Positions 1 through 64,000 of a stretch of 64,000 nt of DNA are shown here, piece by piece. The translations under genes were made by a program, and so were the position numbers. This DNA is from Nitrobacteraceae bacterium AZCC 1564 (lineage in GTDB: Bacteria; Pseudomonadota; Alphaproteobacteria; Rhizobiales; Xanthobacteraceae): the NCBI GenBank assembly GCA_036924835.1, contig JBAGRR010000001.1:1302001-1366000 (forward strand). The letters are read 5' to 3'. The notes below the pieces were generated by a model. The model ran no database searches. It was given only the letters and a program-made list of their open reading frames with translations, and was not told the DNA's origin. Every line of letters starts with the position of its first letter. The first letter of the stretch is position 1.

Positions 1-1
1 G

Positions 2-250
2 ACCTCCACCAACTCCATCGCCTCGATCTTCGCCTGGACCCGTGGCCTTGGCCATCGCGCCAAACTCGACAACAATGCCGAGCTGGCGAAGTTCGCCGAC
101 ACGCTCGAGAAGGTCTGCGTCGAAACCGTCGAAGCCGGCTACATGACCAAGGACCTCGCCTTGCTGGTCGGCGCCGATCAGCGCTGGCTCTCCACCACCG
201 GCTTCCTCGACAAGGTTGCGGAGAACCTCACCAAGGCGATGGCGGCGTAA
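2..250 (+). CDS. icd: NADP-dependent isocitrate dehydrogenase, C-terminal part
   Basis: The window opens inside this gene; only the last 82 codons are present, ending in TAA. The visible segment ([16 protein letters not shown], then the tail with YMTKDLALL) matches the C-terminal end of dimeric NADP isocitrate dehydrogenases of the eukaryote-like type found in alphaproteobacteria. The enzyme oxidises isocitrate to 2-oxoglutarate in the cytoplasmic TCA cycle. A strong intrinsic terminator follows at once, so the gene ends its transcription unit here. Start and catalytic residues lie outside the window. Confidence 0.93.
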
Positions 251-272
251 GCCTCCTCGAAAACGGAAAACG

Positions 273-302
273 AAAAGGCGCGGAGCAATCCGCGCCTTTT
301 TT
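273..302 (+). terminator. Rho-independent terminator of icd
   Basis: A 10-bp perfect stem (AAAGGCGCGG / CCGCGCCTTT) with a 6-nt loop is followed by a T-run, 24 bases after the icd stop. It also lies just beyond the 3' end of the convergent antiporter gene and may serve both. Confidence 0.9.
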
Positions 303-306
303 CATA

Positions 307-1980
307 TTAGGAGTGTACCGCGCCGATCTGGGCGATCATCGCTTTGGCGATTTCCTGCTCGCCCATGATCACCGAGTTCGCGCCATGATGCTTCAGGTGC
401 GCGATTTCCTCCTCGGAATGAGCCCGCGCAATGATCGGCAGGCTGGCGCTCAGGGCGCGTGCCTTGGCCACGATCTGGCCGCCTTCGAACGCATCCGGGA
501 TCGCCACAAGCAGTCCTCGCGCCGCGCCGACATTCGCGGCTTGCAGCATATCGGGCGCCGCGGCATTGCCTGTGATGACTTCCACGCCTTCCTGCCGCAG
601 CCGTTCAACCGCGCCCGGCGTATCCTCGATCACGAGCAGCGGTGTGTTGGCTTGCCTCAATGCCTTGCTGACGACGCTGCCGACACGACCATGCCCAACC
701 AGCACCACATGATTGGACAGCCGTGACACCGGCAGCGGGGCGCGGGGAACAGCTGGCTCCTTCTTGCCCGACGACTTCGATTTCTCATCAGCGTCCGCCA
801 GCACACGATCAAGCATCGCGAAGAACAGCGGATTCAGCATGATCGAGATGATGGCGCCCGCAAGCACCAGATCGCGCCCGCGATCCGGCAGCAATTCAAG
901 GCTGACGCCAAGCCCCGCGAGAATGAAGGAGAACTCGCCGATCTGGGCGAGGCTCGCCGAAATGGTCAGCGCGGTCGATCTGGGATAGCCGAATAAGCGC
1001 ACGATCACAAAGGCGGCAACGGATTTGCCGAGAATGATGATCAGCACCGTCGCTAGCAGCGGCAACGGGTCATTCAGAATGATCGCTGGATCCACCAGCA
1101 TGCCGACCGATACGAAGAACAACACCGCAAATGCGTCGCGCAGCGGCAAGGTTTCGTTGGCCGCGCGCTGGCTGAGCTCGGAGCCGCTCAAGATCATGCC
1201 GGCAAAAAAGGCGCCCAGCGCAAACGAGACGTCGAACAGAACGGCCGCGCCGAACGCCACACCGAGCGAGATCGCGAATACGGCGAGACGAAACAACTCG
1301 CGCGATCCCGTATGCGCGACATAGTGCAGAATCCACGGGATCACGCGGCGCCCAACCACCAGCATGAAGATCACGAAAGCCGCGACCTTGCCGAGCATCA
1401 GAACAATGGGCAGCGCCAGTGTCATGAGGCTCGCGCCATCAGTTGCCTCACCTTTCAGCAAACCCGCCAATGCCGGCAGAAGCACCAGCGTCAGCACCAT
1501 GGCAAGGTCTTCGACGATCAGCCAACCGACCGCGATACGCCCGCGCTCGGTGTCGATCAGGCGCCGTTCCTGCAACGCACGCAACAACACGACCGTGCTC
1601 GCGACAGACAATGCGAGCCCGAATACGAGACCGCCACCGAGTGGCCAGCCCAACAGCCAAGCGAGCGCAATGCCGAGCAGCGTCGCCACTGCAATTTGGA
1701 CTGTTGCCCCGGGGATCGCGATAGCGCGGACCGACAGCAAATCCTTCAGGGAGAAATGCAGCCCGACGCCGAACATCAGCAGGATGATTCCAATTTCGGC
1801 GAGTTGATTGGCGATGTTTTGGTCGGCGACGTAACCGGGCGTAAACGGCCCCATCAGCACGCCGGCAATGAGGTAGCCCACCAGGGGCGACACGCGAAAA
1901 CGCTGAACCACGGCGCCGAGCACAAAAGCCAGCACGAGGCCAACAACAATCGTGGAGATCAAAGGAGTGTTGTGATTCAT
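307..1980 (-). CDS. YbaL/KefB-type monovalent cation:proton antiporter with RCK domain
   Basis: This 557-residue inner-membrane protein has about 12 hydrophobic helices of the Na+/H+ exchanger (CPA2) fold over roughly residues 5-390, then a charged linker and a TrkA-N/RCK Rossmann domain beginning with HVVLVGHGRVGS near residue 425. It ends soon after the nucleotide-binding domain, like YbaL. Family members exchange K+ or Na+ for protons and are gated by ligands on the RCK domain. The start at MNHNTPLIS was chosen because it aligns with the usual YbaL N-terminus (MHHATPLIT-like); an in-frame extension of 24 residues upstream looks non-native. It converges on icd; a BC repeat lies upstream. 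The exact ion is not predictable. Confidence 0.88.
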   Translation of the reverse strand: MNHNTPLISTIVVGLVLAFVLGAVVQRFRVSPLVGYLIAGVLMGPFTPGYVADQNIANQLAEIGIILLMFGVGLHFSLKDLLSVRAIAIPGATVQIAVATLLGIALAWLLGWPLGGGLVFGLALSVASTVVLLRALQERRLIDTERGRIAVGWLIVEDLAMVLTLVLLPALAGLLKGEATDGASLMTLALPIVLMLGKVAAFVIFMLVVGRRVIPWILHYVAHTGSRELFRLAVFAISLGVAFGAAVLFDVSFALGAFFAGMILSGSELSQRAANETLPLRDAFAVLFFVSVGMLVDPAIILNDPLPLLATVLIIILGKSVAAFVIVRLFGYPRSTALTISASLAQIGEFSFILAGLGVSLELLPDRGRDLVLAGAIISIMLNPLFFAMLDRVLADADEKSKSSGKKEPAVPRAPLPVSRLSNHVVLVGHGRVGSVVSKALRQANTPLLVIEDTPGAVERLRQEGVEVITGNAAAPDMLQAANVGAARGLLVAIPDAFEGGQIVAKARALSASLPIIARAHSEEEIAHLKHHGANSVIMGEQEIAKAMIAQIGAVHS

Positions 1981-2117
1981 ACTGTATTTTGCGGTGTGGA
2001 TGAACGAGATACCAGCGCGTTTGCGGGTGACCCATCGCCGCAGCGCACACATGCCCTCAATTTAGGCTTGTTTTGGCTTGCCTCGGTTTAGCCGCACTGG
2101 ATTGCGCACTGATGTCT

Positions 2118-2286
2118 CTAGTGGCCCGATTCTAACGTTCGCATCCCGTCTCGGCGGACACTCTCGCGAACATTAGAATCGAAGGACCACTAGCAAATAT
2201 AAGATTCTAGTGAAGCTTTGGGATTTGACGTTCGCATCACGAATTCGCTGCAAGCCGGGTAGCGAACGTTAAATCCGCGCCACTAG
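2118..2286 (+). repeat. Composite palindromic element, family BC (intact)
   Basis: Two hairpins are each bounded by CTAG: B at 2118-2193 (arms with GATTCTAACGTTCGC and its imperfect complement) and C at 2207-2286 (arms with GGATTTGACGTTCGC). A 13-nt linker, caaatataagatt, separates them. The same linker, inverted, joins C and B at 40.7 kb and follows C at 22.3 kb, so the pair is one unit. The terminal CTAG runs into the AGGAGG of the next gene. Confidence 0.9.
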
Positions 2287-2298
2287 GAGGAACATCAC

Positions 2299-3273
2299 AT
2301 GCGGCGACTCGGTCTCGGATTTATGATCGGTGCCTTGATCGCGGTTGCGATCTGGCTGAACAACACGTCGCAATGGACCACGCCAGCTTCGAAGCCGCTC
2401 CTTCTGGCCCATCGCGGGTTGGCCCAAACATATGATTCCGCGGGATTGACTGCTACGACCTGCACGGCGGCACGCATTCATCCGCCTGTACACCCCTACA
2501 TCGAGAACACCATCCCCTCAATGCAGGCCGCATTCTCGGCCGGAGCGGACATCGTCGAGTTCGACATTCATCCCACCACTGACGGGCAATTCGCTGTCTT
2601 CCATGATTGGACGCTGGACTGCCGCACGGATGGGCGCGGCGTCACACGCGAACAGAGCATGGCCGATCTGAAGAAGCTGGATGTCGGCTACGGCTATACG
2701 GCCGATGGCGGCGAGACGTTTCCGTTCCGAGGCAAGGGCAACGGGCTAATGCCCACGCTTGATGAGGTTCTTGCGCGTTTTCCTGACAAGCGTTTCCTCA
2801 TTCACATCAAAAGCAACGATCCTGCCGAGGGCGAAATGCTCGAGAAATGGCTGAGCGCTTTACCGCCCAATCAGCTTGCAAAACTGATGGTCTACGGCGG
2901 CGATCGCCCGGTCGCAGTGGTCCGCGCAAGACTTCCCAACATTCAGACTATGTCCAAAGCGACGCTCAAATCATGCGTCATCCGCTATTGGCTGATCGGT
3001 TGGGCCGGGTTCGTGCCGGCAGATTGCAACCACAGTCTCATATTGATGCCGTCCGATTATGCGCCCTGGATTTGGGGCTGGCCGAGCTTGTTCGTGGAGC
3101 GCATGAAACGTGTCGGCTCGGATGTTTTCATCATCGGCCCGATTGAGGGTGAACCGTTTTCACGGGGTATCGACAGCCGCGAGGATCTTCGAAACGTTCC
3201 GAAGCCGTTCTCGGCAGGAATCTGGACCAATCGCATCGACCGGATTGCGCCGCTGCTTGCGTCCGAGAAATGA
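2299..3273 (+). CDS. Glycerophosphodiester phosphodiesterase family protein
   Basis: 324 residues. An N-terminal hydrophobic segment (residues 4-21) anchors or exports the protein. A GDPD TIM-barrel follows, with the family signature: LAHRG (His38, Arg39), EN at 69-70, VEFDI with Glu87 and Asp89, and VFHD with His102. The family hydrolyses glycerophosphodiesters to glycerol 3-phosphate and an alcohol using a divalent metal; with a membrane anchor it probably acts in the periplasm. The ATG follows AGGAGG with 8-nt spacing, and the AG of that Shine-Dalgarno belongs to the terminal CTAG of the upstream BC repeat. It converges on alaS, 8 bp away. An insert around residues 48-66 separates the first two motifs. 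Confidence 0.88.
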   Translation: MRRLGLGFMIGALIAVAIWLNNTSQWTTPASKPLLLAHRGLAQTYDSAGLTATTCTAARIHPPVHPYIENTIPSMQAAFSAGADIVEFDIHPTTDGQFAVFHDWTLDCRTDGRGVTREQSMADLKKLDVGYGYTADGGETFPFRGKGNGLMPTLDEVLARFPDKRFLIHIKSNDPAEGEMLEKWLSALPPNQLAKLMVYGGDRPVAVVRARLPNIQTMSKATLKSCVIRYWLIGWAGFVPADCNHSLILMPSDYAPWIWGWPSLFVERMKRVGSDVFIIGPIEGEPFSRGIDSREDLRNVPKPFSAGIWTNRIDRIAPLLASEK

Positions 3274-3281
3274 CGTGCTGG

Positions 3282-5936
3282 TCAACCGCCCATCGCGGAT
3301 TCGATCGCCTTCAACGCGGCATCCGCCTTGGTGCCATCGGGACCGCCGGCCTGCGCCATGTCGGGACGACCGCCGCCACCCTTGCCGCCCAGCGCTTCCG
3401 ACGCCACGCGCACCAAATCGACGGCGCTGAAACGTGATGTCAGATCCGGTGTGACACCGACGACAACACCGGCCTTGCCATCTTCAGTAACGCCCACGAT
3501 GGCGACGACACCCTGCCCGACCTGCTTCTTGCCGTCGTCAGCGAGGCTCTTGAGGTCCTTCATCTCGATGCCCTGCACGGCACGGCCGAGGAACTTCACA
3601 TCACCAATGGTGCGGATGTCAGAGCCGGCGCCACCAGCGGACGCGCCACCACCCATGGCCAGCTTCTTGCGTGCATCTGACAGATCGCGCTCAAGCTTCT
3701 TCCGCTCCTCGATCAGCGCAGCGACACGCGCGGGCATATCTTCAAGCGTCGTCTTCAATTCAGCCGCGGCCGTCTTGGCCGTCTGGATGCTTGCATTTGC
3801 CGCTTGCCGCGCGATCTTGCCGGTCAGCGCCTCGATGCGACGAACGCCGGATGCGACAGCACTCTCACCCGTCACGGAGATCAGGCCGATGTCACCCGTG
3901 CGCTTGACGTGCGTTCCGCCACACAGCTCCACCGACCAGCCAAGCGTGTTGCCGGAGCCTTTGCCCATGGACACTACGCGCACTTCATCGCCGTATTTTT
4001 CGCCGAACAACGCACGCGCTCCGGAAGCACGCGCATCATCCACCGCCATCGAGCGCGTAAGGACCTCGCCGTTCTCCAGCACGATATCGTTGGCGATGTC
4101 CTCGATCCGGCGCAGCTCCTCCGCGCTGATCGGCTTGTTGTGCGCAAAATCGAAGCGCAAGCGCTCAGGAGCGACCAGAGACCCGCGCTGCGCGATGTGA
4201 TCGCCGAGCACCTGCCGCAATGCTTCATGGAGGAGGTGCGTCGCGGAGTGATTGGCGCGGATCGCGGAGCGGCGTGCGTGATCGACTTCGAGCTGCAACG
4301 CCATGCCGGGCTTCAGCGTGCCCTGCTCCACCGTGCCAAGATGCACGAACAGGTCGCCGCCCTTCTTTTGCGTATCCGTGATGCGAATGCGCACGCCCTC
4401 GCCGGTGAGCACGCCGGTGTCGCCAACCTGACCGCCGGACTCGCCATAGAACGGCGTCTGGTTCAGCACCACAGCACCGCTTTCGCCGGTCTTCAGGCTA
4501 TCGACTTCCGCACCATCCTTCACAAGAGCAGTCACGATGCCTTCCGCGATTTCCGTGTCGTAGCCGAGAAACTCGGTCGCTCCGAGCTTCTCACGCAGTG
4601 GAAACCAGACTTTCTCGGCCGCGGTATCGCCAGACCCTGCCCATGCGGCGCGTGCCTTGGCACGCTGCTGATCCATCGCATCGGTAAACGAGGCGACATC
4701 GACACTGATGCCGCGGTTACGCAACGCATCCTGCGTCAGGTCGAGCGGGAAGCCGTAGGTGTCGTAGAGGGTGAACGCCGTTTCGCCGTCGAACATGTCG
4801 CCTTTCTTCAGCGAACTGCTCTTCTCATCCAGGATCGCGAGGCCACGCTCGAGCGTCTTGCGGAAACGGGTTTCCTCAAGCTTCAACGTTTCCTCGATCA
4901 GGTTCTCGGCGCGGACGAGTTCTGGATAGGCTTGGCCCATCTCACGTACCAGCGCCCAGACGAGGCGGTGCATCAGTGGCTCGCTTGCGCCGAGCAACTG
5001 TGCGTGACGCATGGCGCGACGCATGATCCGGCGCAGCACGTAACCACGGCCTTCGTTCGAAGGCAGCACACCATCGGCGATCAGGAACGAGGATGCACGC
5101 AGGTGGTCCGCAATCACACGCAGCGAGGCCCTTTGCGGACCCTGCGGATCAGCACCCGTCAATTCCGAGATGGCGCGGATCAGCGCGACGAACAGGTCGA
5201 TGTCGTAATTGTCGTGCTTGCCTTGCAGGACGGCAGCAATGCGCTCCAGGCCCATACCGGTGTCGATCGACGGCCTCGGCAGTGGAACGCGGTTGCCCGG
5301 CGCGATCTGATCAAACTGCATGAACACGAGATTCCAGATCTCGATGAAGCGGTCGCCATCCTCATCCGGCGAGCCGGGAGGTCCGCCCGGAATCTTGTCG
5401 CCATGATCGAAGAAGATCTCCGAACACGGTCCGCAAGGACCAGTGTCGCCCATCTGCCAGAAGTTGTCCGAGGTCGCGATGCGGATGATCTTCGATTCAG
5501 GCAGGCCGATTTTTTTCCAGAAGCCAAATGCCTCATCGTCTTCAGAATAAACGGTGACCAGCAGGCGGTCCTTCGGCAAGCCGTAGTCCTTGGTGACTAA
5601 ATTCCAGGCAAGCTCGATGGCGCGCTCCTTGAAATAGTCGCCAAACGAAAAGTTGCCGAGCATCTCAAAGAAGGTGTGATGCCGGGCGGTGTAACCGACG
5701 TTATCAAGGTCGTTGTGCTTGCCGCCGGCCCGGACGCACTTTTGCGACGTTGTCGCGCGCTGATAGGGGCGATTCTCGAGACCTGTGAAGACGTTCTTGA
5801 ATTGCACCATGCCCGCATTGGTGAACATCAATGTCGGGTCATTGCGTGGAACCAGCGGCGATGATGGCACGATCTCGTGGCCATTCTTCGCAAAGTAATT
5901 CAAATACGCCGATCTGATCTCGTTAACGCCGCTCAT
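3282..5936 (-). CDS. alaS: Alanyl-tRNA synthetase
   Basis: 884 residues, normal for AlaS. The class II catalytic core is N-terminal ([31 protein letters not shown], and a Cys-containing [11 protein letters not shown] segment). The editing domain carries the zinc-site signatures [11 protein letters not shown] and [17 protein letters not shown]-Ala region with a coiled coil follows, ending in [16 protein letters not shown]. It attaches alanine to tRNA-Ala and deacylates Ser- and Gly-tRNA. The start [12 protein letters not shown] was preferred because it matches the AlaS N-terminus; 67 in-frame codons upstream have no homology. alaS next to recA is common in this family of bacteria; here gcvTHP lies between them. 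Confidence 0.97.
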
Positions 5937-6063
5937 AATCGTCCAATCGCGCCTAAAAGTGTGCCGCCCGCGATCATGACGCGTGCAATGGCTGTCCTGC
6001 ACTGCTTTTAGACGCGGGGGTTTCGCATGTCCAGAAACTGTGCCCTGGATCAGGGGGTTGCAA

Positions 6064-6230
6064 CTAGTGTGGCGTCTCGCAATTGCCGACCTGTCTTGCA
6101 GATGGTCTCTTATCGGCAGTTGCGAGACAAAAGCCACACTAGCATTTTGATTTTGCTAGTGTCCTTTCGTCTCCGAATAACCGTGCGAGCGCGCCGCGAA
6201 TTAGTCGGTTATTCGGAGACGGGACACTAG
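6064..6230 (+). repeat. Composite palindromic element, family EF (intact)
   Basis: Hairpin E (6064-6142; arms GTCTCGCAATTGCCGA and complement) and hairpin F (6156-6230; arms GTCTCCGAATAACCG and complement) are each bounded by CTAG and joined by the linker cattttgattttg. This is the uninterrupted version of the element split by a BC unit at 40544-40874. It fills most of the gap between alaS and the glycine riboswitch. Confidence 0.9.
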
Positions 6231-6307
6231 GGCCGTTGATAGCTCAGTCAGCCGCGTTGACAGCCCCTCGAAACCGGTGTTCTTCTCCCCATGTATTCGA
6301 TACGTCG

Positions 6308-6479
6308 CGTCGGGAGAGACCGGTTTTGTGCCGGCGCCGAAGGAGCAACCGCCCCGGAAACTCTCAGGCAAAAGGACCGCGCGGCGAACTGAAATCTGGA
6401 AAGAGATGCGGCCGGACGGGTGTCCGGAGTGGCATCCGCCGACGGGATAATACTCTCAGGCGCAGCGACAGATGGGGCT
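6308..6479 (+). ncRNA. Tandem glycine riboswitch (gcvT leader)
   Basis: Two consecutive aptamers have the glycine riboswitch core. The first begins CGGGAGAGAC (6311) and contains GCCGAAGGAGCAACC and AACTCTCAGGCAAAAGGACCG; the second begins near GGAAAGAG (6398) and contains GCCGACGGGATAA and ACTCTCAGGCGCAGCGACAG. Glycine binding in this class usually switches the downstream cleavage operon on. It ends about 48 nt before the gcvT start, leaving room for an expression platform that includes the ribosome binding site. No clear terminator hairpin was seen, so control of translation is possible. Confidence 0.95.
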
Positions 6480-6526
6480 TCGACAGAGTTTCGGGAACTG
6501 GTCCCGGATCCGTCAGGAGCCTCGAT

Positions 6527-7681
6527 ATGCCAGCCGCCAATCAATCTTCAACCAGCAGCCTCAAGCGTGTTCCGCTGCACGACCTCCATGTGTCGCGCGG
6601 AGGCAAAATCGTGCCCTTCGCGGGCTACGAAATGCCGGTGCAATATGCGGCGGGCGTGCTGAAGGAACATCTCCACACCCGCACATCCGCAGGCCTGTTC
6701 GACGTCTCTCACATGGGCCAAATTGCCCTGCGGCCGAAGTCTGGCAAGGTTGAAGACGCCGCCATCGCCCTCGAGCGGCTGGTGCCGCAGGATATTCTGG
6801 GAGTTGCACCGGGCCGCCAGCGCTACGCGCAGTTCACCAATGATCAGGGCGGAATCCTTGACGACTTGATGGTGGCAAACTTTGGAGACCACCTGTTTCT
6901 GGTGGTCAACGCTGCCTGCAAGGCGGAAGACGAAGCGCACCTGCGCGCGCAGCTTTCCGATGTCTGCGACATCACGCCGTTATCGAATCGCGCATTGATT
7001 GCGCTGCAGGGACCGAAGGCGGCCGACGTGCTGGCCAAACATTCGTCCACCATCGCAGGAATGCGTTTCATGGATGCAGGGACTCATCGCGTGCTCGGCA
7101 TCGACTGTTTTGTGTCTCGCTCGGGCTACACCGGCGAGGACGGTTTCGAGATCTCGATCCCAGCCGATCAAGCCGAGCGGCTCGCAACAACACTATTGGT
7201 TGATCCCGCCGTGCTGCCGATTGGACTCGGTGCCCGCGACAGCCTGCGGCTCGAAGCTGGCCTATGCCTCTATGGTCATGACATCGACAGTGCCACGACC
7301 CCGGTCGAAGGCGCACTGGAGTGGTCTGTTCAGAAAAGCCGTCGCGCTGGCGGTGCACGTGCGGGTGGCTTTCCTGGTGCGGATGTCATCCTGAAGCAAT
7401 TCGAAACCGGTGCGGCACGACGCCGTGTCGGCCTGAAGGCGGAAGGCCGCGCACCGGTGCGCGAAAACGCACCGCTTTTCGCCAGTGAAACATCAACTGA
7501 AGCAATCGGGGTCGTCACCTCGGGTGGATTCGGCCCGAGCGTGAAGGCGCCGGTCGCGATGGGCTATGTCCCCTCCTCTTCCGCGACCGACGGCACCGTC
7601 ATCTTCGCCGAAGTGCGCGGGCAGCGTCTGCCCATGCGCGTCGCGCCCATGCCTTTCGTTCCCAATGGTTACAAACGCTGA
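6527..7681 (+). CDS. gcvT: Glycine cleavage system T protein (aminomethyltransferase)
   Basis: 384 residues. GcvT fold: PLHDLHVSRGGKIVPFAGYEMPVQY at the N-terminus, then SAGLFDVSHMGQ, a folate-binding region with NRALIALQGPKA, RSGYTGEDGFEI and LGARDSLRLEAG, and a C-terminal barrel. It takes the aminomethyl group from lipoylated GcvH and forms 5,10-methylene-THF and ammonia. The ATG at 6527 has AGGAG 7 nt upstream and follows the glycine riboswitch; in-frame codons further upstream are riboswitch sequence. First gene of gcvT-gcvH-gcvP. Confidence 0.97.
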   Translation: MPAANQSSTSSLKRVPLHDLHVSRGGKIVPFAGYEMPVQYAAGVLKEHLHTRTSAGLFDVSHMGQIALRPKSGKVEDAAIALERLVPQDILGVAPGRQRYAQFTNDQGGILDDLMVANFGDHLFLVVNAACKAEDEAHLRAQLSDVCDITPLSNRALIALQGPKAADVLAKHSSTIAGMRFMDAGTHRVLGIDCFVSRSGYTGEDGFEISIPADQAERLATTLLVDPAVLPIGLGARDSLRLEAGLCLYGHDIDSATTPVEGALEWSVQKSRRAGGARAGGFPGADVILKQFETGAARRRVGLKAEGRAPVRENAPLFASETSTEAIGVVTSGGFGPSVKAPVAMGYVPSSSATDGTVIFAEVRGQRLPMRVAPMPFVPNGYKR

Positions 7682-7690
7682 GGACTGTTC

Positions 7691-8056
7691 ATGACCACGC
7701 TTTTCACATCCGATCACGAATGGCTCCAGGTCGAGGGGGATGTCGCCACCATCGGCATCACTGACTACGCACAGACCCAGCTCGGCGACGTGGTGTTCGT
7801 CGAGCTGCCAAAGGTGGGCCGCTCGCTCAAGCAGGCGGAAGCCGCCGCGACCGTCGAGAGCGTGAAGGCAGCATCGGACGTCTACGCGCCAGTTACCGGC
7901 GAGGTGATCGAAGTGAACGACGCACTCGTCGCCGACCCCTCGCTCGTCAACTCCGACCCCGGCAAGGCCGCATGGTTTTTCAAATTGCGTCTTGCCGACA
8001 AAAGCGAACTCGACGGCCTGATGGATGAGGCCGCCTACAAGGCCCACACGGCCTGA
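7691..8056 (+). CDS. gcvH: Glycine cleavage system H protein (lipoyl carrier)
   Basis: 121 residues, standard GcvH length. The lipoyl domain carries the modification lysine in [11 protein letters not shown] (Lys59). The protein shuttles the aminomethyl intermediate between GcvP and GcvT. It begins 9 bases after the gcvT stop, is co-transcribed, and therefore falls under the same glycine riboswitch. Confidence 0.97.
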
Positions 8057-8066
8057 GGAGATTTTC

Positions 8067-10931
8067 ATGACTGCGCATCGCAAAGCCGCCGAGCCCGCTG
8101 TCGATTTTGTCCGGCGTCACATTGGCCCCTCGCCGCGCGACATCGATGCCATGTTGGAGACCGTTGGCGTCTCGAGTTTGAGTGCGCTGATGAGCGAGAC
8201 CCTGCCGTCGTCCATCCGCCAGAAAGCACCACTCGATCTCGGGACACCACTCAGCGAGACCGGCGCACTGGCGCATATGCGTGACATTGCGGCACGCAAT
8301 CAGGTGGTCACAACGCTGATCGGCCAAGGATATTCCGGCACGATCATGCCCGCTGTGATCCAGCGCAACATTCTGGAAAATCCCGCGTGGTACACGGCTT
8401 ACACGCCGTACCAGCCGGAAATCAGCCAGGGCCGCCTGGAGGCGCTGTTCAACTTCCAGACCATGATCTGTGATCTGACCGGCCTTGATGTAGCGAATGC
8501 ATCGCTGCTCGATGAAGGCACTGCCGCGGCAGAAGCGATGGCTCTGGCCGAACGCGCGTCGTCCGTGAAAACAAAAACATTCTTCGTCGATCACGAAGTC
8601 CATCCGCAGACGCTCGCGGTGCTGCGTACCCGTGCCGAGCCGCTCGGCTGGTCGCTCATTGTCGGCGATCCAGCGCAGGATCTCGATAAGGCCGATGTCT
8701 TTGGCGCGTTGTTTCAGTATCCGGGCACACATGGCGCGTTGCACGATCCGCGCGCGGCCATTGCTGCATTGAAGGCGAAGGGCGGCCTCTCTGTCATCGC
8801 CGCGGATCCGCTGGCGCTGACGCTGGTGACGTCGCCGGGCGAACTTGGAGCCGACATCGCAATCGGATCGACGCAACGCTTCGGCGTACCGATGGGATAT
8901 GGCGGACCGCACGCAGCTTACATGGCAGTGAAAGATGCCTTGAAGCGGTCGCTCCCTGGGCGCATTGTGGGATTGTCTGTGGATTCACGCGGACAGCCGG
9001 CCTACCGGCTCGCCCTGCAAACGCGTGAACAGCACATCCGCCGCGAGAAAGCGACCTCGAATATCTGCACGGCACAGGTGCTGCTCGCGGTGATCGCGTC
9101 GATGTACGCGGTCTACCATGGCCCGGAGGGACTGACGCATATCGCGCGCACCGTGCATCGGCGAACGTCGGTGCTTGCTGCCGGACTGAAGAATCTCGGC
9201 TTTGAACCGCACCACGCAGCCTATTTCGATACGGTCACAGTGACTGTCGACGGCGACCGGCATGACATCATCGCCCGGGCCGCTCATGAGAAAATCAATC
9301 TGCGGCTCAACGGGGCGACCGTCAGCATCGCGCTGGATGAAACCACAACGCCCGACATCGTCGAAGCAGTGTGGCGCGTGTTCGGCGGCAAGTTTGCCTA
9401 TGCCGACGTTGAGGGCGAGACCCGCGAGGCGCTGCCAAGCGAGCTCAAGCGCACAAGCGCGTTCCTCACCCATCCGGTCTTCCACAGCCATCGCTCCGAG
9501 ACCGAATTGCTGCGTTATATGCGTAAACTTTCGGACCGTGATCTGGCGCTCGACCGCGCTATGATCCCGCTCGGCTCCTGCACCATGAAGCTGAATGCCA
9601 CCACCGAAATGATTCCGGTGACGTGGCCGGAATTCGGCAATCTGCACCCGTTCGCCCCCAAAGAGCAGGCGGCGGGCTATCACTCTATGTTTGCCGAGCT
9701 TGAAAAATGGTTGGTGGACATCACCGGTTATGACGCTGTCTCGTTGCAGCCAAACTCAGGCGCCCAGGGCGAATATGCCGGCCTCCTCGCCATTCGCGCC
9801 TATCATTATTCCCGCGGCGAGCCGCATCGCAAGGTATGCCTCATTCCTTCATCCGCCCACGGCACCAACCCGGCATCGGCCAGCATGGTTGGCATGGATG
9901 TCGTCGTTGTCGCCTGTGACGCGCGCGGCGATGTGGACGTCGAGGATCTCCGCAAGAAGGCTGCGCAGCACGCGAGCAACCTTGCCGCGGTGATGATCAC
10001 CTACCCGTCGACGCATGGCGTGTTCGAAGAGCACATTCGCGAGATCTGCGACATCGTTCACGGTCATGGCGGACAGGTTTATCTAGACGGTGCCAACATG
10101 AACGCGCAGGTTGGATTGGCCCGGCCGGGTGATTACGGTGCGGATGTCAGCCATCTCAATCTGCACAAAACCTTCTGCATTCCACACGGCGGCGGTGGCC
10201 CGGGCATGGGCCCAATCGGCGTCAAGGCACATCTCGCCCCGTTCCTGCCGGCAGACATCACCAGCGGCGACAAGGCGGTGATCGGTCCCGTCAGTGCTGC
10301 GCCCTATGGGTCGGCATCAATCCTGGTGATCTCATACATCTACATTCTGATGATGGGTGGTGAAGGTTTGACGCGTGCGACCGAGGTCGCGATCCTGAAT
10401 GCGAACTACATTGCCAATCGGCTGGATCCGCATTTTCCGGTTCTCTATCGCAACGCCAAGGGCCGCGTGGCACACGAATGCATCATCGATCCGCGCGGGC
10501 TCAAGACTTCGAGCGGCGTGACCGTTGACGATATCGCCAAGCGCCTGATCGATTACGGATTCCATGCGCCGACCATGAGCTTCCCCGTTCCGGGAACGCT
10601 CATGATCGAGCCGACGGAATCGGAATCGAAGGCCGAGCTCGATCGCTTCTGCGACGCTATGATCGCGATCCGCCGCGAGATCGCGGATGTAGAGAATGGT
10701 CGCTGGAGCATTGAGGCATCTCCATTGCGACACGCGCCTCATACGGTGCACGACATTGCAGACGACAACTGGTCGCGGCCCTACTCCCGCGTCGAGGGCT
10801 GCTTCCCAGCCGGAACGTCGCGCAACGACAAGTACTGGAGCCCCGTCGGACGGGTGGACAATGTCTATGGCGACCGCAACTTGGTCTGCTCGTGCCCGCC
10901 AATGACAGACTATGCTCAGGCAGCGGAGTAA
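8067..10931 (+). CDS. gcvP: Glycine dehydrogenase (decarboxylating), P protein
   Basis: 954 residues, a single-chain P protein with the N-terminal half resembling GcvPA and the C-terminal half resembling GcvPB. Recognisable segments are [30 protein letters not shown], the PLP-lysine segment [18 protein letters not shown] and a glycine-rich turn after it. PLP-dependent decarboxylation of glycine transfers the methylamine to lipoyl-GcvH. The start was set at [10 protein letters not shown], preceded by GAGGAG at 6-8 nt and 10 bases after the gcvH stop; a longer in-frame start inside gcvH is unlikely. Last gene of the operon. Confidence 0.97.
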
Positions 10932-10941
10932 CAAAACAAAA

Positions 10942-10983
10942 CGGGCGCTGAGGACGTCGGCAACTCAACGTCCGCAGCACCCG
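10942..10983 (+). terminator. Hairpin after gcvP, possible terminator
   Basis: An imperfect 16-bp stem (CGGGCGCTGAGGACGT against AACGTCCGCAGCACCCG) begins 10 bases after the gcvP stop. There is no T-run after it, so termination is inferred from position only. Confidence 0.45.
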
Positions 10984-10996
10984 CCTGCTTCCGAAG

Positions 10997-11040
10997 GCAT
11001 GATCGTGTCCCGAAAGGATTCCCGTCTTTCGGGATCATGC
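10997..11040. repeat. GCATGATC-type REP palindrome
   Basis: Outer arms GCATGATC / GATCATGC enclose CCCGAAA / TTTCGGG. This is the style of extragenic palindrome common in Bradyrhizobiaceae and it is unrelated in sequence to the CTAG-bounded elements. It lies between the convergent gcvP and recA. Confidence 0.6.
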
Positions 11041-11104
11041 CAAAACTTAAGCTGTTACGAACTCAAGTCTCAGAACCTTAATGTCTGATACGCATTCCGG
11101 CGCG

Positions 11105-11140
11105 ATATCGGACAATCCTTATTGGGGTTGTCCGACATCG
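11105..11140 (-). terminator. Hairpin downstream of recA
   Basis: TCGGACAA and its complement TTGTCCGA form a stem about 10 bases beyond the recA stop. There is no strong T-run, so it could be a 3' stabilising hairpin rather than an intrinsic terminator. Confidence 0.4.
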
Positions 11141-11146
11141 GTGCAA

Positions 11147-12235
<1,089 letters not shown>

Positions 12236-12337
12236 CAGTCTTCCTCCTTATGTACGGGATTCGCCGGCCGGACAAACAGGCTTCACGTCAGGCTTCCCTG
12301 GGCGGCGGACCGGAATCAGGATCGATCCGATAGACTT

Positions 12338-12373
12338 AATGTACCCCATTTGTTCCATGTTCGCAATATGTTC
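12338..12373 (-). promoter_or_regulatory. recA promoter with LexA (SOS) box
   Basis: The forward strand reads GTTCGCAATATGTTC at 12359-12373, a perfect GTTC-N7-GTTC direct repeat as bound by alphaproteobacterial LexA. On the recA strand TTGCGA (12361-12366) and TACATT (12338-12343) are separated by exactly 17 bp and make a plausible -35/-10. The box therefore overlaps the -35, the expected geometry for repression. Confidence 0.82.
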
Positions 12374-12850
12374 TTTTCTCCCCTCCTCATAGTCGATTAA
12401 ATCCGCTGAATCTCCACTGTTTTTTCCGAGATCAATGCAGCGGATCCGCCCCTCGGGAGCCAACCGTGAACTTCGTCCTCTTAATTCCATACCTCTCCTG
12501 ATCTGGGTTGGCGCCGCTGTCAGGTTAGTTGTCCAGTTGGGGCTCGCCGAAAGAAAATGTCATCTGCCCGCATGCCCATTCTGTGCACCGCGCTCCAGTT
12601 TGGAGGTACGGCCGGGATTTTTTCACGGTTCTTCTCTTTAGCTATGTGGCTCATCGCGGAGGGCTGCCGCCGTATTGGCTTTTCGTTCTCACTGTGATTT
12701 CGACTCAAGCTGCTTGCCCGCTCGCAGGAGAGTGAGCCCGCGCGAGCCGCCCCGATACCTTTATCTTCGCTATTCCCCTTCCGCTAACCCTTGTCATTTA
12801 AAGGCGGGATGCGCCATCATCTGCGCAATATACGCCCACTGCAAGGCTGA
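12374..12850. other. Gene-poor intergenic stretch upstream of recA
   Basis: No reading frame here has both a convincing start site and protein-like composition. A reverse-strand frame (12520-12708) uses TTG with no ribosome binding site and is not called. No RNA gene was recognised. Confidence 0.5.
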
Positions 12851-13003
12851 TCAGCCCGGTCTCCGAGCATCTTCTTCATCGAGCAGCCGTGCAAGATCAG
12901 CCATCGTGGAGTGATCTTCGCCATCGTGCGGATGATCGGGAATGGTATCGGGTTCCGGGCGGAGCCAATGCCGCAAATAGTCCCACCATGCAGATAGACT
13001 CAT
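12851..13003 (-). CDS. Small acidic protein of 50 residues, unknown function
   Basis: ATG at 13003 is preceded on this strand by GGGGAGGAGCGCC, an excellent ribosome binding site, and the frame runs 50 codons to TGA. The product has a Trp-rich N-terminal half (SLSAWWDYLRHWLRPEP) and an acidic helix (MADLARLLDEEDA). The composition and strong binding site suggest a real small gene; no family was recognised. It stands alone between recA and the porin. Confidence 0.5.
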   Translation of the reverse strand: MSLSAWWDYLRHWLRPEPDTIPDHPHDGEDHSTMADLARLLDEEDARRPG

Positions 13004-13435
13004 GGCGCTCCTCCCCTGCGTCTTGGATTATGACGCCGGACGGTGATCTTGGTTTCCAGCAGAGACCGAAAATATATGCCAGCCATCTGCAAAGGGTGCG
13101 CGCACGGCAATAGATCACCGGTAGCCTGGTCGTTTTTGACGGTGCTAAGAGGTCCAGGTACATGCGCTCCCGCATGTTTCGAACGGCGGCCCTTCTTACG
13201 ACCACGGATCAATCTCCGCCCCCAAGCTGCAACGCCGAGCGAATAATGCGCGCAGTGACGCGAGCAACCTGTCTTCGTGCAAAAAGCGCGACGCGCATCT
13301 CGAAAAAGGCGCGAGTTCGATACATCCGCAAACCTTGAAGGACGGCTGAACTGTTCGGAACTCGAGGAGCCAGGAACAAAGTAAAGCCGCACGGTGAGTG
13401 CCGTCTTTCTCCTGCACGATCAATCTCCGACGACC
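13004..13435. other. Intergenic stretch without recognisable genes
   Basis: Short reading frames on both strands lack ribosome binding sites and have the Arg/Ser/Cys-rich composition of shadow translation. Nothing could be assigned. Confidence 0.45.
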
Positions 13436-13724
13436 CTAGTGTCCCTTGATTCCGAAGTTCGCACAGGCTTGCGGCTTGCTCGGATGCGAACTTCGGAATC
13501 AAGGGACACTAGCAAGCCTATAATTTGAGTGCCGTTTGGATTTGAAATTCTTCATCACTCGGAACAACTTCAGATCCGCGGCGCTCGTGTGGTGGTTTAG
13601 AAGTTCGCCCGATTTTTCCTGCGAATCTTCCAGCGAACGTCCACATGAGAATCAGTGTCCTCGCGAATCCAAAGTCCACTACGGCGCACACTGCAATGGG
13701 CGGACGTAGGATTCGGGGCACTGG
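13436..13724. repeat. Cluster of decayed CTAG palindromic elements
   Basis: One intact hairpin at 13436-13512 (CTAGTGTCC ends, arms TTGATTCCGAAGTTCGCA) is followed by a BC-like linker (caagcctataattt), a degenerate C-like hairpin (about 13527-13583), and a degenerate inverted AD unit (13584-13724, D-like from CTCGTGTGGTGG and A-like ending GGCACTGG). Substitutions and small deletions disrupt the later arms, indicating old insertions. Confidence 0.65.
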
Positions 13725-13794
13725 CCGTCTGCGACGTGATATCGACGACTACGGAATTCCGTATCGAGCCGACGTCGCATCCGTGAGGCAATCT

Positions 13795-13825
13795 AAAAAA
13801 GGGCCCCATTCTCGAGGCCCTTTAA
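13795..13825 (-). terminator. Rho-independent terminator of the porin gene
   Basis: On the reverse strand AAAGGGCC, an 8-nt spacer and GGCCCTTTTTT form a GC stem with a U-tract, about 25 bases after the porin stop. Confidence 0.85.
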
Positions 13826-13850
13826 GTTCAACTGGAGATTTCAGGCTCAC

Positions 13851-14576
13851 TCAGTATCTCGCCAAAACCGGGCTTCCCCAGTTAAAGCGATAGTTAAGGC
13901 CGACCTTCACAGTATGAAAATCGTCCCGGAAGTTGAGGAAAGTACCCGTGGCAAATCCAAGAGTCGTAATATCGGTCGTGTTGAAGTTGAAGTATTGATA
14001 TTCAACCTTCGCTGACCAGTTCGGCGAGAACATGTATTCGAGACCACCACCGACGGTGTAACCGGTGTCTTGGCGATCGACGAAGAATGTCGGATCTCCG
14101 AGGGAGACCATGGTCAACCCGCTGTTATCACGGAAGGCGACACCGCCCTTAGCGTAGAGCAGTCCCGGTCCCCAAGTATAGCCGAGACGACCAGTCACCG
14201 ATGCAAGCCACTCATTGCGATCCCTGAGAGTGCCGAACCCATCCGAGAAGGTGCGATCAGTATTCGAGATACCACTGATCTGGCCTTCGATACCGATCAC
14301 CCAATTCGACCCGAACTGATAGTCAGCACCGACCTGACCACCGCCCATGAACGCGGCATCATTGTTGCTGCCCACAAGACCAAAAACATCACTGTTGAAA
14401 CTGTTGTCGCCCCCAAACGCAGCACCAATGTGGCCACCGATATAAAATCCGCTCCAATTCCAAACTGGCGCCGGCGGAACGTAGGGCGGAGCCTTTGCAG
14501 GCAAATCAGCTGCGACAGCAGAAGTCGAAACCACCGCTGCAGCAACCGCAATCATACTTGCAATTCTCAGACGCAT
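13851..14576 (-). CDS. Outer-membrane beta-barrel protein, Omp25/Omp31 family
   Basis: 241 residues. A clear signal peptide (MRLRIASMIAVAAAVVSTSAVAA) is cleaved before DLPAKAPPYVPPAPV, followed by NWSGFYIGGHIGAAFGG. This layout is typical of alphaproteobacterial Omp25/31 surface proteins with an OmpA-like 8-stranded barrel. The strand pattern continues to the C-terminal VKVGLNYRFNW. It sits in the outer membrane, with a structural or adhesive role inferred from the family. The start has GGGGAG upstream; a 22-codon in-frame extension is discarded because it would block the signal peptide. Monocistronic, with its own terminator. Confidence 0.9.
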   Translation of the reverse strand: MRLRIASMIAVAAAVVSTSAVAADLPAKAPPYVPPAPVWNWSGFYIGGHIGAAFGGDNSFNSDVFGLVGSNNDAAFMGGGQVGADYQFGSNWVIGIEGQISGISNTDRTFSDGFGTLRDRNEWLASVTGRLGYTWGPGLLYAKGGVAFRDNSGLTMVSLGDPTFFVDRQDTGYTVGGGLEYMFSPNWSAKVEYQYFNFNTTDITTLGFATGTFLNFRDDFHTVKVGLNYRFNWGSPVLARY

Positions 14577-14642
14577 CGAGGTCGCTCCCCTAAGTGAATG
14601 AAACCAAATCGTAGGACAGCAGGAATTAATGAAAAGACGCAA

Positions 14643-15276
14643 CTCAGCTTAAATGCGCTCTTCGATGCGGGTTTCTTTGCAGGCGTGTTATTTTGGACAC
14701 GATAATTCAACTGCGACGCGATTAATTTTGGTCAGTATCAGTGACTCTGTCAGCATCGTTGACGCTGTTTAGTTGAGTACATCAAATGATCTGCATCACA
14801 TACCGATGCGCGATGCCTTACATCGCGAGTCGATGACGTTGCGAATGCGACTTCTTGGACAGCGAAGCACAATGGCTCGGCCCATCATCGCTCCGCTCTT
14901 CAATCGATCATGATCAGACTGCGTGCGGCACCACCGGCTGCCGTGGCATTAAGAGCGCAAAAGTGCTCGTGCTGCACGCAACGATGTTGAAGCGCATCGA
15001 AGCCTCAACTGCAAAGAGACTGGCGAGATACATGCGATGAACAATGCGCCACGCCTAAATCGCAAGCACTTCGAAGAGATTTTTCGTCGGCCCTGCCGCC
15101 GACAATACACCAACGAAAGCCGACTTCGACAATTAGAAGAATTTTCAAACAAACGATGAGATTAAAGACTCGCTATTCAACAAGATTGAGCGCAAGCTGA
15201 AACATCACCACGCTGAACCCGGCAACGTAGTGACTTGAGTGCTCCATGCTCCCGCATCACCGGAAGGGAGTGCGTC
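14643..15276. other. Intergenic region upstream of the porin
   Basis: The part nearest the porin is AT-rich and must hold its promoter, but no consensus could be assigned. A 40-codon frame at 15037-15159 has only a weak ribosome binding site and is not called. No RNA gene was recognised. Confidence 0.45.
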
Positions 15277-15471
15277 ATGACAAGATCGACACAGGAAAGC
15301 ATCGAACTGAAGTGGAAATTGCTGGCGGCCCAGGCACGCGAACAAGCGCAGGCACTGCCCGCTGGGAAAGAGCGCGATGAATTGAACAAGAAAGCGCGCC
15401 AACTGGACACCGCAGCGCAGATGAATCTCTGGCTTACATCGCGCGGCCTTCAGCCGCCCACAGGGGGATAG
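15277..15471 (+). CDS. Small conserved protein of 64 residues
   Basis: The product is highly charged and helical (IELKWKLLAAQAREQAQ, GKERDELNKKARQLDTA, MNLWLTSRGLQPP). Short proteins of this pattern are widespread in Bradyrhizobiaceae with no known function. The ATG at 15277 has GGAAGGGAG upstream; a longer in-frame start is less convincing. No membrane or signal segment. It stands alone, converging on the YkvA-like gene. Confidence 0.75.
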   Translation: MTRSTQESIELKWKLLAAQAREQAQALPAGKERDELNKKARQLDTAAQMNLWLTSRGLQPPTGG

Positions 15472-15556
15472 GTACGCGGCTGCGCAACGCCGTCGTCAGA
15501 ATGACATCAGTGAATAAAAGCGAGGCTACCATTGCTCGTGGCTGCCTCGCCTTCCT

Positions 15557-15964
15557 TCAAGCTGGCCGCGCATCGGTTTGTTTTGATTCAACGCCAAGCG
15601 TCAGAAAGATCCAGATCATCGCTGCCGCACTTACAAGCCAGATCGAGATGATGGCGATCGCCCCCGCCTTACTGACTGGCCGTTGTCCCGCCTCAGTTGC
15701 CAGTGCACGACAGTGCGCCATGACATCAGAAGGAATAAGCGCGACGACAAGCCAGATTCCAACCGGCACGAGGATCAGATCGTCGAGATAACCGAGAACA
15801 GGAACGAAGTCGGGGATCAGATCTATCGGCGACAACGCATATCCTGCCACGATGAGTGCCAGTGCCTTGACATACCATGGCACACGCGGATCACGAGCTG
15901 CGAAATAGAGCGCATGAACATCGCGCTTTAACGCTCTGGCCCATGATTTTAAGTCTCCCAACAT
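15557..15964 (-). CDS. YkvA family (DUF1232) membrane protein
   Basis: 135 residues. The DUF1232 core WYVKALALIVAGYALSPIDLIPDFVPVLGYLDDL is characteristic, flanked by a charged N-terminus and a second hydrophobic helix near residues 107-125. The function of the family is not established; it is an inner-membrane protein. The start is the ATG preceded by GAGGGG; a longer in-frame version begins in non-conserved sequence. Single gene. Confidence 0.88.
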   Translation of the reverse strand: MLGDLKSWARALKRDVHALYFAARDPRVPWYVKALALIVAGYALSPIDLIPDFVPVLGYLDDLILVPVGIWLVVALIPSDVMAHCRALATEAGQRPVSKAGAIAIISIWLVSAAAMIWIFLTLGVESKQTDARPA

Positions 15965-16533
15965 CGAATACCCCTCACAGCTCCATCTGCATCCAGCTCC
16001 ACCACTGGCTGCATCGCCAACAATCGAGGCAACGTCCGAAACTTTCAACTGCACAAATCGGAATTGGGAAAGAGAGCCCCGTCCGTGATGTCTCAGGGAC
16101 GGGACCAAGGTCAGTTAGGAACGCTCGGCGGCTGATCCAGCCGAACGGCGTGGACCTATAGCGAAGACGTGCATGCAGCGTGATTCAAGTTTGGGTTTTA
16201 CGCTCTCATATTTTTGTGACTGATGATGGAGAGTACAAATCACCCTTAATTCTTGCGAACGATGATATATCGTGAAACGATAAACTTGGTCCGGCTTCCG
16301 CGACCAAGTTCAACTTGCTCATGTAGCAAGGCCCGGCCGACCTCAAAAAACTAAAATCTGCGCGGCCAAAACGCTCCTGATCTCCTTGTCCATTCCGAAT
16401 ATTGTCGCAGAGCCCCTCCGCATCGGCTCCAGGCGATTCGAAATTCTCGACAAATATAAGTAATTTCAAAGACTTGAATGGATTTATAGCCACCCACGGG
16501 CTATTCATCACGTTTCCGTGAGGTAGTTGCTTA
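15965..16533. other. Intergenic region upstream of the oxalate/formate-type carrier
   Basis: No protein-like frame with a ribosome binding site was found. A reverse-strand frame at 16206-16634 overlaps the start of the MFS gene, contains many rare residues, and is rejected. The right end carries the candidate operator of the carrier. Confidence 0.45.
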
Positions 16534-16552
16534 CTGGCATCTGATATACCAG
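16534..16552 (+). promoter_or_regulatory. Palindromic candidate operator
   Basis: CTGGCATCTGATATACCAG is an inverted repeat (CTGGCAT / ATACCAG, one mismatch, 5-bp spacer) 66 bp before the carrier start. The TGGTAT-type half-site resembles operators of GntR-family (FadR/VanR subgroup) repressors, which often control organic-acid uptake. No such regulator is encoded nearby. Confidence 0.45.
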
Positions 16553-16618
16553 ACTTTTGCCTCACGCAGCGTGACGGCCCCGAGCCAATCAAAAAGCGCG
16601 CGTTGGGAGAAACATGAA

Positions 16619-17947
16619 ATGACCGTTCAACCACAAGCAGCCACGCCAGATGTCCAACGCGGAGGGTTCCGCTGGCTCCAACTCGTTATGGGCCTTGTCT
16701 GCATGGCGATGATCGCGAACCTCCAGTACGGATGGACGCTGTTCGTCGATCCAATCGATGCAAAATACCACTGGGGCCGGGCCGCCATCCAATTGGCCTT
16801 CACCCTCTTCGTCCTCACCGAAACTTGGCTTGTGCCTGTCGAGGCGTGGTTTGTCGATAAATATGGTCCTCGCGTTGTCGTCATGTTCGGCGCCGTGATG
16901 ATTACTATCGCATGGGTGCTGAACTCGTACGCGAACTCACTGCCCCTGCTCTACATTGCTGCGATCTGCGGCGGGCTCGGTGCCGGTTCGGTCTACGGAA
17001 CGTGCGTCGGCAACGCGCTGAAGTGGTTTCCGGATCATCGTGGTCTTGCGGCTGGCGCAACTGCAGCTGGGTTCGGAGCAGGTGCGGCACTCACCGTTGT
17101 ACCCATCGCAAAGATGATTGCATCCAGCGGCTACCAGACCGCATTTTTTGACTTCGGACTCGGTCAGGGCATCATCGTATTGGTTGTCGGATTCTTCCTG
17201 CGCAGGCCGGAGCGAGCTATCCCGGTTGTCCGTAAGAAACTCAATCTGCCGCAGACCAGGCACGACTTCACGCCGCCACAAGTCCTGCGCACGCCGATTT
17301 TCTGGGTGCTCTATCTGGTCTTCGTGATGGTTGCAGCAGGCGGTCTTATGGCTGCGGCGCAGATCGGACCAATCGCGCATGACTATAAGATCGCGAATGA
17401 GCCGGTCAGCATGTTTGGCTTCCAGATGGCGGCGCTGACATTCGCAATCTCGCTTGACCGCATCTTCGACGGTTTTGGACGACCGTTCTTCGGCTTTGTG
17501 TCGGATAACATCGGTCGTGAGCCCACGATGTTCATCGCGTTTGGGACAGCGGCATTGATGCTGCTGACATTGTCCGCCTATGGCCACAACCCGGTCGTGT
17601 TCGTGCTTGCGACCGCAGTTTATTTCGGTGTGTTTGGCGAAATCTACAGCCTGTTTCCCGCGACAAGCGGCGACACCTTCGGTGCCAAGTTCGCGACAAC
17701 GAATAACGGCATGCTCTACACCGCCAAGGGGACAGCCTCTCTGTTGGTGCCCATGGCGAGCCTCGTCGCATCACACTATGGCTGGCAGGCCGTGTTCGTG
17801 ATCGCGGTTGCGCTGAACGCCACTGCGGCCTTGATGGCTCTGTTGGTCATTCGGCCCATGCGGCGCGCGTTCATTCTCGGCAGTGAAGCAATTGCCGCCG
17901 ATGTGACATCTGGAGCGGTCGCTGCAGGACAAAGCGGCCCAAGCTAA
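16619..17947 (+). CDS. MFS transporter, oxalate/formate antiporter (OFA) family
   Basis: 442 residues with 12 predicted membrane helices. MFS signatures are present (DKYGPRVVVMFGAVM after helix 2; RIFDGFGRPFFGFVSDNIGRE in the middle loop). The helix 4-5 segment ICGGLGAGSVYGTCVGNALKWFPDHRGLAAG is typical of the OxlT/OFA family, which exchanges oxalate for formate or moves related small carboxylates. The start at MTVQPQAATPD has GGGAGA upstream. No oxalyl-CoA or formyl-CoA genes are adjacent, so the substrate is inferred from family only. A strong terminator follows. Confidence 0.85.
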   Translation: MTVQPQAATPDVQRGGFRWLQLVMGLVCMAMIANLQYGWTLFVDPIDAKYHWGRAAIQLAFTLFVLTETWLVPVEAWFVDKYGPRVVVMFGAVMITIAWVLNSYANSLPLLYIAAICGGLGAGSVYGTCVGNALKWFPDHRGLAAGATAAGFGAGAALTVVPIAKMIASSGYQTAFFDFGLGQGIIVLVVGFFLRRPERAIPVVRKKLNLPQTRHDFTPPQVLRTPIFWVLYLVFVMVAAGGLMAAAQIGPIAHDYKIANEPVSMFGFQMAALTFAISLDRIFDGFGRPFFGFVSDNIGREPTMFIAFGTAALMLLTLSAYGHNPVVFVLATAVYFGVFGEIYSLFPATSGDTFGAKFATTNNGMLYTAKGTASLLVPMASLVASHYGWQAVFVIAVALNATAALMALLVIRPMRRAFILGSEAIAADVTSGAVAAGQSGPS

Positions 17948-17996
17948 TTGCAACCAAAAAGACTCCTCTCTTCAAACGGGTCAAATGAAACGACAT

Positions 17997-18030
17997 GAGG
18001 CTCCGATGACGATCGGAGCCTCTTAATTTT
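17997..18030 (+). terminator. Rho-independent terminator of the OFA carrier
   Basis: An 11-bp stem GAGGCTCCGAT / ATCGGAGCCTC is followed by TTAATTTT. Confidence 0.85.
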
Positions 18031-18235
18031 GGCAGACAACGGCGCTGTCGAGCCCGATGTTTGGCGAAACCATGTCACCATTGCGATGATGGTTCCCTAA
18101 AGTGTATCAAAGCGTGTTTCGCTCCAATCAAAAACAACTTCCAAGGCTTTGCGCGCTTCGCCGCGACTCAGTTACGATTCGTCGATTGCTGGAATGCACT
18201 GGGGGTGACTACGGCAACCTAGGGGAGGTTCGCCA

Positions 18236-18421
18236 ATGGAAAGCGCTCAGCCGCTGCCGCGAAGGCACGAACGACATCGCAATCATGGTTTATCGTCTCA
18301 TCAGCGCGACAACGAGGACCATCCTGACATTGACGCATTGCTCCAGGAAAATGCACGACTGAAAGAACTCGTCGTCAAGCTCTCCAGCCTCGTTCTCAAA
18401 AACGTGGCTGATCGTTCGTAA
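18236..18421 (+). CDS. Small conserved protein of 61 residues
   Basis: ATG with GGGGAGG 7 nt upstream. The N-terminal part is His/Arg-rich and the C-terminal part (DIDALLQENARLKELVVKLSSLVLKNVADRS) is an amphipathic heptad helix, a short coiled coil seen in many small Bradyrhizobiaceae proteins of unknown role. Followed by a terminator shared with the opposite gene. Confidence 0.72.
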   Translation: MESAQPLPRRHERHRNHGLSSHQRDNEDHPDIDALLQENARLKELVVKLSSLVLKNVADRS

Positions 18422-18438
18422 AGAGCCAAAGCAGAATT

Positions 18439-18474
18439 AAAAAAGGCCGCTCCATAGAGCGGCCTTTTATTTTG
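18439..18474. terminator. Bidirectional Rho-independent terminator
   Basis: AAAAGGCCGCTC, a short loop and GAGCGGCCTTTT, with A-rich and T-rich flanks, lies between convergent genes and can serve both strands. Confidence 0.88.
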
Positions 18475-18503
18475 CATCAATCTCTCTGATCGTCCGTACG
18501 CAG

Positions 18504-18752
18504 TTACTTTGTTTTCGATTTCGCATGCTTGGCAGGTTCAGTGGTCCGCACCGTTGCCCATGGATCGGAACTCACCTTGCCGTCCGGGATCGTTGCACGC
18601 GCGGCCTTGGCGGCCTCTTCGTTGGCCTTGTTGCGCGCTATCTCGTCGTCAGTCAGTTGCTTCTCTTCGTTCAGCTTGAAACCCGGCGTCATCTGGGCGT
18701 AAGCCGGCGCCGTCATCAATCCGATCAACACCGCTATCCGAACCACACGCAT
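18504..18752 (-). CDS. Small exported protein of 82 residues, unknown function
   Basis: MRVVRIAVLIGLMTAPAYA is a signal peptide, cleaved before QMTPGF. The mature part is short, charged and helical (LTDDEIARNKANEEAAKAARATIP) and ends in a Lys-rich tail (KHAKSKTK). The start has GGGGAG upstream; a longer in-frame start would bury the signal. Probably periplasmic. No family function known. Confidence 0.75.
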   Translation of the reverse strand: MRVVRIAVLIGLMTAPAYAQMTPGFKLNEEKQLTDDEIARNKANEEAAKAARATIPDGKVSSDPWATVRTTEPAKHAKSKTK

Positions 18753-18946
18753 CGCAACACTCCCCGAAACCTGCTTGCTATTCCCAAGCCGACAATACGT
18801 CAGCCAAAACTGATGGGACAATACTCCGAAGAAAAACGGTGGCCAAGACTATGAAAAGCCCCGAAATGGACGGCAACCCCGCTACTTTTGCATGGTTTCG
18901 AGCGGCCTTGGCTGCCTTTTAGATTAAATCCTGAATGTGGACGCGA

Positions 18947-19107
18947 CTAGTGCCCCGAATCCAAAGTTCGCCTTATCTGCAGCGCGCTCCGTAACGAACT
19001 TTGGATTCGAGAGGACACTAGTAAATCCATGATTTGAGTGTCCCGATTCCGAAGTCCGCAGGAAGGACTCGCTGGAAAAATCGGGCGAACTTTTGAATCA
19101 GCACACG
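18947..19107 (+). repeat. Composite palindromic element AD, second half decayed
   Basis: Hairpin A (18947-19021, arms GAATCCAAAGTTCG and complement) is intact. The AD linker taaatccatgatt follows, then a degenerate D/A-like hairpin with lost terminal CTAG. It lies just upstream of the acetyltransferase leader. Confidence 0.75.
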
Positions 19108-19310
19108 AGCGTCCATGGGCATCGGACACCTGCTGATTTTGTGCGGGCCGACCATCGTTAACAACGCGTCAAAATCAAGTGGCGCATTTAACCCAAATCC
19201 CAAATCCGATCTTGATGTTTCGTCCGTAGGCTCTGCCCCAAGACGCAAAAAAACAATCGCGAGGCTAAGCGCGGTCTCGTGCAACAGCGCTGTGGAATTG
19301 GGACAGGGAC

Positions 19311-20534
19311 GTGGTCGAAATTGCCAACACACAAACTGCCGCTTCGCGCAGCGACGTTCGTTTTGCACCTGCAAGCAGAACCGAACGCGCCCGCGCGAAC
19401 ACCACTGTAGCTCCTCTCGCCACTGTGTCCTTCGACCTGTGGCGACGATTAAGCGACAATGCCGTCGAACCAAACGCCTATTATCTCCCGGAATGGGAAA
19501 TGTCCGTGAATACGTTCGCACAGGGACGGACCGGCGTGTCCGCCCTCACCGCGGAGATTCCGGAGGTAGATGGAAGTCCACGCCTGATTGGCCTGATGCC
19601 TGCGATTTCTGCCTGGCGGGCTTACAAATTGCCCGTCCCTGCTTTGGTCACCGCAGATCCATACGGTACCCTGGGAGCACCGATACTCGATCGCGAACTC
19701 GCGGACGTCGCCGTGTCGCAGTTGATGCAACAGGCGCGCGATGCGGGCGCACATGCATTAATCCTGCGCGATCTGCCGCTCGATGGCCCGGTGATGGCGG
19801 CATTTTCCCGTGTCCTCGAAGAGAACCGGTTGCGTCCGCACGTCCTGCAATCACATGCCCGCGCATGTCTCGACGCCACACGGGACGCGGACGAATTGCT
19901 GCGCGATGCGCTTGGTCCGAAGAAGCTGAAAGAATTGCGCCGCCAGCGCAACCGGCTCGCGGAGCATGGCGACGTGATTTTCACCATCGCCACGTTGCCC
20001 GATGAAGTTGAACGCGACCTTGAAATTTTCCTGGCACTCGAGGCCAGCGGTTGGAAAGCCAAGCGCGGGACAGCACTAGCCCAAAACGAGGGGGACGCTG
20101 CGTTTGTCCGCCGTGCGGTGCGCGACGCGGCCGCGCGCGGAAAATGCGAGATTATCACATTGCACGCGGGCGAAACCCCCGTGGCTGGAGCCATCGTCCT
20201 TCGCCATCTCGACCGCGCCTTCTACTTTAAGCTGGGCGTCGACGAAAACTTCGCCAAGCTATCGCCGGGCGTACAGCTAACGCTCGAACTAACGCGCCAC
20301 ATGTGCGCCGACGAGACCATCAAGATGGTTGATTCCACGGCCATCGCTGGCCATCCGATGATTGATCCGATCTGGAGAGGCCGGCTTGCGATCGGCGACG
20401 TGCTCATCCCACTCAACCGCTACGATCCGCTCGTTCCCCTCGTCCGTATTGCGTTCGCCGGGCGCAAGTCGGTCCGAGAACCACTTCGGCGCATCGTTCA
20501 TTCCATAAGGAAGTTTCTGGAGAAGCGCACATGA
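19311..20534 (+). CDS. GNAT-fold acetyltransferase of the BioF2/CelD-like type
   Basis: 407 residues. The protein has the Acetyltransf_6 (CelD/BcsL, FemAB-like) arrangement: an N-terminal half with FDLWRRLSDNAVEPNAYYLPEW, then the core with LKELRRQRNRLAEHG, FLALEASGWKAKRGTAL, and AGAIVLRHLDRAFYFKLGVDENFAKLSPGVQL. Such enzymes use acyl-CoA or aminoacyl donors, often in polysaccharide or envelope modification; the substrate is unknown. The start is the GTG at 19311 preceded by ACAGGGA; no upstream ATG is in frame. The stop overlaps the next ATG (ATGA), so the two genes are translationally coupled. Confidence 0.8.
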   Translation: MVEIANTQTAASRSDVRFAPASRTERARANTTVAPLATVSFDLWRRLSDNAVEPNAYYLPEWEMSVNTFAQGRTGVSALTAEIPEVDGSPRLIGLMPAISAWRAYKLPVPALVTADPYGTLGAPILDRELADVAVSQLMQQARDAGAHALILRDLPLDGPVMAAFSRVLEENRLRPHVLQSHARACLDATRDADELLRDALGPKKLKELRRQRNRLAEHGDVIFTIATLPDEVERDLEIFLALEASGWKAKRGTALAQNEGDAAFVRRAVRDAAARGKCEIITLHAGETPVAGAIVLRHLDRAFYFKLGVDENFAKLSPGVQLTLELTRHMCADETIKMVDSTAIAGHPMIDPIWRGRLAIGDVLIPLNRYDPLVPLVRIAFAGRKSVREPLRRIVHSIRKFLEKRT

Positions 20535-21475
20535 ACGCGACCTCGACTATTTCCCCCGTGATTACTGCAGACAATCAGTCGCTGCAGAAAGATTTTCCGC
20601 TGAAGCCCTTTGCGATTCATCATAAGCTGTCAGGTCATCCGTTGCTGACATTGCCGCGCATCGCCCAACTTGCGTCCGAACTGCCGCGCGACCTGATCGA
20701 ATATAACTCCGGCAACGCTGCGATCAGCCAGGATCCGGATAAGGTGAAGGGTATCGATCTCGACCCGGTGGAAATCGTCAACCGCATTCAGACTGCCGGC
20801 GCATGGATGGTGCTCAAGCGTATCGAGAACTCGCCGGAATATCGCGCGCTGCTAGTAGATGCACTCACATCCGTCGCCCGTGCTCGCGGCTTCAGGAGCG
20901 TCCGGGATGCCGGCTTCGAGCAGATCGAAGGCTTCCTCTTCGTGTCGTCGCCGAATTCAACGACGCCATTCCATATGGACGCCGAAGACAACTTCTTTGT
21001 GCAGATCCACGGCGAGAAATTCTTCCGCATCTATGACAACCGTGACGGCTCCATCGCCGACGATGCGCAAGTCGAACACTCGACCGTCAAGCACCGCAAC
21101 GTGAAATACGACGAGAGCTTTAAGTCGCGCGGGATCGAATTCCATTTGTTCGATGGCGATGGATGCTATGTGCCCTACCAGTGGCCACACTGGGTACGCA
21201 CCGCAGCTTCGTATTCGATCTCAATGGCGATCACCTGGAAAACAAAGGAAGTGCGCCGCCTGAACGATCTGCATCGCTTCAACTCGATGCTGCGCGGCCT
21301 CGGCTTGCCGCAGGCCGCCCCGGGCACCCGTCCCGCACTTGATAGCGTCAAGCTCGCGGCATACCGCACCATGGCCGCTGCCGTTCAGCCGCTGCGATCA
21401 TCCGAGACCATGCGCCGCATCATCCGCCGCATCGCACTGGGCAAGAATGCCAACTATTATCTGAAAAAGGCGTGA
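20531..21475 (+). CDS. Cupin/JmjC-like 2-oxoglutarate-Fe(II)-type oxygenase
   Basis: 314 residues. The motif FHMDAEDNFFVQIHGEKFFRIYD provides a His148-x-Asp150 pair and PYQWPHWV a His220, the facial triad of cupin-like 2OG oxygenases; the HGEK lysine lies where JmjC proteins bind 2OG. The family hydroxylates proteins or small molecules. Overlap with the acetyltransferase (ATGA) implies a shared pathway, possibly a modified metabolite or envelope sugar; this is inference. No signal peptide, so cytoplasmic. Confidence 0.78.
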   Translation: MNATSTISPVITADNQSLQKDFPLKPFAIHHKLSGHPLLTLPRIAQLASELPRDLIEYNSGNAAISQDPDKVKGIDLDPVEIVNRIQTAGAWMVLKRIENSPEYRALLVDALTSVARARGFRSVRDAGFEQIEGFLFVSSPNSTTPFHMDAEDNFFVQIHGEKFFRIYDNRDGSIADDAQVEHSTVKHRNVKYDESFKSRGIEFHLFDGDGCYVPYQWPHWVRTAASYSISMAITWKTKEVRRLNDLHRFNSMLRGLGLPQAAPGTRPALDSVKLAAYRTMAAAVQPLRSSETMRRIIRRIALGKNANYYLKKA

Positions 21476-21483
21476 TCCAAAGG

Positions 21484-22143
21484 CTAAGTCTTAGCGTCCA
21501 TTTCCGCCGCGACCTGCCGGATAGCTCGCGCAAGCTGGTCCGCCGGCTGCGCGCCGGAAATGGCGTACTTGTTGCCGAGAATGAATGTCGGCACGCCGGA
21601 AATGCCTTTGTCCGAGGCTTCTTTCGCCTGAGCTGAAACGAGATCAACATCTTCGTCCGTGCCCAGGCGTTGACGCACCACGTCAGGATTCATACCGATA
21701 TCGGCGCCCGCCTGCACCAACACGTCGATCTTCGTCAGATCGCCGCCATCCCGGAAGTAGAGCTCCATCAAACGCTGCTTCATCGCCGCAGCCTTGCCTT
21801 CCGCCGCGGCCCAATGGATCAAGCGGTGGCTGTCGATGGTATTGGGCTGGCGCTTCATCAGATCCGAATTGTATTCAAGCCCTTCTTCCGCCGCAGCGGC
21901 GCCGACACGGCCTGCAATACCTTTATAGGCATCAACTGAGCCGAACTTGGTCTCAAGGTACTTGTCCCGGTCGATGCCCTCGCGCGGCACCCAGGGATTG
22001 AGAAAGAACGGTCGCCAGTGCACCTCCACGGGTACATCCTTGACCTGGGCGAGAGCATCCTCGATGCGGTGCTTGCCGATGTAGCACCAGGGGCACACAA
22101 CATCGGACACGATATCGATCTGCAACGGCTTGGCGGCGCTCAT
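21484..22143 (-). CDS. DsbA-family (FrnE-like) thiol oxidoreductase
   Basis: 219 residues. The thioredoxin fold carries a CPWC active site at residues 17-20 (DVVCPWCYIGKHRIE), a long helical insertion, and a cis-proline loop GISGVPTFILGNKYAISGAQ. There is no signal peptide, so it acts in the cytoplasm like FrnE. The family contributes to oxidative-stress tolerance and disulfide handling. GGAGAT precedes the ATG. It converges on the oxygenase gene with 8 bp between stops. Confidence 0.9.
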   Translation of the reverse strand: MSAAKPLQIDIVSDVVCPWCYIGKHRIEDALAQVKDVPVEVHWRPFFLNPWVPREGIDRDKYLETKFGSVDAYKGIAGRVGAAAAEEGLEYNSDLMKRQPNTIDSHRLIHWAAAEGKAAAMKQRLMELYFRDGGDLTKIDVLVQAGADIGMNPDVVRQRLGTDEDVDLVSAQAKEASDKGISGVPTFILGNKYAISGAQPADQLARAIRQVAAEMDAKT

Positions 22144-22216
22144 GGGAAATCTCCGAAAATGTCGACCGAAGATAGGCCCTTATTGGCTTGAAGCAAGGCT
22201 GGAAGGGACTGCAAAG

Positions 22217-22546
22217 CTAGTTCTGGATTTGACATTCGCTACCCACGTTGCAGCGAGTTCTGGAAGCGAATGTCAAATCCAGAACTCCACTAGAATCTTA
22301 TAGTTGCTCGTGTGGTGGTTCAGAAGTTCGCTTCATTGTCTCCGCGCGTCTCTCAAGCGAACTTCTGAACATGAACCACACGAGACTCATAGGTTTGCGA
22401 GTGTCCTTTCGAATCCGAAGTTCGCGATAGAGTGCGCTGCGTGTTGGGGCGAACTTCGGATTCGTGACACTCGTGATCCCTTGGATTCTAACATTTGCAA
22501 ACGCATCTGCTAAAACGGGATGCAAATATTGGAATCGGACCACTAG
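22217..22546 (-). repeat. BC element interrupted by an AD element
   Basis: Order on the forward strand: C hairpin (22217-22293), linker aatcttatagttg, inverted D hairpin (22307-22384), linker actcataggtttg, inverted A hairpin (22398-22473), then a B hairpin (22474-22546). The outer C and B are the two halves of an inverted BC unit like the one at 40618-40786. The AD unit (bounded by CTCG instead of CTAG) sits exactly where B should begin with CTAG. The right end lies 2 bases before the stop of the next gene. Confidence 0.85.
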
Positions 22547-22548
22547 CG

Positions 22549-23106
22549 TCAGCGATCTGGAGCAATTGGCCGGGAATGTTTGACGAACGCTTCTATTCTT
22601 TCGAAGCCCCCTATCCGGGGAATGTCGTTCACCGTCTCTTCAGGCGTGGACCAGGGATAAGGCAGCTTCGCGAGCCAGTTCATGGTGGGCGCCAGCGTCG
22701 CCTCCGGCAGGCACTCCATGACATCGATCGTGATGACGAGCTTCTCGACCAATCCTTTTTGAGCCGCCGAGAAGAACCAGTCATAGCGACCGCATCCCAC
22801 CCGCACCTTGCCATCCGCCTTGGCGGACATTCCGACCAGCCAGTGGCAGGGAAAATGGCGTACGTTCGCCTCGTTGGGCCGCGACAGACAGACCGTATAG
22901 ACGTTCTCGTAGTCGATACCAAAGCGCCGGATGAGAACGTCTTCAATTTCGCTCAATCCTTTGGCCGAGCTCGGGAACGAGATGGTGTCGGTCTTCACCA
23001 GCATTTCGAGGCTGGCATCCTCGGCAAAGGCTTGCCGCATGAGAAATGGCCGGTTGTTGTCTTTGGCGAGAATGTAGGTTGCAACGGCTTCAGAAGGCGT
23101 GGGCAT
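22549..23106 (-). CDS. NTF2/SnoaL-like fold protein
   Basis: 185 residues. MPTPSEAVATYILAKDNNRPFLMRQAFAEDASLEMLVKT resembles the first helix and strand of nuclear-transport-factor-2-like (SnoaL-type) domains, followed by HFPCHWLVGMSAKADGKVRVGCGRYDWFF. The substrate and role are unknown. The start at 23106 is chosen by fit to the fold; only a weak GGAAC precedes it, and an in-frame start 12 codons upstream is possible. The stop lies next to the terminal CTAG of a repeat. Confidence 0.65.
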   Translation of the reverse strand: MPTPSEAVATYILAKDNNRPFLMRQAFAEDASLEMLVKTDTISFPSSAKGLSEIEDVLIRRFGIDYENVYTVCLSRPNEANVRHFPCHWLVGMSAKADGKVRVGCGRYDWFFSAAQKGLVEKLVITIDVMECLPEATLAPTMNWLAKLPYPWSTPEETVNDIPRIGGFERIEAFVKHSRPIAPDR

Positions 23107-23181
23107 TGCAATGTTCCGGTCGCGGGAATGGTCGGCTCGCATTGCTTTTAGACGATGCCGGATCAGATGCAAACGAGGCTC

Positions 23182-24000
23182 CTAGCGCGGCTTCATGGCC
23201 TGCAGGGCTGCTGCCGTCACATCATCAGCCGGAAAGAAGGTTTCCAGAGCGAGCTCAGACAGCGTGACATCCACCGGCGTGCCGAAGACCATCGTGGTCG
23301 AAATGAAGCTTAGAACGTCGCTGCCCATACGAATTTGCAACGGCACGAGAACAGCCTCGCTTGCTCCATGGCGTGGCGCTTTGCGCGCCGGGATTGGATA
23401 GCCCCTCAACTCTTCATGCAGTGCGATGAGGATGGGATCTGCGGTCGCCTCACACTGACGGTGCAGCCGTTCGAGGAGATGCGCGCCCCACTCGGCAAGA
23501 TTGACGATACGAGACGCGATGCCTTCAGGATGAAGACTAACGCGCAGGACATTCAATGGTGGTGCCAGCAATGATGGCGCAACACCATCAAGCAGAGGTG
23601 CGACCATCCGGTTGGCTGCAACCAGATTCCAGTGGCGGTCGATCGCCAGCGCGGGATATGGCTCATGCGCCCGCAGCACGGTCTCCATCGCCTGACGCGC
23701 CGCAGTGAGCGCTGGATCGTCGAGCGCTCGGTTTGGAAATGCCGGCGCAAAGCCTGCGGCGACCAAAAGCACGTTACGCTCGCGCAAAGGCACGTCGAGG
23801 CGTTCGGCCAACCGCAGCACCATGTCGCGCGACGGCGCGGCACGCCCTGTCTCAACGAAACTCAAATGCCGCGCTGAAATGTCCGCCTCGCTGGCAAGAT
23901 CGAGCTGGCTGAGATGACGGCGCTGCCGCCACTCGCGCAGGTGTTCACCAATGTGAGCGGGCCTTGCTGATCGTGAGGTTGCTAGCTGTGTCGCCACCAT
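23182..24000 (-). CDS. XRE-family transcriptional regulator with MmyB-like ligand-binding domain
   Basis: 272 residues. An N-terminal helix-turn-helix (IGEHLREWRQRRHLSQLDLASEADISARHLSFVETGRAAPS) is followed by a PAS-like MmyB/MLTR ligand-binding region (EPYPALAIDRHWNLVAANR). Such regulators usually control the adjacent divergent gene. The 112-bp gap to the divergent membrane gene contains a perfect 17-bp palindrome and an 8+8 inverted repeat, so it probably represses that gene and itself. The ligand is unknown. Confidence 0.88.
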   Translation of the reverse strand: MVATQLATSRSARPAHIGEHLREWRQRRHLSQLDLASEADISARHLSFVETGRAAPSRDMVLRLAERLDVPLRERNVLLVAAGFAPAFPNRALDDPALTAARQAMETVLRAHEPYPALAIDRHWNLVAANRMVAPLLDGVAPSLLAPPLNVLRVSLHPEGIASRIVNLAEWGAHLLERLHRQCEATADPILIALHEELRGYPIPARKAPRHGASEAVLVPLQIRMGSDVLSFISTTMVFGTPVDVTLSELALETFFPADDVTAAALQAMKPR

Positions 24001-24002
24001 GA

Positions 24003-24051
24003 CGAAAATCTAGCACGCGATTTTCGCAGGTTCCATTACCTGCAAGGTAAT
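24003..24051. promoter_or_regulatory. Operators between the XRE regulator and its divergent target
   Basis: Two inverted repeats are visible: CGAAAATC / GATTTTCG (24003-24010 and 24019-24026), and the perfect palindrome ATTACCTGCAAGGTAAT (24035-24051). They occupy the shared promoter region and are the natural binding sites for the regulator encoded at 23182-24000. Confidence 0.65.
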
Positions 24052-24112
24052 CGATTTCGGTCGCATTGCCCCGCATCCTGAACCCATTGCAAACCGATAT
24101 CAGGAGACTCTC

Positions 24113-24514
24113 ATGATCAATCCGTCGCTTTTTCTTCGCCGTGCCTTCCAGGCCGATGCCCTTGTCAGCGGCGCAATGGCGGTGCTGCTCATCGCTGGTG
24201 GCAGCGTGCTCGCACCCCTCCTCAGCCTGCCTGAAGCCTTCCTTCGCAATACCGGGTTCGTACTGGTGGTCTATGCCGTGCTGGTGGGCTTCCTCGGCAC
24301 CCGTGGCATGATGCCGAAAGCAGCTGTCTGGGCGGTGATTGCCGTCAACGCTGTGTGGACCGTGGACAGTATCGCGCTGCTGATGAGCGGTTGGGTTTCA
24401 CCCAATCTGTTCGGCCAAGCCTTCATCATGATGCAGGCCATTGCTGTCGGTGTGTTTGCGGAGCTTCAATTCATTGGCTTGCGCAAGAGCACCCCGTCTT
24501 TCGCAATCAGCTAA
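24113..24514 (+). CDS. Small membrane protein with four predicted helices
   Basis: 133 residues with hydrophobic stretches at about 14-36, 45-63, 68-90 and 98-122. No catalytic motif. Similar four-helix proteins are often paired with XRE/MmyB-type regulators. ATCAGGAGA precedes the ATG at 24113. Its divergence from the XRE gene and the intervening palindromes make it the likely regulatory target. Function unknown. Confidence 0.75.
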   Translation: MINPSLFLRRAFQADALVSGAMAVLLIAGGSVLAPLLSLPEAFLRNTGFVLVVYAVLVGFLGTRGMMPKAAVWAVIAVNAVWTVDSIALLMSGWVSPNLFGQAFIMMQAIAVGVFAELQFIGLRKSTPSFAIS

Positions 24515-24525
24515 AGCCCCAAAAA

Positions 24526-24561
24526 AGAAAGTCGCGTTCGTGAGATCCAATCACGAACGCG
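24526..24561 (-). terminator. Terminator of the SET-domain gene
   Basis: An 11-bp stem CGCGTTCGTGA / TCACGAACGCG is followed on the reverse strand by ACTTTCTTTTTT. Confidence 0.75.
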
Positions 24562-24569
24562 GCGCTCAG

Positions 24570-25256
24570 TCAGCGCGCGAGGCGGCGTCCTCGTGCCGAA
24601 GTCTTTGATGGTTGCGTGGTCAGCGGACCGGTACGCGAGGCCTTGGTCTTGGTCGGCTTGCCGGTGCCGCGTGCATGCACGCTGGCAACACTGACCGTGG
24701 CTTTGGCAGCCTTCGACTTCGCCTTGGATGCCGTGGCCTTTTTGCCCTTTGCATTCTTGGCCTTCTCCGCGAGCCTCTCGGCCTTCTTTTCAGCCTTGAG
24801 CTTCAATCGGAGTTTTTCGGCGCGCTCTTCAGCACGCTTCTTCTTGCGCTTTTTCTCGCAGGAATCGCATTTGCAGCCGATGGGCTTCAGGAAAATCTTG
24901 AAGTAGTCGGTGCCATAATCGTAGTTGATCTCTTCACCCGGCTCGATGGTCTTGATAGCGCGAATGATGACCTTGCGCTTTCGCACATTGACGTCCGACT
25001 CTGCATTCGGCCTGCACGAGTGGTTGATGTAGCGGGCGATGTTCTTACGAGTGGAACCATCAATGGTCCACCGATTGTTGATTTCAAACAAATACTTGTT
25101 GTCGATGCCGTCGTGCTTTTCGTTCTTCGAATCCAGCAGCGGCCCCATGTAGCGGATAATCTTGGTGCCCTTCTTGATCTTTTTCGTCGCAAAAAGACCA
25201 AGGCCTGTCTTGGAGCGGCCAATACGATAGGGCTTATTCGGGGAAATTTGGGGCAT
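24570..25256 (-). CDS. SET-domain protein-lysine methyltransferase-like protein with basic tail
   Basis: 228 residues. The SET core is complete: GLGLFATKKIKKGTKIIRYMG at the start, NHSCRPN (78-84), GEEINYDYG (107-115), and a post-SET cysteine cluster at Cys128, Cys130 and Cys133. SET enzymes transfer methyl groups from SAM to lysine side chains, classically histones. Residues 134-228 are a Lys/Ala-rich, histone H1-like tail (RAEERAEKLRLKLKAEKKAE and AKSKAAKATVSVA), suggesting nucleic-acid or nucleoid binding. Single gene with a terminator. The substrate is unknown. Confidence 0.88.
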   Translation of the reverse strand: MPQISPNKPYRIGRSKTGLGLFATKKIKKGTKIIRYMGPLLDSKNEKHDGIDNKYLFEINNRWTIDGSTRKNIARYINHSCRPNAESDVNVRKRKVIIRAIKTIEPGEEINYDYGTDYFKIFLKPIGCKCDSCEKKRKKKRAEERAEKLRLKLKAEKKAERLAEKAKNAKGKKATASKAKSKAAKATVSVASVHARGTGKPTKTKASRTGPLTTQPSKTSARGRRLAR

Positions 25257-25459
25257 GGATCACTGAACTATTGACGGGGACACTATGCTTCGTTGTAGAG
25301 CGATTCCGCATATGAGTCATGTTTTTCGCGTCAAAGCACCGAACGATTTATAGGTGAGACACGACAATTTATAGCAATGAGCATCAACACGGCCCTCCGA
25401 AGTGGGTTCCATTCATGCCTCACAAATCCGTAGAGCTTATGACGATGGCTGTCATCGCA

Positions 25460-25509
25460 CTAGTGTCCCGAATCCAAACTCCGCCCCATCGTGCAACGCA
25501 CTCCGTAGC
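25460..25509 (+). repeat. Truncated A hairpin of the AD family
   Basis: CTAGTGTCCCGAATCC and the A-family loop (CCATCGTGCAACGCACTCCGTAGC) are present, but the right arm and the D half are missing. The sequence passes directly into remnant coding sequence. Confidence 0.7.
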
Positions 25510-25969
25510 TCGTCAGTGCATCCCCGTCGGGGACAGTTTCGGCGCAGGATGCCCAGAACATCAGCAGAGACACATCGACTGCTGAGTAGGATTGCCGAAA
25601 GATTTCAAAAGGCGAGACAGCAAATGATGGCAAGCGCCTGGTTCGGTCCCTTCAGTTCGACGACGCCGACGATCGAATGGCGTTCACCCGAAAAGGGAAA
25701 CCATTTGCGAGATCCAGCGCTGGCACATTGCGGACATTGCCGACGAGGACAAGACCGGCCGCCCGATCGCCAAGCAGATGCTGGTCGTAACGAGACTGCC
25801 TCCTGGAGCGGTATGCCACGTCGCCTATATCGACGTAAAAGCCGATACCACCGTCAACGATCTGGCTCGCCAAGCAGCCGACACCCTGGCGCGCGATTTC
25901 AAATGCGGGACTGACAGGGTCAAAGCGTTCGGCGCAAGCGGCCGCGCCACCGAGTTGGCGCTGCCCTAA
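25509..25969 (+). pseudogene. Remnant of an exported-protein gene
   Basis: Protein-like sequence runs through two frames. From 25509: SASPSGTVSAQDAQNISRDTSTAE, then an in-frame TAG (25587), then DCRKISKGETANDGKRLVRS up to RMAFTRKG. A one-base loss in the G-run near 25694 shifts to the frame ETICEIQRWHIADIADEDK, continuing to 25969. Restoring one G joins them smoothly. The 5' end is replaced by a truncated A repeat. The last 63 codons from ATG 25778 remain open but have no ribosome binding site. The family was not recognised. Confidence 0.6.
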
Positions 25970-26028
25970 GGCGACGCCCGCTCCCTTGCCATGCCCCGGC
26001 AACGTACGAATGCGGAAGGGTTCGCTTA

Positions 26029-26784
26029 CTACTCGGCTGGCCGATCCGATTTGAGCATCGCCGCCAGCAGCATCTCTTGGGTCGTTCCAGGCGGCAAAGC
26101 ATTCAGAATGTGACGCAGCCTTCCGTCCAGATGCAGCATGGCAAACCCATGCACCATAGACCAGATGCGTGCGATGTCTGCAGCCTGCGCCAATGTGAGA
26201 TGGTCCGTCGAAATATCCTCGTGACGCCTGGTGCTGACAATCGCAGCCAGCTTCGCGAATGCTTTTTCCCTTGCCTGATGAAGAGCCGGCCTGTTGTGAT
26301 CAAGGCGCTCGGCCCGGAACATCAACTGAAACATGCAGGGATTTTCCCTGGCGAACGCAACATAGGCGTTGGCCCTGCCTTCCGCCTGGGAATCTGGAGA
26401 GGATCCTGCGGCCTGCGCCCCCGCATCGAGGGCGTCGGAGAAACGCTTAAAGCCAATGGCCGCCAGTTCGCTGAGCAAGCCGGCGACGTCGCCGAAATGA
26501 TGGGCAGGCGCGGCATGGGATACGCCAGCCTCGCGCGCCACCGCACGCAGTGTCAGGCCGTTAATACCTTCCCGCTCGGCAACCCGTTTGGCTGCCTTGA
26601 GCAGCGCTTCATGCAAATCGCCGTGATGATACGGCTGCTGGCGATCAGATTTCTGCGCGGATTTGTGATCGGCTACGGCTGTTTTACGTCCAGAGACGGC
26701 CTTTCCCACCACGGAAGACGCCTTATCTGACGCCTTCGCTGGCTTTGAAATCTTGTCTCGCTTCGTCGCGCCCTGAACAGCCAT
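26029..26784 (-). CDS. TetR-family regulator
   Basis: 251 residues from MAVQGATKRDK. A basic, disordered N-terminus of about 50 residues precedes the DNA-binding domain (LHEALLKAAKRVAEREGINGLTLRAVAREAGVSHAAPAHHFGDVAGLLSELA); the C-terminal part resembles the WHG/TetR_C_33 type. A promoter on this strand (TTGACA, 17 bp, TACATT) ends 6 bases before this ATG, so the message is probably leaderless. A longer start 7 codons upstream lies inside the promoter and is rejected. The operator-like repeat overlaps the -35, implying autorepression. It also diverges from a membrane gene carrying the same repeat. Confidence 0.87.
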   Translation of the reverse strand: MAVQGATKRDKISKPAKASDKASSVVGKAVSGRKTAVADHKSAQKSDRQQPYHHGDLHEALLKAAKRVAEREGINGLTLRAVAREAGVSHAAPAHHFGDVAGLLSELAAIGFKRFSDALDAGAQAAGSSPDSQAEGRANAYVAFARENPCMFQLMFRAERLDHNRPALHQAREKAFAKLAAIVSTRRHEDISTDHLTLAQAADIARIWSMVHGFAMLHLDGRLRHILNALPPGTTQEMLLAAMLKSDRPAE

Positions 26785-26878
26785 AGCTGCAATGTAGGGA
26801 TGCATTTTTACACTGTCAAGATTTTCCTTGACGGAGCGCCTGGTTCACTCTAAATGCATCTTTACACCGTCAAGATTT
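26785..26878. promoter_or_regulatory. Divergent promoters with paired operators of the TetR regulator
   Basis: A 25-bp motif beginning ATGCAT and containing TTTACACYGTCAAG occurs twice in direct orientation (26800-26824 and 26854-26878, 23/25 identical). Copy 1 overlaps the reverse promoter of the regulator (TTGACA at its -35). Copy 2 lies just after the forward promoter TTGACG (26828-26833), 17 bp, TAAATG (26851-26856). The inner TTGACA-G-TGTAAA is nearly palindromic, as expected for a TetR site. Confidence 0.7.
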
Positions 26879-26899
26879 CTCCCGATGGGGAGCGCCGAG

Positions 26900-27517
26900 A
26901 TGACACTGTTTTTGATCCTTGCGCCGTTCGCGACCTTCGCCACCCTGATGATGCTGACGACAGTCAAGATCAGCCTTGTGGCTTCGGCTGTTGTCGCGCT
27001 GGGCATCTTTGGCTGGGATCTTGTCAAAGGGCGTTCGATAAAGATGCTGTCGGCAGGAGCAGTCGTCCTGTTTGTAGCGCTTTGCAGCTATCACTTGCTT
27101 GCAACCGAACTGAGTCCGACCACAGCGCGCCTCATCGTCGATAGCAGCGTGCTTGCGATCGCTCTGGGATCGATCGCAATCCGGTTGCCGTTCACTTTGC
27201 AGTATGCACGCGAGCGAGTTGATGCAGAGACCCAGCAGCAGCCGCGATTTGTTCGCGTCAACTACATCCTGACCTGGGTCTGGTCGGCAGCATTCGTCAC
27301 GATGCTGACAGTTGATCTGATGACAATTTATCTGCCGAGCATTCCGCTCTGGATATGCGCTGCAGTGGCTTTTGTTGCCCGCAACAGCGCAACCTACTTC
27401 ACACAATGGTACCCAAAGCACGTTCGTGCGGCCGTCGCACATCGCCCGGACAAAACCGAATTGGCGAATTGCTTCAGAGTTGAAAGTGCATCAGTGGCGC
27501 ATAGACAACCGATCTGA
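26900..27517 (+). CDS. Membrane protein controlled by the adjacent TetR regulator (predicted)
   Basis: 205 residues from MTLFLILAPFATFATLM. Hydrophobic segments lie at about 3-20, 25-43, 50-68, 77-95, 125-145 and 150-167, i.e. an integral membrane protein of unknown family. GGGGAG lies 8 bases before ATG 26900; an in-frame start at 26828 lies in the promoter itself. The operator-like repeat in its leader makes it the probable target of the divergent TetR protein. The C-terminal 35 residues are hydrophilic. Confidence 0.72.
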   Translation: MTLFLILAPFATFATLMMLTTVKISLVASAVVALGIFGWDLVKGRSIKMLSAGAVVLFVALCSYHLLATELSPTTARLIVDSSVLAIALGSIAIRLPFTLQYARERVDAETQQQPRFVRVNYILTWVWSAAFVTMLTVDLMTIYLPSIPLWICAAVAFVARNSATYFTQWYPKHVRAAVAHRPDKTELANCFRVESASVAHRQPI

Positions 27518-27527
27518 GACTGACACC

Positions 27528-27839
27528 ATGTTCTATTTCCTCCGCCGGCTGCTTGTCAGCTTCCTATCCACCGTCGTCTTCTTCGCCACCTATATTGCGG
27601 TTGGAGACGTCCTGCTCGCAGCCATTGCCGCGATCGCAACCGTGATCACCCAGCTCGTCCTCGGCTGGGCCGCATACGGCAGCCGTGGGGGAATGACCTG
27701 GGCCAGCCTGGCTGTGGTTCTGACTTTGACCGGAACGACCTTTGCCGGCGACGATCCTGCCACCTCGGCAGACTGGATCTCGAGCCAGCAATTCGCACCG
27801 GTCAACGCGACTTGTCGAGCGATGCCGCAGAACTTATGA
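27528..27839 (+). pseudogene. Truncated YciB/intracellular septation protein A homologue
   Basis: The 103-residue frame begins FYFLRRLLVSFLSTVVFFATYIAVGDVLLAAIAAIATV and continues through GMTWASLAVVLTLTGTTFAGDDP, following the first half of YciB/IspZ proteins (normally about 180-200 residues, with PKPVL, LFLALYLATG-like and HDPRF blocks). After residue 84 the sequence becomes unrelated and stops. It could be a decayed gene or a short membrane protein still made; the ribosome binding site is weak. The next reading frame starts 7 bases later. Confidence 0.55.
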
Positions 27840-27846
27840 CTGCGGG

Positions 27847-28817
27847 ATGATCCGCAGCATTTGCTTTTTCATATTTTTACTCTTTGCACCCCCTGCCTCA
27901 GCACAGCTCGCGGCTCCGGCGCCTGCTCAACCGGAATGGTATGACAGCGCGCTCCGTTTCATTCCTGATGGTTATGTGGGCGGTAGCGGCTATCGCTATA
28001 CCAGCACCGATGGCTCCGATGCCAAGGCGCTGACGGGTTACATTGCGGTCTACCCCAAAGGGGCCGACGATCCGAAAACGCCCGCAAGTACGTTCGATAC
28101 AGGTCATGTGCTGGTTGTGAAGCTTGGCCGCGTGGACGGCAAACTTACGGCGATGTCCGGCGAACTGCAGCGGCGGGATTCCAAACCCGGCAACGAAATC
28201 CCGCGCGAGCTTACCTCAGCGCATGACGAAGTCGATTATGACGCTTTGAATAGGGACTTGCTCGCCAAAGCCAAATCTCTTCCCTCAGGCACCATGCCAT
28301 GCGAGCTTCGAGGCTGGTCGGAGGACAAGGATCCCAAGGGCTTGAACGTGCGCGCTGAACCGAGCGTGAAAGCAAAAATCCTCGGCACGCTGCACCCTAC
28401 AACTTCAAGAAAAGCAACGCACCGGAAGGTGGCTGGCAGACGGAATTCGCCATTATTGGCTTCAGGGAGGGATGGTTTCTGATCGAAGGCGCCGAGCCGC
28501 CGGGCCAGGACTACGAAGCCGAGAACTATCCACGCAATCATCCCAAGCCTTACACCGGGCGCGGATGGGTCGCGGCCAACAAGGTCGGCGCGCAATTCGC
28601 AAATGGCAACACGCGCAAGGGCGGCCTCTATCAGGCTCCCCACACCGATGCCCAATGGACGGCTGCGCTGAACGAATCCGGCGGCGAGATCGGCGTCGAC
28701 GGCGGGCCGAAAAGGATTTTTGCATGCAGCGGATTCTGGGCCTTGGTGGAAAGCCACAACGGTGTCCGCGGTTGGTGGCGGCGCCTGTGCTCGAATCAGG
28801 CGACGAACTGCAGCTAA
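27847..28817 (+). pseudogene. Frameshifted gene for an exported SH3-domain protein
   Basis: MIRSICFFIFLLFAPPASA is a signal peptide. The first 182 or so codons read well and include LNVRAEPSVKAKILGTLHP, the start of a bacterial SH3 domain. One base is missing around 28393; beyond it the protein continues in the next frame as YNFKKSNAPEGGWQTEF, GWFLIEGAEPPGQDYEAENY, GRGWVAANKVG and FACSGFWALVES to TAA at 28815. Read with the frame restored the product has about 323 residues. A natural frameshift and a sequencing error are both possible. Confidence 0.75.
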
Positions 28818-28840
28818 CAGGAAGCTTTACTTCCACCGAT

Positions 28841-29149
28841 TCAGGCAGTCTTCAAAAATGGGGATCGCTTTCGTTCGCCGTCGCTGTCGATAAAGGCGGC
28901 ACCCAATCTGCCGTTCTCCGTCCAGATCATTTGGCAACGGCGATGGGCGCTCCCCACGGATGACAGGACCAGGAAGAACTCTTTCAGTCCAAACGCTGCG
29001 AGATGCTCCGAAAACTGCAGCGCCACGCCGATGTCGGAGACGTCGCGCATCTCGCAGTCTCTCTGCCAAGTGCCGTCGATCGCCAAAATCTTGACGGAGA
29101 TCCCACGCGCAAAATTGACACGAGGCACTCGTCGTCGCTCTTTCCGCAT
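28841..29149 (-). CDS. PilZ-domain protein (predicted cyclic di-GMP binder)
   Basis: 102 residues, a stand-alone PilZ domain. The N-terminal RKERRR motif supplies the Arg-rich c-di-GMP motif and DVSDIG (36-41) the D-x-S-x-x-G motif; a beta-barrel pattern continues to the end (RLGAAFIDSD). PilZ proteins link c-di-GMP to motility, exopolysaccharide or surface behaviour. No effector domain is attached, so it probably acts through a partner. It converges on the SH3 pseudogene. The ribosome binding site is weak. Confidence 0.85.
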   Translation of the reverse strand: MRKERRRVPRVNFARGISVKILAIDGTWQRDCEMRDVSDIGVALQFSEHLAAFGLKEFFLVLSSVGSAHRRCQMIWTENGRLGAAFIDSDGERKRSPFLKTA

Positions 29150-29380
29150 ATCAACAACACAAAGCGAGAAACCAAACGTTTCGCCTAAATTAGAGAGCGC
29201 GCTCTAAAATTCAGTAAACGTGACTGAGCCTTACATAGATAATGCGTGACTGACACAGGCCTAGATGTGAGCTTTCAGAAGGTTGTCTATCCAGTCCTGA
29301 GCGAAGAGGCTGAAGTTGTCGTAGCTTTAGCCAGTCCTCGGAGGGCCGAGAATGCGCCTCGCGATTGATACATAAAACCG

Positions 29381-29983
29381 TCAAACACGCCATCGATCGA
29401 TGATCGTATCCGTGTCGGAGATCTCAATCTGAACATCGAAGCGTCGCCGATAAAGCGAAAGCAACGCATCGTGGGCTTCATCCGATGAGCTGCACACCGC
29501 ATCCTCCGCGATGATCACGCGATATCCGTAGTCGACGGCCGCCAGAACCGAGGACAGCACGCAAACATCCGTTTCCGATCCGCTGACGATCAGCGTGTCG
29601 CACCCGCGGCCACGCAGCTCAGAATGCAGCCGGCCATCTGCGAAGGCTGAGTAGACTCTCTTGTCGAGCACTCCTGCAGGCGGAGCGAAACGTTCAAGTT
29701 CGGGCAGCAGATTCAGCAACCTCGGATCGAGCCTCTCGCGCGTGGCCTCTCGCCATTTCTTGTAATAGGTCGCCCAGGTGCCGGGCAGATCCGACGGACG
29801 CTGCGGGGTGATGAAGCGGGTGAAGACGGTCCGCTCAGGCGCGCACCCCACCAGATCTACGACGTTGGGTAAAACCCGCCCCATCCACGGCGCATACCAT
29901 GGTCCTTCACGCGAAAATATCCGCTGCATGTCGATGCATAAGTGCACCGCCTGCGACGGTATTTCCTGCGTCAATTCACCCAT
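29381..29983 (-). CDS. Isochorismatase-family hydrolase
   Basis: 200 residues of the cysteine hydrolase fold with a complete triad: Asp18 in CIDMQ, Lys108 in LDKRVYSAF, and Cys141 in SGSETDVCVLSS. The family includes isochorismatases, nicotinamidases and carbamoyl hydrolases; these motifs alone do not identify the substrate. AAGGGGC precedes the ATG. It stands alone, with an AD repeat about 110 bp upstream. Confidence 0.88.
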   Translation of the reverse strand: MGELTQEIPSQAVHLCIDMQRIFSREGPWYAPWMGRVLPNVVDLVGCAPERTVFTRFITPQRPSDLPGTWATYYKKWREATRERLDPRLLNLLPELERFAPPAGVLDKRVYSAFADGRLHSELRGRGCDTLIVSGSETDVCVLSSVLAAVDYGYRVIIAEDAVCSSSDEAHDALLSLYRRRFDVQIEISDTDTIIDRWRV

Positions 29984-30092
29984 TGATATGCCCCTTCATG
30001 ACCGGCCGATGACAAAACAGCCGCCTTGCCTGCCGGTTCCGTATCATCGGACCGAGCGAGACAAATTGCTGCGGATAAAGTTCATGCCGCGA

Positions 30093-30259
30093 CTAGTGTC
30101 CCGAATCGGAAGTTCGCCCCCTAATGCAGCACACCTCGTAGCGAACTTCGGATTCGAAAGGACACTAGCAACTCTATGATTCTAGTGTGGTTTAGGTTCA
30201 GAAGTTCGCTTAAAGGACTCGCCGAGAGAATGAAGCGAACTTCTGAACCACCACACTAG
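30093..30259 (+). repeat. Composite palindromic element, family AD (intact)
   Basis: A hairpin 30093-30168 (CTAGTGTCC ends), linker caactctatgatt, D hairpin 30182-30259 (arms GGTTCAGAAGTTCGC and complement, CTAGTGTGG ends). Same orientation as the copy at 33.6 kb. Confidence 0.92.
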
Positions 30260-30319
30260 GAAATCGGCTATATCGGCATGGGCCGGCCCAAATGGGGCAA
30301 GGGCACAGGAGGACAACAA

Positions 30320-30616
30320 ATGTCGGTTGACGGAAACTGGAAACTCACCATGAGCACGCCGATGGGCGACCGCGACGCAACGCTTTCGCTCAAAAGCAAC
30401 GGCGGCACGTTGACCGGCACCCAGGCGGCAGAAGGCAATGAGGGCGAGATCTTCGACGGCACGGTCAACGGTAACGACGTTGCTTGGAAGATTTCGATCA
30501 CCAGCCCGATGCCGCTGACGCTGGCGTTTACGGGAAAGGTCGAGGGCGACGCCATGTCCGGCGACATGGGCATCGGCCCGATGGGTAGCTTCCCGTTCAC
30601 TGGGACGCGGGCATAA
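30320..30616 (+). CDS. Small conserved protein of 98 residues
   Basis: MSVDGNWKLTMSTPMGDRDATLSLKSNGGTLTGT begins a beta-rich, glycine-rich single-domain protein with repeated GT and MG segments. Conserved short proteins of this pattern occur in Bradyrhizobiaceae with unknown function, sometimes annotated as lipocalin-like. AGGAGG lies 9 bases before ATG 30320; the 14-codon in-frame extension is rejected. No signal peptide. Confidence 0.8.
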   Translation: MSVDGNWKLTMSTPMGDRDATLSLKSNGGTLTGTQAAEGNEGEIFDGTVNGNDVAWKISITSPMPLTLAFTGKVEGDAMSGDMGIGPMGSFPFTGTRA

Positions 30617-30664
30617 CTTTGGAATGACAGCTTTCAGACGCCGCGTGTGTCGCGCGGTGTCTGC

Positions 30665-30991
30665 TCACCGTTTGCAACTCGCCTCTGCGCGGCGGCTGAA
30701 ATCGGCAATCTGGCTATCGATGGCGCTGACGTTCTTGGCCCGATTAGGGCCTGTGTCGCAGCGCGCAATGACTGCACGCTGCTCGGTCAGCGCAACAATA
30801 TGGCGGCGATATGCAGAACACTTGGCTGCCTCGGTGTCGTTCATAACCTTTTCAATCGCGGCCCGCGTCCGGCGGACATTCTGGTCCGCGGCCACATGAT
30901 CTTCGCGGCAATCCGCAACAGCCAATCCGACGCTACAAGCAAGCAGCGTGATACCGGTCGCCAGCGCAGTCAGCAGCTTTGAGCGTTGCAT
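30665..30991 (-). CDS. Small exported protein of 108 residues, unknown function
   Basis: MQRSKLLTALATGITLLACSVGLAVA is a signal sequence, cleaved before DCRED. The mature part is helical (DQNVRRTRAAIEKVMNDTEAA, HIVALTEQRAVIARC) with several cysteines. GAGGGGGG precedes the ATG; an 11-codon in-frame extension is rejected. Probably periplasmic. Family not recognised. Confidence 0.7.
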   Translation of the reverse strand: MQRSKLLTALATGITLLACSVGLAVADCREDHVAADQNVRRTRAAIEKVMNDTEAAKCSAYRRHIVALTEQRAVIARCDTGPNRAKNVSAIDSQIADFSRRAEASCKR

Positions 30992-31094
30992 CCGGATCGC
31001 CCCCCTCAAGAGACCATACCGCACGCCCCTCCCTGCGAAGACAGGGAGAGGTCAGCCTCTTGCACGGCGCCTTATGCAAACGGCGCCATCGACA

Positions 31095-32747
31095 TCAACC
31101 CAGGTTCAACTCCTTGAAGAAGTCGTTGCCCTTGTCATCCATGATGATGAAGGCGGGGAAGTTCTCCACCTCGATACGCCAGATCGCTTCCATGCCGAGT
31201 TCAGGATACTCCACGACCTCTACCTTCTTGATGCAGTGCTCGGCGAGGTTCGCGGCCGAACCACCGATCGATCCGAGATAGAACCCGCCATACTTCTTAC
31301 AAGCATCACGCACCTGCGCCGAGCGGTTGCCCTTCGCGAGCATGACCATCGAGCCGCCTGCGGCCTGGAATTGATCGACGAACGAGTCCATGCGGCCGGC
31401 CGTTGTCGGACCGAACGCACCGGACGCATAGCCTTCCGGCGTCTTGGCGGGACCTGCGTAATACACCGGATGGTTCTTGAAATAATCAGGCAGGGGCTCG
31501 CCTTTCTCCAAGCGCTCCCGCAGCTTGGCATGCGCCGCATCGCGCGCCACGATCATGGTGCCGGTCAGCGATAGCCGCGTCTTAGTTGGATATTTGGTTA
31601 GCGTGGCAAGAATGTCCTTCATCGGCTGGTTGAGGTCGATCTTCACCACCTCACCGCCAAGCGCATTCTCAACCTCGGGCAGATACTTCGCCGGATTGTG
31701 CTCCAGCTCCTCGAGGTACACGCCGTCCTTGGTGATCTTGCCTAGAACCTGACGATCTGCCGCGCATGAGACGCCGAGACCAATCGGCAGTGACGCGCCG
31801 TGGCGCGGCAGCCGGATCACGCGCACGTCGTGACAGAAATACTTTCCGCCGAATTGCGCCCCGACGCCCAAGGACTGGGTCATCTTGTGGATTTCCTGCT
31901 CCATCTCGAGATCGCGGAAAGCATTGCCGTCCGGCGAGCCGTGGGTAGGGAGTTCATCGAGATAACGGGCGGAAGCCAGCTTGACGGTCTTCATGCAAAG
32001 CTCGGCCGAAGTGCCGCCTATGACAATGGCGAGGTGATAAGGCGGACAGGCCGCGGTCCCGAGCGTCAGCACCTTCTCCTTGATAAAGGCGTGCAGACGA
32101 TCTTTGGTCAACAGCGACGGCGTGCCCTGAAACAGGAAGCTCTTGTTGGCCGAACCGCCGCCCTTCGCCATGAACATGAACTTGTAGGCGTCATCGCCTT
32201 CCGCGTAGATCTCGCACTGCGCGGGCATGTTGTTGGCGGTGTTCTTTTCCTCGAACATGGAGAGTGGGGCGACCTGCGAGTAACGCAGATTACGGCGCAG
32301 ATAGGCATCGCGAGCGCCCTCGCTCAAGGCGGCTTCGTCGTCGCCTTCGGTGATGACGTTGGCGCCCTTCTTGCCCATTATGATCGCGGTGCCGGTGTCC
32401 TGGCACATCGGCAGAATGCCGCCGGCCGCGATATTGGCATTCTTCAGGAAGTCGAAAGCGACGAACTTATCGTTGTCACTCGCCTCAGGGTCATCGAGGA
32501 TTTTACGCAGCTGGGCGAGATGGCCCGGCCGCAGATAGTGATTGATGTCCCCGAACGCGGCTTCCGACAGGGCACGCAATGCTTCGCGCGATACCACCAG
32601 CATGTCCCTGCCAAGCAGCTTCTCGACACGGACACCGTCGCTGGAAATCTTGCGATAAGGCGTTTTGTCGGGGCCGAGCGGAAACAGCGGAGTGTGCTTA
32701 TAGGGCGGAACGGCTTTCGGCGTCGGAATGGCAGTGGGGGCGTTCAT
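31095..32747 (-). CDS. fumA: Class I (Fe-S) fumarate hydratase
   Basis: 550 residues, the size of one-chain class I fumarases. Cluster-ligand regions are visible: [30 protein letters not shown] and GVSCAADRQ. The C-terminal domain has [21 protein letters not shown] and [29 protein letters not shown]. It interconverts fumarate and malate using an oxygen-sensitive 4Fe-4S cluster. The start [11 protein letters not shown] fits best; only a weak ribosome binding site precedes it and an in-frame start 14 codons upstream is possible. Class II FumC was not seen in the window. Confidence 0.93.
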
Positions 32748-32928
32748 GAGAATACTCGTGCGTTGAGGCCGAAAGCGCCCTGTTTTCAACGACTAAGGCT
32801 GAAACAGCAGCACCGCCGGGACTGTCTTTGAACCGTTCTAATGCCTTTTCCGACAAAGGAAAGATGTTCGAAGGGCTTGCAGGGCGGCTGTGCACCGTGG
32901 GGGGGGGGACGCATGAGCCGGCGCGGAA

Positions 32929-33045
32929 ATGACAGCCCAAACCGGAATCACGGCCATGAATTCCGCTTCGCGTAAGCCCGCCGCGCCAGGGGTGCTGGGC
33001 CTCTCCATCGTCCTTATCGCCCTCGCCGCGGTGGCGTTATCCTGA
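32929..33045 (+). CDS. Possible 38-residue single-helix membrane peptide
   Basis: A short frame ends in a hydrophobic stretch (GVLGLSIVLIALAAVALS); ATGs at 32929 and 32956 are both in frame. The ribosome binding site is weak. A run of ten G bases (32899-32908) lies about 20 bp upstream. Small single-helix peptides occur in this group of bacteria, but this one is uncertain. Confidence 0.3.
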   Translation: MTAQTGITAMNSASRKPAAPGVLGLSIVLIALAAVALS

Positions 33046-33145
33046 AGTCCCTTCCCTCCCATAAGCGAGAAGCAATAGATCAACCGGATTGGCTAACCTT
33101 GCGCAAAAACCGCTCACCGGTTTCAATGGCCCAGGGGGAAGACAC

Positions 33146-33628
33146 ATGACATTCCGTCTATCGATTTTCAGAACCTCGACATTCGTCATCGCCGCATTTC
33201 TGGCTGTTGCCATTATGGGCAGCAGCCCTGCGCGTGCCGACCGCTGCGATGACCTTGCCAAACAGCTCGCTGCGCAAATCACGGGCCTCAAAATCGGTAA
33301 GACAGTTGCGGGTGTGATCTATCTTGAACATCCGGCAGTCACGCAGGCGTCACTCGGCTGCTCAAGCCGCAATCGCACCAACGACGTATTCGCGTCCACC
33401 GACAAAAGGAAGCCGGCACCGGAGTTCTATGACTTCATCGCAGCGGCCGCCGCGCAAGTGTTCACGATTCCAAAGCCCGATGCGCTGAAGGGTGCGCAGC
33501 GCTGCGTGAAGCGCACCAATATCATTCGCGGCTACAACATCTCGTCGCGTTATCGCCGCCTCGACATCTATTGCACCGTCGCCAAAAGCGGGGTGCGGAT
33601 CACGATGGCCCGTGAGAAGGATGGCTAG
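33146..33628 (+). CDS. Exported protein of 160 residues, unknown function
   Basis: A signal peptide (roughly residues 1-30, TSTFVIAAFLAVAIMGSSPARA) precedes a mature domain starting DRCDDLAKQLAAQITGL. Cys residues in DRCDD, LGCSS, QRCVK and IYCTV could form two disulfides. AGGGGGAAG precedes the ATG at 33146; the 19-codon extension is rejected. No known family. Probably periplasmic. Confidence 0.72.
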   Translation: MTFRLSIFRTSTFVIAAFLAVAIMGSSPARADRCDDLAKQLAAQITGLKIGKTVAGVIYLEHPAVTQASLGCSSRNRTNDVFASTDKRKPAPEFYDFIAAAAAQVFTIPKPDALKGAQRCVKRTNIIRGYNISSRYRRLDIYCTVAKSGVRITMAREKDG

Positions 33629-33648
33629 CGCGATCGCCCCGCATCCTC

Positions 33649-33815
33649 CTAGTGTCCCGAATCCAAAGTTCGCCTCATCGTGCAGCGCGCTCCGTAGCGA
33701 ACTTTGGATTCGAGAGGACACTAGTAAATCCATGATTCTAGTGTGGTTCAGGTTCAGAAGTTTGCTGGAAGGACTCGCGGGAAAAATCAGGCGAACTTCT
33801 GGACCACCACACTAG
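33649..33815 (+). repeat. Composite palindromic element, family AD (intact)
   Basis: A hairpin 33649-33724, linker taaatccatgatt, D hairpin 33738-33815. It fills the gap between two convergent genes; its right CTAG ends 3 bases before the stop of the VOC gene. Confidence 0.92.
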
Positions 33816-33818
33816 TTC

Positions 33819-34202
33819 TTATTGATACTTCTTGTCTCGCTCCAGCAACTCCACCGAAACGCCCTGTGGGCCGCGGATGAAGCAGATGCGGATTCCAGGG
33901 CGAAGGGTGTGCGGCTCTTTGGTGAATTCGACGCCCTTTCCCTTCAATTCAGTCGCGACCGCATCGATGTCCTTGACCGACAGCCCGATGTGATCGAGCC
34001 CCTGATAAGGCGTCACCGGCGCGGCGTTGACCCCGTCGCCGGGAGTCACGGGCGCGATGAACACGTCGGCGCCGCCAAGCTTGAGGTCGATACGTCCGGG
34101 GCTACGCACGATTTCCGCGCCCAGCATTTGCTCGAACCACTTCGCCGTTGCCTCCGGATCGGGGCTGCGCAAGTGAACATGGTCCCAAGTAAATGATGGC
34201 AT
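33819..34202 (-). CDS. VOC (glyoxalase/bleomycin-resistance superfamily) protein
   Basis: 127 residues. One vicinal-oxygen-chelate domain: DHVHLRSPDPEATAKWFEQMLGAE, GLDHIGLSVKDIDAVATELKGKGVEF and GPQGVSVELLE, with metal-type residues His8 or His10 and the terminal Glu. The substrate is undetermined (epimerase, lyase or dioxygenase types share the fold). AAGGAG precedes the ATG at 34202. A long in-frame N-terminal extension is spurious because it reads through a REP palindrome. Confidence 0.85.
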   Translation of the reverse strand: MPSFTWDHVHLRSPDPEATAKWFEQMLGAEIVRSPGRIDLKLGGADVFIAPVTPGDGVNAAPVTPYQGLDHIGLSVKDIDAVATELKGKGVEFTKEPHTLRPGIRICFIRGPQGVSVELLERDKKYQ

Positions 34203-34245
34203 CGGCGTTTCTCCTTGTTTGTCGGTAGCATAAGAGGAAACGCAA

Positions 34246-34268
34246 ATGGCCGGGTCAAGCCCGGCCAT
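34246..34268. repeat. ATGGCCGGG-type REP palindrome
   Basis: ATGGCCGGG / CCCGGCCAT, 9-bp perfect arms with a 5-nt loop. This palindrome is common in Bradyrhizobiaceae and, when translated, gives the familiar false peptide MAGLDPAI, which is seen here on the reverse strand. Confidence 0.75.
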
Positions 34269-34308
34269 GACAAAGTGGGGAATGCCCCTCATGGTACGAA
34301 ACGAAGGG

Positions 34309-34653
34309 TTAGGCCGCGACGCAGCTCTTGACATAAACCCGGCGAGCGGCACCGCGGAGCTTCTGATCGATGGCCTGCTGCAGGCAGTCAACGCGCGCCC
34401 GCGCCACGCACAACTGCATCTGATCCCGCGCCTGAGACTTGTTAAGGTGCTTTGCAGCAACCGTCTGCCGGCACGTCTCACGCTTGCCGACGCGCACTGG
34501 CGTCTTGCCATCCGTCGGGACAGCATAGGCAAGCTTGGTAATGCCTTCCGGAGACCCCGAAGCAACAGCGCTCGGAAGCGGGTTCTGGGAAATGGCACCG
34601 TAGATCGCTGCCCCTAACAGGGCGGCGTAAATGGCGGGGGTTACGATACGCAT
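34309..34653 (-). CDS. Exported protein of 114 residues, unknown function
   Basis: An N-terminal hydrophobic segment (MRIVTPAIYAALLGAAIYGA) acts as a signal or anchor. The mature part has SPEGITKLAYAVPTDGKTP and four cysteines (ETCRQ, LCVAR, DCLQQ, SCVAA) that may pair. CAGGAGGA immediately precedes the ATG, which fixes the start. Probably periplasmic; function unknown. Confidence 0.73.
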   Translation of the reverse strand: MRIVTPAIYAALLGAAIYGAISQNPLPSAVASGSPEGITKLAYAVPTDGKTPVRVGKRETCRQTVAAKHLNKSQARDQMQLCVARARVDCLQQAIDQKLRGAARRVYVKSCVAA

Positions 34654-34778
34654 CGATCCTCCTGCATTTATGGGCGATCGTCAGACCAGACAGGGCGAAT
34701 GCGACATCAATGCGGCAAGCGGGGTCGATCGGAACCCGTCCGCCACGATTCAGTTCTCCCATTATAGGGAGAAAACCA

Positions 34779-35219
34779 ATGCAGTCCAAGCTGTTGCACG
34801 ATTCCGATGGCCAACGGACCTTCGCGGTCATCCTCTCCACCGGTGAGGAGATCATGACATGCCTCAAGCAATTCGTCACGCAACAGAAGATTACAGCGGC
34901 ACAAATCAGCGCTATTGGCGCGCTCAGCGATGTCGTGCTGCTCTACTTCGACTGGGACAAGAAAGGTTACATGAAGATCCCGATACGCGAGCAGGTCGAA
35001 GTCGCCTCCCTGCTCGGCGACGTCGCGGAGGCCGACGGCAAGCCCGCTATCCATCTTCACATTGTGGTCGGAAAACGCGACGGACAAGCCATGGCGGGAC
35101 ATCTCGGCGAGGCACACGTACGTCCGACCCTAGAGGCGATCATCACTGAGAGTCCCGCGCACTTACGGAAACAGCACGATCCAGAATCAGGGCTCGCGCT
35201 GATCCGGATCGACGCCTGA
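34779..35219 (+). CDS. PPC-domain (DUF296) protein
   Basis: 146 residues, one PPC/DUF296 domain: TFAVILSTGEEIMTCLKQFV, a hydrophobic core AAQISAIGALSDVVL, and a metal-type cluster HLHIVVGKRDGQAMAGHL. In plants the domain accompanies AT-hooks; stand-alone bacterial forms are trimeric, and some bind metal. AGGGAGAAAACC precedes ATG 34779. It converges on the cupin gene with an AD repeat between. Confidence 0.85.
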   Translation: MQSKLLHDSDGQRTFAVILSTGEEIMTCLKQFVTQQKITAAQISAIGALSDVVLLYFDWDKKGYMKIPIREQVEVASLLGDVAEADGKPAIHLHIVVGKRDGQAMAGHLGEAHVRPTLEAIITESPAHLRKQHDPESGLALIRIDA

Positions 35220-35222
35220 GAC

Positions 35223-35388
35223 CTAGCGTGGTGGTTCAGAAGTTCGCTCCATCTTTCCGCGCGTCCTTCCAGCGAACTTCTGAACCTGGACCACACCAGA
35301 ATCCATGTATTGCGAGTGTCCTTTCGAATCCAAAGTTCGCAACGGAGCACGCCGCATTGTGCGGCGAACTTTGGATTCGGGACACTAG
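35223..35388 (-). repeat. Composite palindromic element, family AD, inverted
   Basis: Inverted D (35223-35299), linker aatccatgtattg, inverted A (35313-35388). The loops match the reverse complements of the copies at 30.1 and 33.7 kb. The right CTAG forms the stop codon of the cupin gene on the reverse strand. Confidence 0.9.
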
Positions 35389-35792
35389 CCGCTCACAGGT
35401 TCATTGTATTGCGCATCGGTCACCTGTTCGAGCCAGGTGGCCGCGCTTCCGTTCTCGGACTCTTGCATCGCAAGGTGGGTCATCATCGTGGTCGGCGCCG
35501 CGCCATGCCAGTGCTTCTCACCTGGTGGAATCCACACGACATCGCCCGGGCGAATCTCACGCACCGGGCCGCCCTCCGTCTGGATGCGGCCGCATCCTGC
35601 AAGCACGTACAGCGTCTGTCCGAGCGGATGGGTGTGCCATGCCGTGCGCGCACCAGGCTCAAACGTCACACGCGCGGCGTTCAGCCGCGCCGGCTGTGGT
35701 GCTTCAATCACTGGATCCTGCCAGACCGTGCCGGTGAAATAACTCGCGGGCGCGCGGCGGGTCGGCACTGAGCCGGATGGCGTGATCTTCAT
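35385..35792 (-). CDS. Cupin-fold protein
   Basis: 135 residues. RmlC-like cupin with both motifs: PGARTAWHTHPLGQTLYVLAGCGRIQ (His cluster) and GDVVWIPPGEKHWHGAAP. Small cupins of this type (often annotated as YhhW/quercetinase-like or carboxymuconolactone-associated) bind one metal; the substrate is unknown. AAGGAG precedes ATG 35792. The stop is TAG in the terminal CTAG of the neighbouring AD repeat, so the last codon of the frame is fixed by the insertion. Confidence 0.85.
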   Translation of the reverse strand: MKITPSGSVPTRRAPASYFTGTVWQDPVIEAPQPARLNAARVTFEPGARTAWHTHPLGQTLYVLAGCGRIQTEGGPVREIRPGDVVWIPPGEKHWHGAAPTTMMTHLAMQESENGSAATWLEQVTDAQYNEPVSG

Positions 35793-35896
35793 GACAATCT
35801 CCTTCAGGCGAACAAGGGCGGCATTATCCGGCCCAACGAGCGCTTTGATCAATCAAAGTCAAGACAGCCTCAATTCACGTTCAGTGGAAGCGCAAT

Positions 35897-35973
35897 CGTA
35901 GTGGTCCGATTCTAATGTTCGCATCACGAATACGCGGCAAGCAGGATAGCGAACGTCAAATCCGCTCCACTAG
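35897..35973 (+). repeat. Single hairpin, B/C hybrid
   Basis: The left arm is B-type (GTGGTCCGATTCTAATGTTCGC), the loop and right arm are C-type (GCGAACGTCAAATCC, CTCCACTAG). B and C share TTCGCATC at the junction, as expected for a deletion between the two halves of a BC unit. The left end reads CGTA instead of CTAG. The right CTAG contains the stop codon of the GST gene. Confidence 0.75.
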
Positions 35974-36677
35974 CGGTCCAGTGCCTTGTAGTGACGGAAG
36001 ATGCCATCTTCATTGAATGGAATGCGACGATCGCTAGCGAGATAGGCCTTGATGTTCGGTCGCTCCGCCACACAGTCGCGCAGTTCAAGCACGCGGGGCA
36101 CCTCGCCCTCGCCCTCGAAACGCTTCATGCGGCTCGGAAACGCGTAGCGGAGTCCCTCGATCAGTTGAAAGACTGAGAGATCCACGTAGCAAATCCTGCG
36201 ACCGTTGAGGTAAGGCCCCTTGCTCCGCGCGATAAGCTGCTCGAAATAGCCGAGAAATTTCGAAACCCGCTCGCTCCAGAATTCATCGGTGCGCCGCTTC
36301 GCGGCCGGCCGCTGGTCCTCGTAATAAAGCGTCGGCCCGAGCGGATGGTGAGTATCATGAATCTCCGCGACGAAATCGGCGACGGTCAATTGCAGTTGAT
36401 GCACCCACAGCTTGCCCGCCTCCGTCTTGGGCGCAAGACCGTGCCTTGATCCCAGATACAACAGGATGTTGGCGGTCTGCCCGATGACCAGCTTACCGGC
36501 CTTGAGAAACGGCGGAGCGAATGGCGGTGTCGGCGAGCGCCCATTCATCAGCGACATCATTTTGCCGGTGCTGCGGCGTGCGACGTCAACATAGTCGGCG
36601 CCCGCCTCCTCCAGCGCCAGACGGACATATTCGCCGCGCCCTTGGATGGACGGCCAATAGTAAAGCTCATACCGCAT
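35970..36677 (-). CDS. Glutathione S-transferase family protein
   Basis: 235 residues. The N-terminal thioredoxin-like domain (MRYELYYWPSIQGRGEYVRLALEEAGADYVDV) and the C-terminal helical domain are present, but the usual catalytic Tyr/Ser neighbourhood is not typical and the canonical SNAIL/TRAIL segment reads TANILLYLGSRHG, as in sigma/mu-type relatives. It should bind glutathione for detoxification or as a chaperone; substrate unknown. AAGGAG precedes the ATG 36677. The stop codon is the TAG within the terminal CTAG of a repeat, so the protein ends where the element begins. Confidence 0.85.
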   Translation of the reverse strand: MRYELYYWPSIQGRGEYVRLALEEAGADYVDVARRSTGKMMSLMNGRSPTPPFAPPFLKAGKLVIGQTANILLYLGSRHGLAPKTEAGKLWVHQLQLTVADFVAEIHDTHHPLGPTLYYEDQRPAAKRRTDEFWSERVSKFLGYFEQLIARSKGPYLNGRRICYVDLSVFQLIEGLRYAFPSRMKRFEGEGEVPRVLELRDCVAERPNIKAYLASDRRIPFNEDGIFRHYKALDR

Positions 36678-36755
36678 GAAAGCTCCTTGGGTCCCGTTGC
36701 AAGCTGCGACGTCAACACACGAGATCGCATCTTGTTCGCGCCAGCGGACCAAACG

Positions 36756-36783
36756 AAAAGGCGCCGCGCAAGCGCGACGCCTT
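36756..36783 (-). terminator. Terminator of the Tim44-like gene
   Basis: On the reverse strand AAGGCGTCGCGC, TTG loop, GCGCGGCGCCTTTT, about 30 bases after the stop. Confidence 0.85.
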
Positions 36784-36810
36784 CCCATCATTTCGATTGG
36801 TGGGATGAGC

Positions 36811-37767
36811 TTAGGTCGCCTGGATGGCAGAAAGCTCCCATGCGCCGCCCGGACGGCGCACAAAGGTCCAGACATCCGTCACTTCGGCCGGCGTTTCGCT
36901 GCCTTCAACGATGCGGCCGCTGGCGCGCTCGATGGTCTTGTCCACCAACGAGTAGCGCAACGCCACCGTGGCATATTCGCTCTGGCCTTCACGCCATGCT
37001 TCCGCGAGGTCGCCCTGCAGGAGCTTCACGTTGGAGACCTTGTTGACCACACCACGCTGGTTGTTTGCCGCGAGGTCTTCGGTGAAATACGACACCATCT
37101 CCGGCGTTGCCAGCGTGTGCAGCTTGTTGACGTCTTCGTTCGACCATGCCGCCTGAATTTCGCCGAGCAAACGTTCAAACGTGTCATAGTCGTCCGGCTT
37201 GATTTCGAGCGGCGCGCTGCCGGAGCCAAGACCGAAGCCAAATCCGTTACGCGCGTTGGTCTGCGCTCCGAGATCGGGGGCGGCATTGGGCGGAGGCGCA
37301 GCGTTCGCATACGCCGGAGCGTTGCGGCGCTGCCACCACGACATCGCCAACCGCACGACCAGATAGATCAAACCGATCTGAATGATCAGGCCGAAAATCG
37401 ACGACAGGCTGCCAAGCCCGCCGAACAATCCGCCACCGAACAGCATGCCGAGCAAGCCGGCGCCAAGGAAGCCCGCGGCGAGACCACCGAGCAGACCAGG
37501 GCGATTAAAGAAGCCGCCGCCTGCCGGAGTCGAGGCAGGAGCCTTCATGCCGGGCTGCGTAATGGAGCGCTGCATCGGCTGCGCCACGTTAGGCGCCGTC
37601 GCTGTCGGCGGAGGCGCCGAAAACGTGCGCGAGCCACGTGATCCCATGCTCCCACCGCCACCCGGGCGGGCATCAACAGACGACGAAACGGCAAGCATCA
37701 ACGGCATCGCCAGAGCCGCAACAACGGCCAAGGTTTTGACGGCGCGCATGCGCTGCGAAAAATTCAT
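36811..37767 (-). CDS. Tim44-like domain membrane protein
   Basis: 318 residues. A signal/anchor (residues 9-26) is followed by a Gly/Pro-rich low-complexity region, a strongly hydrophobic Gly-rich stretch GGLAAGFLGAGLLGMLFGGG, a second membrane helix (IFGLIIQIGLIYLVVRLAMSW), and a C-terminal Tim44 domain (DYDTFERLLGEIQAAWSNEDVNKL to the end). In alphaproteobacteria such proteins (TimA-like) relate to the mitochondrial import motor; the bacterial role is unclear. GAGGGA precedes ATG 37767. Followed by its own terminator. Confidence 0.88.
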   Translation of the reverse strand: MNFSQRMRAVKTLAVVAALAMPLMLAVSSSVDARPGGGGSMGSRGSRTFSAPPPTATAPNVAQPMQRSITQPGMKAPASTPAGGGFFNRPGLLGGLAAGFLGAGLLGMLFGGGLFGGLGSLSSIFGLIIQIGLIYLVVRLAMSWWQRRNAPAYANAAPPPNAAPDLGAQTNARNGFGFGLGSGSAPLEIKPDDYDTFERLLGEIQAAWSNEDVNKLHTLATPEMVSYFTEDLAANNQRGVVNKVSNVKLLQGDLAEAWREGQSEYATVALRYSLVDKTIERASGRIVEGSETPAEVTDVWTFVRRPGGAWELSAIQAT

Positions 37768-37905
37768 ATTCGTTCCCTCAAAGCCCTCAAAAGGGCGTTC
37801 CATCCCCGGCAGGGGACACGCCATAACATGGGCATCGGCGGGCGAAAGGAAAGCGGATTGACACAATTAAGGCTGCGGCCCTCAGTCGCGGACCGCCGTT
37901 AACAA

Positions 37906-40470
37906 TCATGACGAAATTGTCATGGTTTCCTTCACGGCCGCCACAAGTTGGCTCAACGTGAAGGGTTTCGGCAGGAAATTGAACTGCTGGTTCTCGGGCA
38001 AGCTTTTTTCAAATGCATCTTCCGCATAGCCAGAAACAAAGATGATCTTGAGATCCGGGTTTCGCTTGCGCATCTCGACCAGCAAGGTCGGCCCATCCAT
38101 TTCCGGCATCACGACGTCGGAGACGACGAGATCGATGGCGCCCTGCTCCTGGTCGATCAGCTCCATTGCTTCAAGTCCGTTCGCAGCTTCCATAACCGTG
38201 TAGCCACGCGAACGAAGACCGCGGGCGTTCAACGAACGCAAGCCGTCCTCGTCCTCGACAAGCAAGATGACGCCTTGTCCCGTAAGATCCGGCGCGCGCG
38301 GCTTGGCAGCAGGAGCCTCGGCTTCCGCGCCGTTTGTGACCGCAACCTCCTGCACTTTTTCTGCTTCAGGATAATGTCGCGGCAGGAAAATGCGGAACGT
38401 CGTTCCCTGATTGGCGACGGAATCGACATAAACGAATCCACCGGTCTGCTTGACGATTCCGTAAACTGTTGAAAGGCCGAGACCCGTCCCCTTGCCCACC
38501 TCCTTGGTCGAGAAGAACGGCTCGAAGATCTTGTCAAGGATATCGGCCGGAATGCCGGTGCCGGAATCGCTGACCTCAATTTGGACGTAATCCGCCGCAG
38601 GCATTCCTTTGTATTGCAAACGCTCGGCATCGCTTGCTGAGACGTTCGCCGTCCGGATCGTCAGCTTGCCGCCGTCCGGCATCGCGTCGCGAGCATTCAC
38701 CGCCAGATTGACGATGACCTGCTCGAATTGTGAGACGTCGACCTTCACCGGCCACAGATCGCGGCCGTGAACAAAATCGAGCTTCACCTTTTCGCCGATC
38801 AGCCGCTTCAGCAGCATGGTCAGATCCGACAGTGCATCGCCCATGTCGAGCACTTGCGGACGCAGTGTCTGACGGCGCGAGAACGCCAGCAGTTGCCGAA
38901 CCAGCGTCGCCGCGCGCGTCGCGTTCTGCTTGATCTGCATGATGTCCTGGAACGACGGATCGGTCGGCTTGTGTGCGTTCAGCAAGAAGTCGTTCGCCAT
39001 CATGATGGCGGATAGGACGTTGTTGAAGTCATGCGCGATGCCGCCGGCGAGTTGCCCCACCGCCTGCATCTTCTGCGACTGCGCGAAGTTCGCCTCCAGT
39101 GTCCGCTTCTCGGTTGTCTCCAGCAGGTAGACGATCGCGACCTCCGCATCGCGTGCATCCTGTTCAACCGAGGTGACGAAGAATTGGCCCCAGCGCTCCT
39201 TGGCGCTGTCCAGCATCGCTTCGACGGGCGGAATATCACCCTGACCGTCGGTCGCTTTATTGATGGCCACGACAAGCTCTCCGCGTTCGCGCTCGCTCAC
39301 AACCGCGAAGATGGACTTGTTGCCGGCACCGGATGACGAGAGGCTCTGCGTCAGCTTGGCGAAGCGGGCGTTGGCGCGCACGATATTGCCGGCCTTGTCA
39401 ACGGTCGCAATGGCCATCGGCGTATGGTCGAAGAAGCGCATGAAACGCACTTCAGCCACACGCTGTGGATCGCCATGATCGTCACGCGCCCGGTTGATGA
39501 CAAGCGTGCGCGAAGCACCGGGTGTGCCATCGGCTCCGAAAGCGAGCTTGTGATAAAGTCGCACTGGCATGGTCTTGCCGCTGCGCATCCGCAGATCAAT
39601 GTCGAAGACCTCTGTCTTGACCTCACCCGGCTCCGGCGTGATCGACGTCAGCAGGGACGCTCCATCACCCGACACGATATCGGCAATCTTCAGCCCGCCG
39701 GAACCGATCTCGGCCAAATCGTAATCCAGCCAGTTCGCCAACGTCGCATTGACGTAAACCAGCTCGCCCGCCGCATTCACCGAAAAGAAGCCGCAGGGCG
39801 CGTGGTCGAGATACTCGATGGCGTGCTGCAGTTCCTGAAAGACATCCTCCTGCCGCTCGCGGTCGCGGGTGATATCGGCGATCGACCAGACCGCGAATTT
39901 TGCTTCACGCTTGTCTGTTCCCAGCGGCCTCACCCGCATGCGCAGCCAGCGGCCGTGCGAACTATCGGCTCCCGCGACCCGGACTTCTTCCTGCTGCCGC
40001 TTGCCTTCGCGCGCTGCCTTGAGCAAACGAAACACAGCCTCGGAGACGTCCGGATTGCCGATGAAAACGCGTTCCACGGGCCGCACATCACTGGCGCCCG
40101 ATGCGCCCGTAAGCGCAAGATAAGTGGCGTTGGCATAGACCACGTGACCACGCGGGTCAGTCACCGCCAGACCATCGAACGCGTGATCAGCGATGGGACG
40201 CGTGATGGGATCCTCGGCATGGCGATCGGCGAAGCGGACGATGCCCGCAGCGAAAGCGAACAACGTAAAGAGCCCGACCATTGCCAGCAACGCCAGCAGG
40301 CCGAGAATATAGGGCTGGGCCTGCGAGCGGCCCAAGGTCATGAATGCGACCGCCGCCGCAACCACGGCCCCTGCGACCAGCAGTACGAGGAAGATGCTGC
40401 CGCTTCGCCGTGCCGGTTCAAGCACGGGAGCAAAAGAGGAACGCGGATCGTTGCCCGGAACGGTTGTCAT
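37906..40470 (-). CDS. cckA: Cell-cycle hybrid sensor histidine kinase CckA
   Basis: 854 residues. Two membrane helices near the N-terminus (about 22-43 and 55-79), two or three PAS domains (around 90-440), HisKA with phospho-His480 in GGIAHDFNN, HATPase_c with [10 protein letters not shown] and DSGTGI/GKGTGLG boxes, and a receiver domain with Asp785 in VVSDVVMPE. CckA phosphorylates ChpT and through it CtrA and CpdR, controlling division, chromosome replication and flagellar genes. ATG 40470 has GCAGGCAG upstream; an in-frame start 9 codons further is less likely. Its location next to the flagellar block is common in this family. Confidence 0.96.
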
Positions 40471-40543
40471 CGCATGCTGCCTGCGCGTATCCCGCAAAAG
40501 CGGTGACCAGTCTTACGTTCAGAATACGCGAAAATTGTCGGTT

Positions 40544-40874
40544 CTAGTGTGGCGTCTCGCAATTGCTGACCTCTCTTGCGGCTAGCCTCTTATCGGCAAT
40601 TGCGAGACAAAGCCACACTAGTGGAGCGGATTTGACATTCGCTACCAACCGGCCGCGAGTTAGTCAGGCGAATGTCAAATCCAAAACTCCACTAGAAACT
40701 TATATTTGGCTAGTGGTCCTTTGATTCTAACATTCGCAGGAGGTGCCTGCCGAAACGGGATGCGAATGTTAGACTCGGACCACTAGCATTTTGATTTTGC
40801 TAGTGTCCTTTCGTCTCCGAATAACCGTGCGAGCGCGCCGCAAATGGGTCGGTTGTTCGGAGACGGGACACTAG
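40544..40874 (+). repeat. EF element interrupted by an inverted BC element
   Basis: Order: E (40544-40621), inverted C (40618-40695, sharing the CTAG of E), linker aaacttatatttgg, inverted B (40710-40786), linker cattttgattttg, F (40800-40874). The E, linker and F sequences match the uninterrupted unit at 6064-6230 with only a few differences. The BC unit is bounded by CTAG on both sides, where the empty site has one CTAG. Confidence 0.93.
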
Positions 40875-41007
40875 GCATTTTCCTGCAACAAACTCATTTC
40901 TATCCCGCGGAAACATGCTCTGAATACGCCCTTCTCGAACCTGAGTGCCTGAATCGGGCATCAGGACGCAAGCGGCATCATGGACGTTCCCTCTGCCGTA
41001 CGCGACA

Positions 41008-42084
41008 TCACCAGCCAAGGCCGGAGACCTGACGCTTGAGGCGCATCACGTAGCCGATGACTTCCGCGACCGCGTGATAATGCTCCACCGGAATCTCGCT
41101 ATCGACTTCAACAGTGGCGTGCAGGGCGCGCGCCAACGGCACGTTCTCCACGATCGGTACGTCGTTCGCGGTGGCGATCTCCCTGATCTTGAGAGCGATT
41201 GCGTCTACGCCCTTGGCCACGCAAATCGGCGCCGGCATCCCGCGGTCGTATTTGAGCGCAACCGCGTAGTGGGTCGGGTTAGTGATGATCACGGAGGCCG
41301 TCGGCACCGCCGCCATCATGCGCTTCTTCGCGCGCGCAAAGCGGATCTGCTTGATGCGCCCCTTGATGTGCGGATCACCTTCGGATTGCTTATATTCTTC
41401 CTTGATTTCCTGCAGCGACATCTTCTGCCGCTCGAACCACTGCCGGTATTGGAACAGATAGTCCAGCGTCGCAACCACTGCGAGCATAGCGACGACCGTC
41501 GCCATCAGATGCACCGAGAGCGCCTTTGTTACATCCAGGATTGCCACTGGATCGAACCGGACCATCGCCTCGAAGCGATGGCGCTCAGGCCACAGCACCA
41601 TGACCATGACGATTCCCACGACGATGATCTTGAACAGGCCCTTGAGAAAGTTCGCGAGCGCCTGCTTGCCGAACATTCGCGCGGCGCCGGCCATCGGAGA
41701 GATCTTGCTGAATTTCGGCGACAGTGCTTCGGTCGAAAACACCAGCCGATGCTGAATCAGATTGCTGACAATGCCAGCAATGATCAGCAGTAGAAACGGA
41801 ACGCCGAGGGCGCTAATCAAGGCAAATTCGATGCTGTTGACGAGTGCAAGGAGGCCCGGCCCGTCAACGCGGATCTGATGAGCATTCATCATCAGGTTTC
41901 GCATCGGGGTCTCGATACCAACACCGATCGATCCCGAAAACGATGAGAGGAGCAACGTTGATCCGGCGATCACGAACCAGGTGTTGACTTCCTGACTTTT
42001 GGCAACGTCGCCACGTTCGAGCGCTTCGTCGAGGCGTTTTTGCGTCGGGTCTTCTGTTTTGGAGTCTTTATCCTCGTCGGCCAT
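41008..42084 (-). CDS. flhB: Flagellar export gate protein FlhB
   Basis: 358 residues. Charged N-terminus EDKDSKTEDPTQKRLDEALERGDVAKSQEV, four membrane helices, and a cytoplasmic domain with the self-cleaving NPTH site (ITNPTHYAVALKYDRG). FlhB switches export specificity from rod/hook to filament proteins. AAGGGCGG precedes the ATG. Last gene of flgB-flgC-fliE-fliQ-fliR-flhB. Confidence 0.97.
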   Translation of the reverse strand: MADEDKDSKTEDPTQKRLDEALERGDVAKSQEVNTWFVIAGSTLLLSSFSGSIGVGIETPMRNLMMNAHQIRVDGPGLLALVNSIEFALISALGVPFLLLIIAGIVSNLIQHRLVFSTEALSPKFSKISPMAGAARMFGKQALANFLKGLFKIIVVGIVMVMVLWPERHRFEAMVRFDPVAILDVTKALSVHLMATVVAMLAVVATLDYLFQYRQWFERQKMSLQEIKEEYKQSEGDPHIKGRIKQIRFARAKKRMMAAVPTASVIITNPTHYAVALKYDRGMPAPICVAKGVDAIALKIREIATANDVPIVENVPLARALHATVEVDSEIPVEHYHAVAEVIGYVMRLKRQVSGLGW

Positions 42085-42093
42085 GGTCCGCCC

Positions 42094-42864
42094 TTAGCTC
42101 CTCGGTATCAGCTCGTGCATGACCCCACCAAAATAGTCGAGGAACGTTCCCATCATGATTGCGACGACAGCCGCGAGCATCAGGAAGCCGCCCAGAATGG
42201 AAAGCGGCACGCCGATGAAGAAAACCTGCATCTGCGGCATCAGACGAGCGAGCACGCCCAGCCCCAGATTGAAAACGAGGCCGAACACGATGAATGGCGC
42301 GGAGAGCTGGACTCCGATCTTGAAAGCGGTCGCAAAAGCGCGGGTTGCCAGCGCCGCGACATCGCCACTTGGCATCAGCTCGCCCGGAGAAAATATCTTG
42401 TAGCTCTCGCTCAGCGCAGCGATCACGAGATGATGCATATCGGTGGCGAACAGCAACGTCAGGCCAAGGATAGTGAGGAAGTTGCCGATCAATGCGCCCT
42501 GCTGGCCCTGCGTGGGATCAACCGTTGTGACGAAACCGAGCCCGAGCTGCTGCGCGATCACCGAACCTGCCACGGCCAAAGCCGACAGTGTCACGCGCGC
42601 CGTAGCGCCGAGCACGACTCCGATGATGATCTCGTGAACAAGCAGCACCAGCATAGGTGCCATCGTGGTCATGTTGACGTGATAGTCGGAACGATGAAGC
42701 GGCAGAAGAATAAGAGTGAGCGCAAGCGCGATCCCAAGCCGCAGACGGACCGGAATATTGACCTCTCCCAAGCCTGGAAGCAGCATCACCATGGCGCCAA
42801 TGCGGGCAAAAATGAGCATAAAGGCGGCCGCGAGGGCCGGAAGCATCGAAATGTCGATACGCAT
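42094..42864 (-). CDS. fliR: Flagellar export gate protein FliR
   Basis: 256 residues with six or more hydrophobic helices (ALAAAFMLIFARIGAMVMLLPGLG at the start). FliR, with FliP and FliQ, forms the export gate core in the basal body. Nine bases separate its stop from the flhB start. Confidence 0.95.
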   Translation of the reverse strand: MRIDISMLPALAAAFMLIFARIGAMVMLLPGLGEVNIPVRLRLGIALALTLILLPLHRSDYHVNMTTMAPMLVLLVHEIIIGVVLGATARVTLSALAVAGSVIAQQLGLGFVTTVDPTQGQQGALIGNFLTILGLTLLFATDMHHLVIAALSESYKIFSPGELMPSGDVAALATRAFATAFKIGVQLSAPFIVFGLVFNLGLGVLARLMPQMQVFFIGVPLSILGGFLMLAAVVAIMMGTFLDYFGGVMHELIPRS

Positions 42865-42908
42865 GGAAGACGTGCCCAGGGCCGGTTCATGAGGTCCCCG
42901 ACCATGCG

Positions 42909-43172
42909 CTAGCCGCCGATGATTCGCGACGATATTCGCAACATCTGACCGTTCATGGCATCGGCCATGAACGGCAGCGCCAACACAAGCGTAATGAAGA
43001 TCGCAAGGATCTTCGGTACGAAAGCTAGCGTCTGCTCCTGAATTTGCGTCAATGCCTGGATCAGGGAGATCACAACACCGACAACGAGAGCCACAACCAA
43101 CAGTGGCGACGAGACCTTGACGATTGTCCAGATCGCGTCGCGCGAGACGTCCAGAACTTCAGGCCCTGTCAT
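42909..43172 (-). CDS. fliQ: Flagellar export gate protein FliQ
   Basis: 87 residues, two helices (VSSPLLVVALVVGVVISLIQALTQ, and PKILAIFITLVLALPF). Typical FliQ size and sequence; part of the FliPQR gate. Between fliE and fliR. Confidence 0.96.
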   Translation of the reverse strand: MTGPEVLDVSRDAIWTIVKVSSPLLVVALVVGVVISLIQALTQIQEQTLAFVPKILAIFITLVLALPFMADAMNGQMLRISSRIIGG

Positions 43173-43211
43173 GCCATTCCCCTGTCCGCAAGCACGCTGA
43201 GACGCCGAAGA

Positions 43212-43589
43212 TCAGATCGGCATCTTCATGATGTCTTCGTAGGACTGGATTACCCGATCACGCACCGAGACCAGCGTCGACACTGCAACATCGGTCTCCG
43301 CCACAGCAGTCACTACATCCATGACATTGGCTTTACCTTGCGCCATCGCGATGGTTTGAGCATCCGACTTCCGTCCAGCATCCATCACACCGCCGATCGC
43401 ATCCTTCAACACTGCGCCGAACGAAGGACCGTTGGACTGCACGGTTTGCCCGAGGCCGCCTTCCATGATGCGGGCAAGATTGGCCGCCGAGGCTCCACCA
43501 GCCTCTGCAGGCTTTCCGACACCGGCTGAAGCGTCGAGAATACGCGCGAGATTTGCATACGCATTTGCAGCAACTGTTGGTGATGCCAT
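43212..43589 (-). CDS. fliE: Flagellar hook-basal body protein FliE
   Basis: 125 residues. The conserved C-terminal core (VMDVVTAVAETDVAVSTLVSVRDRVIQSYEDIMKMPI) is that of FliE, the adaptor between the MS ring/export gate and the rod. Located between flgC and fliQ. Confidence 0.96.
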   Translation of the reverse strand: MASPTVAANAYANLARILDASAGVGKPAEAGGASAANLARIMEGGLGQTVQSNGPSFGAVLKDAIGGVMDAGRKSDAQTIAMAQGKANVMDVVTAVAETDVAVSTLVSVRDRVIQSYEDIMKMPI

Positions 43590-43606
43590 GACTAGAGTCC
43601 TTCTCT

Positions 43607-44029
43607 TCAGGCTTTTAAAATATCGAGTGTGCGCTGGATCATCCGGCGCGTGGCAGAAATGATATTGAGATTGGCTTCGTAGGAGCGCTGAGCCTCACGC
43701 ATATCAGTCATTTCCACCAGCGTATTAACGTTGGGGTATTTCACGTTGCCGTTGGCATCTGCCGCTGGATTGCCGGGCTCGTGCCGAATGCGAAATGCGG
43801 AATTGTCGGGCTTGATCCTTCCGAGGCTGATGACGCGTGCATCAAGCGTGCGATCCAGTTCCGAGGAAAACGTTGGCACCTTGCGGCGATAGGGATCACC
43901 CCCCGGGGTCTTTGCGGTCGAGTCAGCGTTGGCGATGTTTTCCGAAATCACGCGCATTCGTCCGGCCTGAGCACGCAAACCCGAGGTCGAGATATTCATC
44001 GATCTCAGAAAATCGTTCCCATCACTCAT
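43607..44029 (-). CDS. flgC: Flagellar basal-body rod protein FlgC
   Basis: 140 residues. N-terminal rod signature (FLRSMNISTSGLRAQAGRMRVISENIANADST) and C-terminal signature (VNTLVEMTDMREAQRSYEANLNIISATRRMIQRTLDILKA). Proximal rod subunit, exported by the flagellar system. Follows flgB by 36 bases. Confidence 0.96.
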   Translation of the reverse strand: MSDGNDFLRSMNISTSGLRAQAGRMRVISENIANADSTAKTPGGDPYRRKVPTFSSELDRTLDARVISLGRIKPDNSAFRIRHEPGNPAADANGNVKYPNVNTLVEMTDMREAQRSYEANLNIISATRRMIQRTLDILKA

Positions 44030-44065
44030 CAGTCGCCTCCATCTTTTCTGGCATGGCCGCTCGAA

Positions 44066-44473
44066 TTAGCGCCTGCCGATCGCCGTCTTGATGAGACCGA
44101 GGCTACGGCTGTAGAGAGAGGTCACCGCGGCGTAGTCCATCTGGTTCGCTGAAGCCTTGAGCATCTCATCCTCAAGATTGACCGCGTTGCCGGCCGGCCT
44201 CGTCGCGTACCCGCCACGGTTGCTTGAATCGAAGTTTTCGCTGACGCCTGAAGCCTGAATGTGGTTGGCGCTCGTACGCGTCATGGCGAGCGACGCCATG
44301 TGCCCTCCGAGCGGATTGCCAAGACCGTCGAATTTCGGCTCGACCAGATCACGTGGCTTGAAGCCAGGGGAATCGGAATGCGAGACGTTTTCCGCGAGAA
44401 CGCGCTGGCGCTCCTGATGCCACTGCATCTTGGTGCGCAGCGCGGACAGCATGGGAAGATCTGTGATCGGCAT
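44066..44473 (-). CDS. flgB: Flagellar basal-body rod protein FlgB
   Basis: 135 residues. Rod pattern LSALRTKMQWHQERQRVLAENVSHSDSPGFKPRDL and a C-terminal helix with MLKASANQMDYAAVTSLYSRSLGLIKTAIGRR. First gene of its operon. The leader contains a perfect 10-bp inverted repeat next to the ribosome binding site (AGGTGGAGAG) and ftr-like sites further up. Confidence 0.96.
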   Translation of the reverse strand: MPITDLPMLSALRTKMQWHQERQRVLAENVSHSDSPGFKPRDLVEPKFDGLGNPLGGHMASLAMTRTSANHIQASGVSENFDSSNRGGYATRPAGNAVNLEDEMLKASANQMDYAAVTSLYSRSLGLIKTAIGRR

Positions 44474-44485
44474 TGGCTCTGCTCT

Positions 44486-44511
44486 CCACCTGTGGCTGGT
44501 TCCACAGGTGG
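44486..44511 (-). promoter_or_regulatory. Perfect inverted repeat in the flgB leader
   Basis: CCACCTGTGG and CCACAGGTGG are separated by 6 nt. On the flgB strand the hairpin ends about 12 nt before the ATG and its right arm includes the AGGTGG that leads into the GGAG ribosome binding site. A translational control element or a dimer-binding operator are both possible. Confidence 0.6.
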
Positions 44512-44688
44512 GCAGAATTTGCCGCGCTTATGGTTAACAGATAGTTAAGTGCATGCTGACCGATTTTCGGAAGCCAAGGCTCCTTGATCGTGTTAAGCTA
44601 TTGAAAATGCGGGTTCAGGAAGTGTTTTGGGCCCGGGTGATTCATGAGTTAATAATTTGTGGGCGGCAGGTGTTGCCGGCAAAAATTA
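44511..44688. promoter_or_regulatory. ftr-like sites between flgB and fliO
   Basis: GGCAGAATTTGCC (44511-44523) and TTGCCGGCAAAAATT (44673-44687) resemble the FlbD-binding ftr enhancers of Caulobacter (CGGC-N-AAA-type with inverted TTGCCG). No -24/-12 element with good spacing was seen in this interval, so the assignment rests on the palindromes and on context. Confidence 0.4.
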
Positions 44689-44773
44689 ACGGACGACACG
44701 CTCTCCAGGTAGCCTTCGCACATCTCGCGAATCTGGCATAGGAAGAGAGGTGTTGTTTGACGGGGACAGTAAC

Positions 44774-45784
44774 ATGCCGCAAACGCTCTGGTTTTTCATC
44801 GCCTTCGTCATCGTTCTCGCGCTGATCGGAGCGGTGTTCTGGCTGGTCCGCCGATTCGGCGGAAGCGGGATGGGCACAAATGCGAATCGCGGGCGAATGC
44901 CGCGACTCGCGGTCATTGATGCTGCCGCGGTGGATGGACGCCGGCGGCTCGTGCTCGTGCGCCGGGATAATGTCGAACACCTCCTGATGATCGGTGGACC
45001 AACCGACGTCGTCGTCGAGCTCAATATCGTCCGGAGCATGCCGCAGCGCGATCAGGCGCCACAGCGTTCGCCCGCCGGCACCGAATTACCCTCACCGCCC
45101 AGGCTTGCCCCGGAGCCCGGCTGGGCCGAGCCAGAGCCGACACGGGCAGATACTTTTGAGCATCGCGAGCCGGCGATTCCCGAAATCCCGCAACGGCCTG
45201 CGCGGGCGCCGTTTGCCGATGACGTTCGCCGTCCGGCGCCAGTTGCTGAACGGCACGCCGATTCGATGCCGAATTTTACGCCCGAGCCGATCGTGCGCCC
45301 GGAGCCAACGCTTCGAGCTGAGCCAACGCTTCGAAATGAATCACCCGCTCGCCCGCTACCGCGAAGCGAGCGCATGGAGCCGATGATTCCTCGTGGACCG
45401 CGTCCGGCGGAGCTCGCTCCGAAAGCGCCGCCGCCTCTGCCTCGTGCTCCGCAGCGCCCCGCGGAATCTCCTCTTTCATCGGCGGATCAAAATCTCGCCG
45501 AGATGGCGCAGCGCCTCGAAGCCGCATTGCGTCGCCCTGGCGGCGATCAGCGGCACGAGACAAGCGAGCCTCGTGCACCATCCGTCAGTCCGGTCGATCG
45601 CGTCGGCGCACCGCCGGTGGCTCCCGAGCCGCCAGCGCGTCCGTCACGAGATCTCGGTGCACGCAACAGTTCGTCCCCCTCCCCCCAACCGGATGCTCCG
45701 GCAGAGTCAGCGCCCAAGGCGCCCTTTGAAAACCTTGAAGACGAGATGGCAAGTTTGCTCGGCCGTCCGAAGCCTCCCGCGTGA
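44774..45784 (+). CDS. fliO: FliO-like flagellar biosynthesis protein with long Pro/Ala-rich tail
   Basis: 336 residues. An N-terminal membrane helix (TLWFFIAFVIVLALIGAVFWLVRRFGG), a short cytoplasmic FliO-like domain (LAVIDAAAVDGRRRLVLVRRDNVEHLLMIGGPTDVVVE), then about 240 residues of Pro/Glu/Arg/Ala-rich disordered sequence, including the near repeat EPTLRAEPTLRNE. FliO helps assemble the FliPQR gate; adjacency and GTGA overlap with fliP support the call. The start ATG 44774 has GGGGACAG; a GTG 8 codons upstream is an alternative. Confidence 0.85.
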   Translation: MPQTLWFFIAFVIVLALIGAVFWLVRRFGGSGMGTNANRGRMPRLAVIDAAAVDGRRRLVLVRRDNVEHLLMIGGPTDVVVELNIVRSMPQRDQAPQRSPAGTELPSPPRLAPEPGWAEPEPTRADTFEHREPAIPEIPQRPARAPFADDVRRPAPVAERHADSMPNFTPEPIVRPEPTLRAEPTLRNESPARPLPRSERMEPMIPRGPRPAELAPKAPPPLPRAPQRPAESPLSSADQNLAEMAQRLEAALRRPGGDQRHETSEPRAPSVSPVDRVGAPPVAPEPPARPSRDLGARNSSSPSPQPDAPAESAPKAPFENLEDEMASLLGRPKPPA

Positions 45785-46542
45785 GGCCGGCGAAAACACC
45801 GCGTAGAGTTTTATTTTTTCTGAGCCTTATCCTCACCGTTGGATCCTTGATTGATCCCGCGGTCGCGCAGGATATCAGCATCAATCTTGGCGGCGCCGGC
45901 AGCGGCGGCGTCACCGAGCGTGCGATTCAATTGATCGCGCTGCTCACGGTGCTTTCGATCGCACCGTCGATCCTGATCATGATGACGTCGTTCACGCGCA
46001 TCGTGGTGGTGCTGTCATTGCTGCGCACGGCGCTCGGCACCGCGACGGCGCCGCCGAATTCGGTGATCATCGCCTTGGCGATGTTCCTGACCGGATTCGT
46101 GATGGGTCCGGTACTGCAAAAAACCTACGACGACGGTATCAAGCCACTCGTAGCGAACGAGATCACCGTCGATCAGGCCATGGAGCGCGGTGTCATCCCG
46201 CTACGTGGCTTCATGCAGAAAAACGTCCGCGAAAAAGACCTGAAGCTATTTATGGATCTGTCCGGCGAGCCGCCGGCGGCGACGCCTGATGATATGTCGC
46301 TGCGTATCCTGGTCCCCGCTTTCATGATTTCGGAGCTCAAGCGGGCCTTTGAAATCGGGTTTCTGCTTTTCCTGCCGTTCCTGATTATCGACCTTGTGGT
46401 CGCGTCAGTCCTGATGGCGATGGGCATGATGATGCTCCCACCGGTCGTCGTGTCGCTGCCATTCAAGCTCATCTTTTTCGTGCTGGTGGATGGCTGGTCC
46501 CTGGTGGCCGGCAGCCTGGTACAAAGCTACGGCGGCGGATAA
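45781..46542 (+). CDS. fliP: Flagellar export gate protein FliP
   Basis: 253 residues from a GTG overlapping the fliO stop (GTGA). Signal peptide ending AVA-QDISIN, then the conserved FliP region (IQLIALLTVLSIAPSILIMMTSFTRIVVVLSLLRTALG, and MLVPAFMISELKRAFEIGF-like with DLVVASVLMAMGMMMLPP). Core of the export gate. It converges on the large TPR gene. Confidence 0.96.
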   Translation: MRPAKTPRRVLFFLSLILTVGSLIDPAVAQDISINLGGAGSGGVTERAIQLIALLTVLSIAPSILIMMTSFTRIVVVLSLLRTALGTATAPPNSVIIALAMFLTGFVMGPVLQKTYDDGIKPLVANEITVDQAMERGVIPLRGFMQKNVREKDLKLFMDLSGEPPAATPDDMSLRILVPAFMISELKRAFEIGFLLFLPFLIIDLVVASVLMAMGMMMLPPVVVSLPFKLIFFVLVDGWSLVAGSLVQSYGGG

Positions 46543-46562
46543 TCCTCCGCCCTGCGCAGGAT

Positions 46563-49500
46563 TTACCGCCGGGCTTCGTTGACCTGTTTCAACCCTACGA
46601 TTTCAGGCAACGACCCGGTTGGAGTGGGATCCGCCTTGACTTCCGGCGGCAACTTAGCGCGGGCAACGGCATCCGGGTAACGCGTCTTCATCTCGCGCAG
46701 GAAACCATCGAGCGTATCGATTGCTGCTGCCATCTTGGCGATTCTGGCGAAATCCGAACTGTTTGCGGCAGCGGGCTTCGACGCAATATCGAAAATGGCG
46801 CGGTCGCTTCCTTCCATCTTTGCGCTGTATTTTTCGCGGAAGCGAGCAAGCCCAACCGCGTCTTCCGCAAGGGCGTAACCAATCGCCGCTCGGATGACGT
46901 CGCTCTTCTCGAGCGATGTCAGAGGCTGGAAGTCTCGCCAGCGATCGCCATAGAGCAATTCGATTTGCTCCGCGGATTCCCGCCAGCGGCGAGCCGCCCA
47001 GTAAATGTCCGATCGTAGCCGCACGGCTTCACGGCCACTGATGTTCGAGACAATGTCGAGCGCGAGGTCGTGCCGGCCGACATCACTCTGGGCACGTGCT
47101 TCGAGCAACAGCCGTTGTTGCCGCAATTCGCCGGCCAGATCGGCAATGCGGGTCGTGCGTAGCGCTGCAATTGCTCGTCCTGGCTTACGATTCATCAGGT
47201 AAACCATCGCCAGACGGGCAGCGACCTGTGCGCGCGCCGCGCCCTCGAGACGATGATCGATCTGATATTGAAGCAGTTCGCCGGCCTGATCGAGCAAATC
47301 GACAGCAACCAGGCGATCGGCGAGATGACGGATCAACTCATCACCACGCCGTCCGATCGGCGTGAGATCGCGATATTCGTAAAACATCGCCAGAGCCTCC
47401 ACTGGAGGCAGAGCGTCGCCTTTGGGGCTGTTGTAGAGCTGATCAAACAGAGCAGACGTTTGATCTTGCACCTTGCGGGAAATTTCCGAGTTCGGCTCCA
47501 ATTTGGTCGCGACCCGTCCGGCCGCGAATGCGTCGTTGTAGCGTTCCTTCACCGCGTAAAGCTGCGACAGCATTCCGAGATTCTTCACCTCGATCGAGTC
47601 ACCGCGCCAGGTCGTCGATGCGGTTTCCAGCTCACGAATGGCATCGTCGTCGTTGAGCATATTGCGTTTTTGACGAAGCGCGATGTTCAACAGAGTTGCT
47701 TCCGCGGCGGCCGGCCGGTTCGAGGAGTCGATAGCCGCCTGATAGGCCGACAGAGCATCCTTGTCATGGCCGAGGGCTTCAGCAAGCCGTCCCCGCAGAA
47801 GGGCAATCTCCCCCTCCTGCCCAGCCCCCGCCCCCAAAGTGGTGAGATCATTGCTGCGCAAACCGGCTGTGGGATAATCCTTGACCTCGAGCGCGGCACG
47901 AAACGCCCCGATCGTTACGATCCGTTGCAGATCAATCGGCAGCCCTGTAATCGCGAACTCGGCATTCTTGAATTTCTCTCGCGCCTCCACCCACTTGCCC
48001 TGCTCCGCGTAGGCCAGCCCCTTCCAAAGCTGGGAATCGGAATTTGCACCGATCGCGGGATTAGCGAGGTCCTTCAGAGCGAGTTCAGGATGGCCGGAAA
48101 GAGTAGTGGCCACGGCGCGAATGATGTACGCAGACGGATCGACCTCAGTTTCCTTGGTCTCGCCGAGAATAAGATCGAGAACGCCCTTGGCCTCGGGATA
48201 AAATCCGCGCGCAAGATAAAACCGGGCAAGATCGACGTGCGCCGACATGCGCTTGTCGCCCGTCGCCTGGGAAGCTGCGGCCATAAGGCTGTTACGCATC
48301 GACAAGAAATCCGCAGTCTGGTTTTCCTGCCACGTGCCTGCATCGAATATAGGCCGCACCGCTCCAATCGAGCGTTCCGGCATTGTCATCGCCGAAGACA
48401 GGGTCAACCCGCCAGGACGGCTCAGAACCAACTTGCTGGACGCGACATCTGCGGTGAGATCATCCGCATTTTGCTGGATGACGACTCCCTGCATTGATTC
48501 GAGCAGCGAAAATTCCACAAAATCCTGGCGCTTGACAAAGCCGCGCACCGGCAGGCCTGCCGTCATCACGGTCAGCGCGTCGCCCGCATCCGGGTCCTTG
48601 ATATGATGAAGCTGCCCTGGCTTGGCGAGCGCGACAGTCACATTTGCATGCTTGGGGTCCGCACTGTTACGAGCGGCAGTTAGTGGTTGCGAGGGCCGCT
48701 CAGCCTTGTCGGCCAGCATCAACGTCCATGATTTTTCATCGCCACTCAGCGTCACCAGTTGCGGACGGTTCAGCCGAATCCGGACCGCACGCCCTTTCGG
48801 AAGCTCCAGCGTACCGGCTGCGGCAATGAGCGATCCCCCCTGGCTTTGAATGGGCGTCGGATCGATTGCCTTGTCGGTATCAAAAACAAGCCAGATCGAA
48901 TCCGAACGTCGAAACGCGGCAGCAGGCGTCGGACCGGCAAAGCTGAATGTCACGCGCAAGTCATCACTGGTTCGCCTCACCTCCGGCACCAGCTTCGGGC
49001 CTAAGTTGGCAGCCGCCGGCATCTCGGCTTGGGCCGCAGGCTTCGCTTGCTGAGAGGCGGACGACGGCTCTGCCGCTGGCAGAGCCGCTGAAGGTGGAAC
49101 CACGATCTTTTCCGCAGCTTTTGGCGCGGGCGCAGACCTCTCCGCAACCTTGGCTTCGGGCCTCGTCTCGGACTTGTCTGACGCAGCGTCCTGCTTGGCC
49201 TCGACGTTGGTTGCCGGCGCCTTGACCTCGGATGCCTTCACATCCGACGGCTTCACTTCCGAGACCTTCGTTTCGGGCGGAGCGATCTCGGGCTTTTTCT
49301 CAAGCGATGCCTCGCGTGCGATTTGCTCCGATGTGGGCGGAACGATCGCACTCGCCTTGTTTTGCGCAGGCTTTTCGCCCGACGGAGCAGCAGGAGTGTT
49401 CGGCAATTGCGAGCGCGGACTTTGCCCTGGAGCCTTTGCTTCCTCGAAGCCTATGTCGACGATATAGCTCTTCTCTTCGCGGAATGCACGAACGTCCACT

Positions 49501-50315
49501 TCGCCAATGAGCGCAATCTCGACCGTCGAAACATTATCTCCCATCTTTTGGTCGATGGATCTGATGTTCGCGGGCATTGCGACCTTGGCGTCCGCGAGGT
49601 CAAACACCAGCGCAGACGAGAACGACAGCACGAACTTGTTGGTGCTCAATGCCGAGGAAACGGCGACACCATCGGGCATTTCGAACACAAGACGTGTAAA
49701 GGTCGGCTGCACCGATGCGCGAACGCGTATCGGCGGACGCTTCTTGGCTTCATCGGCCTGTTTCTGCAGACGCAAAGCGCGTTCGGCAGCAATCGCCCGC
49801 TCGGACAACTCTTTCACAACTTCGGCCGGCAAAGGCGGCGGGGCACCGGTCCACTTTTCGGGGAGGAGGTCGATGAAGACACGCTCGCCCGCCATCATCA
49901 GGTTGACTTTGACATTCTGGGTCAGCGCCAGGCGAATAGCCGTGCCGTCAGGATCGCGACGAACCATTCCGATATAGGTCGGCAGTGTATCGGGCAGTGC
50001 ATCGACAGGAATATCAACCGGTTTCTCGAAGCGGACGATCAGGACCGATCCGGCAACGACAGCATCGCTCGTCACGGCTTCCTTGAACTTCAGAACCAGA
50101 CGCGCAAATCCATTTGCGCCGATCAAAGTTGCTTCGCCTTTCACCGGTTGTTGCTCGGCAACGGCATGTCCAGCAATCAGGCCGCTGAACGCCAGCGCAA
50201 AACCAACCGCCGCGAATGGCAATTGGAGCCCACGCCGGACCGTGCCCGCAAGTAAACGGACTTTCGATCCAACCGTACGGATCGCTTGGGTGGTGCGAGC
50301 AACCTTGCAGGACAT
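46563..50315 (-). CDS. Large exported TPR protein of the flagellar cluster
   Basis: 1250 residues. A long signal sequence (hydrophobic 31-51, cleaved near AVAEQQ), a beta-rich N-terminal region (GANGFARLVLKFKEAVTSDAVV and FTRLVFEMPDGVAVSSALS, AMIN-like pattern), a Pro/Ala/Lys-rich linker of about 140 residues (from about 295), another beta-rich segment, and a TPR half (about 650-1150; ARFYLARGFYPEAKGVLDL, LALKDLANPAIG, AYAEQGKWVEAREKF). It sits after motE, so it may act on the periplasmic side of the motor, as MotC/MotK-type proteins do; this is inference. The ribosome binding site is weak (GAAAGAG). Confidence 0.82.
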   Translation of the reverse strand: MSCKVARTTQAIRTVGSKVRLLAGTVRRGLQLPFAAVGFALAFSGLIAGHAVAEQQPVKGEATLIGANGFARLVLKFKEAVTSDAVVAGSVLIVRFEKPVDIPVDALPDTLPTYIGMVRRDPDGTAIRLALTQNVKVNLMMAGERVFIDLLPEKWTGAPPPLPAEVVKELSERAIAAERALRLQKQADEAKKRPPIRVRASVQPTFTRLVFEMPDGVAVSSALSTNKFVLSFSSALVFDLADAKVAMPANIRSIDQKMGDNVSTVEIALIGEVDVRAFREEKSYIVDIGFEEAKAPGQSPRSQLPNTPAAPSGEKPAQNKASAIVPPTSEQIAREASLEKKPEIAPPETKVSEVKPSDVKASEVKAPATNVEAKQDAASDKSETRPEAKVAERSAPAPKAAEKIVVPPSAALPAAEPSSASQQAKPAAQAEMPAAANLGPKLVPEVRRTSDDLRVTFSFAGPTPAAAFRRSDSIWLVFDTDKAIDPTPIQSQGGSLIAAAGTLELPKGRAVRIRLNRPQLVTLSGDEKSWTLMLADKAERPSQPLTAARNSADPKHANVTVALAKPGQLHHIKDPDAGDALTVMTAGLPVRGFVKRQDFVEFSLLESMQGVVIQQNADDLTADVASSKLVLSRPGGLTLSSAMTMPERSIGAVRPIFDAGTWQENQTADFLSMRNSLMAAASQATGDKRMSAHVDLARFYLARGFYPEAKGVLDLILGETKETEVDPSAYIIRAVATTLSGHPELALKDLANPAIGANSDSQLWKGLAYAEQGKWVEAREKFKNAEFAITGLPIDLQRIVTIGAFRAALEVKDYPTAGLRSNDLTTLGAGAGQEGEIALLRGRLAEALGHDKDALSAYQAAIDSSNRPAAAEATLLNIALRQKRNMLNDDDAIRELETASTTWRGDSIEVKNLGMLSQLYAVKERYNDAFAAGRVATKLEPNSEISRKVQDQTSALFDQLYNSPKGDALPPVEALAMFYEYRDLTPIGRRGDELIRHLADRLVAVDLLDQAGELLQYQIDHRLEGAARAQVAARLAMVYLMNRKPGRAIAALRTTRIADLAGELRQQRLLLEARAQSDVGRHDLALDIVSNISGREAVRLRSDIYWAARRWRESAEQIELLYGDRWRDFQPLTSLEKSDVIRAAIGYALAEDAVGLARFREKYSAKMEGSDRAIFDIASKPAAANSSDFARIAKMAAAIDTLDGFLREMKTRYPDAVARAKLPPEVKADPTPTGSLPEIVGLKQVNEARR

Positions 50316-50437
50316 TCCAGCTCTTTCTGCCGCGTCTCGTTTGCCAATTCAGGTGCGATGCCCGCTCGAACGGTTGCCGCTCTCGCCATCTACCCAAATC
50401 TAGAATCCGCCGATTAAGGCCTTGTTAATCACCTGCT

Positions 50438-51214
50438 TCAATTGCGAGCCGGTTGGGACGGCTTGCCATCAATCTTGGGCAGATCGTTCGGCGACGACGA
50501 GAGGCTTCCACTTGCGCGACGAGCCAGCTCGACCGTCAACCTTTCAGCCGCTTCTGGCTGCATCTGTCCCATGATGTCGGCCATCTTTCGTGGCGCGATC
50601 TGCGAAGCAATCTCGAACAACACTGGAAGCTCCAAACGATCGAACACTTTGGCCGCATCCTTCGGCTTCATCCCCTCGTACATGGTGATGATGCCCTTGA
50701 AGCGCGCGGCGTCAGCCTCATTCTTCTGCTGGCCAACTGCGGATATCCGGGCTTCGGTCGCCTTCACTTCCTCAAGACGCCCTTCAACGCGCTTCTCGGC
50801 CGACTTGATCAGACTTTCACGAATATCGATCTCACGCGCTCTCGCCTCGATTTCCTGCCGTCGTGACTGCAGGCTCTCGAGAACAGCGCGCTCCGATGCC
50901 GGGATCTGACCTTTGGGATCCGGATAGACCACCGTTTCGTCCGGCGAGCGCGCTTCGGGCGCTGCCGCTGCAGGCTTCTCTTCCTTTTTCTTGGCTTCAA
51001 CAGAACCAGTAATGTCCGGCGGATCGGATTGCCTGCCGGGCGCCGGAAAATTGAAAGTCTCCTGCGCCCACGATTTCTTCGGCGGCACTCCGCCGTCGTC
51101 ATTGAGAATGTATCCGCCGTCCAGCAGCAGGCCAGAGACCTTCAGCATGGCCAGACAACCGACCGCAACCATCAGGACCGGAATAATGCGGATATCGCGA
51201 GCGAGACGTTTCAT
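50438..51214 (-). CDS. motE: MotE-like flagellar protein
   Basis: 258 residues. N-terminal membrane helix (IIPVLMVAVGCLAMLKVSGLLL), a disordered linker, a long coiled coil (about 105-165: LESLQSRRQEIEARAREIDIRESLIKSAEKRVEG), and a MgtE-N/FliG-M-like domain (FKGIITMYEGMKPKDAAKVFDRLELPVLFEIASQIAPRKMADIMGQM). In rhizobia MotE is a chaperone for periplasmic MotC. Its start overlaps the stop of the DUF6468 gene (ATGA). Confidence 0.85.
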   Translation of the reverse strand: MKRLARDIRIIPVLMVAVGCLAMLKVSGLLLDGGYILNDDGGVPPKKSWAQETFNFPAPGRQSDPPDITGSVEAKKKEEKPAAAAPEARSPDETVVYPDPKGQIPASERAVLESLQSRRQEIEARAREIDIRESLIKSAEKRVEGRLEEVKATEARISAVGQQKNEADAARFKGIITMYEGMKPKDAAKVFDRLELPVLFEIASQIAPRKMADIMGQMQPEAAERLTVELARRASGSLSSSPNDLPKIDGKPSQPARN

Positions 51215-51687
51215 GCAGCGAGACCAGCAGCCTTCCGCCGTTCAGAGAATGCCTGGGCTGCAGCGAGCAGTTCTTTGGCATGCGATCCCTTAGGCGCGGT
51301 TGTCTTGGATGCCGCAGTCGCAGCTTCGCTCGAAGCGCGAGGCGCGTCTGACATGATCGGCTTCGCGGCAAGCGCAACTTTTGTAAGCCGAGCCACGATG
51401 TCGTTGCCAGTCGAGAGTTGCTTGGCCAATTTCTCAGAAAGCTCCGCGCCACTCTGAAGCTGGCCGCTGAGATTCTGATCGCATTCACGAACCGTGAGCT
51501 TCAGCCCCTGAATCGCACGTTCTGCGATCTCAGTCGCCGTGACCAATTCTGCAATCGTACCACGCAAGGACTGCTCATCGGCCTTGAGCAAAGTCAGGCG
51601 GCGGTTCAGCAGAGTGCAGTATCCGATCGTGATCAGCAGCAAAATCGCTACCAGACTCTCGATCACCAATGCGAATGTATGACTCAC
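51211..51687 (-). CDS. DUF6468 flagellar-cluster protein
   Basis: 158 residues. One N-terminal membrane helix (ESLVAILLLITIGYCTLLNRRL) and a helical cytoplasmic part (SLRGTIAELVTATEIAERAIQGLKLTVRE). The DUF6468 family accompanies fliM and motE in alphaproteobacteria; its function is unknown. Start overlaps the fliM stop, stop overlaps the motE start, so the three are tightly coupled. Confidence 0.88.
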   Translation of the reverse strand: MSHTFALVIESLVAILLLITIGYCTLLNRRLTLLKADEQSLRGTIAELVTATEIAERAIQGLKLTVRECDQNLSGQLQSGAELSEKLAKQLSTGNDIVARLTKVALAAKPIMSDAPRASSEAATAASKTTAPKGSHAKELLAAAQAFSERRKAAGLAA

Positions 51688-52886
51688 TGTGCCTCCATCA
51701 TCTTCGTTTGCTCGTCAGCCTTTTCAAACATCGCGAACGATGTATTCGGTTTGCGTAGCGGCTTGGTGACGCGGATAGCGACACGATCGCCGACCCGACC
51801 CATTCGCCCCTCACTGAGGATCACATCACCGCACCGGACCGACACGAGCGCGTCCGGGCGCATGTCAAGCGGCAGCGTGTCGCCGACTTGCAGCGTCATC
51901 AGTTGTTTGAGCGGAATATTGGATTCATAGAGGACCGCATCGACGGCGATTTCCGCCTTTGCGATCTCGGTCGCCAAATGGCCTTCCCAAATCGGATCAC
52001 GACCAAATTTTTCGCCCATGAACATCTGCAACAAAACGTTGCGGATCGGCTCGATGGTCGCATATGGCAGCAGTAGTTCGATATTGCCGCCGCGGTCTTC
52101 CATGTCGATGCGCAGGCGCACGAGAATAGCGGCGTTCGCTGGGCGACTGATGGCGGCAAAGCGTGGATTTGTCTCGAGCCGGTCGATCGTGAACGTGACG
52201 GGAGACAGCGGCCTAAAGGCCTGTTCGGCATCCGCCAGCACGACCTCGACGAGGCGCTTGACGAGATTGGTCTCGATCGTGGTGTAAGGCCGGCCTTCAA
52301 TACGTAGTGAAGCCTGTCCGCGGCGGCCACCAAGTAGCACGTCAATGATCGAATAGATCAGACTTGAATCAACAGTGAAGAGCCCGAAATTTTCCCACTC
52401 CTCGGCTTTGAAGACCGAAAGGACGCAAGGCAGCGGAATAGAGTTGAGGTAATCGCCGAAACGCACCGACGTGATGCGGTCGAGCGACACTTCGACGTTA
52501 TCGGACGTAAAGTTGCGCAGACTGGTCGTCATCAATCGCACTAGACGATCAAAGACGATTTCGAGCATCGGCAGACGCTCATACGACACCATCGCGGAAT
52601 CGATGATGGCGCGAATGCCGGAATTCTCGTCGAGATTGACTTCGCCGTCGCTGAAACCGAGCAGATTGTCGATTTCTTCCTGCGACAGAACACGCTCACC
52701 ACCCGACTTACCCGGCCCGAGCAGACTATCGCTTTCGCCAACCATCGCCGCCCATTGCTCGGCCATAGTCTCGGTAAGTTCATTGGCAGCAGCTTCGGCA
52801 GCAGCCTCGGTTGGATCTTCAGAGTCCAGCGCACCTTCCCACTCGGCGGCTAGCGCATCCTGATCGACGTCATTATCCGGCGTCAT
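51684..52886 (-). CDS. fliM: Flagellar motor switch protein FliM
   Basis: 400 residues. N-terminal CheY-P-binding-type segment VLSQEEIDNLLGF (preceded by an acidic stretch), a central CheC-like domain (RPYTTIETNLVKRLVEVVLADAEQAF) and a C-terminal FliN-like SpoA domain (LKQLMTLQVGDTLPLDMRPDALVSVRCGDVILSEGRMG). Switch-complex protein controlling rotation direction. Directly downstream of fliL. Confidence 0.96.
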   Translation of the reverse strand: MTPDNDVDQDALAAEWEGALDSEDPTEAAAEAAANELTETMAEQWAAMVGESDSLLGPGKSGGERVLSQEEIDNLLGFSDGEVNLDENSGIRAIIDSAMVSYERLPMLEIVFDRLVRLMTTSLRNFTSDNVEVSLDRITSVRFGDYLNSIPLPCVLSVFKAEEWENFGLFTVDSSLIYSIIDVLLGGRRGQASLRIEGRPYTTIETNLVKRLVEVVLADAEQAFRPLSPVTFTIDRLETNPRFAAISRPANAAILVRLRIDMEDRGGNIELLLPYATIEPIRNVLLQMFMGEKFGRDPIWEGHLATEIAKAEIAVDAVLYESNIPLKQLMTLQVGDTLPLDMRPDALVSVRCGDVILSEGRMGRVGDRVAIRVTKPLRKPNTSFAMFEKADEQTKMMEAQ

Positions 52887-52904
52887 AGCTTAACTTCCGT
52901 CCCG

Positions 52905-53399
52905 TCACTGAACGACGATTTCCTTGAACAGCACAGCGTTCACCTGGTGGGGCGAAATCGCAGCGTTGACACGCCGCGTCAGCTCTTCCTTGAGGCGAAA
53001 TAAACCCATCGAGCCGTTGAGGTCTGTGACACGCAGCTCGCGCATATAGGTCTGAAACAGATCCATGACGCGCGGCATCGTTGGCTGGATCTGTGCGACC
53101 ATCGGCTGATCCTTGACTTCAAGGACGACCTTCACTTTGAGATATTGGACGCGCTCACCAGGCAAGCCCGACAGGTTGACCAGCACTTCGGGCACATCGA
53201 CGAATACAGGCGGCTTTGGAGCCTCTGCCTCTGCGTGCTTTTCCTTGTCTCCGTGTCCATGGAGGAAGAAGAAGCCGCCTCCTCCGAGCGCCAGCACGAG
53301 GACCACAGCAGCTCCAATTATAATGAGCTTGCGTTTGCTTTTCGGAGCAGCCGCGCCTTCAGCGCCACCCGCCTCTTCGTTCTGATCGCCGTCTGCCAT
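52905..53399 (-). CDS. fliL: Flagellar basal-body-associated protein FliL
   Basis: 164 residues. Short charged N-terminus, one membrane helix (LIIIGAAVVLVLALGGGGFFFL), a His-rich stretch, and the FliL periplasmic domain (FVDVPEVLVNLSGLPGERVQYLKVKVVLEV). Binds around the stator and supports motor function. The start MADGDQNEEAG has GGGCGGGG upstream; a long in-frame extension is rejected. First gene of fliL-fliM-DUF6468-motE. Confidence 0.94.
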   Translation of the reverse strand: MADGDQNEEAGGAEGAAAPKSKRKLIIIGAAVVLVLALGGGGFFFLHGHGDKEKHAEAEAPKPPVFVDVPEVLVNLSGLPGERVQYLKVKVVLEVKDQPMVAQIQPTMPRVMDLFQTYMRELRVTDLNGSMGLFRLKEELTRRVNAAISPHQVNAVLFKEIVVQ

Positions 53400-53537
53400 A
53401 GCCCCGCCCACTGTGGGAATTGGCTTGAATGCTGCCGAACTGGCTTGAGTGACGCGATACGAAGGCCGCCGGCGCTTCCAAGCGCCTCTGTGCCGACACC
53501 GTAGTGGCGCAATGGTTAACGAAATCTTTCTTTTGTT

Positions 53538-53664
53538 CCCGGAGTGGGAAAATTTTGCCGGGACAATATGGTCAACAAGACGTTTATTGCCGCCCTGTCT
53601 CAGTCCCCCAAAACGCCCAACCCACTGTAACCAAATCAGTTTCTGAGTTGGCACGCCTCTCGCA
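53538..53664 (+). promoter_or_regulatory. Sigma-54 promoter of flgF with ftr-like enhancer
   Basis: TGGCACGCCTCTCGCA (53649-53664) matches the -24/-12 consensus TGGCACG-N4-TTGC with one mismatch. It lies 103 bp before the flgF ATG. Upstream at 53538-53562 is a 25-bp inverted repeat with ends CCCGG/CCGGG and a core TTTTGCCGGG half, like the Caulobacter ftr sites bound by FlbD. Confidence 0.72.
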
Positions 53665-53767
53665 TTACTGGATGGCGAACCGGCGGCTTGGGAGAGCCTC
53701 TCCGGTTCACACGATCCGCGTCATGCCTTGGGAGAGGCCGGCGCGGTTCACCAGGGGAGACAGATCG

Positions 53768-54535
53768 ATGGAGAATACCCTCCTCGTCGCGTTGTCGCGA
53801 CAGGTGGCGCTTGAGCGTCAAATGGACGTAGTCGCGAACAATGTCGCGAACGTCAACACGAACGGCTTCAAGGCCGAAAAGACGCTGTTCGAGGAATATC
53901 TGACCTCGGGCGCGCATGAGGACAATTTCGCTCTCGCCGACCGGCGCGTCAGCTTCGTGCAGGATCGCGCGACGTATCATGATTTCATGCAAGGACCGTC
54001 CGAGAGGACCAGCAATCCCCTCGACGTGTCGATCGATGGCAAAGGCTTCTTTGCCGTTCAGACCCCTGGCGGCGAACGCTACACCCGCGACGGCTCCTTC
54101 CAGATCAACTCACAGGGGCAGCTCGTCACCGCCGGCGGAAACCTCGTTCTCGGCACCAACGGGCCGATCGTCTTCCAGCCGACCGATAAAGACATCGTCA
54201 TCACCGCCGACGGTACCGTGACCGTTAAAGAAGGCATCGTGACCCAGTTCGATTCCATCCGCGGCAAGCTGAGGATGGTGAAATTCGACAATCCACTGAG
54301 ACTGCAAAAGGAAGGCTCAAACCTCTTTTCGGCTCCCGCCGGAACGACGGCCCAGCCCGATATCGCCTCACGAGTCAATCAAGGCTTCATCGAGAAATCT
54401 AACGTCAATGCGGTCGCCGAAATGAGCCGCCTGATGATGGTCTCCCGGACCTACGAAAAGATCTCGGCGCTGATGCAACAGCAAAGCGACCTTCGCAAGA
54501 ATGCAATCCAATCACTCGCCGACGTACCGGCTTGA
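53768..54535 (+). CDS. flgF: Flagellar basal-body rod protein FlgF
   Basis: 255 residues. Start MENTLLVALSRQVALERQMDVVANNVANVNTNGFKAEK, a central beta region (FFAVQTPGGERYTRDGSFQINSQGQLVTAGG), and a C-terminal rod helix (FIEKSNVNAVAEMSRLMMVSRTYEKISALMQQQSDLRKNAI). Proximal rod. ATG 53768 has GGGGAGA. Under a sigma-54 type promoter; first of flgF-flgG-flgA-flgH. Confidence 0.96.
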   Translation: MENTLLVALSRQVALERQMDVVANNVANVNTNGFKAEKTLFEEYLTSGAHEDNFALADRRVSFVQDRATYHDFMQGPSERTSNPLDVSIDGKGFFAVQTPGGERYTRDGSFQINSQGQLVTAGGNLVLGTNGPIVFQPTDKDIVITADGTVTVKEGIVTQFDSIRGKLRMVKFDNPLRLQKEGSNLFSAPAGTTAQPDIASRVNQGFIEKSNVNAVAEMSRLMMVSRTYEKISALMQQQSDLRKNAIQSLADVPA

Positions 54536-54547
54536 GGAGAATGAAAA

Positions 54548-55336
54548 ATGCGCGCTCTTTACACTGCAGCAACCGGTATGGCCGCCCAGGAACTCAACGT
54601 TCAGGTCATTTCCAACAACATCGCCAACGTCCGCACCACCGGCTACAAGAAGCAGCGTGCGCAGTTTCAGGACCTGCTCTATGAGCACGTTCAACGCGTC
54701 GGCGCGCAGGCTTCGGATCAGGGCACCGTTCTGCCCGTGGGCATCGACATCGGCGGCGGCGTCAAGACTGTCGGCACTCCACGCCTGATGACACAGGGCA
54801 CCCAGACCCCCACAGGTGGCGACCTCGACATCGCCATTCGTGGCGAGGGTTACTTCAAGATCCAGATGCCGGATAGCACTTACACCTACACGCGTGACGG
54901 CTCGTTCACGACGGATGGTACCGGCCGCGTTGTAAACGCACAGGGCAACCCTGTGCAGCCGACCATCACGATTCCGCAGAACGCTTCCCAGCTCACCATC
55001 AACCCGCAAGGCCAAGTCTCGGTCATATTGCCGGGCTCAACGACGCCGACGATTGTCGGCCAGATCGGCCTGACACGCTTCATCAACAAGGCAGGCCTGC
55101 AATCGATCGGTGACAACCTGTTTGTCGATACGCCGGCATCAGGCCCACCGCAGGATGGCCTCGCGAACGCGGACGGATTCGGCGACATGCAGCAGGGCAA
55201 TCTCGAAGCATCGAACGTCGAAGTCGTGTCGGAAATCTCCGACCTGATCGCCGCCCAGCGCGCCTACGAAATGAACGCCAAGGTCATCAGTGCTGCCGAT
55301 CAGATGATGCAATCCACCACCGGCATGTTCCGATAA
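54548..55336 (+). CDS. flgG: Flagellar basal-body rod protein FlgG
   Basis: 262 residues, standard length. MRALYTAATGMAAQELNVQVISNNIANVRTTGYKKQRAQF, TPTGGDLDIAIRGEGYFKI, and LEASNVEVVSEISDLIAAQRAYEMNAKVISAADQMMQ at the end. Distal rod. GAGGAG precedes the ATG, 12 bases after flgF. Confidence 0.97.
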   Translation: MRALYTAATGMAAQELNVQVISNNIANVRTTGYKKQRAQFQDLLYEHVQRVGAQASDQGTVLPVGIDIGGGVKTVGTPRLMTQGTQTPTGGDLDIAIRGEGYFKIQMPDSTYTYTRDGSFTTDGTGRVVNAQGNPVQPTITIPQNASQLTINPQGQVSVILPGSTTPTIVGQIGLTRFINKAGLQSIGDNLFVDTPASGPPQDGLANADGFGDMQQGNLEASNVEVVSEISDLIAAQRAYEMNAKVISAADQMMQSTTGMFR

Positions 55337-55348
55337 AGGGAGATGAAG

Positions 55349-56392
55349 ATGTTGCGATCGTTTCTCCTCACAGCCGCCGTTCTGGCCGCCACAGCCGGAG
55401 CAGCTTTGGCCCAGTCAGAAAAAGACGCTATGCCAGGCCCGGTTCTGCGCGCCAGCGTCACGGTGAACAGCGATATCGTGCGAATCGGCGACGTAATCGA
55501 CAACGCCGGAAGCGCCGCCCGAATCGCGATCTTCCGCGCACCGGATCTCGGCACAACTGGATCAGTGCCGGCTTCGCGGATCCTCTCAGCGCTTAGTGCT
55601 CACCAGGTCATCGGTGTCGATACACGTAACATTCGCGAAGTCTCGGTGACCCGATCCTCGCGCACGGTATCCTCAAAGGACATCGAACAACGAGTTGCGC
55701 AAGCTCTCGAACACCGCAACGGACTCGGCGATGCAGAAAATCTGTCAATCACGTTCGATCGCGATCTGCGCGAGCTCCAGCTCGATGCGTCGAATACCGG
55801 TGACATGCGCGCCTCGATCGTTCGCTTCGATCCGCGCAACGGCCGGTTCGACATTACCTTTGAGATTCCCAACGAGGTCACCTACTCGCCGACGAAATTG
55901 CGCTTCACCGGCACCGCTATCGAAACCGTGGAAGCAACGATCCTGACGCGCAGCGTCGATCGCAATGACATTCTCAAGGCATCCGACCTGGTCATCGAAC
56001 GTCGTCCGAAGGCTGAAGTGGGGACTGACCTCGCGGCACGAGAACGTGCGATCGGAATGCAGGTGCGCAAGCAGATTCGCGCGGGACAGGCCATTAAGGC
56101 AATCGACATCGGCAAGCCAGACCTGGTGACCCGCGATCAAAGCGTCACCCTCATCTATGAAGCACCGGGAATTTACCTCACCGGTCGCGGCAAGGCCGTC
56201 GACAGCGGCACGCAAGGCGACGTCGTCAACGTCACCAACCTGCAATCGAAACGCATCGTGCAGGGCACCGTCGTTGGGCCAGGTCAGGTTGCTGTGATGA
56301 TTGCAGCCCCTCCTCGTATCGTCACAACGACCGCGTCGCTCACTCCGAACGAACAAGCTGCAAGCGGCACCACCTCCCAGAAAGCTGAGTAA
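55349..56392 (+). CDS. flgA: Flagellar P-ring assembly chaperone FlgA
   Basis: 347 residues from MLRSFLLTAAVLAATAGAALAQ (signal peptide). The SAF-type domain lies in the C-terminal half (TVEATILTRSVDRNDILKASDLVIERRPKAE and VNVTNLQSKRIVQGTVVGPGQVAV); it is longer than the enteric FlgA. It helps assemble FlgI. AAAGGGAG gives good spacing to ATG 55349; an ATG 6 bases earlier (MKMLRS) abuts the binding site. Confidence 0.93.
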   Translation: MLRSFLLTAAVLAATAGAALAQSEKDAMPGPVLRASVTVNSDIVRIGDVIDNAGSAARIAIFRAPDLGTTGSVPASRILSALSAHQVIGVDTRNIREVSVTRSSRTVSSKDIEQRVAQALEHRNGLGDAENLSITFDRDLRELQLDASNTGDMRASIVRFDPRNGRFDITFEIPNEVTYSPTKLRFTGTAIETVEATILTRSVDRNDILKASDLVIERRPKAEVGTDLAARERAIGMQVRKQIRAGQAIKAIDIGKPDLVTRDQSVTLIYEAPGIYLTGRGKAVDSGTQGDVVNVTNLQSKRIVQGTVVGPGQVAVMIAAPPRIVTTTASLTPNEQAASGTTSQKAE

Positions 56393-56397
56393 AAGTC

Positions 56398-57156
56398 ATG
56401 TTGAAGTCGCACACGCTCAATCGCATCGTTCTGGGCAGCAGCCTCCTGGTTCTCGGCACCCTCGCAAGCGGATGCTCGTCGCTCGATCGGCTGGCCGCAA
56501 TCGGCGATAAGCCGAAACTGTCGGCGATCGACAATCCGACCACGCAGGCTGGTTACAAACCGGTGTCGATGCCGATGCCCGCACCGCAGCCGGCATCGTT
56601 TAATCCAAACTCGCTGTGGCGAAACGGTTCACGCGCCTTCTTCAAAGATCAGCGTGCGCACCAGATCGGCGACATCCTGACGGTGACCGTCAACATCACT
56701 GACAAGGCCAACATCGCTAACGAGACGCAGCGTAGCCGCAAGAACTCGGAGGACTCTGGCGTCACCAGTTTTTTCGGCATCAATAAGATTCCGCTCACCA
56801 ACGCGCCGATCCCTCCTGGACGCATGCTCACTGCGGACTCCACGTCGTCCAGCGATGGCAAGGGATCGGTGAACCGCCAGGAAGCCCTGCAAACCAACGT
56901 CGCTGCAGTGGTGACCCAGTTGCTACCTAACGGCAACCTGGTTGTCGAAGGCAAGCAGGAAATTCGCGTCAACTACGAAATCCGCGAGCTGATTGTCGCC
57001 GGCATCGTGCGACCGGAAGACATCCAGAGCGACAACACCATCGATTCCAGCAAGATCGCGCAGGCACGCATCGCTTATGGCGGCCGCGGTCAGATCACAG
57101 ACGTGCAACAGGCCCGCTACGGCCAACAGGCTTTCGACATCCTGCTGCCGTTCTAA
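56398..57156 (+). CDS. flgH: Flagellar L-ring lipoprotein FlgH
   Basis: 252 residues. Lipoprotein signal with lipobox LASGC (Cys26). L-ring region [39 protein letters not shown] and [36 protein letters not shown]-type segment to the end ([16 protein letters not shown]). Outer-membrane ring of the basal body. Last gene of the flgF operon. Confidence 0.95.
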   Translation: [252 protein letters not shown]

Positions 57157-57518
57157 CCCAACCTCTTTTGAAGACGGCTCCCACCGTCTTCATCCGAGCT
57201 CCCACATCGCGCGGTGAACCTAGGCGCAGCGCGATGTCTACGACGCGGCCTCCGTTAGCTCCCCTGACGGAGGTCGTGATCGTTTCAGACTAGCCCCACG
57301 ACGGCCTGTTTCGATTTCGGAAATTGCGACAGTAAGGACGACGCAGCTTCGATCAGAAGCAGGTCAAAGGCCGACCCTGCCGCGTCCAAACTGAGTCGCT
57401 CGCTAGACCTGGCTACGCACAGTCTTAGTCAGGCGGAGCTCCACCGACACACTGTTAGGGTGTCACCGGTTCAGTGACCTACCGAGAGAAGAGATAACCG
57501 GTCGCGAACAACCCGGCA
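57157..57518. other. Intergenic region between flgH and dksA
   Basis: Contains two hairpins: GAAGACGG / CCGTCTTC (57170-57191) and CCTCCGT / ACGGAGG near 57252-57274, either of which could end the flgH transcript; neither has a T-run. No gene or RNA recognised. Confidence 0.5.
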
Positions 57519-57941
57519 CTACTCGTCCCGATAGACCTTCTCACGCTTCTCGTGCCGTTCCTGCGCCTCAACTGAGAGCGTGGCGATGGGACGTGCTTCG
57601 AGCCGCTTCAACGAAATCGGCTCGCCGGTTTCCTCGCAATACCCGTAGGTATTGTCCTCGATGCGCTGGAGCGCGGCATCGATCTTGGAAATGAGCTTTC
57701 GCTGACGGTCGCGGGCGCGAAGCTCGATGGCGCGATCGGTTTCCGACGAAGCGCGATCAGCCAGGTCAGGATGATTAACGTTTTCTTCCTGGAGCTGCTG
57801 GAGCGTTGTCTTCGACTCGCGGAGGATCTCATCCTTCCAGTCGAGTAGCTTGCGGCGGAAATACTCCCGCTGCCGCTCGTTCATGAAGGGCTCTTTCTCG
57901 GAAGGCTTGTAGTTCTTCAACTTTTCCAAGGGCGGGTCCAT
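57519..57941 (-). CDS. dksA: DksA-type RNA polymerase-binding transcription factor
   Basis: 140 residues. Long coiled coil (NERQREYFRRKLLDWKDEILRESKTTLQQLQEENV), the tip motif DLADRASSETDR with the acidic residues of the DksA tip, and a C-terminal globular part (NTYGYCEETGEPISLKRLEARPIATLSVEAQERHEK). Of the four zinc cysteines only Cys102 remains; the others are Thr, Ser and Ala. It should still bind RNA polymerase and respond with ppGpp. It lies inside the flagellar block, as in many alphaproteobacteria. Confidence 0.95.
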   Translation of the reverse strand: MDPPLEKLKNYKPSEKEPFMNERQREYFRRKLLDWKDEILRESKTTLQQLQEENVNHPDLADRASSETDRAIELRARDRQRKLISKIDAALQRIEDNTYGYCEETGEPISLKRLEARPIATLSVEAQERHEKREKVYRDE

Positions 57942-58087
57942 CTCGACGTGCTAACGGACGGAAATAACCCTGTCCGCGCGGAGGCTTATATAGCGGCGCC
58001 TTGTGACAAACAATATCGAGAACAGGGGCCGGCACCCAATACCCAAGGCTGGTTCCATTTGCCGGCGGAACTGACCTGCCTTTCCAA

Positions 58088-58519
58088 TTAAAACGCAGTA
58101 TTTACAGGCCTTACTTGGCCTGCCTTAGCCAATTCGACCTCAACTCTAAGTTCGATTTCGGACAGAACCTGATCCAGGCGCGGGTCGCCCGAGGTCGATT
58201 TCAGCTCGGCGGCGGCCATCCGGAGCCTGCCGACCATCGCCGAATCGAGCGCCCCAGTCAGCAGACCAATCTTCAAGTCATCCAGGACATCGAGCGCATT
58301 CCGGCCCCGCTGGACCGACCGCTTCCGACGCTCACTCGGATCGTCGAAGCCCTGCATCGCCAGCAGAGCCTCGATTCCACCTGCGGTTCTGGGGGCCGCG
58401 GCCGGCCGTGTCTCCACCGGCACGCTGGTATCTTCGATGGAAAACCCGGACGAGGTTGAACGCCGCACGTTTGCTTTCGGCGTCGTCTGGCTTGTGCCAC
58501 TCGGTCCATAAATTCGCAT
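58088..58519 (-). CDS. fliX: Flagellar assembly regulator FliX
   Basis: 143 residues. Ser/Thr/Pro-rich N-terminus (MRIYGPSGTSQTTPKANVRRSTSSGF) and helical C-terminal FliX region (IEALLAMQGFDDPSERRKRSVQRGRNALDVLDDLKIGLLTG). In Caulobacter FliX couples class II basal-body assembly to FlbD-dependent class III/IV transcription. GGGGCGAG precedes the ATG. Divergent from flgI, with the sigma-54 promoter and ftr-like palindrome between. Confidence 0.9.
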   Translation of the reverse strand: MRIYGPSGTSQTTPKANVRRSTSSGFSIEDTSVPVETRPAAAPRTAGGIEALLAMQGFDDPSERRKRSVQRGRNALDVLDDLKIGLLTGALDSAMVGRLRMAAAELKSTSGDPRLDQVLSEIELRVEVELAKAGQVRPVNTAF

Positions 58520-58630
58520 CGTGCTCGCCCCGCGAGGCAATCGGTTGCCACAACCGCCGCGCCATTCCATCACCGCACCGGTGATCCCGGCGAGCAGGTT
58601 CGCCGGTTATGGTTAATAGTCGGTAAACGA

Positions 58631-58759
58631 CCCGGCAATATATGCCGGGATACGGCAACTTCGCCCGCCGCCCCTGCCCCAAAAAATCCGCCGAGCGGAC
58701 TTTTTCCAAAATAAATTCAATAAATTACGGGCATGGAGTGACCTGGCATGGCTCTCGCA
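58631..58759 (+). promoter_or_regulatory. Sigma-54 promoter of flgI with ftr-like palindrome
   Basis: CCCGGCAATATATGCCGGG (58631-58649) is a perfect 7+5+7 palindrome, resembling FlbD/ftr enhancers. TGGCATGGCTCTCGCA (58744-58759) matches the -24/-12 consensus with two mismatches. Both lie between the divergent fliX and flgI genes. Confidence 0.72.
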
Positions 58760-58830
58760 TAGAGCATTGCGGACTAACCCTGTGGGGAGCACGGGGCGTG
58801 GGCCGCAAAGACCTCAGCGGGGAGCAGAGG

Positions 58831-59940
58831 ATGTTTCGGAACTTTCAAATAGCCTGCATGGCAGTGGCCATGCTGATGGTTTCAGCCGTATCGGCTGGAG
58901 CAACGTCGCGGATCAAGGATCTCGCCAATATCGAAGGCGTGCGCCAGAACCAGCTGATCGGCTACGGCCTGGTCGTTGGCTTGAACGGTACCGGCGACAC
59001 CCTCAACAACATTCCTTTCACCAAGCAGTCGCTGCAAGCGATGTTGGAACGCATGGGCGTCAACATTCGCGGCACGACCATCCGCACCGGCAACGTCGCG
59101 GCCGTCATGGTAACGGGCAACCTGCCGGCATTCGGCACCCAGGGCACGCGGATGGACGTCACTGTCTCGGCACTGGGTGATGCCAAGAGCCTGCAGGGCG
59201 GCACACTTCTGGTCACGCCGCTGCTCGGCGCTGACGGAAACGTCTACGCAGTGGCTCAAGGTTCGCTGGCGATCGGCGGTTTCGCCGCCGAAGGCGCGGC
59301 AGCCAGCGTCACCAAGGGTGTACCGACCGTGGGCCGCATCGCGAATGGCGCGATCATCGAACGCGAAATCGAGTTTGCGCTCAATCGGCTGCCGAACGTT
59401 CGGCTGGCGCTGCGCAACGGCGACTTCACCACGGCAAAACGTATTGCCGCGGCGGTTAATGATTTCCTCGGTGCCAAGAGCGCGGAGCCGGTCGATCCCT
59501 CCACCGTTCAGCTCACCATTCCGGCGGAGTTCAAAGGCAACGCAGTCGCGCTGCTGACCGAGATCGAGCAGCTTCAGGTCGAACCTGATTTGACTGCGAA
59601 GATCGTCATCGACGAACGCTCGGGCATTATCGTGATGGGACGTGACGTCCGCGTCTCGACGGTCGCCGTCGCGCAAGGCAATCTCACCGTAACGATTTCG
59701 GAGAGCGCCGACGTCAGCCAGCCCGCGCCTTTCTCAAACGGACGAACCGTCATCACGCCGCGCACCAGCGTTGGCGTGCAGGAAGACGGAAAGAAACTCG
59801 CGCTCGTCAAGAGTGGCGTCTCGCTGCAGCAACTCGTCGATGGTCTCAACGGCCTCGGCATAGGCCCGCGCGACTTGATCGGCATATTGCAGGCGATCAA
59901 GGCCGCCGGCGCGATCCAGGCTGACATCGAGGTGATGTGA
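58831..59940 (+). CDS. flgI: Flagellar P-ring protein FlgI
   Basis: 369 residues, standard FlgI. Signal peptide (MFRNFQIACMAVAMLMVSAVSA), then SRIKDLANIEGVRQNQLIGYGLVVGLNGTGD, and IRTGNVAAVMVTGNLPAF. Forms the periplasmic P ring. ATG 58831 with GGGGAG; upstream in-frame codons are promoter sequence. Stop overlaps the flgJ start. Confidence 0.97.
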   Translation: MFRNFQIACMAVAMLMVSAVSAGATSRIKDLANIEGVRQNQLIGYGLVVGLNGTGDTLNNIPFTKQSLQAMLERMGVNIRGTTIRTGNVAAVMVTGNLPAFGTQGTRMDVTVSALGDAKSLQGGTLLVTPLLGADGNVYAVAQGSLAIGGFAAEGAAASVTKGVPTVGRIANGAIIEREIEFALNRLPNVRLALRNGDFTTAKRIAAAVNDFLGAKSAEPVDPSTVQLTIPAEFKGNAVALLTEIEQLQVEPDLTAKIVIDERSGIIVMGRDVRVSTVAVAQGNLTVTISESADVSQPAPFSNGRTVITPRTSVGVQEDGKKLALVKSGVSLQQLVDGLNGLGIGPRDLIGILQAIKAAGAIQADIEVM

Positions 59941-60281
59941 TGATGAACATTGCCAACAAGAAACAGCCGCCGCTGACCTACTTCAATGGTCATCCCGATC
60001 TTCAGCTGACCCAGGCACTCACGAAAGTGTCTCCACAGAAACAGCAGACGATCAAGGAGAAAGCCCAGGACTTCGAAGCTGTGTTTCTGAACTCGATGTT
60101 CTCGCAGATGACCAGCGGCATTAAAGGCGATGGTCCGTTTGGAGACACGCCCGGCACCGGCGTTTGGCGCTCGATGATGACCGAGCAATACTCCAAATCG
60201 TTCGCCAAGGCCGGCGGTGTCGGAATTTCCAACGACGTTTATCGCACTCTCATCATCCAGCAAGCCAACCGTAATAGTTGA
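59940..60281 (+). CDS. flgJ: FlgJ-type rod-binding protein (CheL-like)
   Basis: 113 residues, only the rod-binding domain without the muramidase domain, as in alphaproteobacteria (FEAVFLNSMFSQMTSGIKGDGPFG to VGISNDVYRTLIIQQANR). Called CheL or FlgJ; caps the growing rod. The ATG 59940 overlaps the flgI stop (TGATG) and has GAGG upstream; GTG 59937 and ATG 59943 are alternatives. Confidence 0.92.
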   Translation: MMNIANKKQPPLTYFNGHPDLQLTQALTKVSPQKQQTIKEKAQDFEAVFLNSMFSQMTSGIKGDGPFGDTPGTGVWRSMMTEQYSKSFAKAGGVGISNDVYRTLIIQQANRNS

Positions 60282-60299
60282 GTTCAGGAGACATAAGAC

Positions 60300-60782
60300 A
60301 TGACGACCGCACAACACGCCCCGCTTCCCGAGCGAGCAGTATCGACAATGATGGAAGCGCGGCAGCTTGAAGACGATCTCCTGGAAGTGATGAGCACGCT
60401 GCAGGACGTGGTCGAACGCGAGACTGCGCTCGTTCGCGCGGGAAAAGTGCGGGATGCCATGGCCCTCGATGGGGAGAAAAGCGAACTATCCCAGCGCTAC
60501 GTGAAAGCCATCACGAAGATCAAGAGCAACGAGGATTATCTTGCGCGAGCGACTCCTGAATTGCTGTCGTCATTGCATCGTCATCACGATGTCTTCCGCA
60601 GCACCCTAAAGGTCAATCTGACCGTGCTCGCCACGGCCCACGCGGTTTCAGAAGGCATCGTCCGCGGCGTGAATGGCGAGTTGCAGCGGCGAAACCTGTC
60701 CTTCGGCTACACCGCGGCGGGAAAGCGTGCGACCCCCAATCCGCGCAGCGTCATGCCGCTGTCGGTGAGCCGCTCGCTCTAA
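60300..60782 (+). CDS. FlgN-like flagellar chaperone
   Basis: 160 residues, all-helical, with ARQLEDDLLEVMSTLQDVVERETALVRAGKVRDAMAL resembling FlgN (flagellar export chaperone for hook-filament junction proteins), and a basic tail with ATPNPRSVMPLSVSRSL. TTCAGGAG precedes the ATG. Third gene after flgI; terminated by a GNRA-like UUCG hairpin. Confidence 0.82.
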   Translation: MTTAQHAPLPERAVSTMMEARQLEDDLLEVMSTLQDVVERETALVRAGKVRDAMALDGEKSELSQRYVKAITKIKSNEDYLARATPELLSSLHRHHDVFRSTLKVNLTVLATAHAVSEGIVRGVNGELQRRNLSFGYTAAGKRATPNPRSVMPLSVSRSL

Positions 60783-60808
60783 GCCTTGCCTACTTCCGGT
60801 ATTCAGTG

Positions 60809-60845
60809 AACGCCGCGACTTCGGTCGCGGCGTTGTGCATTTTAC
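60809..60845 (+). terminator. Rho-independent terminator after the flgI operon
   Basis: AACGCCGCGAC, UUCG tetraloop, GTCGCGGCGTT, then TGTGCATTTTA. Confidence 0.85.
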
Positions 60846-60964
60846 GTTGCATTTGAATCAAGTCATCGCCGCGTCTTAAACAGTGCGTTCAAGCGATTTC
60901 AGTAATTTAACGACATTGGAGAATTGGAATTTGACTTGATCCTAAGGAGGCCAGGAGGGCTGAA

Positions 60965-61327
60965 ATGGGTGCAGATTTTAATATCAAACCGGTGGGGGCA
61001 CCGGTCCCGACACCAATTATCGATACTGCACCTGCTGCAGCGAAAGCGGCTGTCCAGACTCAGCTTCCTGCCGACAAAGCCGTCACAGCGCCTGACGCGG
61101 CTCTGCTGTCCCGCAACAATGCAGACTCGGAAAATCAGCGCCTGTCACGCCAGATCGTGATCGACCGCGCCGCGGCGCAGATCGTCTATCGGACGGTCGA
61201 CAGCCGCTCTGGCGTCGTCATCAATCAGTTTCCTGATGAAGCCCGGTTGCGTACCCGCGCCTATCTGCGTGCGCAGGACGAAGCCAAGCGTGACCACGCC
61301 AACAAGAACACCGATTTGAGGGCTTAA
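60965..61327 (+). CDS. FlaG-like flagellar protein
   Basis: 120 residues. The C-terminal half (LSRQIVIDRAAAQIVYRTVDSRSGVVINQFPDEARLRTRAYLR) resembles the FlaG fold (a small filament-length or cap-associated protein). The N-terminal half is Ala/Pro-rich. AGGAGG precedes the ATG. Stands alone between the flgI operon and the divergent flbT-flaF region. Confidence 0.7.
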   Translation: MGADFNIKPVGAPVPTPIIDTAPAAAKAAVQTQLPADKAVTAPDAALLSRNNADSENQRLSRQIVIDRAAAQIVYRTVDSRSGVVINQFPDEARLRTRAYLRAQDEAKRDHANKNTDLRA

Positions 61328-61341
61328 AACGACCGGGAAGC

Positions 61342-61710
61342 TCACCTGCTTCCCGGCGGAACGTCCTGGTTGGCGTAAGCTGTTTCCAGCGTGCCCTTCG
61401 TCTCATTCACGGTCTTGATCTGCGCCTGGCCCGCCTTGGTCAGGGTGAATTTTGACGTGCCGAACTTGAAGGAATTGCTGTTGATCAGCACGTCCTGATA
61501 CGAGATCGTCGAACCGCTCTGGTAACGCACCTTGGCGCGGAAGCCGGTGACGTTCGAGATCTGGATCGTGAACTTGGTGTTGTCCGAGTAAGCGCCCTGC
61601 CACGTTCCCTGATACAGCGCGGGATCCACCGGCACATACGGCATCCGATTATAGTTCGCGGTGCCGACGGCGTTATAGTTCGACTGGAGGATGCTGTAGA
61701 TATCGGACAT
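61342..61710 (-). CDS. Unknown protein of the flagellar cluster
   Basis: 122 residues. SDIYSILQSNYNAVGTANYNRMPYVPVDPALYQGTWQGAYSDN, then a beta-rich domain with the lipocalin-like pattern KFTIQISNVTGFRAKVRYQSGS. No signal or membrane segment. Conserved next to flaF in Bradyrhizobiaceae; role unknown. It is 17 bases after flaF, so probably co-transcribed. Confidence 0.78.
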   Translation of the reverse strand: MSDIYSILQSNYNAVGTANYNRMPYVPVDPALYQGTWQGAYSDNTKFTIQISNVTGFRAKVRYQSGSTISYQDVLINSNSFKFGTSKFTLTKAGQAQIKTVNETKGTLETAYANQDVPPGSR

Positions 61711-61727
61711 TGCGGGGGCTCACCTCG

Positions 61728-62093
61728 TTATGCGCGGCCGGAGAGGCCTGCAGCAAGGTTGCAATTGATGTCGATCAGCGACTTCAATTTTTCGCGCTGC
61801 GGATTGAGTTGCAGCTCCATCGTCTGCGTCATCACGAACGTGCCGATGTTGGCGATGTTCTGGCGAATTTCAACGGTCTGCGGGTTCTGATCACTGGTCA
61901 CCGCTCCGAGCAAAATCGACCAGAGCTTGCGATTGAACAACAGCGCTTCCGCGAAGTCATCATCCGTGCGACCGGCGTTGTTCATGATGTCTTGCAGCTT
62001 GTTAGCGGCCTTCAACAAAGCCTGCGCTTCGATCTCTCGAGGAGATGCTGTTGTTTGAGCAGTACGCGCGTAGGCCTGAGCGGCGTTAGACAT
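61728..62093 (-). CDS. flaF: Flagellar biosynthesis regulator FlaF
   Basis: 121 residues. The family pattern ANAAQAYARTAQTTASPREIEAQALLKAANKL and LWSILLGAVTSDQNPQTVEIRQNIANIGTFV is present. FlaF is needed for filament synthesis; it balances FlbT, which destabilises flagellin mRNA. Follows flbT by 35 bases. Confidence 0.93.
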   Translation of the reverse strand: MSNAAQAYARTAQTTASPREIEAQALLKAANKLQDIMNNAGRTDDDFAEALLFNRKLWSILLGAVTSDQNPQTVEIRQNIANIGTFVMTQTMELQLNPQREKLKSLIDINCNLAAGLSGRA

Positions 62094-62128
62094 TCCTCAC
62101 CTCAACAAATACGCTTCTTCACGCTTCA

Positions 62129-62476
62129 TCAGTTTCCTGATGTCCTTAGGGCTTTGTAAAGAGCACCGCTTAAAATGTGGTTACTCGCGGCCTCGATGTC
62201 AGGACGAGAACTCGGCACAGCCTCCAGAAAATCTTTCACAAATCCAAGATAAAGATCCTGATACTTCGGAATATCATTCTCGAGATACATCTGCTGCACA
62301 CACAAATAGATGCGCTTTGCCGGCGTATTTGCAGTTTCAGCGGTGAGAATATCCTTCTCGCGCATGATGGGCTCATCGCCATCAATCAAAAACGATGTGC
62401 GCATATCCGAATTGGTGATCACGCTCTGGCCGATCACGATCCGTTCAAAAGGTTTTAGTTCAACACGAAGGGCCAC
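62129..62476 (-). CDS. flbT: Flagellin mRNA repressor FlbT
   Basis: 115 residues from a GTG (ALRVELKPFERIVIGQSVITNSDMRTSFLIDGDEP). FlbT binds the leader of flagellin mRNA and represses translation. The GTG has GGAG 8 bases upstream and matches the usual FlbT start (MALRVELKP); an ATG 4 codons further up (MERA) is possible but poorly spaced. Upstream of flaF and adjacent to flagellin. Confidence 0.93.
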   Translation of the reverse strand: MALRVELKPFERIVIGQSVITNSDMRTSFLIDGDEPIMREKDILTAETANTPAKRIYLCVQQMYLENDIPKYQDLYLGFVKDFLEAVPSSRPDIEAASNHILSGALYKALRTSGN

Positions 62477-62488
62477 GGCTCGCTCCAT

Positions 62489-62753
62489 TCTTGAAGGTTG
62501 CGCGTCTGATCAACCGATCATGACAATGATAGTTCAACGAACCACAAATTGAATCGAAACGACTGCATGCAGTCGTTCATTGTGTATGCGCATCAGGCAT
62601 TGCACGCTGAAATCAAATAAAAAAATCAGCCGAGCATTTCTTACAAATCGAAACCACTTCGGTGAAAAATCTCGAAATTTAGAGCATATTCGATTCTGAT
62701 TGAATCAGAAGCGAACTCAATTTTTCTTCTGACGCGTTTTCCTTCACGCGAAT
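62489..62753. repeat. Intergenic with a TTCTGATT-type REP palindrome
   Basis: TTCTGATTGAATCAGAA (62694-62710) is a perfect 17-bp palindrome followed by the GACGCGTTTTCCTTCACGCG hairpin (62731 onward), a combination of REP pieces common in Bradyrhizobiaceae. Nothing else was found in this gap; the promoter of flbT must lie here. Confidence 0.55.
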
Positions 62754-62827
62754 GAGTGGAGCAGATTTGACGTTCGCACCCTGCTTGCCGCGACGTTATA
62801 ATGCGAACGTTCAAATCGGACCACTAG
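62754..62827 (-). repeat. Single hairpin, B/C hybrid, inverted
   Basis: The left arm is C-type (GAGTGGAGCAGATTTGACGTTCGC) and the right end is B-type (AATCGGACCACTAG). The loop is the reverse complement of the C loop. It matches, inverted, the hybrid at 35897-35973. Confidence 0.7.
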
Positions 62828-62861
62828 GTACCCACTCCGCTCGAAAACGCTCTACTTCAAG

Positions 62862-62893
62862 AAAAAGCGGCGGGGCTTTTGGCCCCGCCGCTG
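62862..62893 (-). terminator. Rho-independent terminator of flagellin
   Basis: On the reverse strand GCGGCGGGGC, CAAAA loop, GCCCCGCCGC, then TTTTTC, about 25 bases beyond the flagellin stop. Confidence 0.92.
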
Positions 62894-62917
62894 TTGTCAT
62901 CATCCGTGCCCGTCCGA

Positions 62918-64000
62918 TTATCGGAGCAGCTGCAGCACGCTCTGCTGCGACTGGTTGGCGAGCGCGAGGGCCGAGACCGCGATCGATTGACGGGTTGCAA
63001 GCGCCTGGCTGTTCGCCGCTTCCTCGTTGGTGTCGGCGATCGTCAGGTTCGACGAACCGGTCTGCAGCACGTTGATCAGATTCTTCGAGAAGTCCTGGCG
63101 AAGCTGCACGATCGAGAGGTTCGAACCAAGCGTCGATGCCTGCGAGCGCAGATAGCTGCTAGCCGTCTGCAGCGACTTAATGATGCTCTGGGTCGACTTG
63201 TTGTCGATGAAGTCAGTGCCGACCGTCAGTGCGCCAAGGCCGAGACCCGCAGGATCGAGCGCGACGCCAACGACGTTCAGCGAGGACGTGCCCGTCTCGT
63301 TGAACACCAGCTTGAGCTGATCACCCTGCAGCAGGTTCACACCATTGAACGATGCATCCTGCGCCGTAGTGCGGATCTGATCGATGATGTTATTGTACTG
63401 CGCGACAAAGTTCGCACGGGTTGCCTGCGAATCCGGGTCGGCAAGAGGTTGGTTCGCTACCACACCACTAAAAATGCCGCCTGGAGCAGCTGCTGTGCCA
63501 CCGAACGCGATAGGAGTACCGCCCGGGGTAGCCTGGCCGATCGTGTAAGACGCGGCGTCGTTGCTGGTGGTGATCGTCAGCTTGCCGTCGGTCGACAGCG
63601 AAGCCTGCAGATTGTTGGTGGCAAGAACCGCGTTGAGTTCATAGAGGTCCTTGACCTGGCCCGCGCCGCTGCCGCCAGCGCCGAAGATGATATTGAGCGG
63701 TGGACCACCTGCCGTCGAGGCAATGGTGAGGGTCTTGCCTTCGAGCTGCGGAGGTGCGCCAGGCGTGCGAGCCTGGGTGGTGACCCACGTCTGAGGTGGG
63801 GTTGGGCCGGGTACGCCAGTTGCCGGTGCCGGTACGCCGCTCAGACCTAGGGCCTGGGCTGCGGCCAGGTTCGAGGTGACGATCTTCAGATCGGAGCCGG
63901 TGCCGGTATGGATCTCCACCTGATTAGAGGCGTTCACCTTGGAGCCGGAACCACCGCTCAAGCCGTCGATCTTCGCAAGTAGCGTGTCCACATCGTCATG
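62918..64000 (-). CDS. Flagellin, C-terminal part (partial)
   Basis: At least 360 residues, running off the window edge at its N-terminal side. The conserved C-terminal D0/D1 helices are clear: NTNVEEAAANS-like DTNEEAANSQALATRQSIAVSALALANQSQQSVLQLLR. The central part is Gly/Ala/Pro/Thr-rich. Secreted filament subunit. Followed by a strong terminator; flbT lies nearby. The start lies outside the window. Confidence 0.92.
   Translation of the reverse strand, partial: HDDVDTLLAKIDGLSGGSGSKVNASNQVEIHTGTGSDLKIVTSNLAAAQALGLSGVPAPATGVPGPTPPQTWVTTQARTPGAPPQLEGKTLTIASTAGGPPLNIIFGAGGSGAGQVKDLYELNAVLATNNLQASLSTDGKLTITTSNDAASYTIGQATPGGTPIAFGGTAAAPGGIFSGVVANQPLADPDSQATRANFVAQYNNIIDQIRTTAQDASFNGVNLLQGDQLKLVFNETGTSSLNVVGVALDPAGLGLGALTVGTDFIDNKSTQSIIKSLQTASSYLRSQASTLGSNLSIVQLRQDFSKNLINVLQTGSSNLTIADTNEEAANSQALATRQSIAVSALALANQSQQSVLQLLR

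Follow-up and report, generated by a model that had tools for sequence, protein, structure and literature searches.

A wider question is how palindromes of the REP kind can spread when no transposase is recognisable; the CGTC REPs are the published case. These mostly alphaproteobacterial repeats were described without a known transposase, and both they and the GTAG REPs are tagged palindromes that often form heterodimers (Di Nocera et al. 2013, PMC3733652). The palindromes reported there are 20-40 bp long, have at one end a GTAG or CGTC motif that stays unpaired, and are separated by spacers of 20-100 bp in most dimers. It has also been reported that REPINs are inverted doublets in high copy, and they were proposed to move as a doublet (PMC3116915). 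The Br-REP1 and Br-REP2 elements of Bradyrhizobium are palindromic intergenic repeats of related bacteria (PMC5082802). Among insertion sequences, IS481 reportedly inserts at NCTAGN and duplicates this target (PMC3053399, PMC2516522).

The window analysed here is a stretch of 64,000 nt (G000:C1:1302001-1366000) of the source genome G000, which has 5,994,409 bases. It contains a composite of palindromes that resembles the GTAG and CGTC REPs in being palindromic and often heterodimeric, and differs from them in hairpin size, in the position of the terminal motif and in the spacer. The consensus sequences printed for Br-REP1 and Br-REP2 look unrelated to it and are much shorter. Among the open-licence articles listed in literature searches, no description of this element was found. 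The best explanation as a whole, to which we give a probability of roughly 0.7, is that a mobile two-hairpin element was inserted whole into another one.

The composite and its uninterrupted counterpart

At 40544-40874 a 169-nt two-hairpin unit, C-linker-B, is nested in an E-linker-F unit, its insertion point coinciding with the inner CTAG of E, and an E-F unit that lacks the insert is present in the same window. The parts are as follows.

40544-40621, + strand, hairpin E, of class I with a TGTGGC foot; it forms the left half of the host E-F unit
40618-40786, + strand, inserted unit C-linker-B, 169 nt, CTAG at both ends; similar units stand alone at many other loci
40618-40695, + strand, hairpin C, class I, TGGAGC foot; CTAG at 40618-40621 is common to C and E
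40696-40709, + strand, linker of the inserted C-B unit, AAACTTATATTTGG
40710-40786, + strand, hairpin B, class II, TGGTCC foot
40787-40799, + strand, linker of the host E-F unit, CATTTTGATTTTG
40800-40874, + strand, hairpin F, of class II with a TGTCCT foot; it forms the right half of the host E-F unit
6064-6230, + strand, uninterrupted E-linker-F unit, the empty counterpart (E 6064-6142, linker 6143-6155, F 6156-6230)

The 13-nt linker cattttgattttg at 40787-40799 is the same as that at 6143-6155, nothing lies between E, linker and F at 6064-6230, and the two E-F copies are 90% identical in E and 95% in F. A sequence-only reading of the window had proposed the order E, inverted C, linker, inverted B, linker, F with an empty E-F copy; coordinates and the shared 13-nt linker confirm both, and its observation that the composite holds no transposase is also borne out. 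The four hairpins have folding energies of -38 to -45 kcal/mol, and the three Rfam matches at 40400-41000 are weak, all being below the gathering score. The composite lies between a gene for a PAS-histidine-kinase-receiver protein (37906-40497, minus strand) and an flhB-type gene (41008-42084, minus strand, Bac_export_2).

A second E[C-B]F composite was found at G000:C1:2831036-2831367, with 91% identity over 331 bp. The C-B parts of the two composites are 93.5% identical, and the closest C-B units elsewhere reach at best 92.9% to the window copy and 95.3% to the second copy. Since the two C-B parts are about as close to each other as to C-B units elsewhere, independent nesting and joint movement as one block cannot be told apart by these identities.

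Size and anatomy of the family

In the whole G000 genome the pattern CTAGTGN{50,74}CACTAG was matched 737 times, compared with 35 matches for the reversed control pattern; given these counts and the other nested composites, the hairpins are not a product of chance. The same pattern was matched 84 times (control 28) in the congener G013 and 89 times (control 36) in G041. Within an unselected 800 kb of G000 (500001-1300000), 106 repeat loci cover 18,023 bases, or 2.25%. Locus lengths were taken from a 944-kb set with 139 loci, which consists of this 800 kb, the window and four stretches chosen for holding pattern matches. The lengths fall into groups that match one, two and three units, with 83 loci of 160-175 bp, 16 of 300-340 bp and 3 of about 500 bp. 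A further 15 loci measure 70-85 bp, nine of which read as chimeras in which the outer halves of both hairpins of a unit are joined, and the other 22 lie between or below these sizes.

The unit consists of a class I hairpin, a 13-nt linker and a class II hairpin, with CTAG at the four feet. Spacings below 40 between consecutive exact hairpins were 13 in 49 cases, 12 in 12, -4 in 6 and other values in 5, and the linker was 13 nt in 61 of 81 doublets. Its consensus in I-to-II orientation is AATCWTANATTTG, with 76% A+T (50 linkers). Class I feet are TGGAG, TGTGG, TGCCG and similar, and class II feet are TGTCC, TGGTCC and similar; a class I hairpin is joined to a class II hairpin in 63 of the 81 doublets, which were detected without using the feet, with misregistered doublets among the rest. 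The hairpins carry unpaired bases on their linker side, frequently AAA or TTT. At stem pairs 7, 8 and 9 several pair types are in use, yet 94-97% of 177 hairpins have a Watson-Crick pair there, which indicates that pairing and not sequence is kept. The two feet of a hairpin covary as well: feet other than CTAG that are still complementary, mostly CTCG with CGAG, occur in 7 of 148 hairpins (seven misregistered doublets of the 81 being dropped), compared with a shuffle mean of 0.53; none of 20,000 shuffles reached 7. The units also avoid long open frames: once excised, 57 of 106 lie within a stop-free stretch of at least 200 codons, compared with 89% of random points (loci below 155 bp were left out).

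This anatomy bears on the idea that the units are REPINs moved by a RAYT, a Y1 HUH transposase. As in REPINs, the unit is an inverted heterodimer of bulged hairpins that is mostly outside long open frames, with hundreds of copies and a tetranucleotide at the feet, and the two inversely oriented hairpins per unit that define a REPIN are seen in the 63 doublets above. The contrast once drawn between this locus and REP or BIME repeats, as single or tandem hairpins, was too strong, because REPINs are themselves described as doublets (PMC3116915). Unlike in REPINs, however, the hairpins are 75-79 nt long and joined by a 13-nt linker, CTAG is paired at both feet of both hairpins where a REPIN has GTAG at one end and unpaired, and the units nest at their feet. 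Neither an unpaired GTAG-type tag nor a cognate Y1 transposase was found in G000. A RAYT in the genome had been put forward as something to look for; PF01797 was detected in 2 of 22 unit-bearing genomes (G019 and G020) and was not found in the other 20, G000 among them, and the nine Y1 loci examined contained no CTAG-bounded hairpin. A RAYT was thus rejected as the mover for most carriers, and we regard a REPIN moved by a RAYT as very unlikely.

Distribution in other genomes

Exact copies of the 25-mer with which C begins are present in at least 120 stretches of public genomes, including those of Nitrobacter vulgaris, Afipia, Phyllobacterium, Bradyrhizobium and Rhodoplanes, and also in MAGs labelled Rhodospirillaceae and Marinimicrobia, labels which may be wrong. 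It was found in 3 viral contigs, and part of the composite is matched by 5 plasmid records. The two-hairpin unit is a conserved block in many genomes. At least one pattern match was present in 31 of 150 genomes of the order. Since CTAG is rare, pattern counts outside the genus do not stand out from the reversed control (G118, 43 and 19; G058, 20 and 19; G069, 11 and 20). No exact hairpin was counted in G152, which belongs to the same genus as G118. The case outside the genus is instead made by the listed sequences, in which paired hairpins of the same size with other stems are seen. A 13-nt linker was found in 36 of the 44 linkers listed from eight genomes of other families, in most of which control counts are equal or higher. 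The same architecture is seen in several families of the order, and with 2.25% of 800 kb occupied, the units matter for annotation and for intergenic regulation.

Filled and empty sites

Both flanks of the intergenic gap of the composite were recovered in 25 relatives. Three of them (G013, G041 and G014) carry a C-B unit alone, at another point of the gap than the composite, so the composite and the relatives' C-B unit are separate insertions. A short remnant stands at the C-B site in G043 (L032), and a C-hairpin fragment is found elsewhere in the gap in G044. Empty words at this C-B site include CCTGA (G018), CCTAA (G015) and CCCGA (G019 and G044).

Including this one, 21 filled/empty loci were scored among G013, G041 and G018, with flanks mostly 90-99% identical. 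L224, L229 and L231 (unscorable), L225 (no clear flank), L248 (deletion) and ten further rows were excluded. The alignments show units that are complete in some species and missing from relatives at precisely the same site. The proposal that the C-B unit moves as a block is supported to this extent: it occurs as a block and is gained or lost intact.

The empty word was 4 nt at 13 loci (CCCG, GTAA, TTAG, GCTT, CGCG, CCGG, TCAG twice, CTAG, TAAG, TCGG, CGGA and CTGA), 5 nt at 3 (CCAAG and CCTGA twice), 2-3 nt at 4 (CAG three times and AAG) and 0 at 1 (L228). It was CTAG at one of the 21 loci (L221), and base changes adjoin the insertion at several. The filled sites have CTAG at both ends, partly by selection, as the units compared were chosen for exact CTAG outer ends; this selection gives no explanation for the empty sites that are not CTAG. 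The word can also differ between genomes at one locus. For example, L219 reads CTAG in G015, TCAG in G013 and G020, and TTAG in G043 and G014. CTAG as the sole exact target was ruled out by these words. The words nevertheless resemble CTAG, with a mean of 2.06 of 4 matches compared with 1.00 in flanks (17 loci; 0 of 20,000 draws), although P was only 0.034 when three registers could be chosen freely. This statistic omits L220, the first unit of L240, L245 and L251 (2-3-nt words), shortens 5-nt words to 4 nt and takes L228 as CTCG even though its empty site has no extra in-register bases.

The sequence-only reading had proposed that CTAG is targeted and left duplicated, and that orthologous empty sites would hold a single CTAG. 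Targeting holds in so far as the CTAG feet of other units are favoured, and empty sites do exist; duplication of a targeted CTAG is not supported, since at ordinary chromosomal sites a single CTAG is the exception, and in place of a CTAG to be duplicated there is mostly a CTAG-like word of 3-5 nt such as CCCG, TAAG, CCTGA or TTAG.

These sites also bear on another possibility, that the unit is a MITE of a DDE transposase targeting CTAG (IS481-, IS5- or IS630-like) and that CTAG is an ordinary target site duplication. The element proper would then begin with TG and end with CA, adjoining CTAG. The unit is like a MITE in being short, gene-free and present in many copies with inverted ends; it is like the IS481 family in its TG-type ends and CTAG-centred target, and CTAG is the site of most nested insertions. 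Furthermore, an IS481-type copy in G016 (L333 1370-2420) appears to be flanked by CTAG, and its TGTGG ends resemble class I feet. However, where IS481 is reported to duplicate its target, no target-derived duplication is seen here, the empty word being other than CTAG in 20 of the 21 loci for filled units chosen as CTAG-ended, and each half of the unit is a full hairpin. A parental insertion sequence was not found in the 944 kb of G000 that was read, where the sole repeats of at least 500 bp are two diverged gene pairs; G000:C1:500001-1300000 is likewise limited to two such pairs at this length, yet hairpin-pair repeats make up its 2.25%. For IS481, G000 has a single weak profile match (E 7.6e-6, below the cut-off), and among 29 congeneric genomes some match was found in 27 and the cut-off was exceeded only in G016, which holds few units. 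IS481 was rejected as the present mover of G000. We consider a MITE of this kind unlikely. Genes near the units were also compared all against all (3,556 open frames at 120 loci from 40 accession prefixes); no transposase was found in the 25 widest families listed, which, read from their sequences alone, look like ABC-transporter ATPases and periplasmic binding proteins.

Gains and losses

For the gain/loss comparison five further genomes were added (G043, G015, G014, G001 and G020); 30 outgroup loci were aligned and seven further outgroup matches were judged by flank spacing. About five loci, namely 177360, L222, L219, L214 and the window-orthologous locus, are best read as gains. At 177360 only G041 is filled, and the empty word is CCCG in G013, G018, G020 and G015 and CGCG in G001. 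L222 is filled in G041 and G013 and reads TAAG in G018, G020 and G001, and at L219 and L214 only G041 is filled among the genomes aligned.

Other loci are patchy. At locus 160574 the unit is present in G041 and, judged by flank spacing, also in G015, with CCAAG in both G013 and G020; L237 is filled in G013 and G043, with CCTGA common to G020, G014 and G001. By spacing, G020 is also filled at L217 and L246, and G018 and G043 at 293528 and L220. L215 and L220 are filled in G041 and G018 and not in G013, L222 and L247 in G041 and G013 and not in G018, and seven further loci are filled in every genome compared. To account for this patchy presence, loss of units, recombination or more than one insertion at the same site must have taken place as well. 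Plain losses are seen in G041, where the unit of L248 and part of its flank are absent, and in G043, which has a remnant at L217. Deletion products are also represented by an internally deleted unit at L370 (G043) and, at L271 (G041), by a deletion extending into the flank.

It could be supposed that no transposition took place, the composites having arisen by recombination or gene conversion between hairpins and the presence/absence pattern by loss from an ancestral state. The patchy loci would suit this, as would the plain losses at L248 in G041 and at L217 and the window-orthologous site in G043. It does not agree with several empty outgroups having one common word at one site, with two-unit composites being longer by one unit's length, or with units of different stems being nested in one another, and we find it very unlikely.

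Nesting of units

Copies nest in one another at CTAG feet. Counted by eye in 24 loci, a unit was inserted at a linker-side foot in 16 cases and in a hairpin loop in 1, and units were joined end to end at the outer foot in 5; 4 of the 24 loci, with a missing or chimeric partner, were left unclassified. A triple nest, B-[F-[H-G]E]C, is found at L209:7711-8207. In the loop insertion (L211:9769-10264), the K-hairpin loop that reads GAGGACTCGCCGC in two other copies has become GAGGA CTAG...CTAG CCGC: the insertion is at CTCG, the usual loop word of the family, and the ends are now CTAG...CTAG. In an Xanthobacteraceae MAG, two C-B units stand in direct tandem joined at a foot (L136 70-560).

Where the shared foot is informative, not being CTAG, it pairs with the other foot of the insert and not with that of the host in 5 of 5 clear cases (own500 145680, 174720 and 614155; L208 251; window 22219); own500 4713 agrees, its host being incomplete. 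With a target site duplication, the word of the target would be expected at either end. The ends observed are CTAG, the empty sites mostly are not, and in nests the foot goes with the insert; this is most simply read as the tetranucleotide belonging to the element, with a CTAG-like target word of about 4 nt being replaced on insertion, and the reading is well supported. An alternative is that the target is duplicated and then corrected, with the hairpin as template, to the complement of the inner foot; an uncorrected intermediate, with equal non-CTAG outer words and CTAG inner feet, was not found among the 40 non-perfect doublets listed.

Proposed mechanism

Taking the replacement of the target word as the preferred reading, the unit would be a non-autonomous mobile element made of a class I hairpin, a 13-nt AT-rich linker, a class II hairpin and four CTAG feet. 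A putative enzyme acting in trans would recognise the bulged hairpins with their paired feet, probably in single-stranded form by analogy with REP and IS200/IS605 ends, and would cut and join the strands; as the enzyme is putative, all these chemical steps are proposals. CTAG-like words might be chosen through their resemblance to the feet, and existing units, which offer perfect CTAG words, would then give rise to nests. Later deletion between short repeats may produce chimeric single hairpins or remove units. More specifically, and at somewhat less than even odds, the units may represent a class of mobile DNA, widespread in Alphaproteobacteria, that is moved by a dedicated and undescribed enzyme; in it a paired-foot double hairpin matches its CTAG feet base by base to a CTAG-like word and substitutes its own word, so that units accumulate like Russian dolls.

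The event is legible in the sequence itself, through filled and empty sites, a unit of fixed make-up, a target word and a substitution where a duplication might be expected. This signature is a concrete guide for seeking the enzyme.

Other units in the window

The remaining units of the window are as follows.

2118-2286, + strand, B-linker-C unit, opposite orientation
13436-13722, + strand, two units joined end to end at the outer foot: H-G, then a degenerate A-D
18947-19111, + strand, D-A unit, second hairpin degenerate
22217-22546, + strand, second nested composite of the window: an A-D unit with CTCG/CGAG feet inside a C-B unit
30093-30259, + strand, D-A unit
33649-33815, + strand, D-A unit
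35223-35388, + strand, A-D unit, degenerate
35899-35973, + strand, chimeric single hairpin that combines outer halves of B and C and probably arose by deletion
62755-62827, + strand, chimeric single hairpin from the outer halves of C and B

In the unit at 22305-22474 and in that at G000:C1:547927-548092 (own500 47927-48092), the four feet have changed together to CTCG/CGAG/CGAG/CTCG, and these two units belong to two different families. At the gathering score no Rfam match fell in any unit, and the two matches of the window both lie outside units. One is a glycine riboswitch (RF00504) at 6300-6389, which lies downstream of the empty E-F unit (6064-6230) at a distance of about 70 bases, and the other is a flg-Rhizobiales RNA (RF01736) at 53676-53813, with 109 bits.
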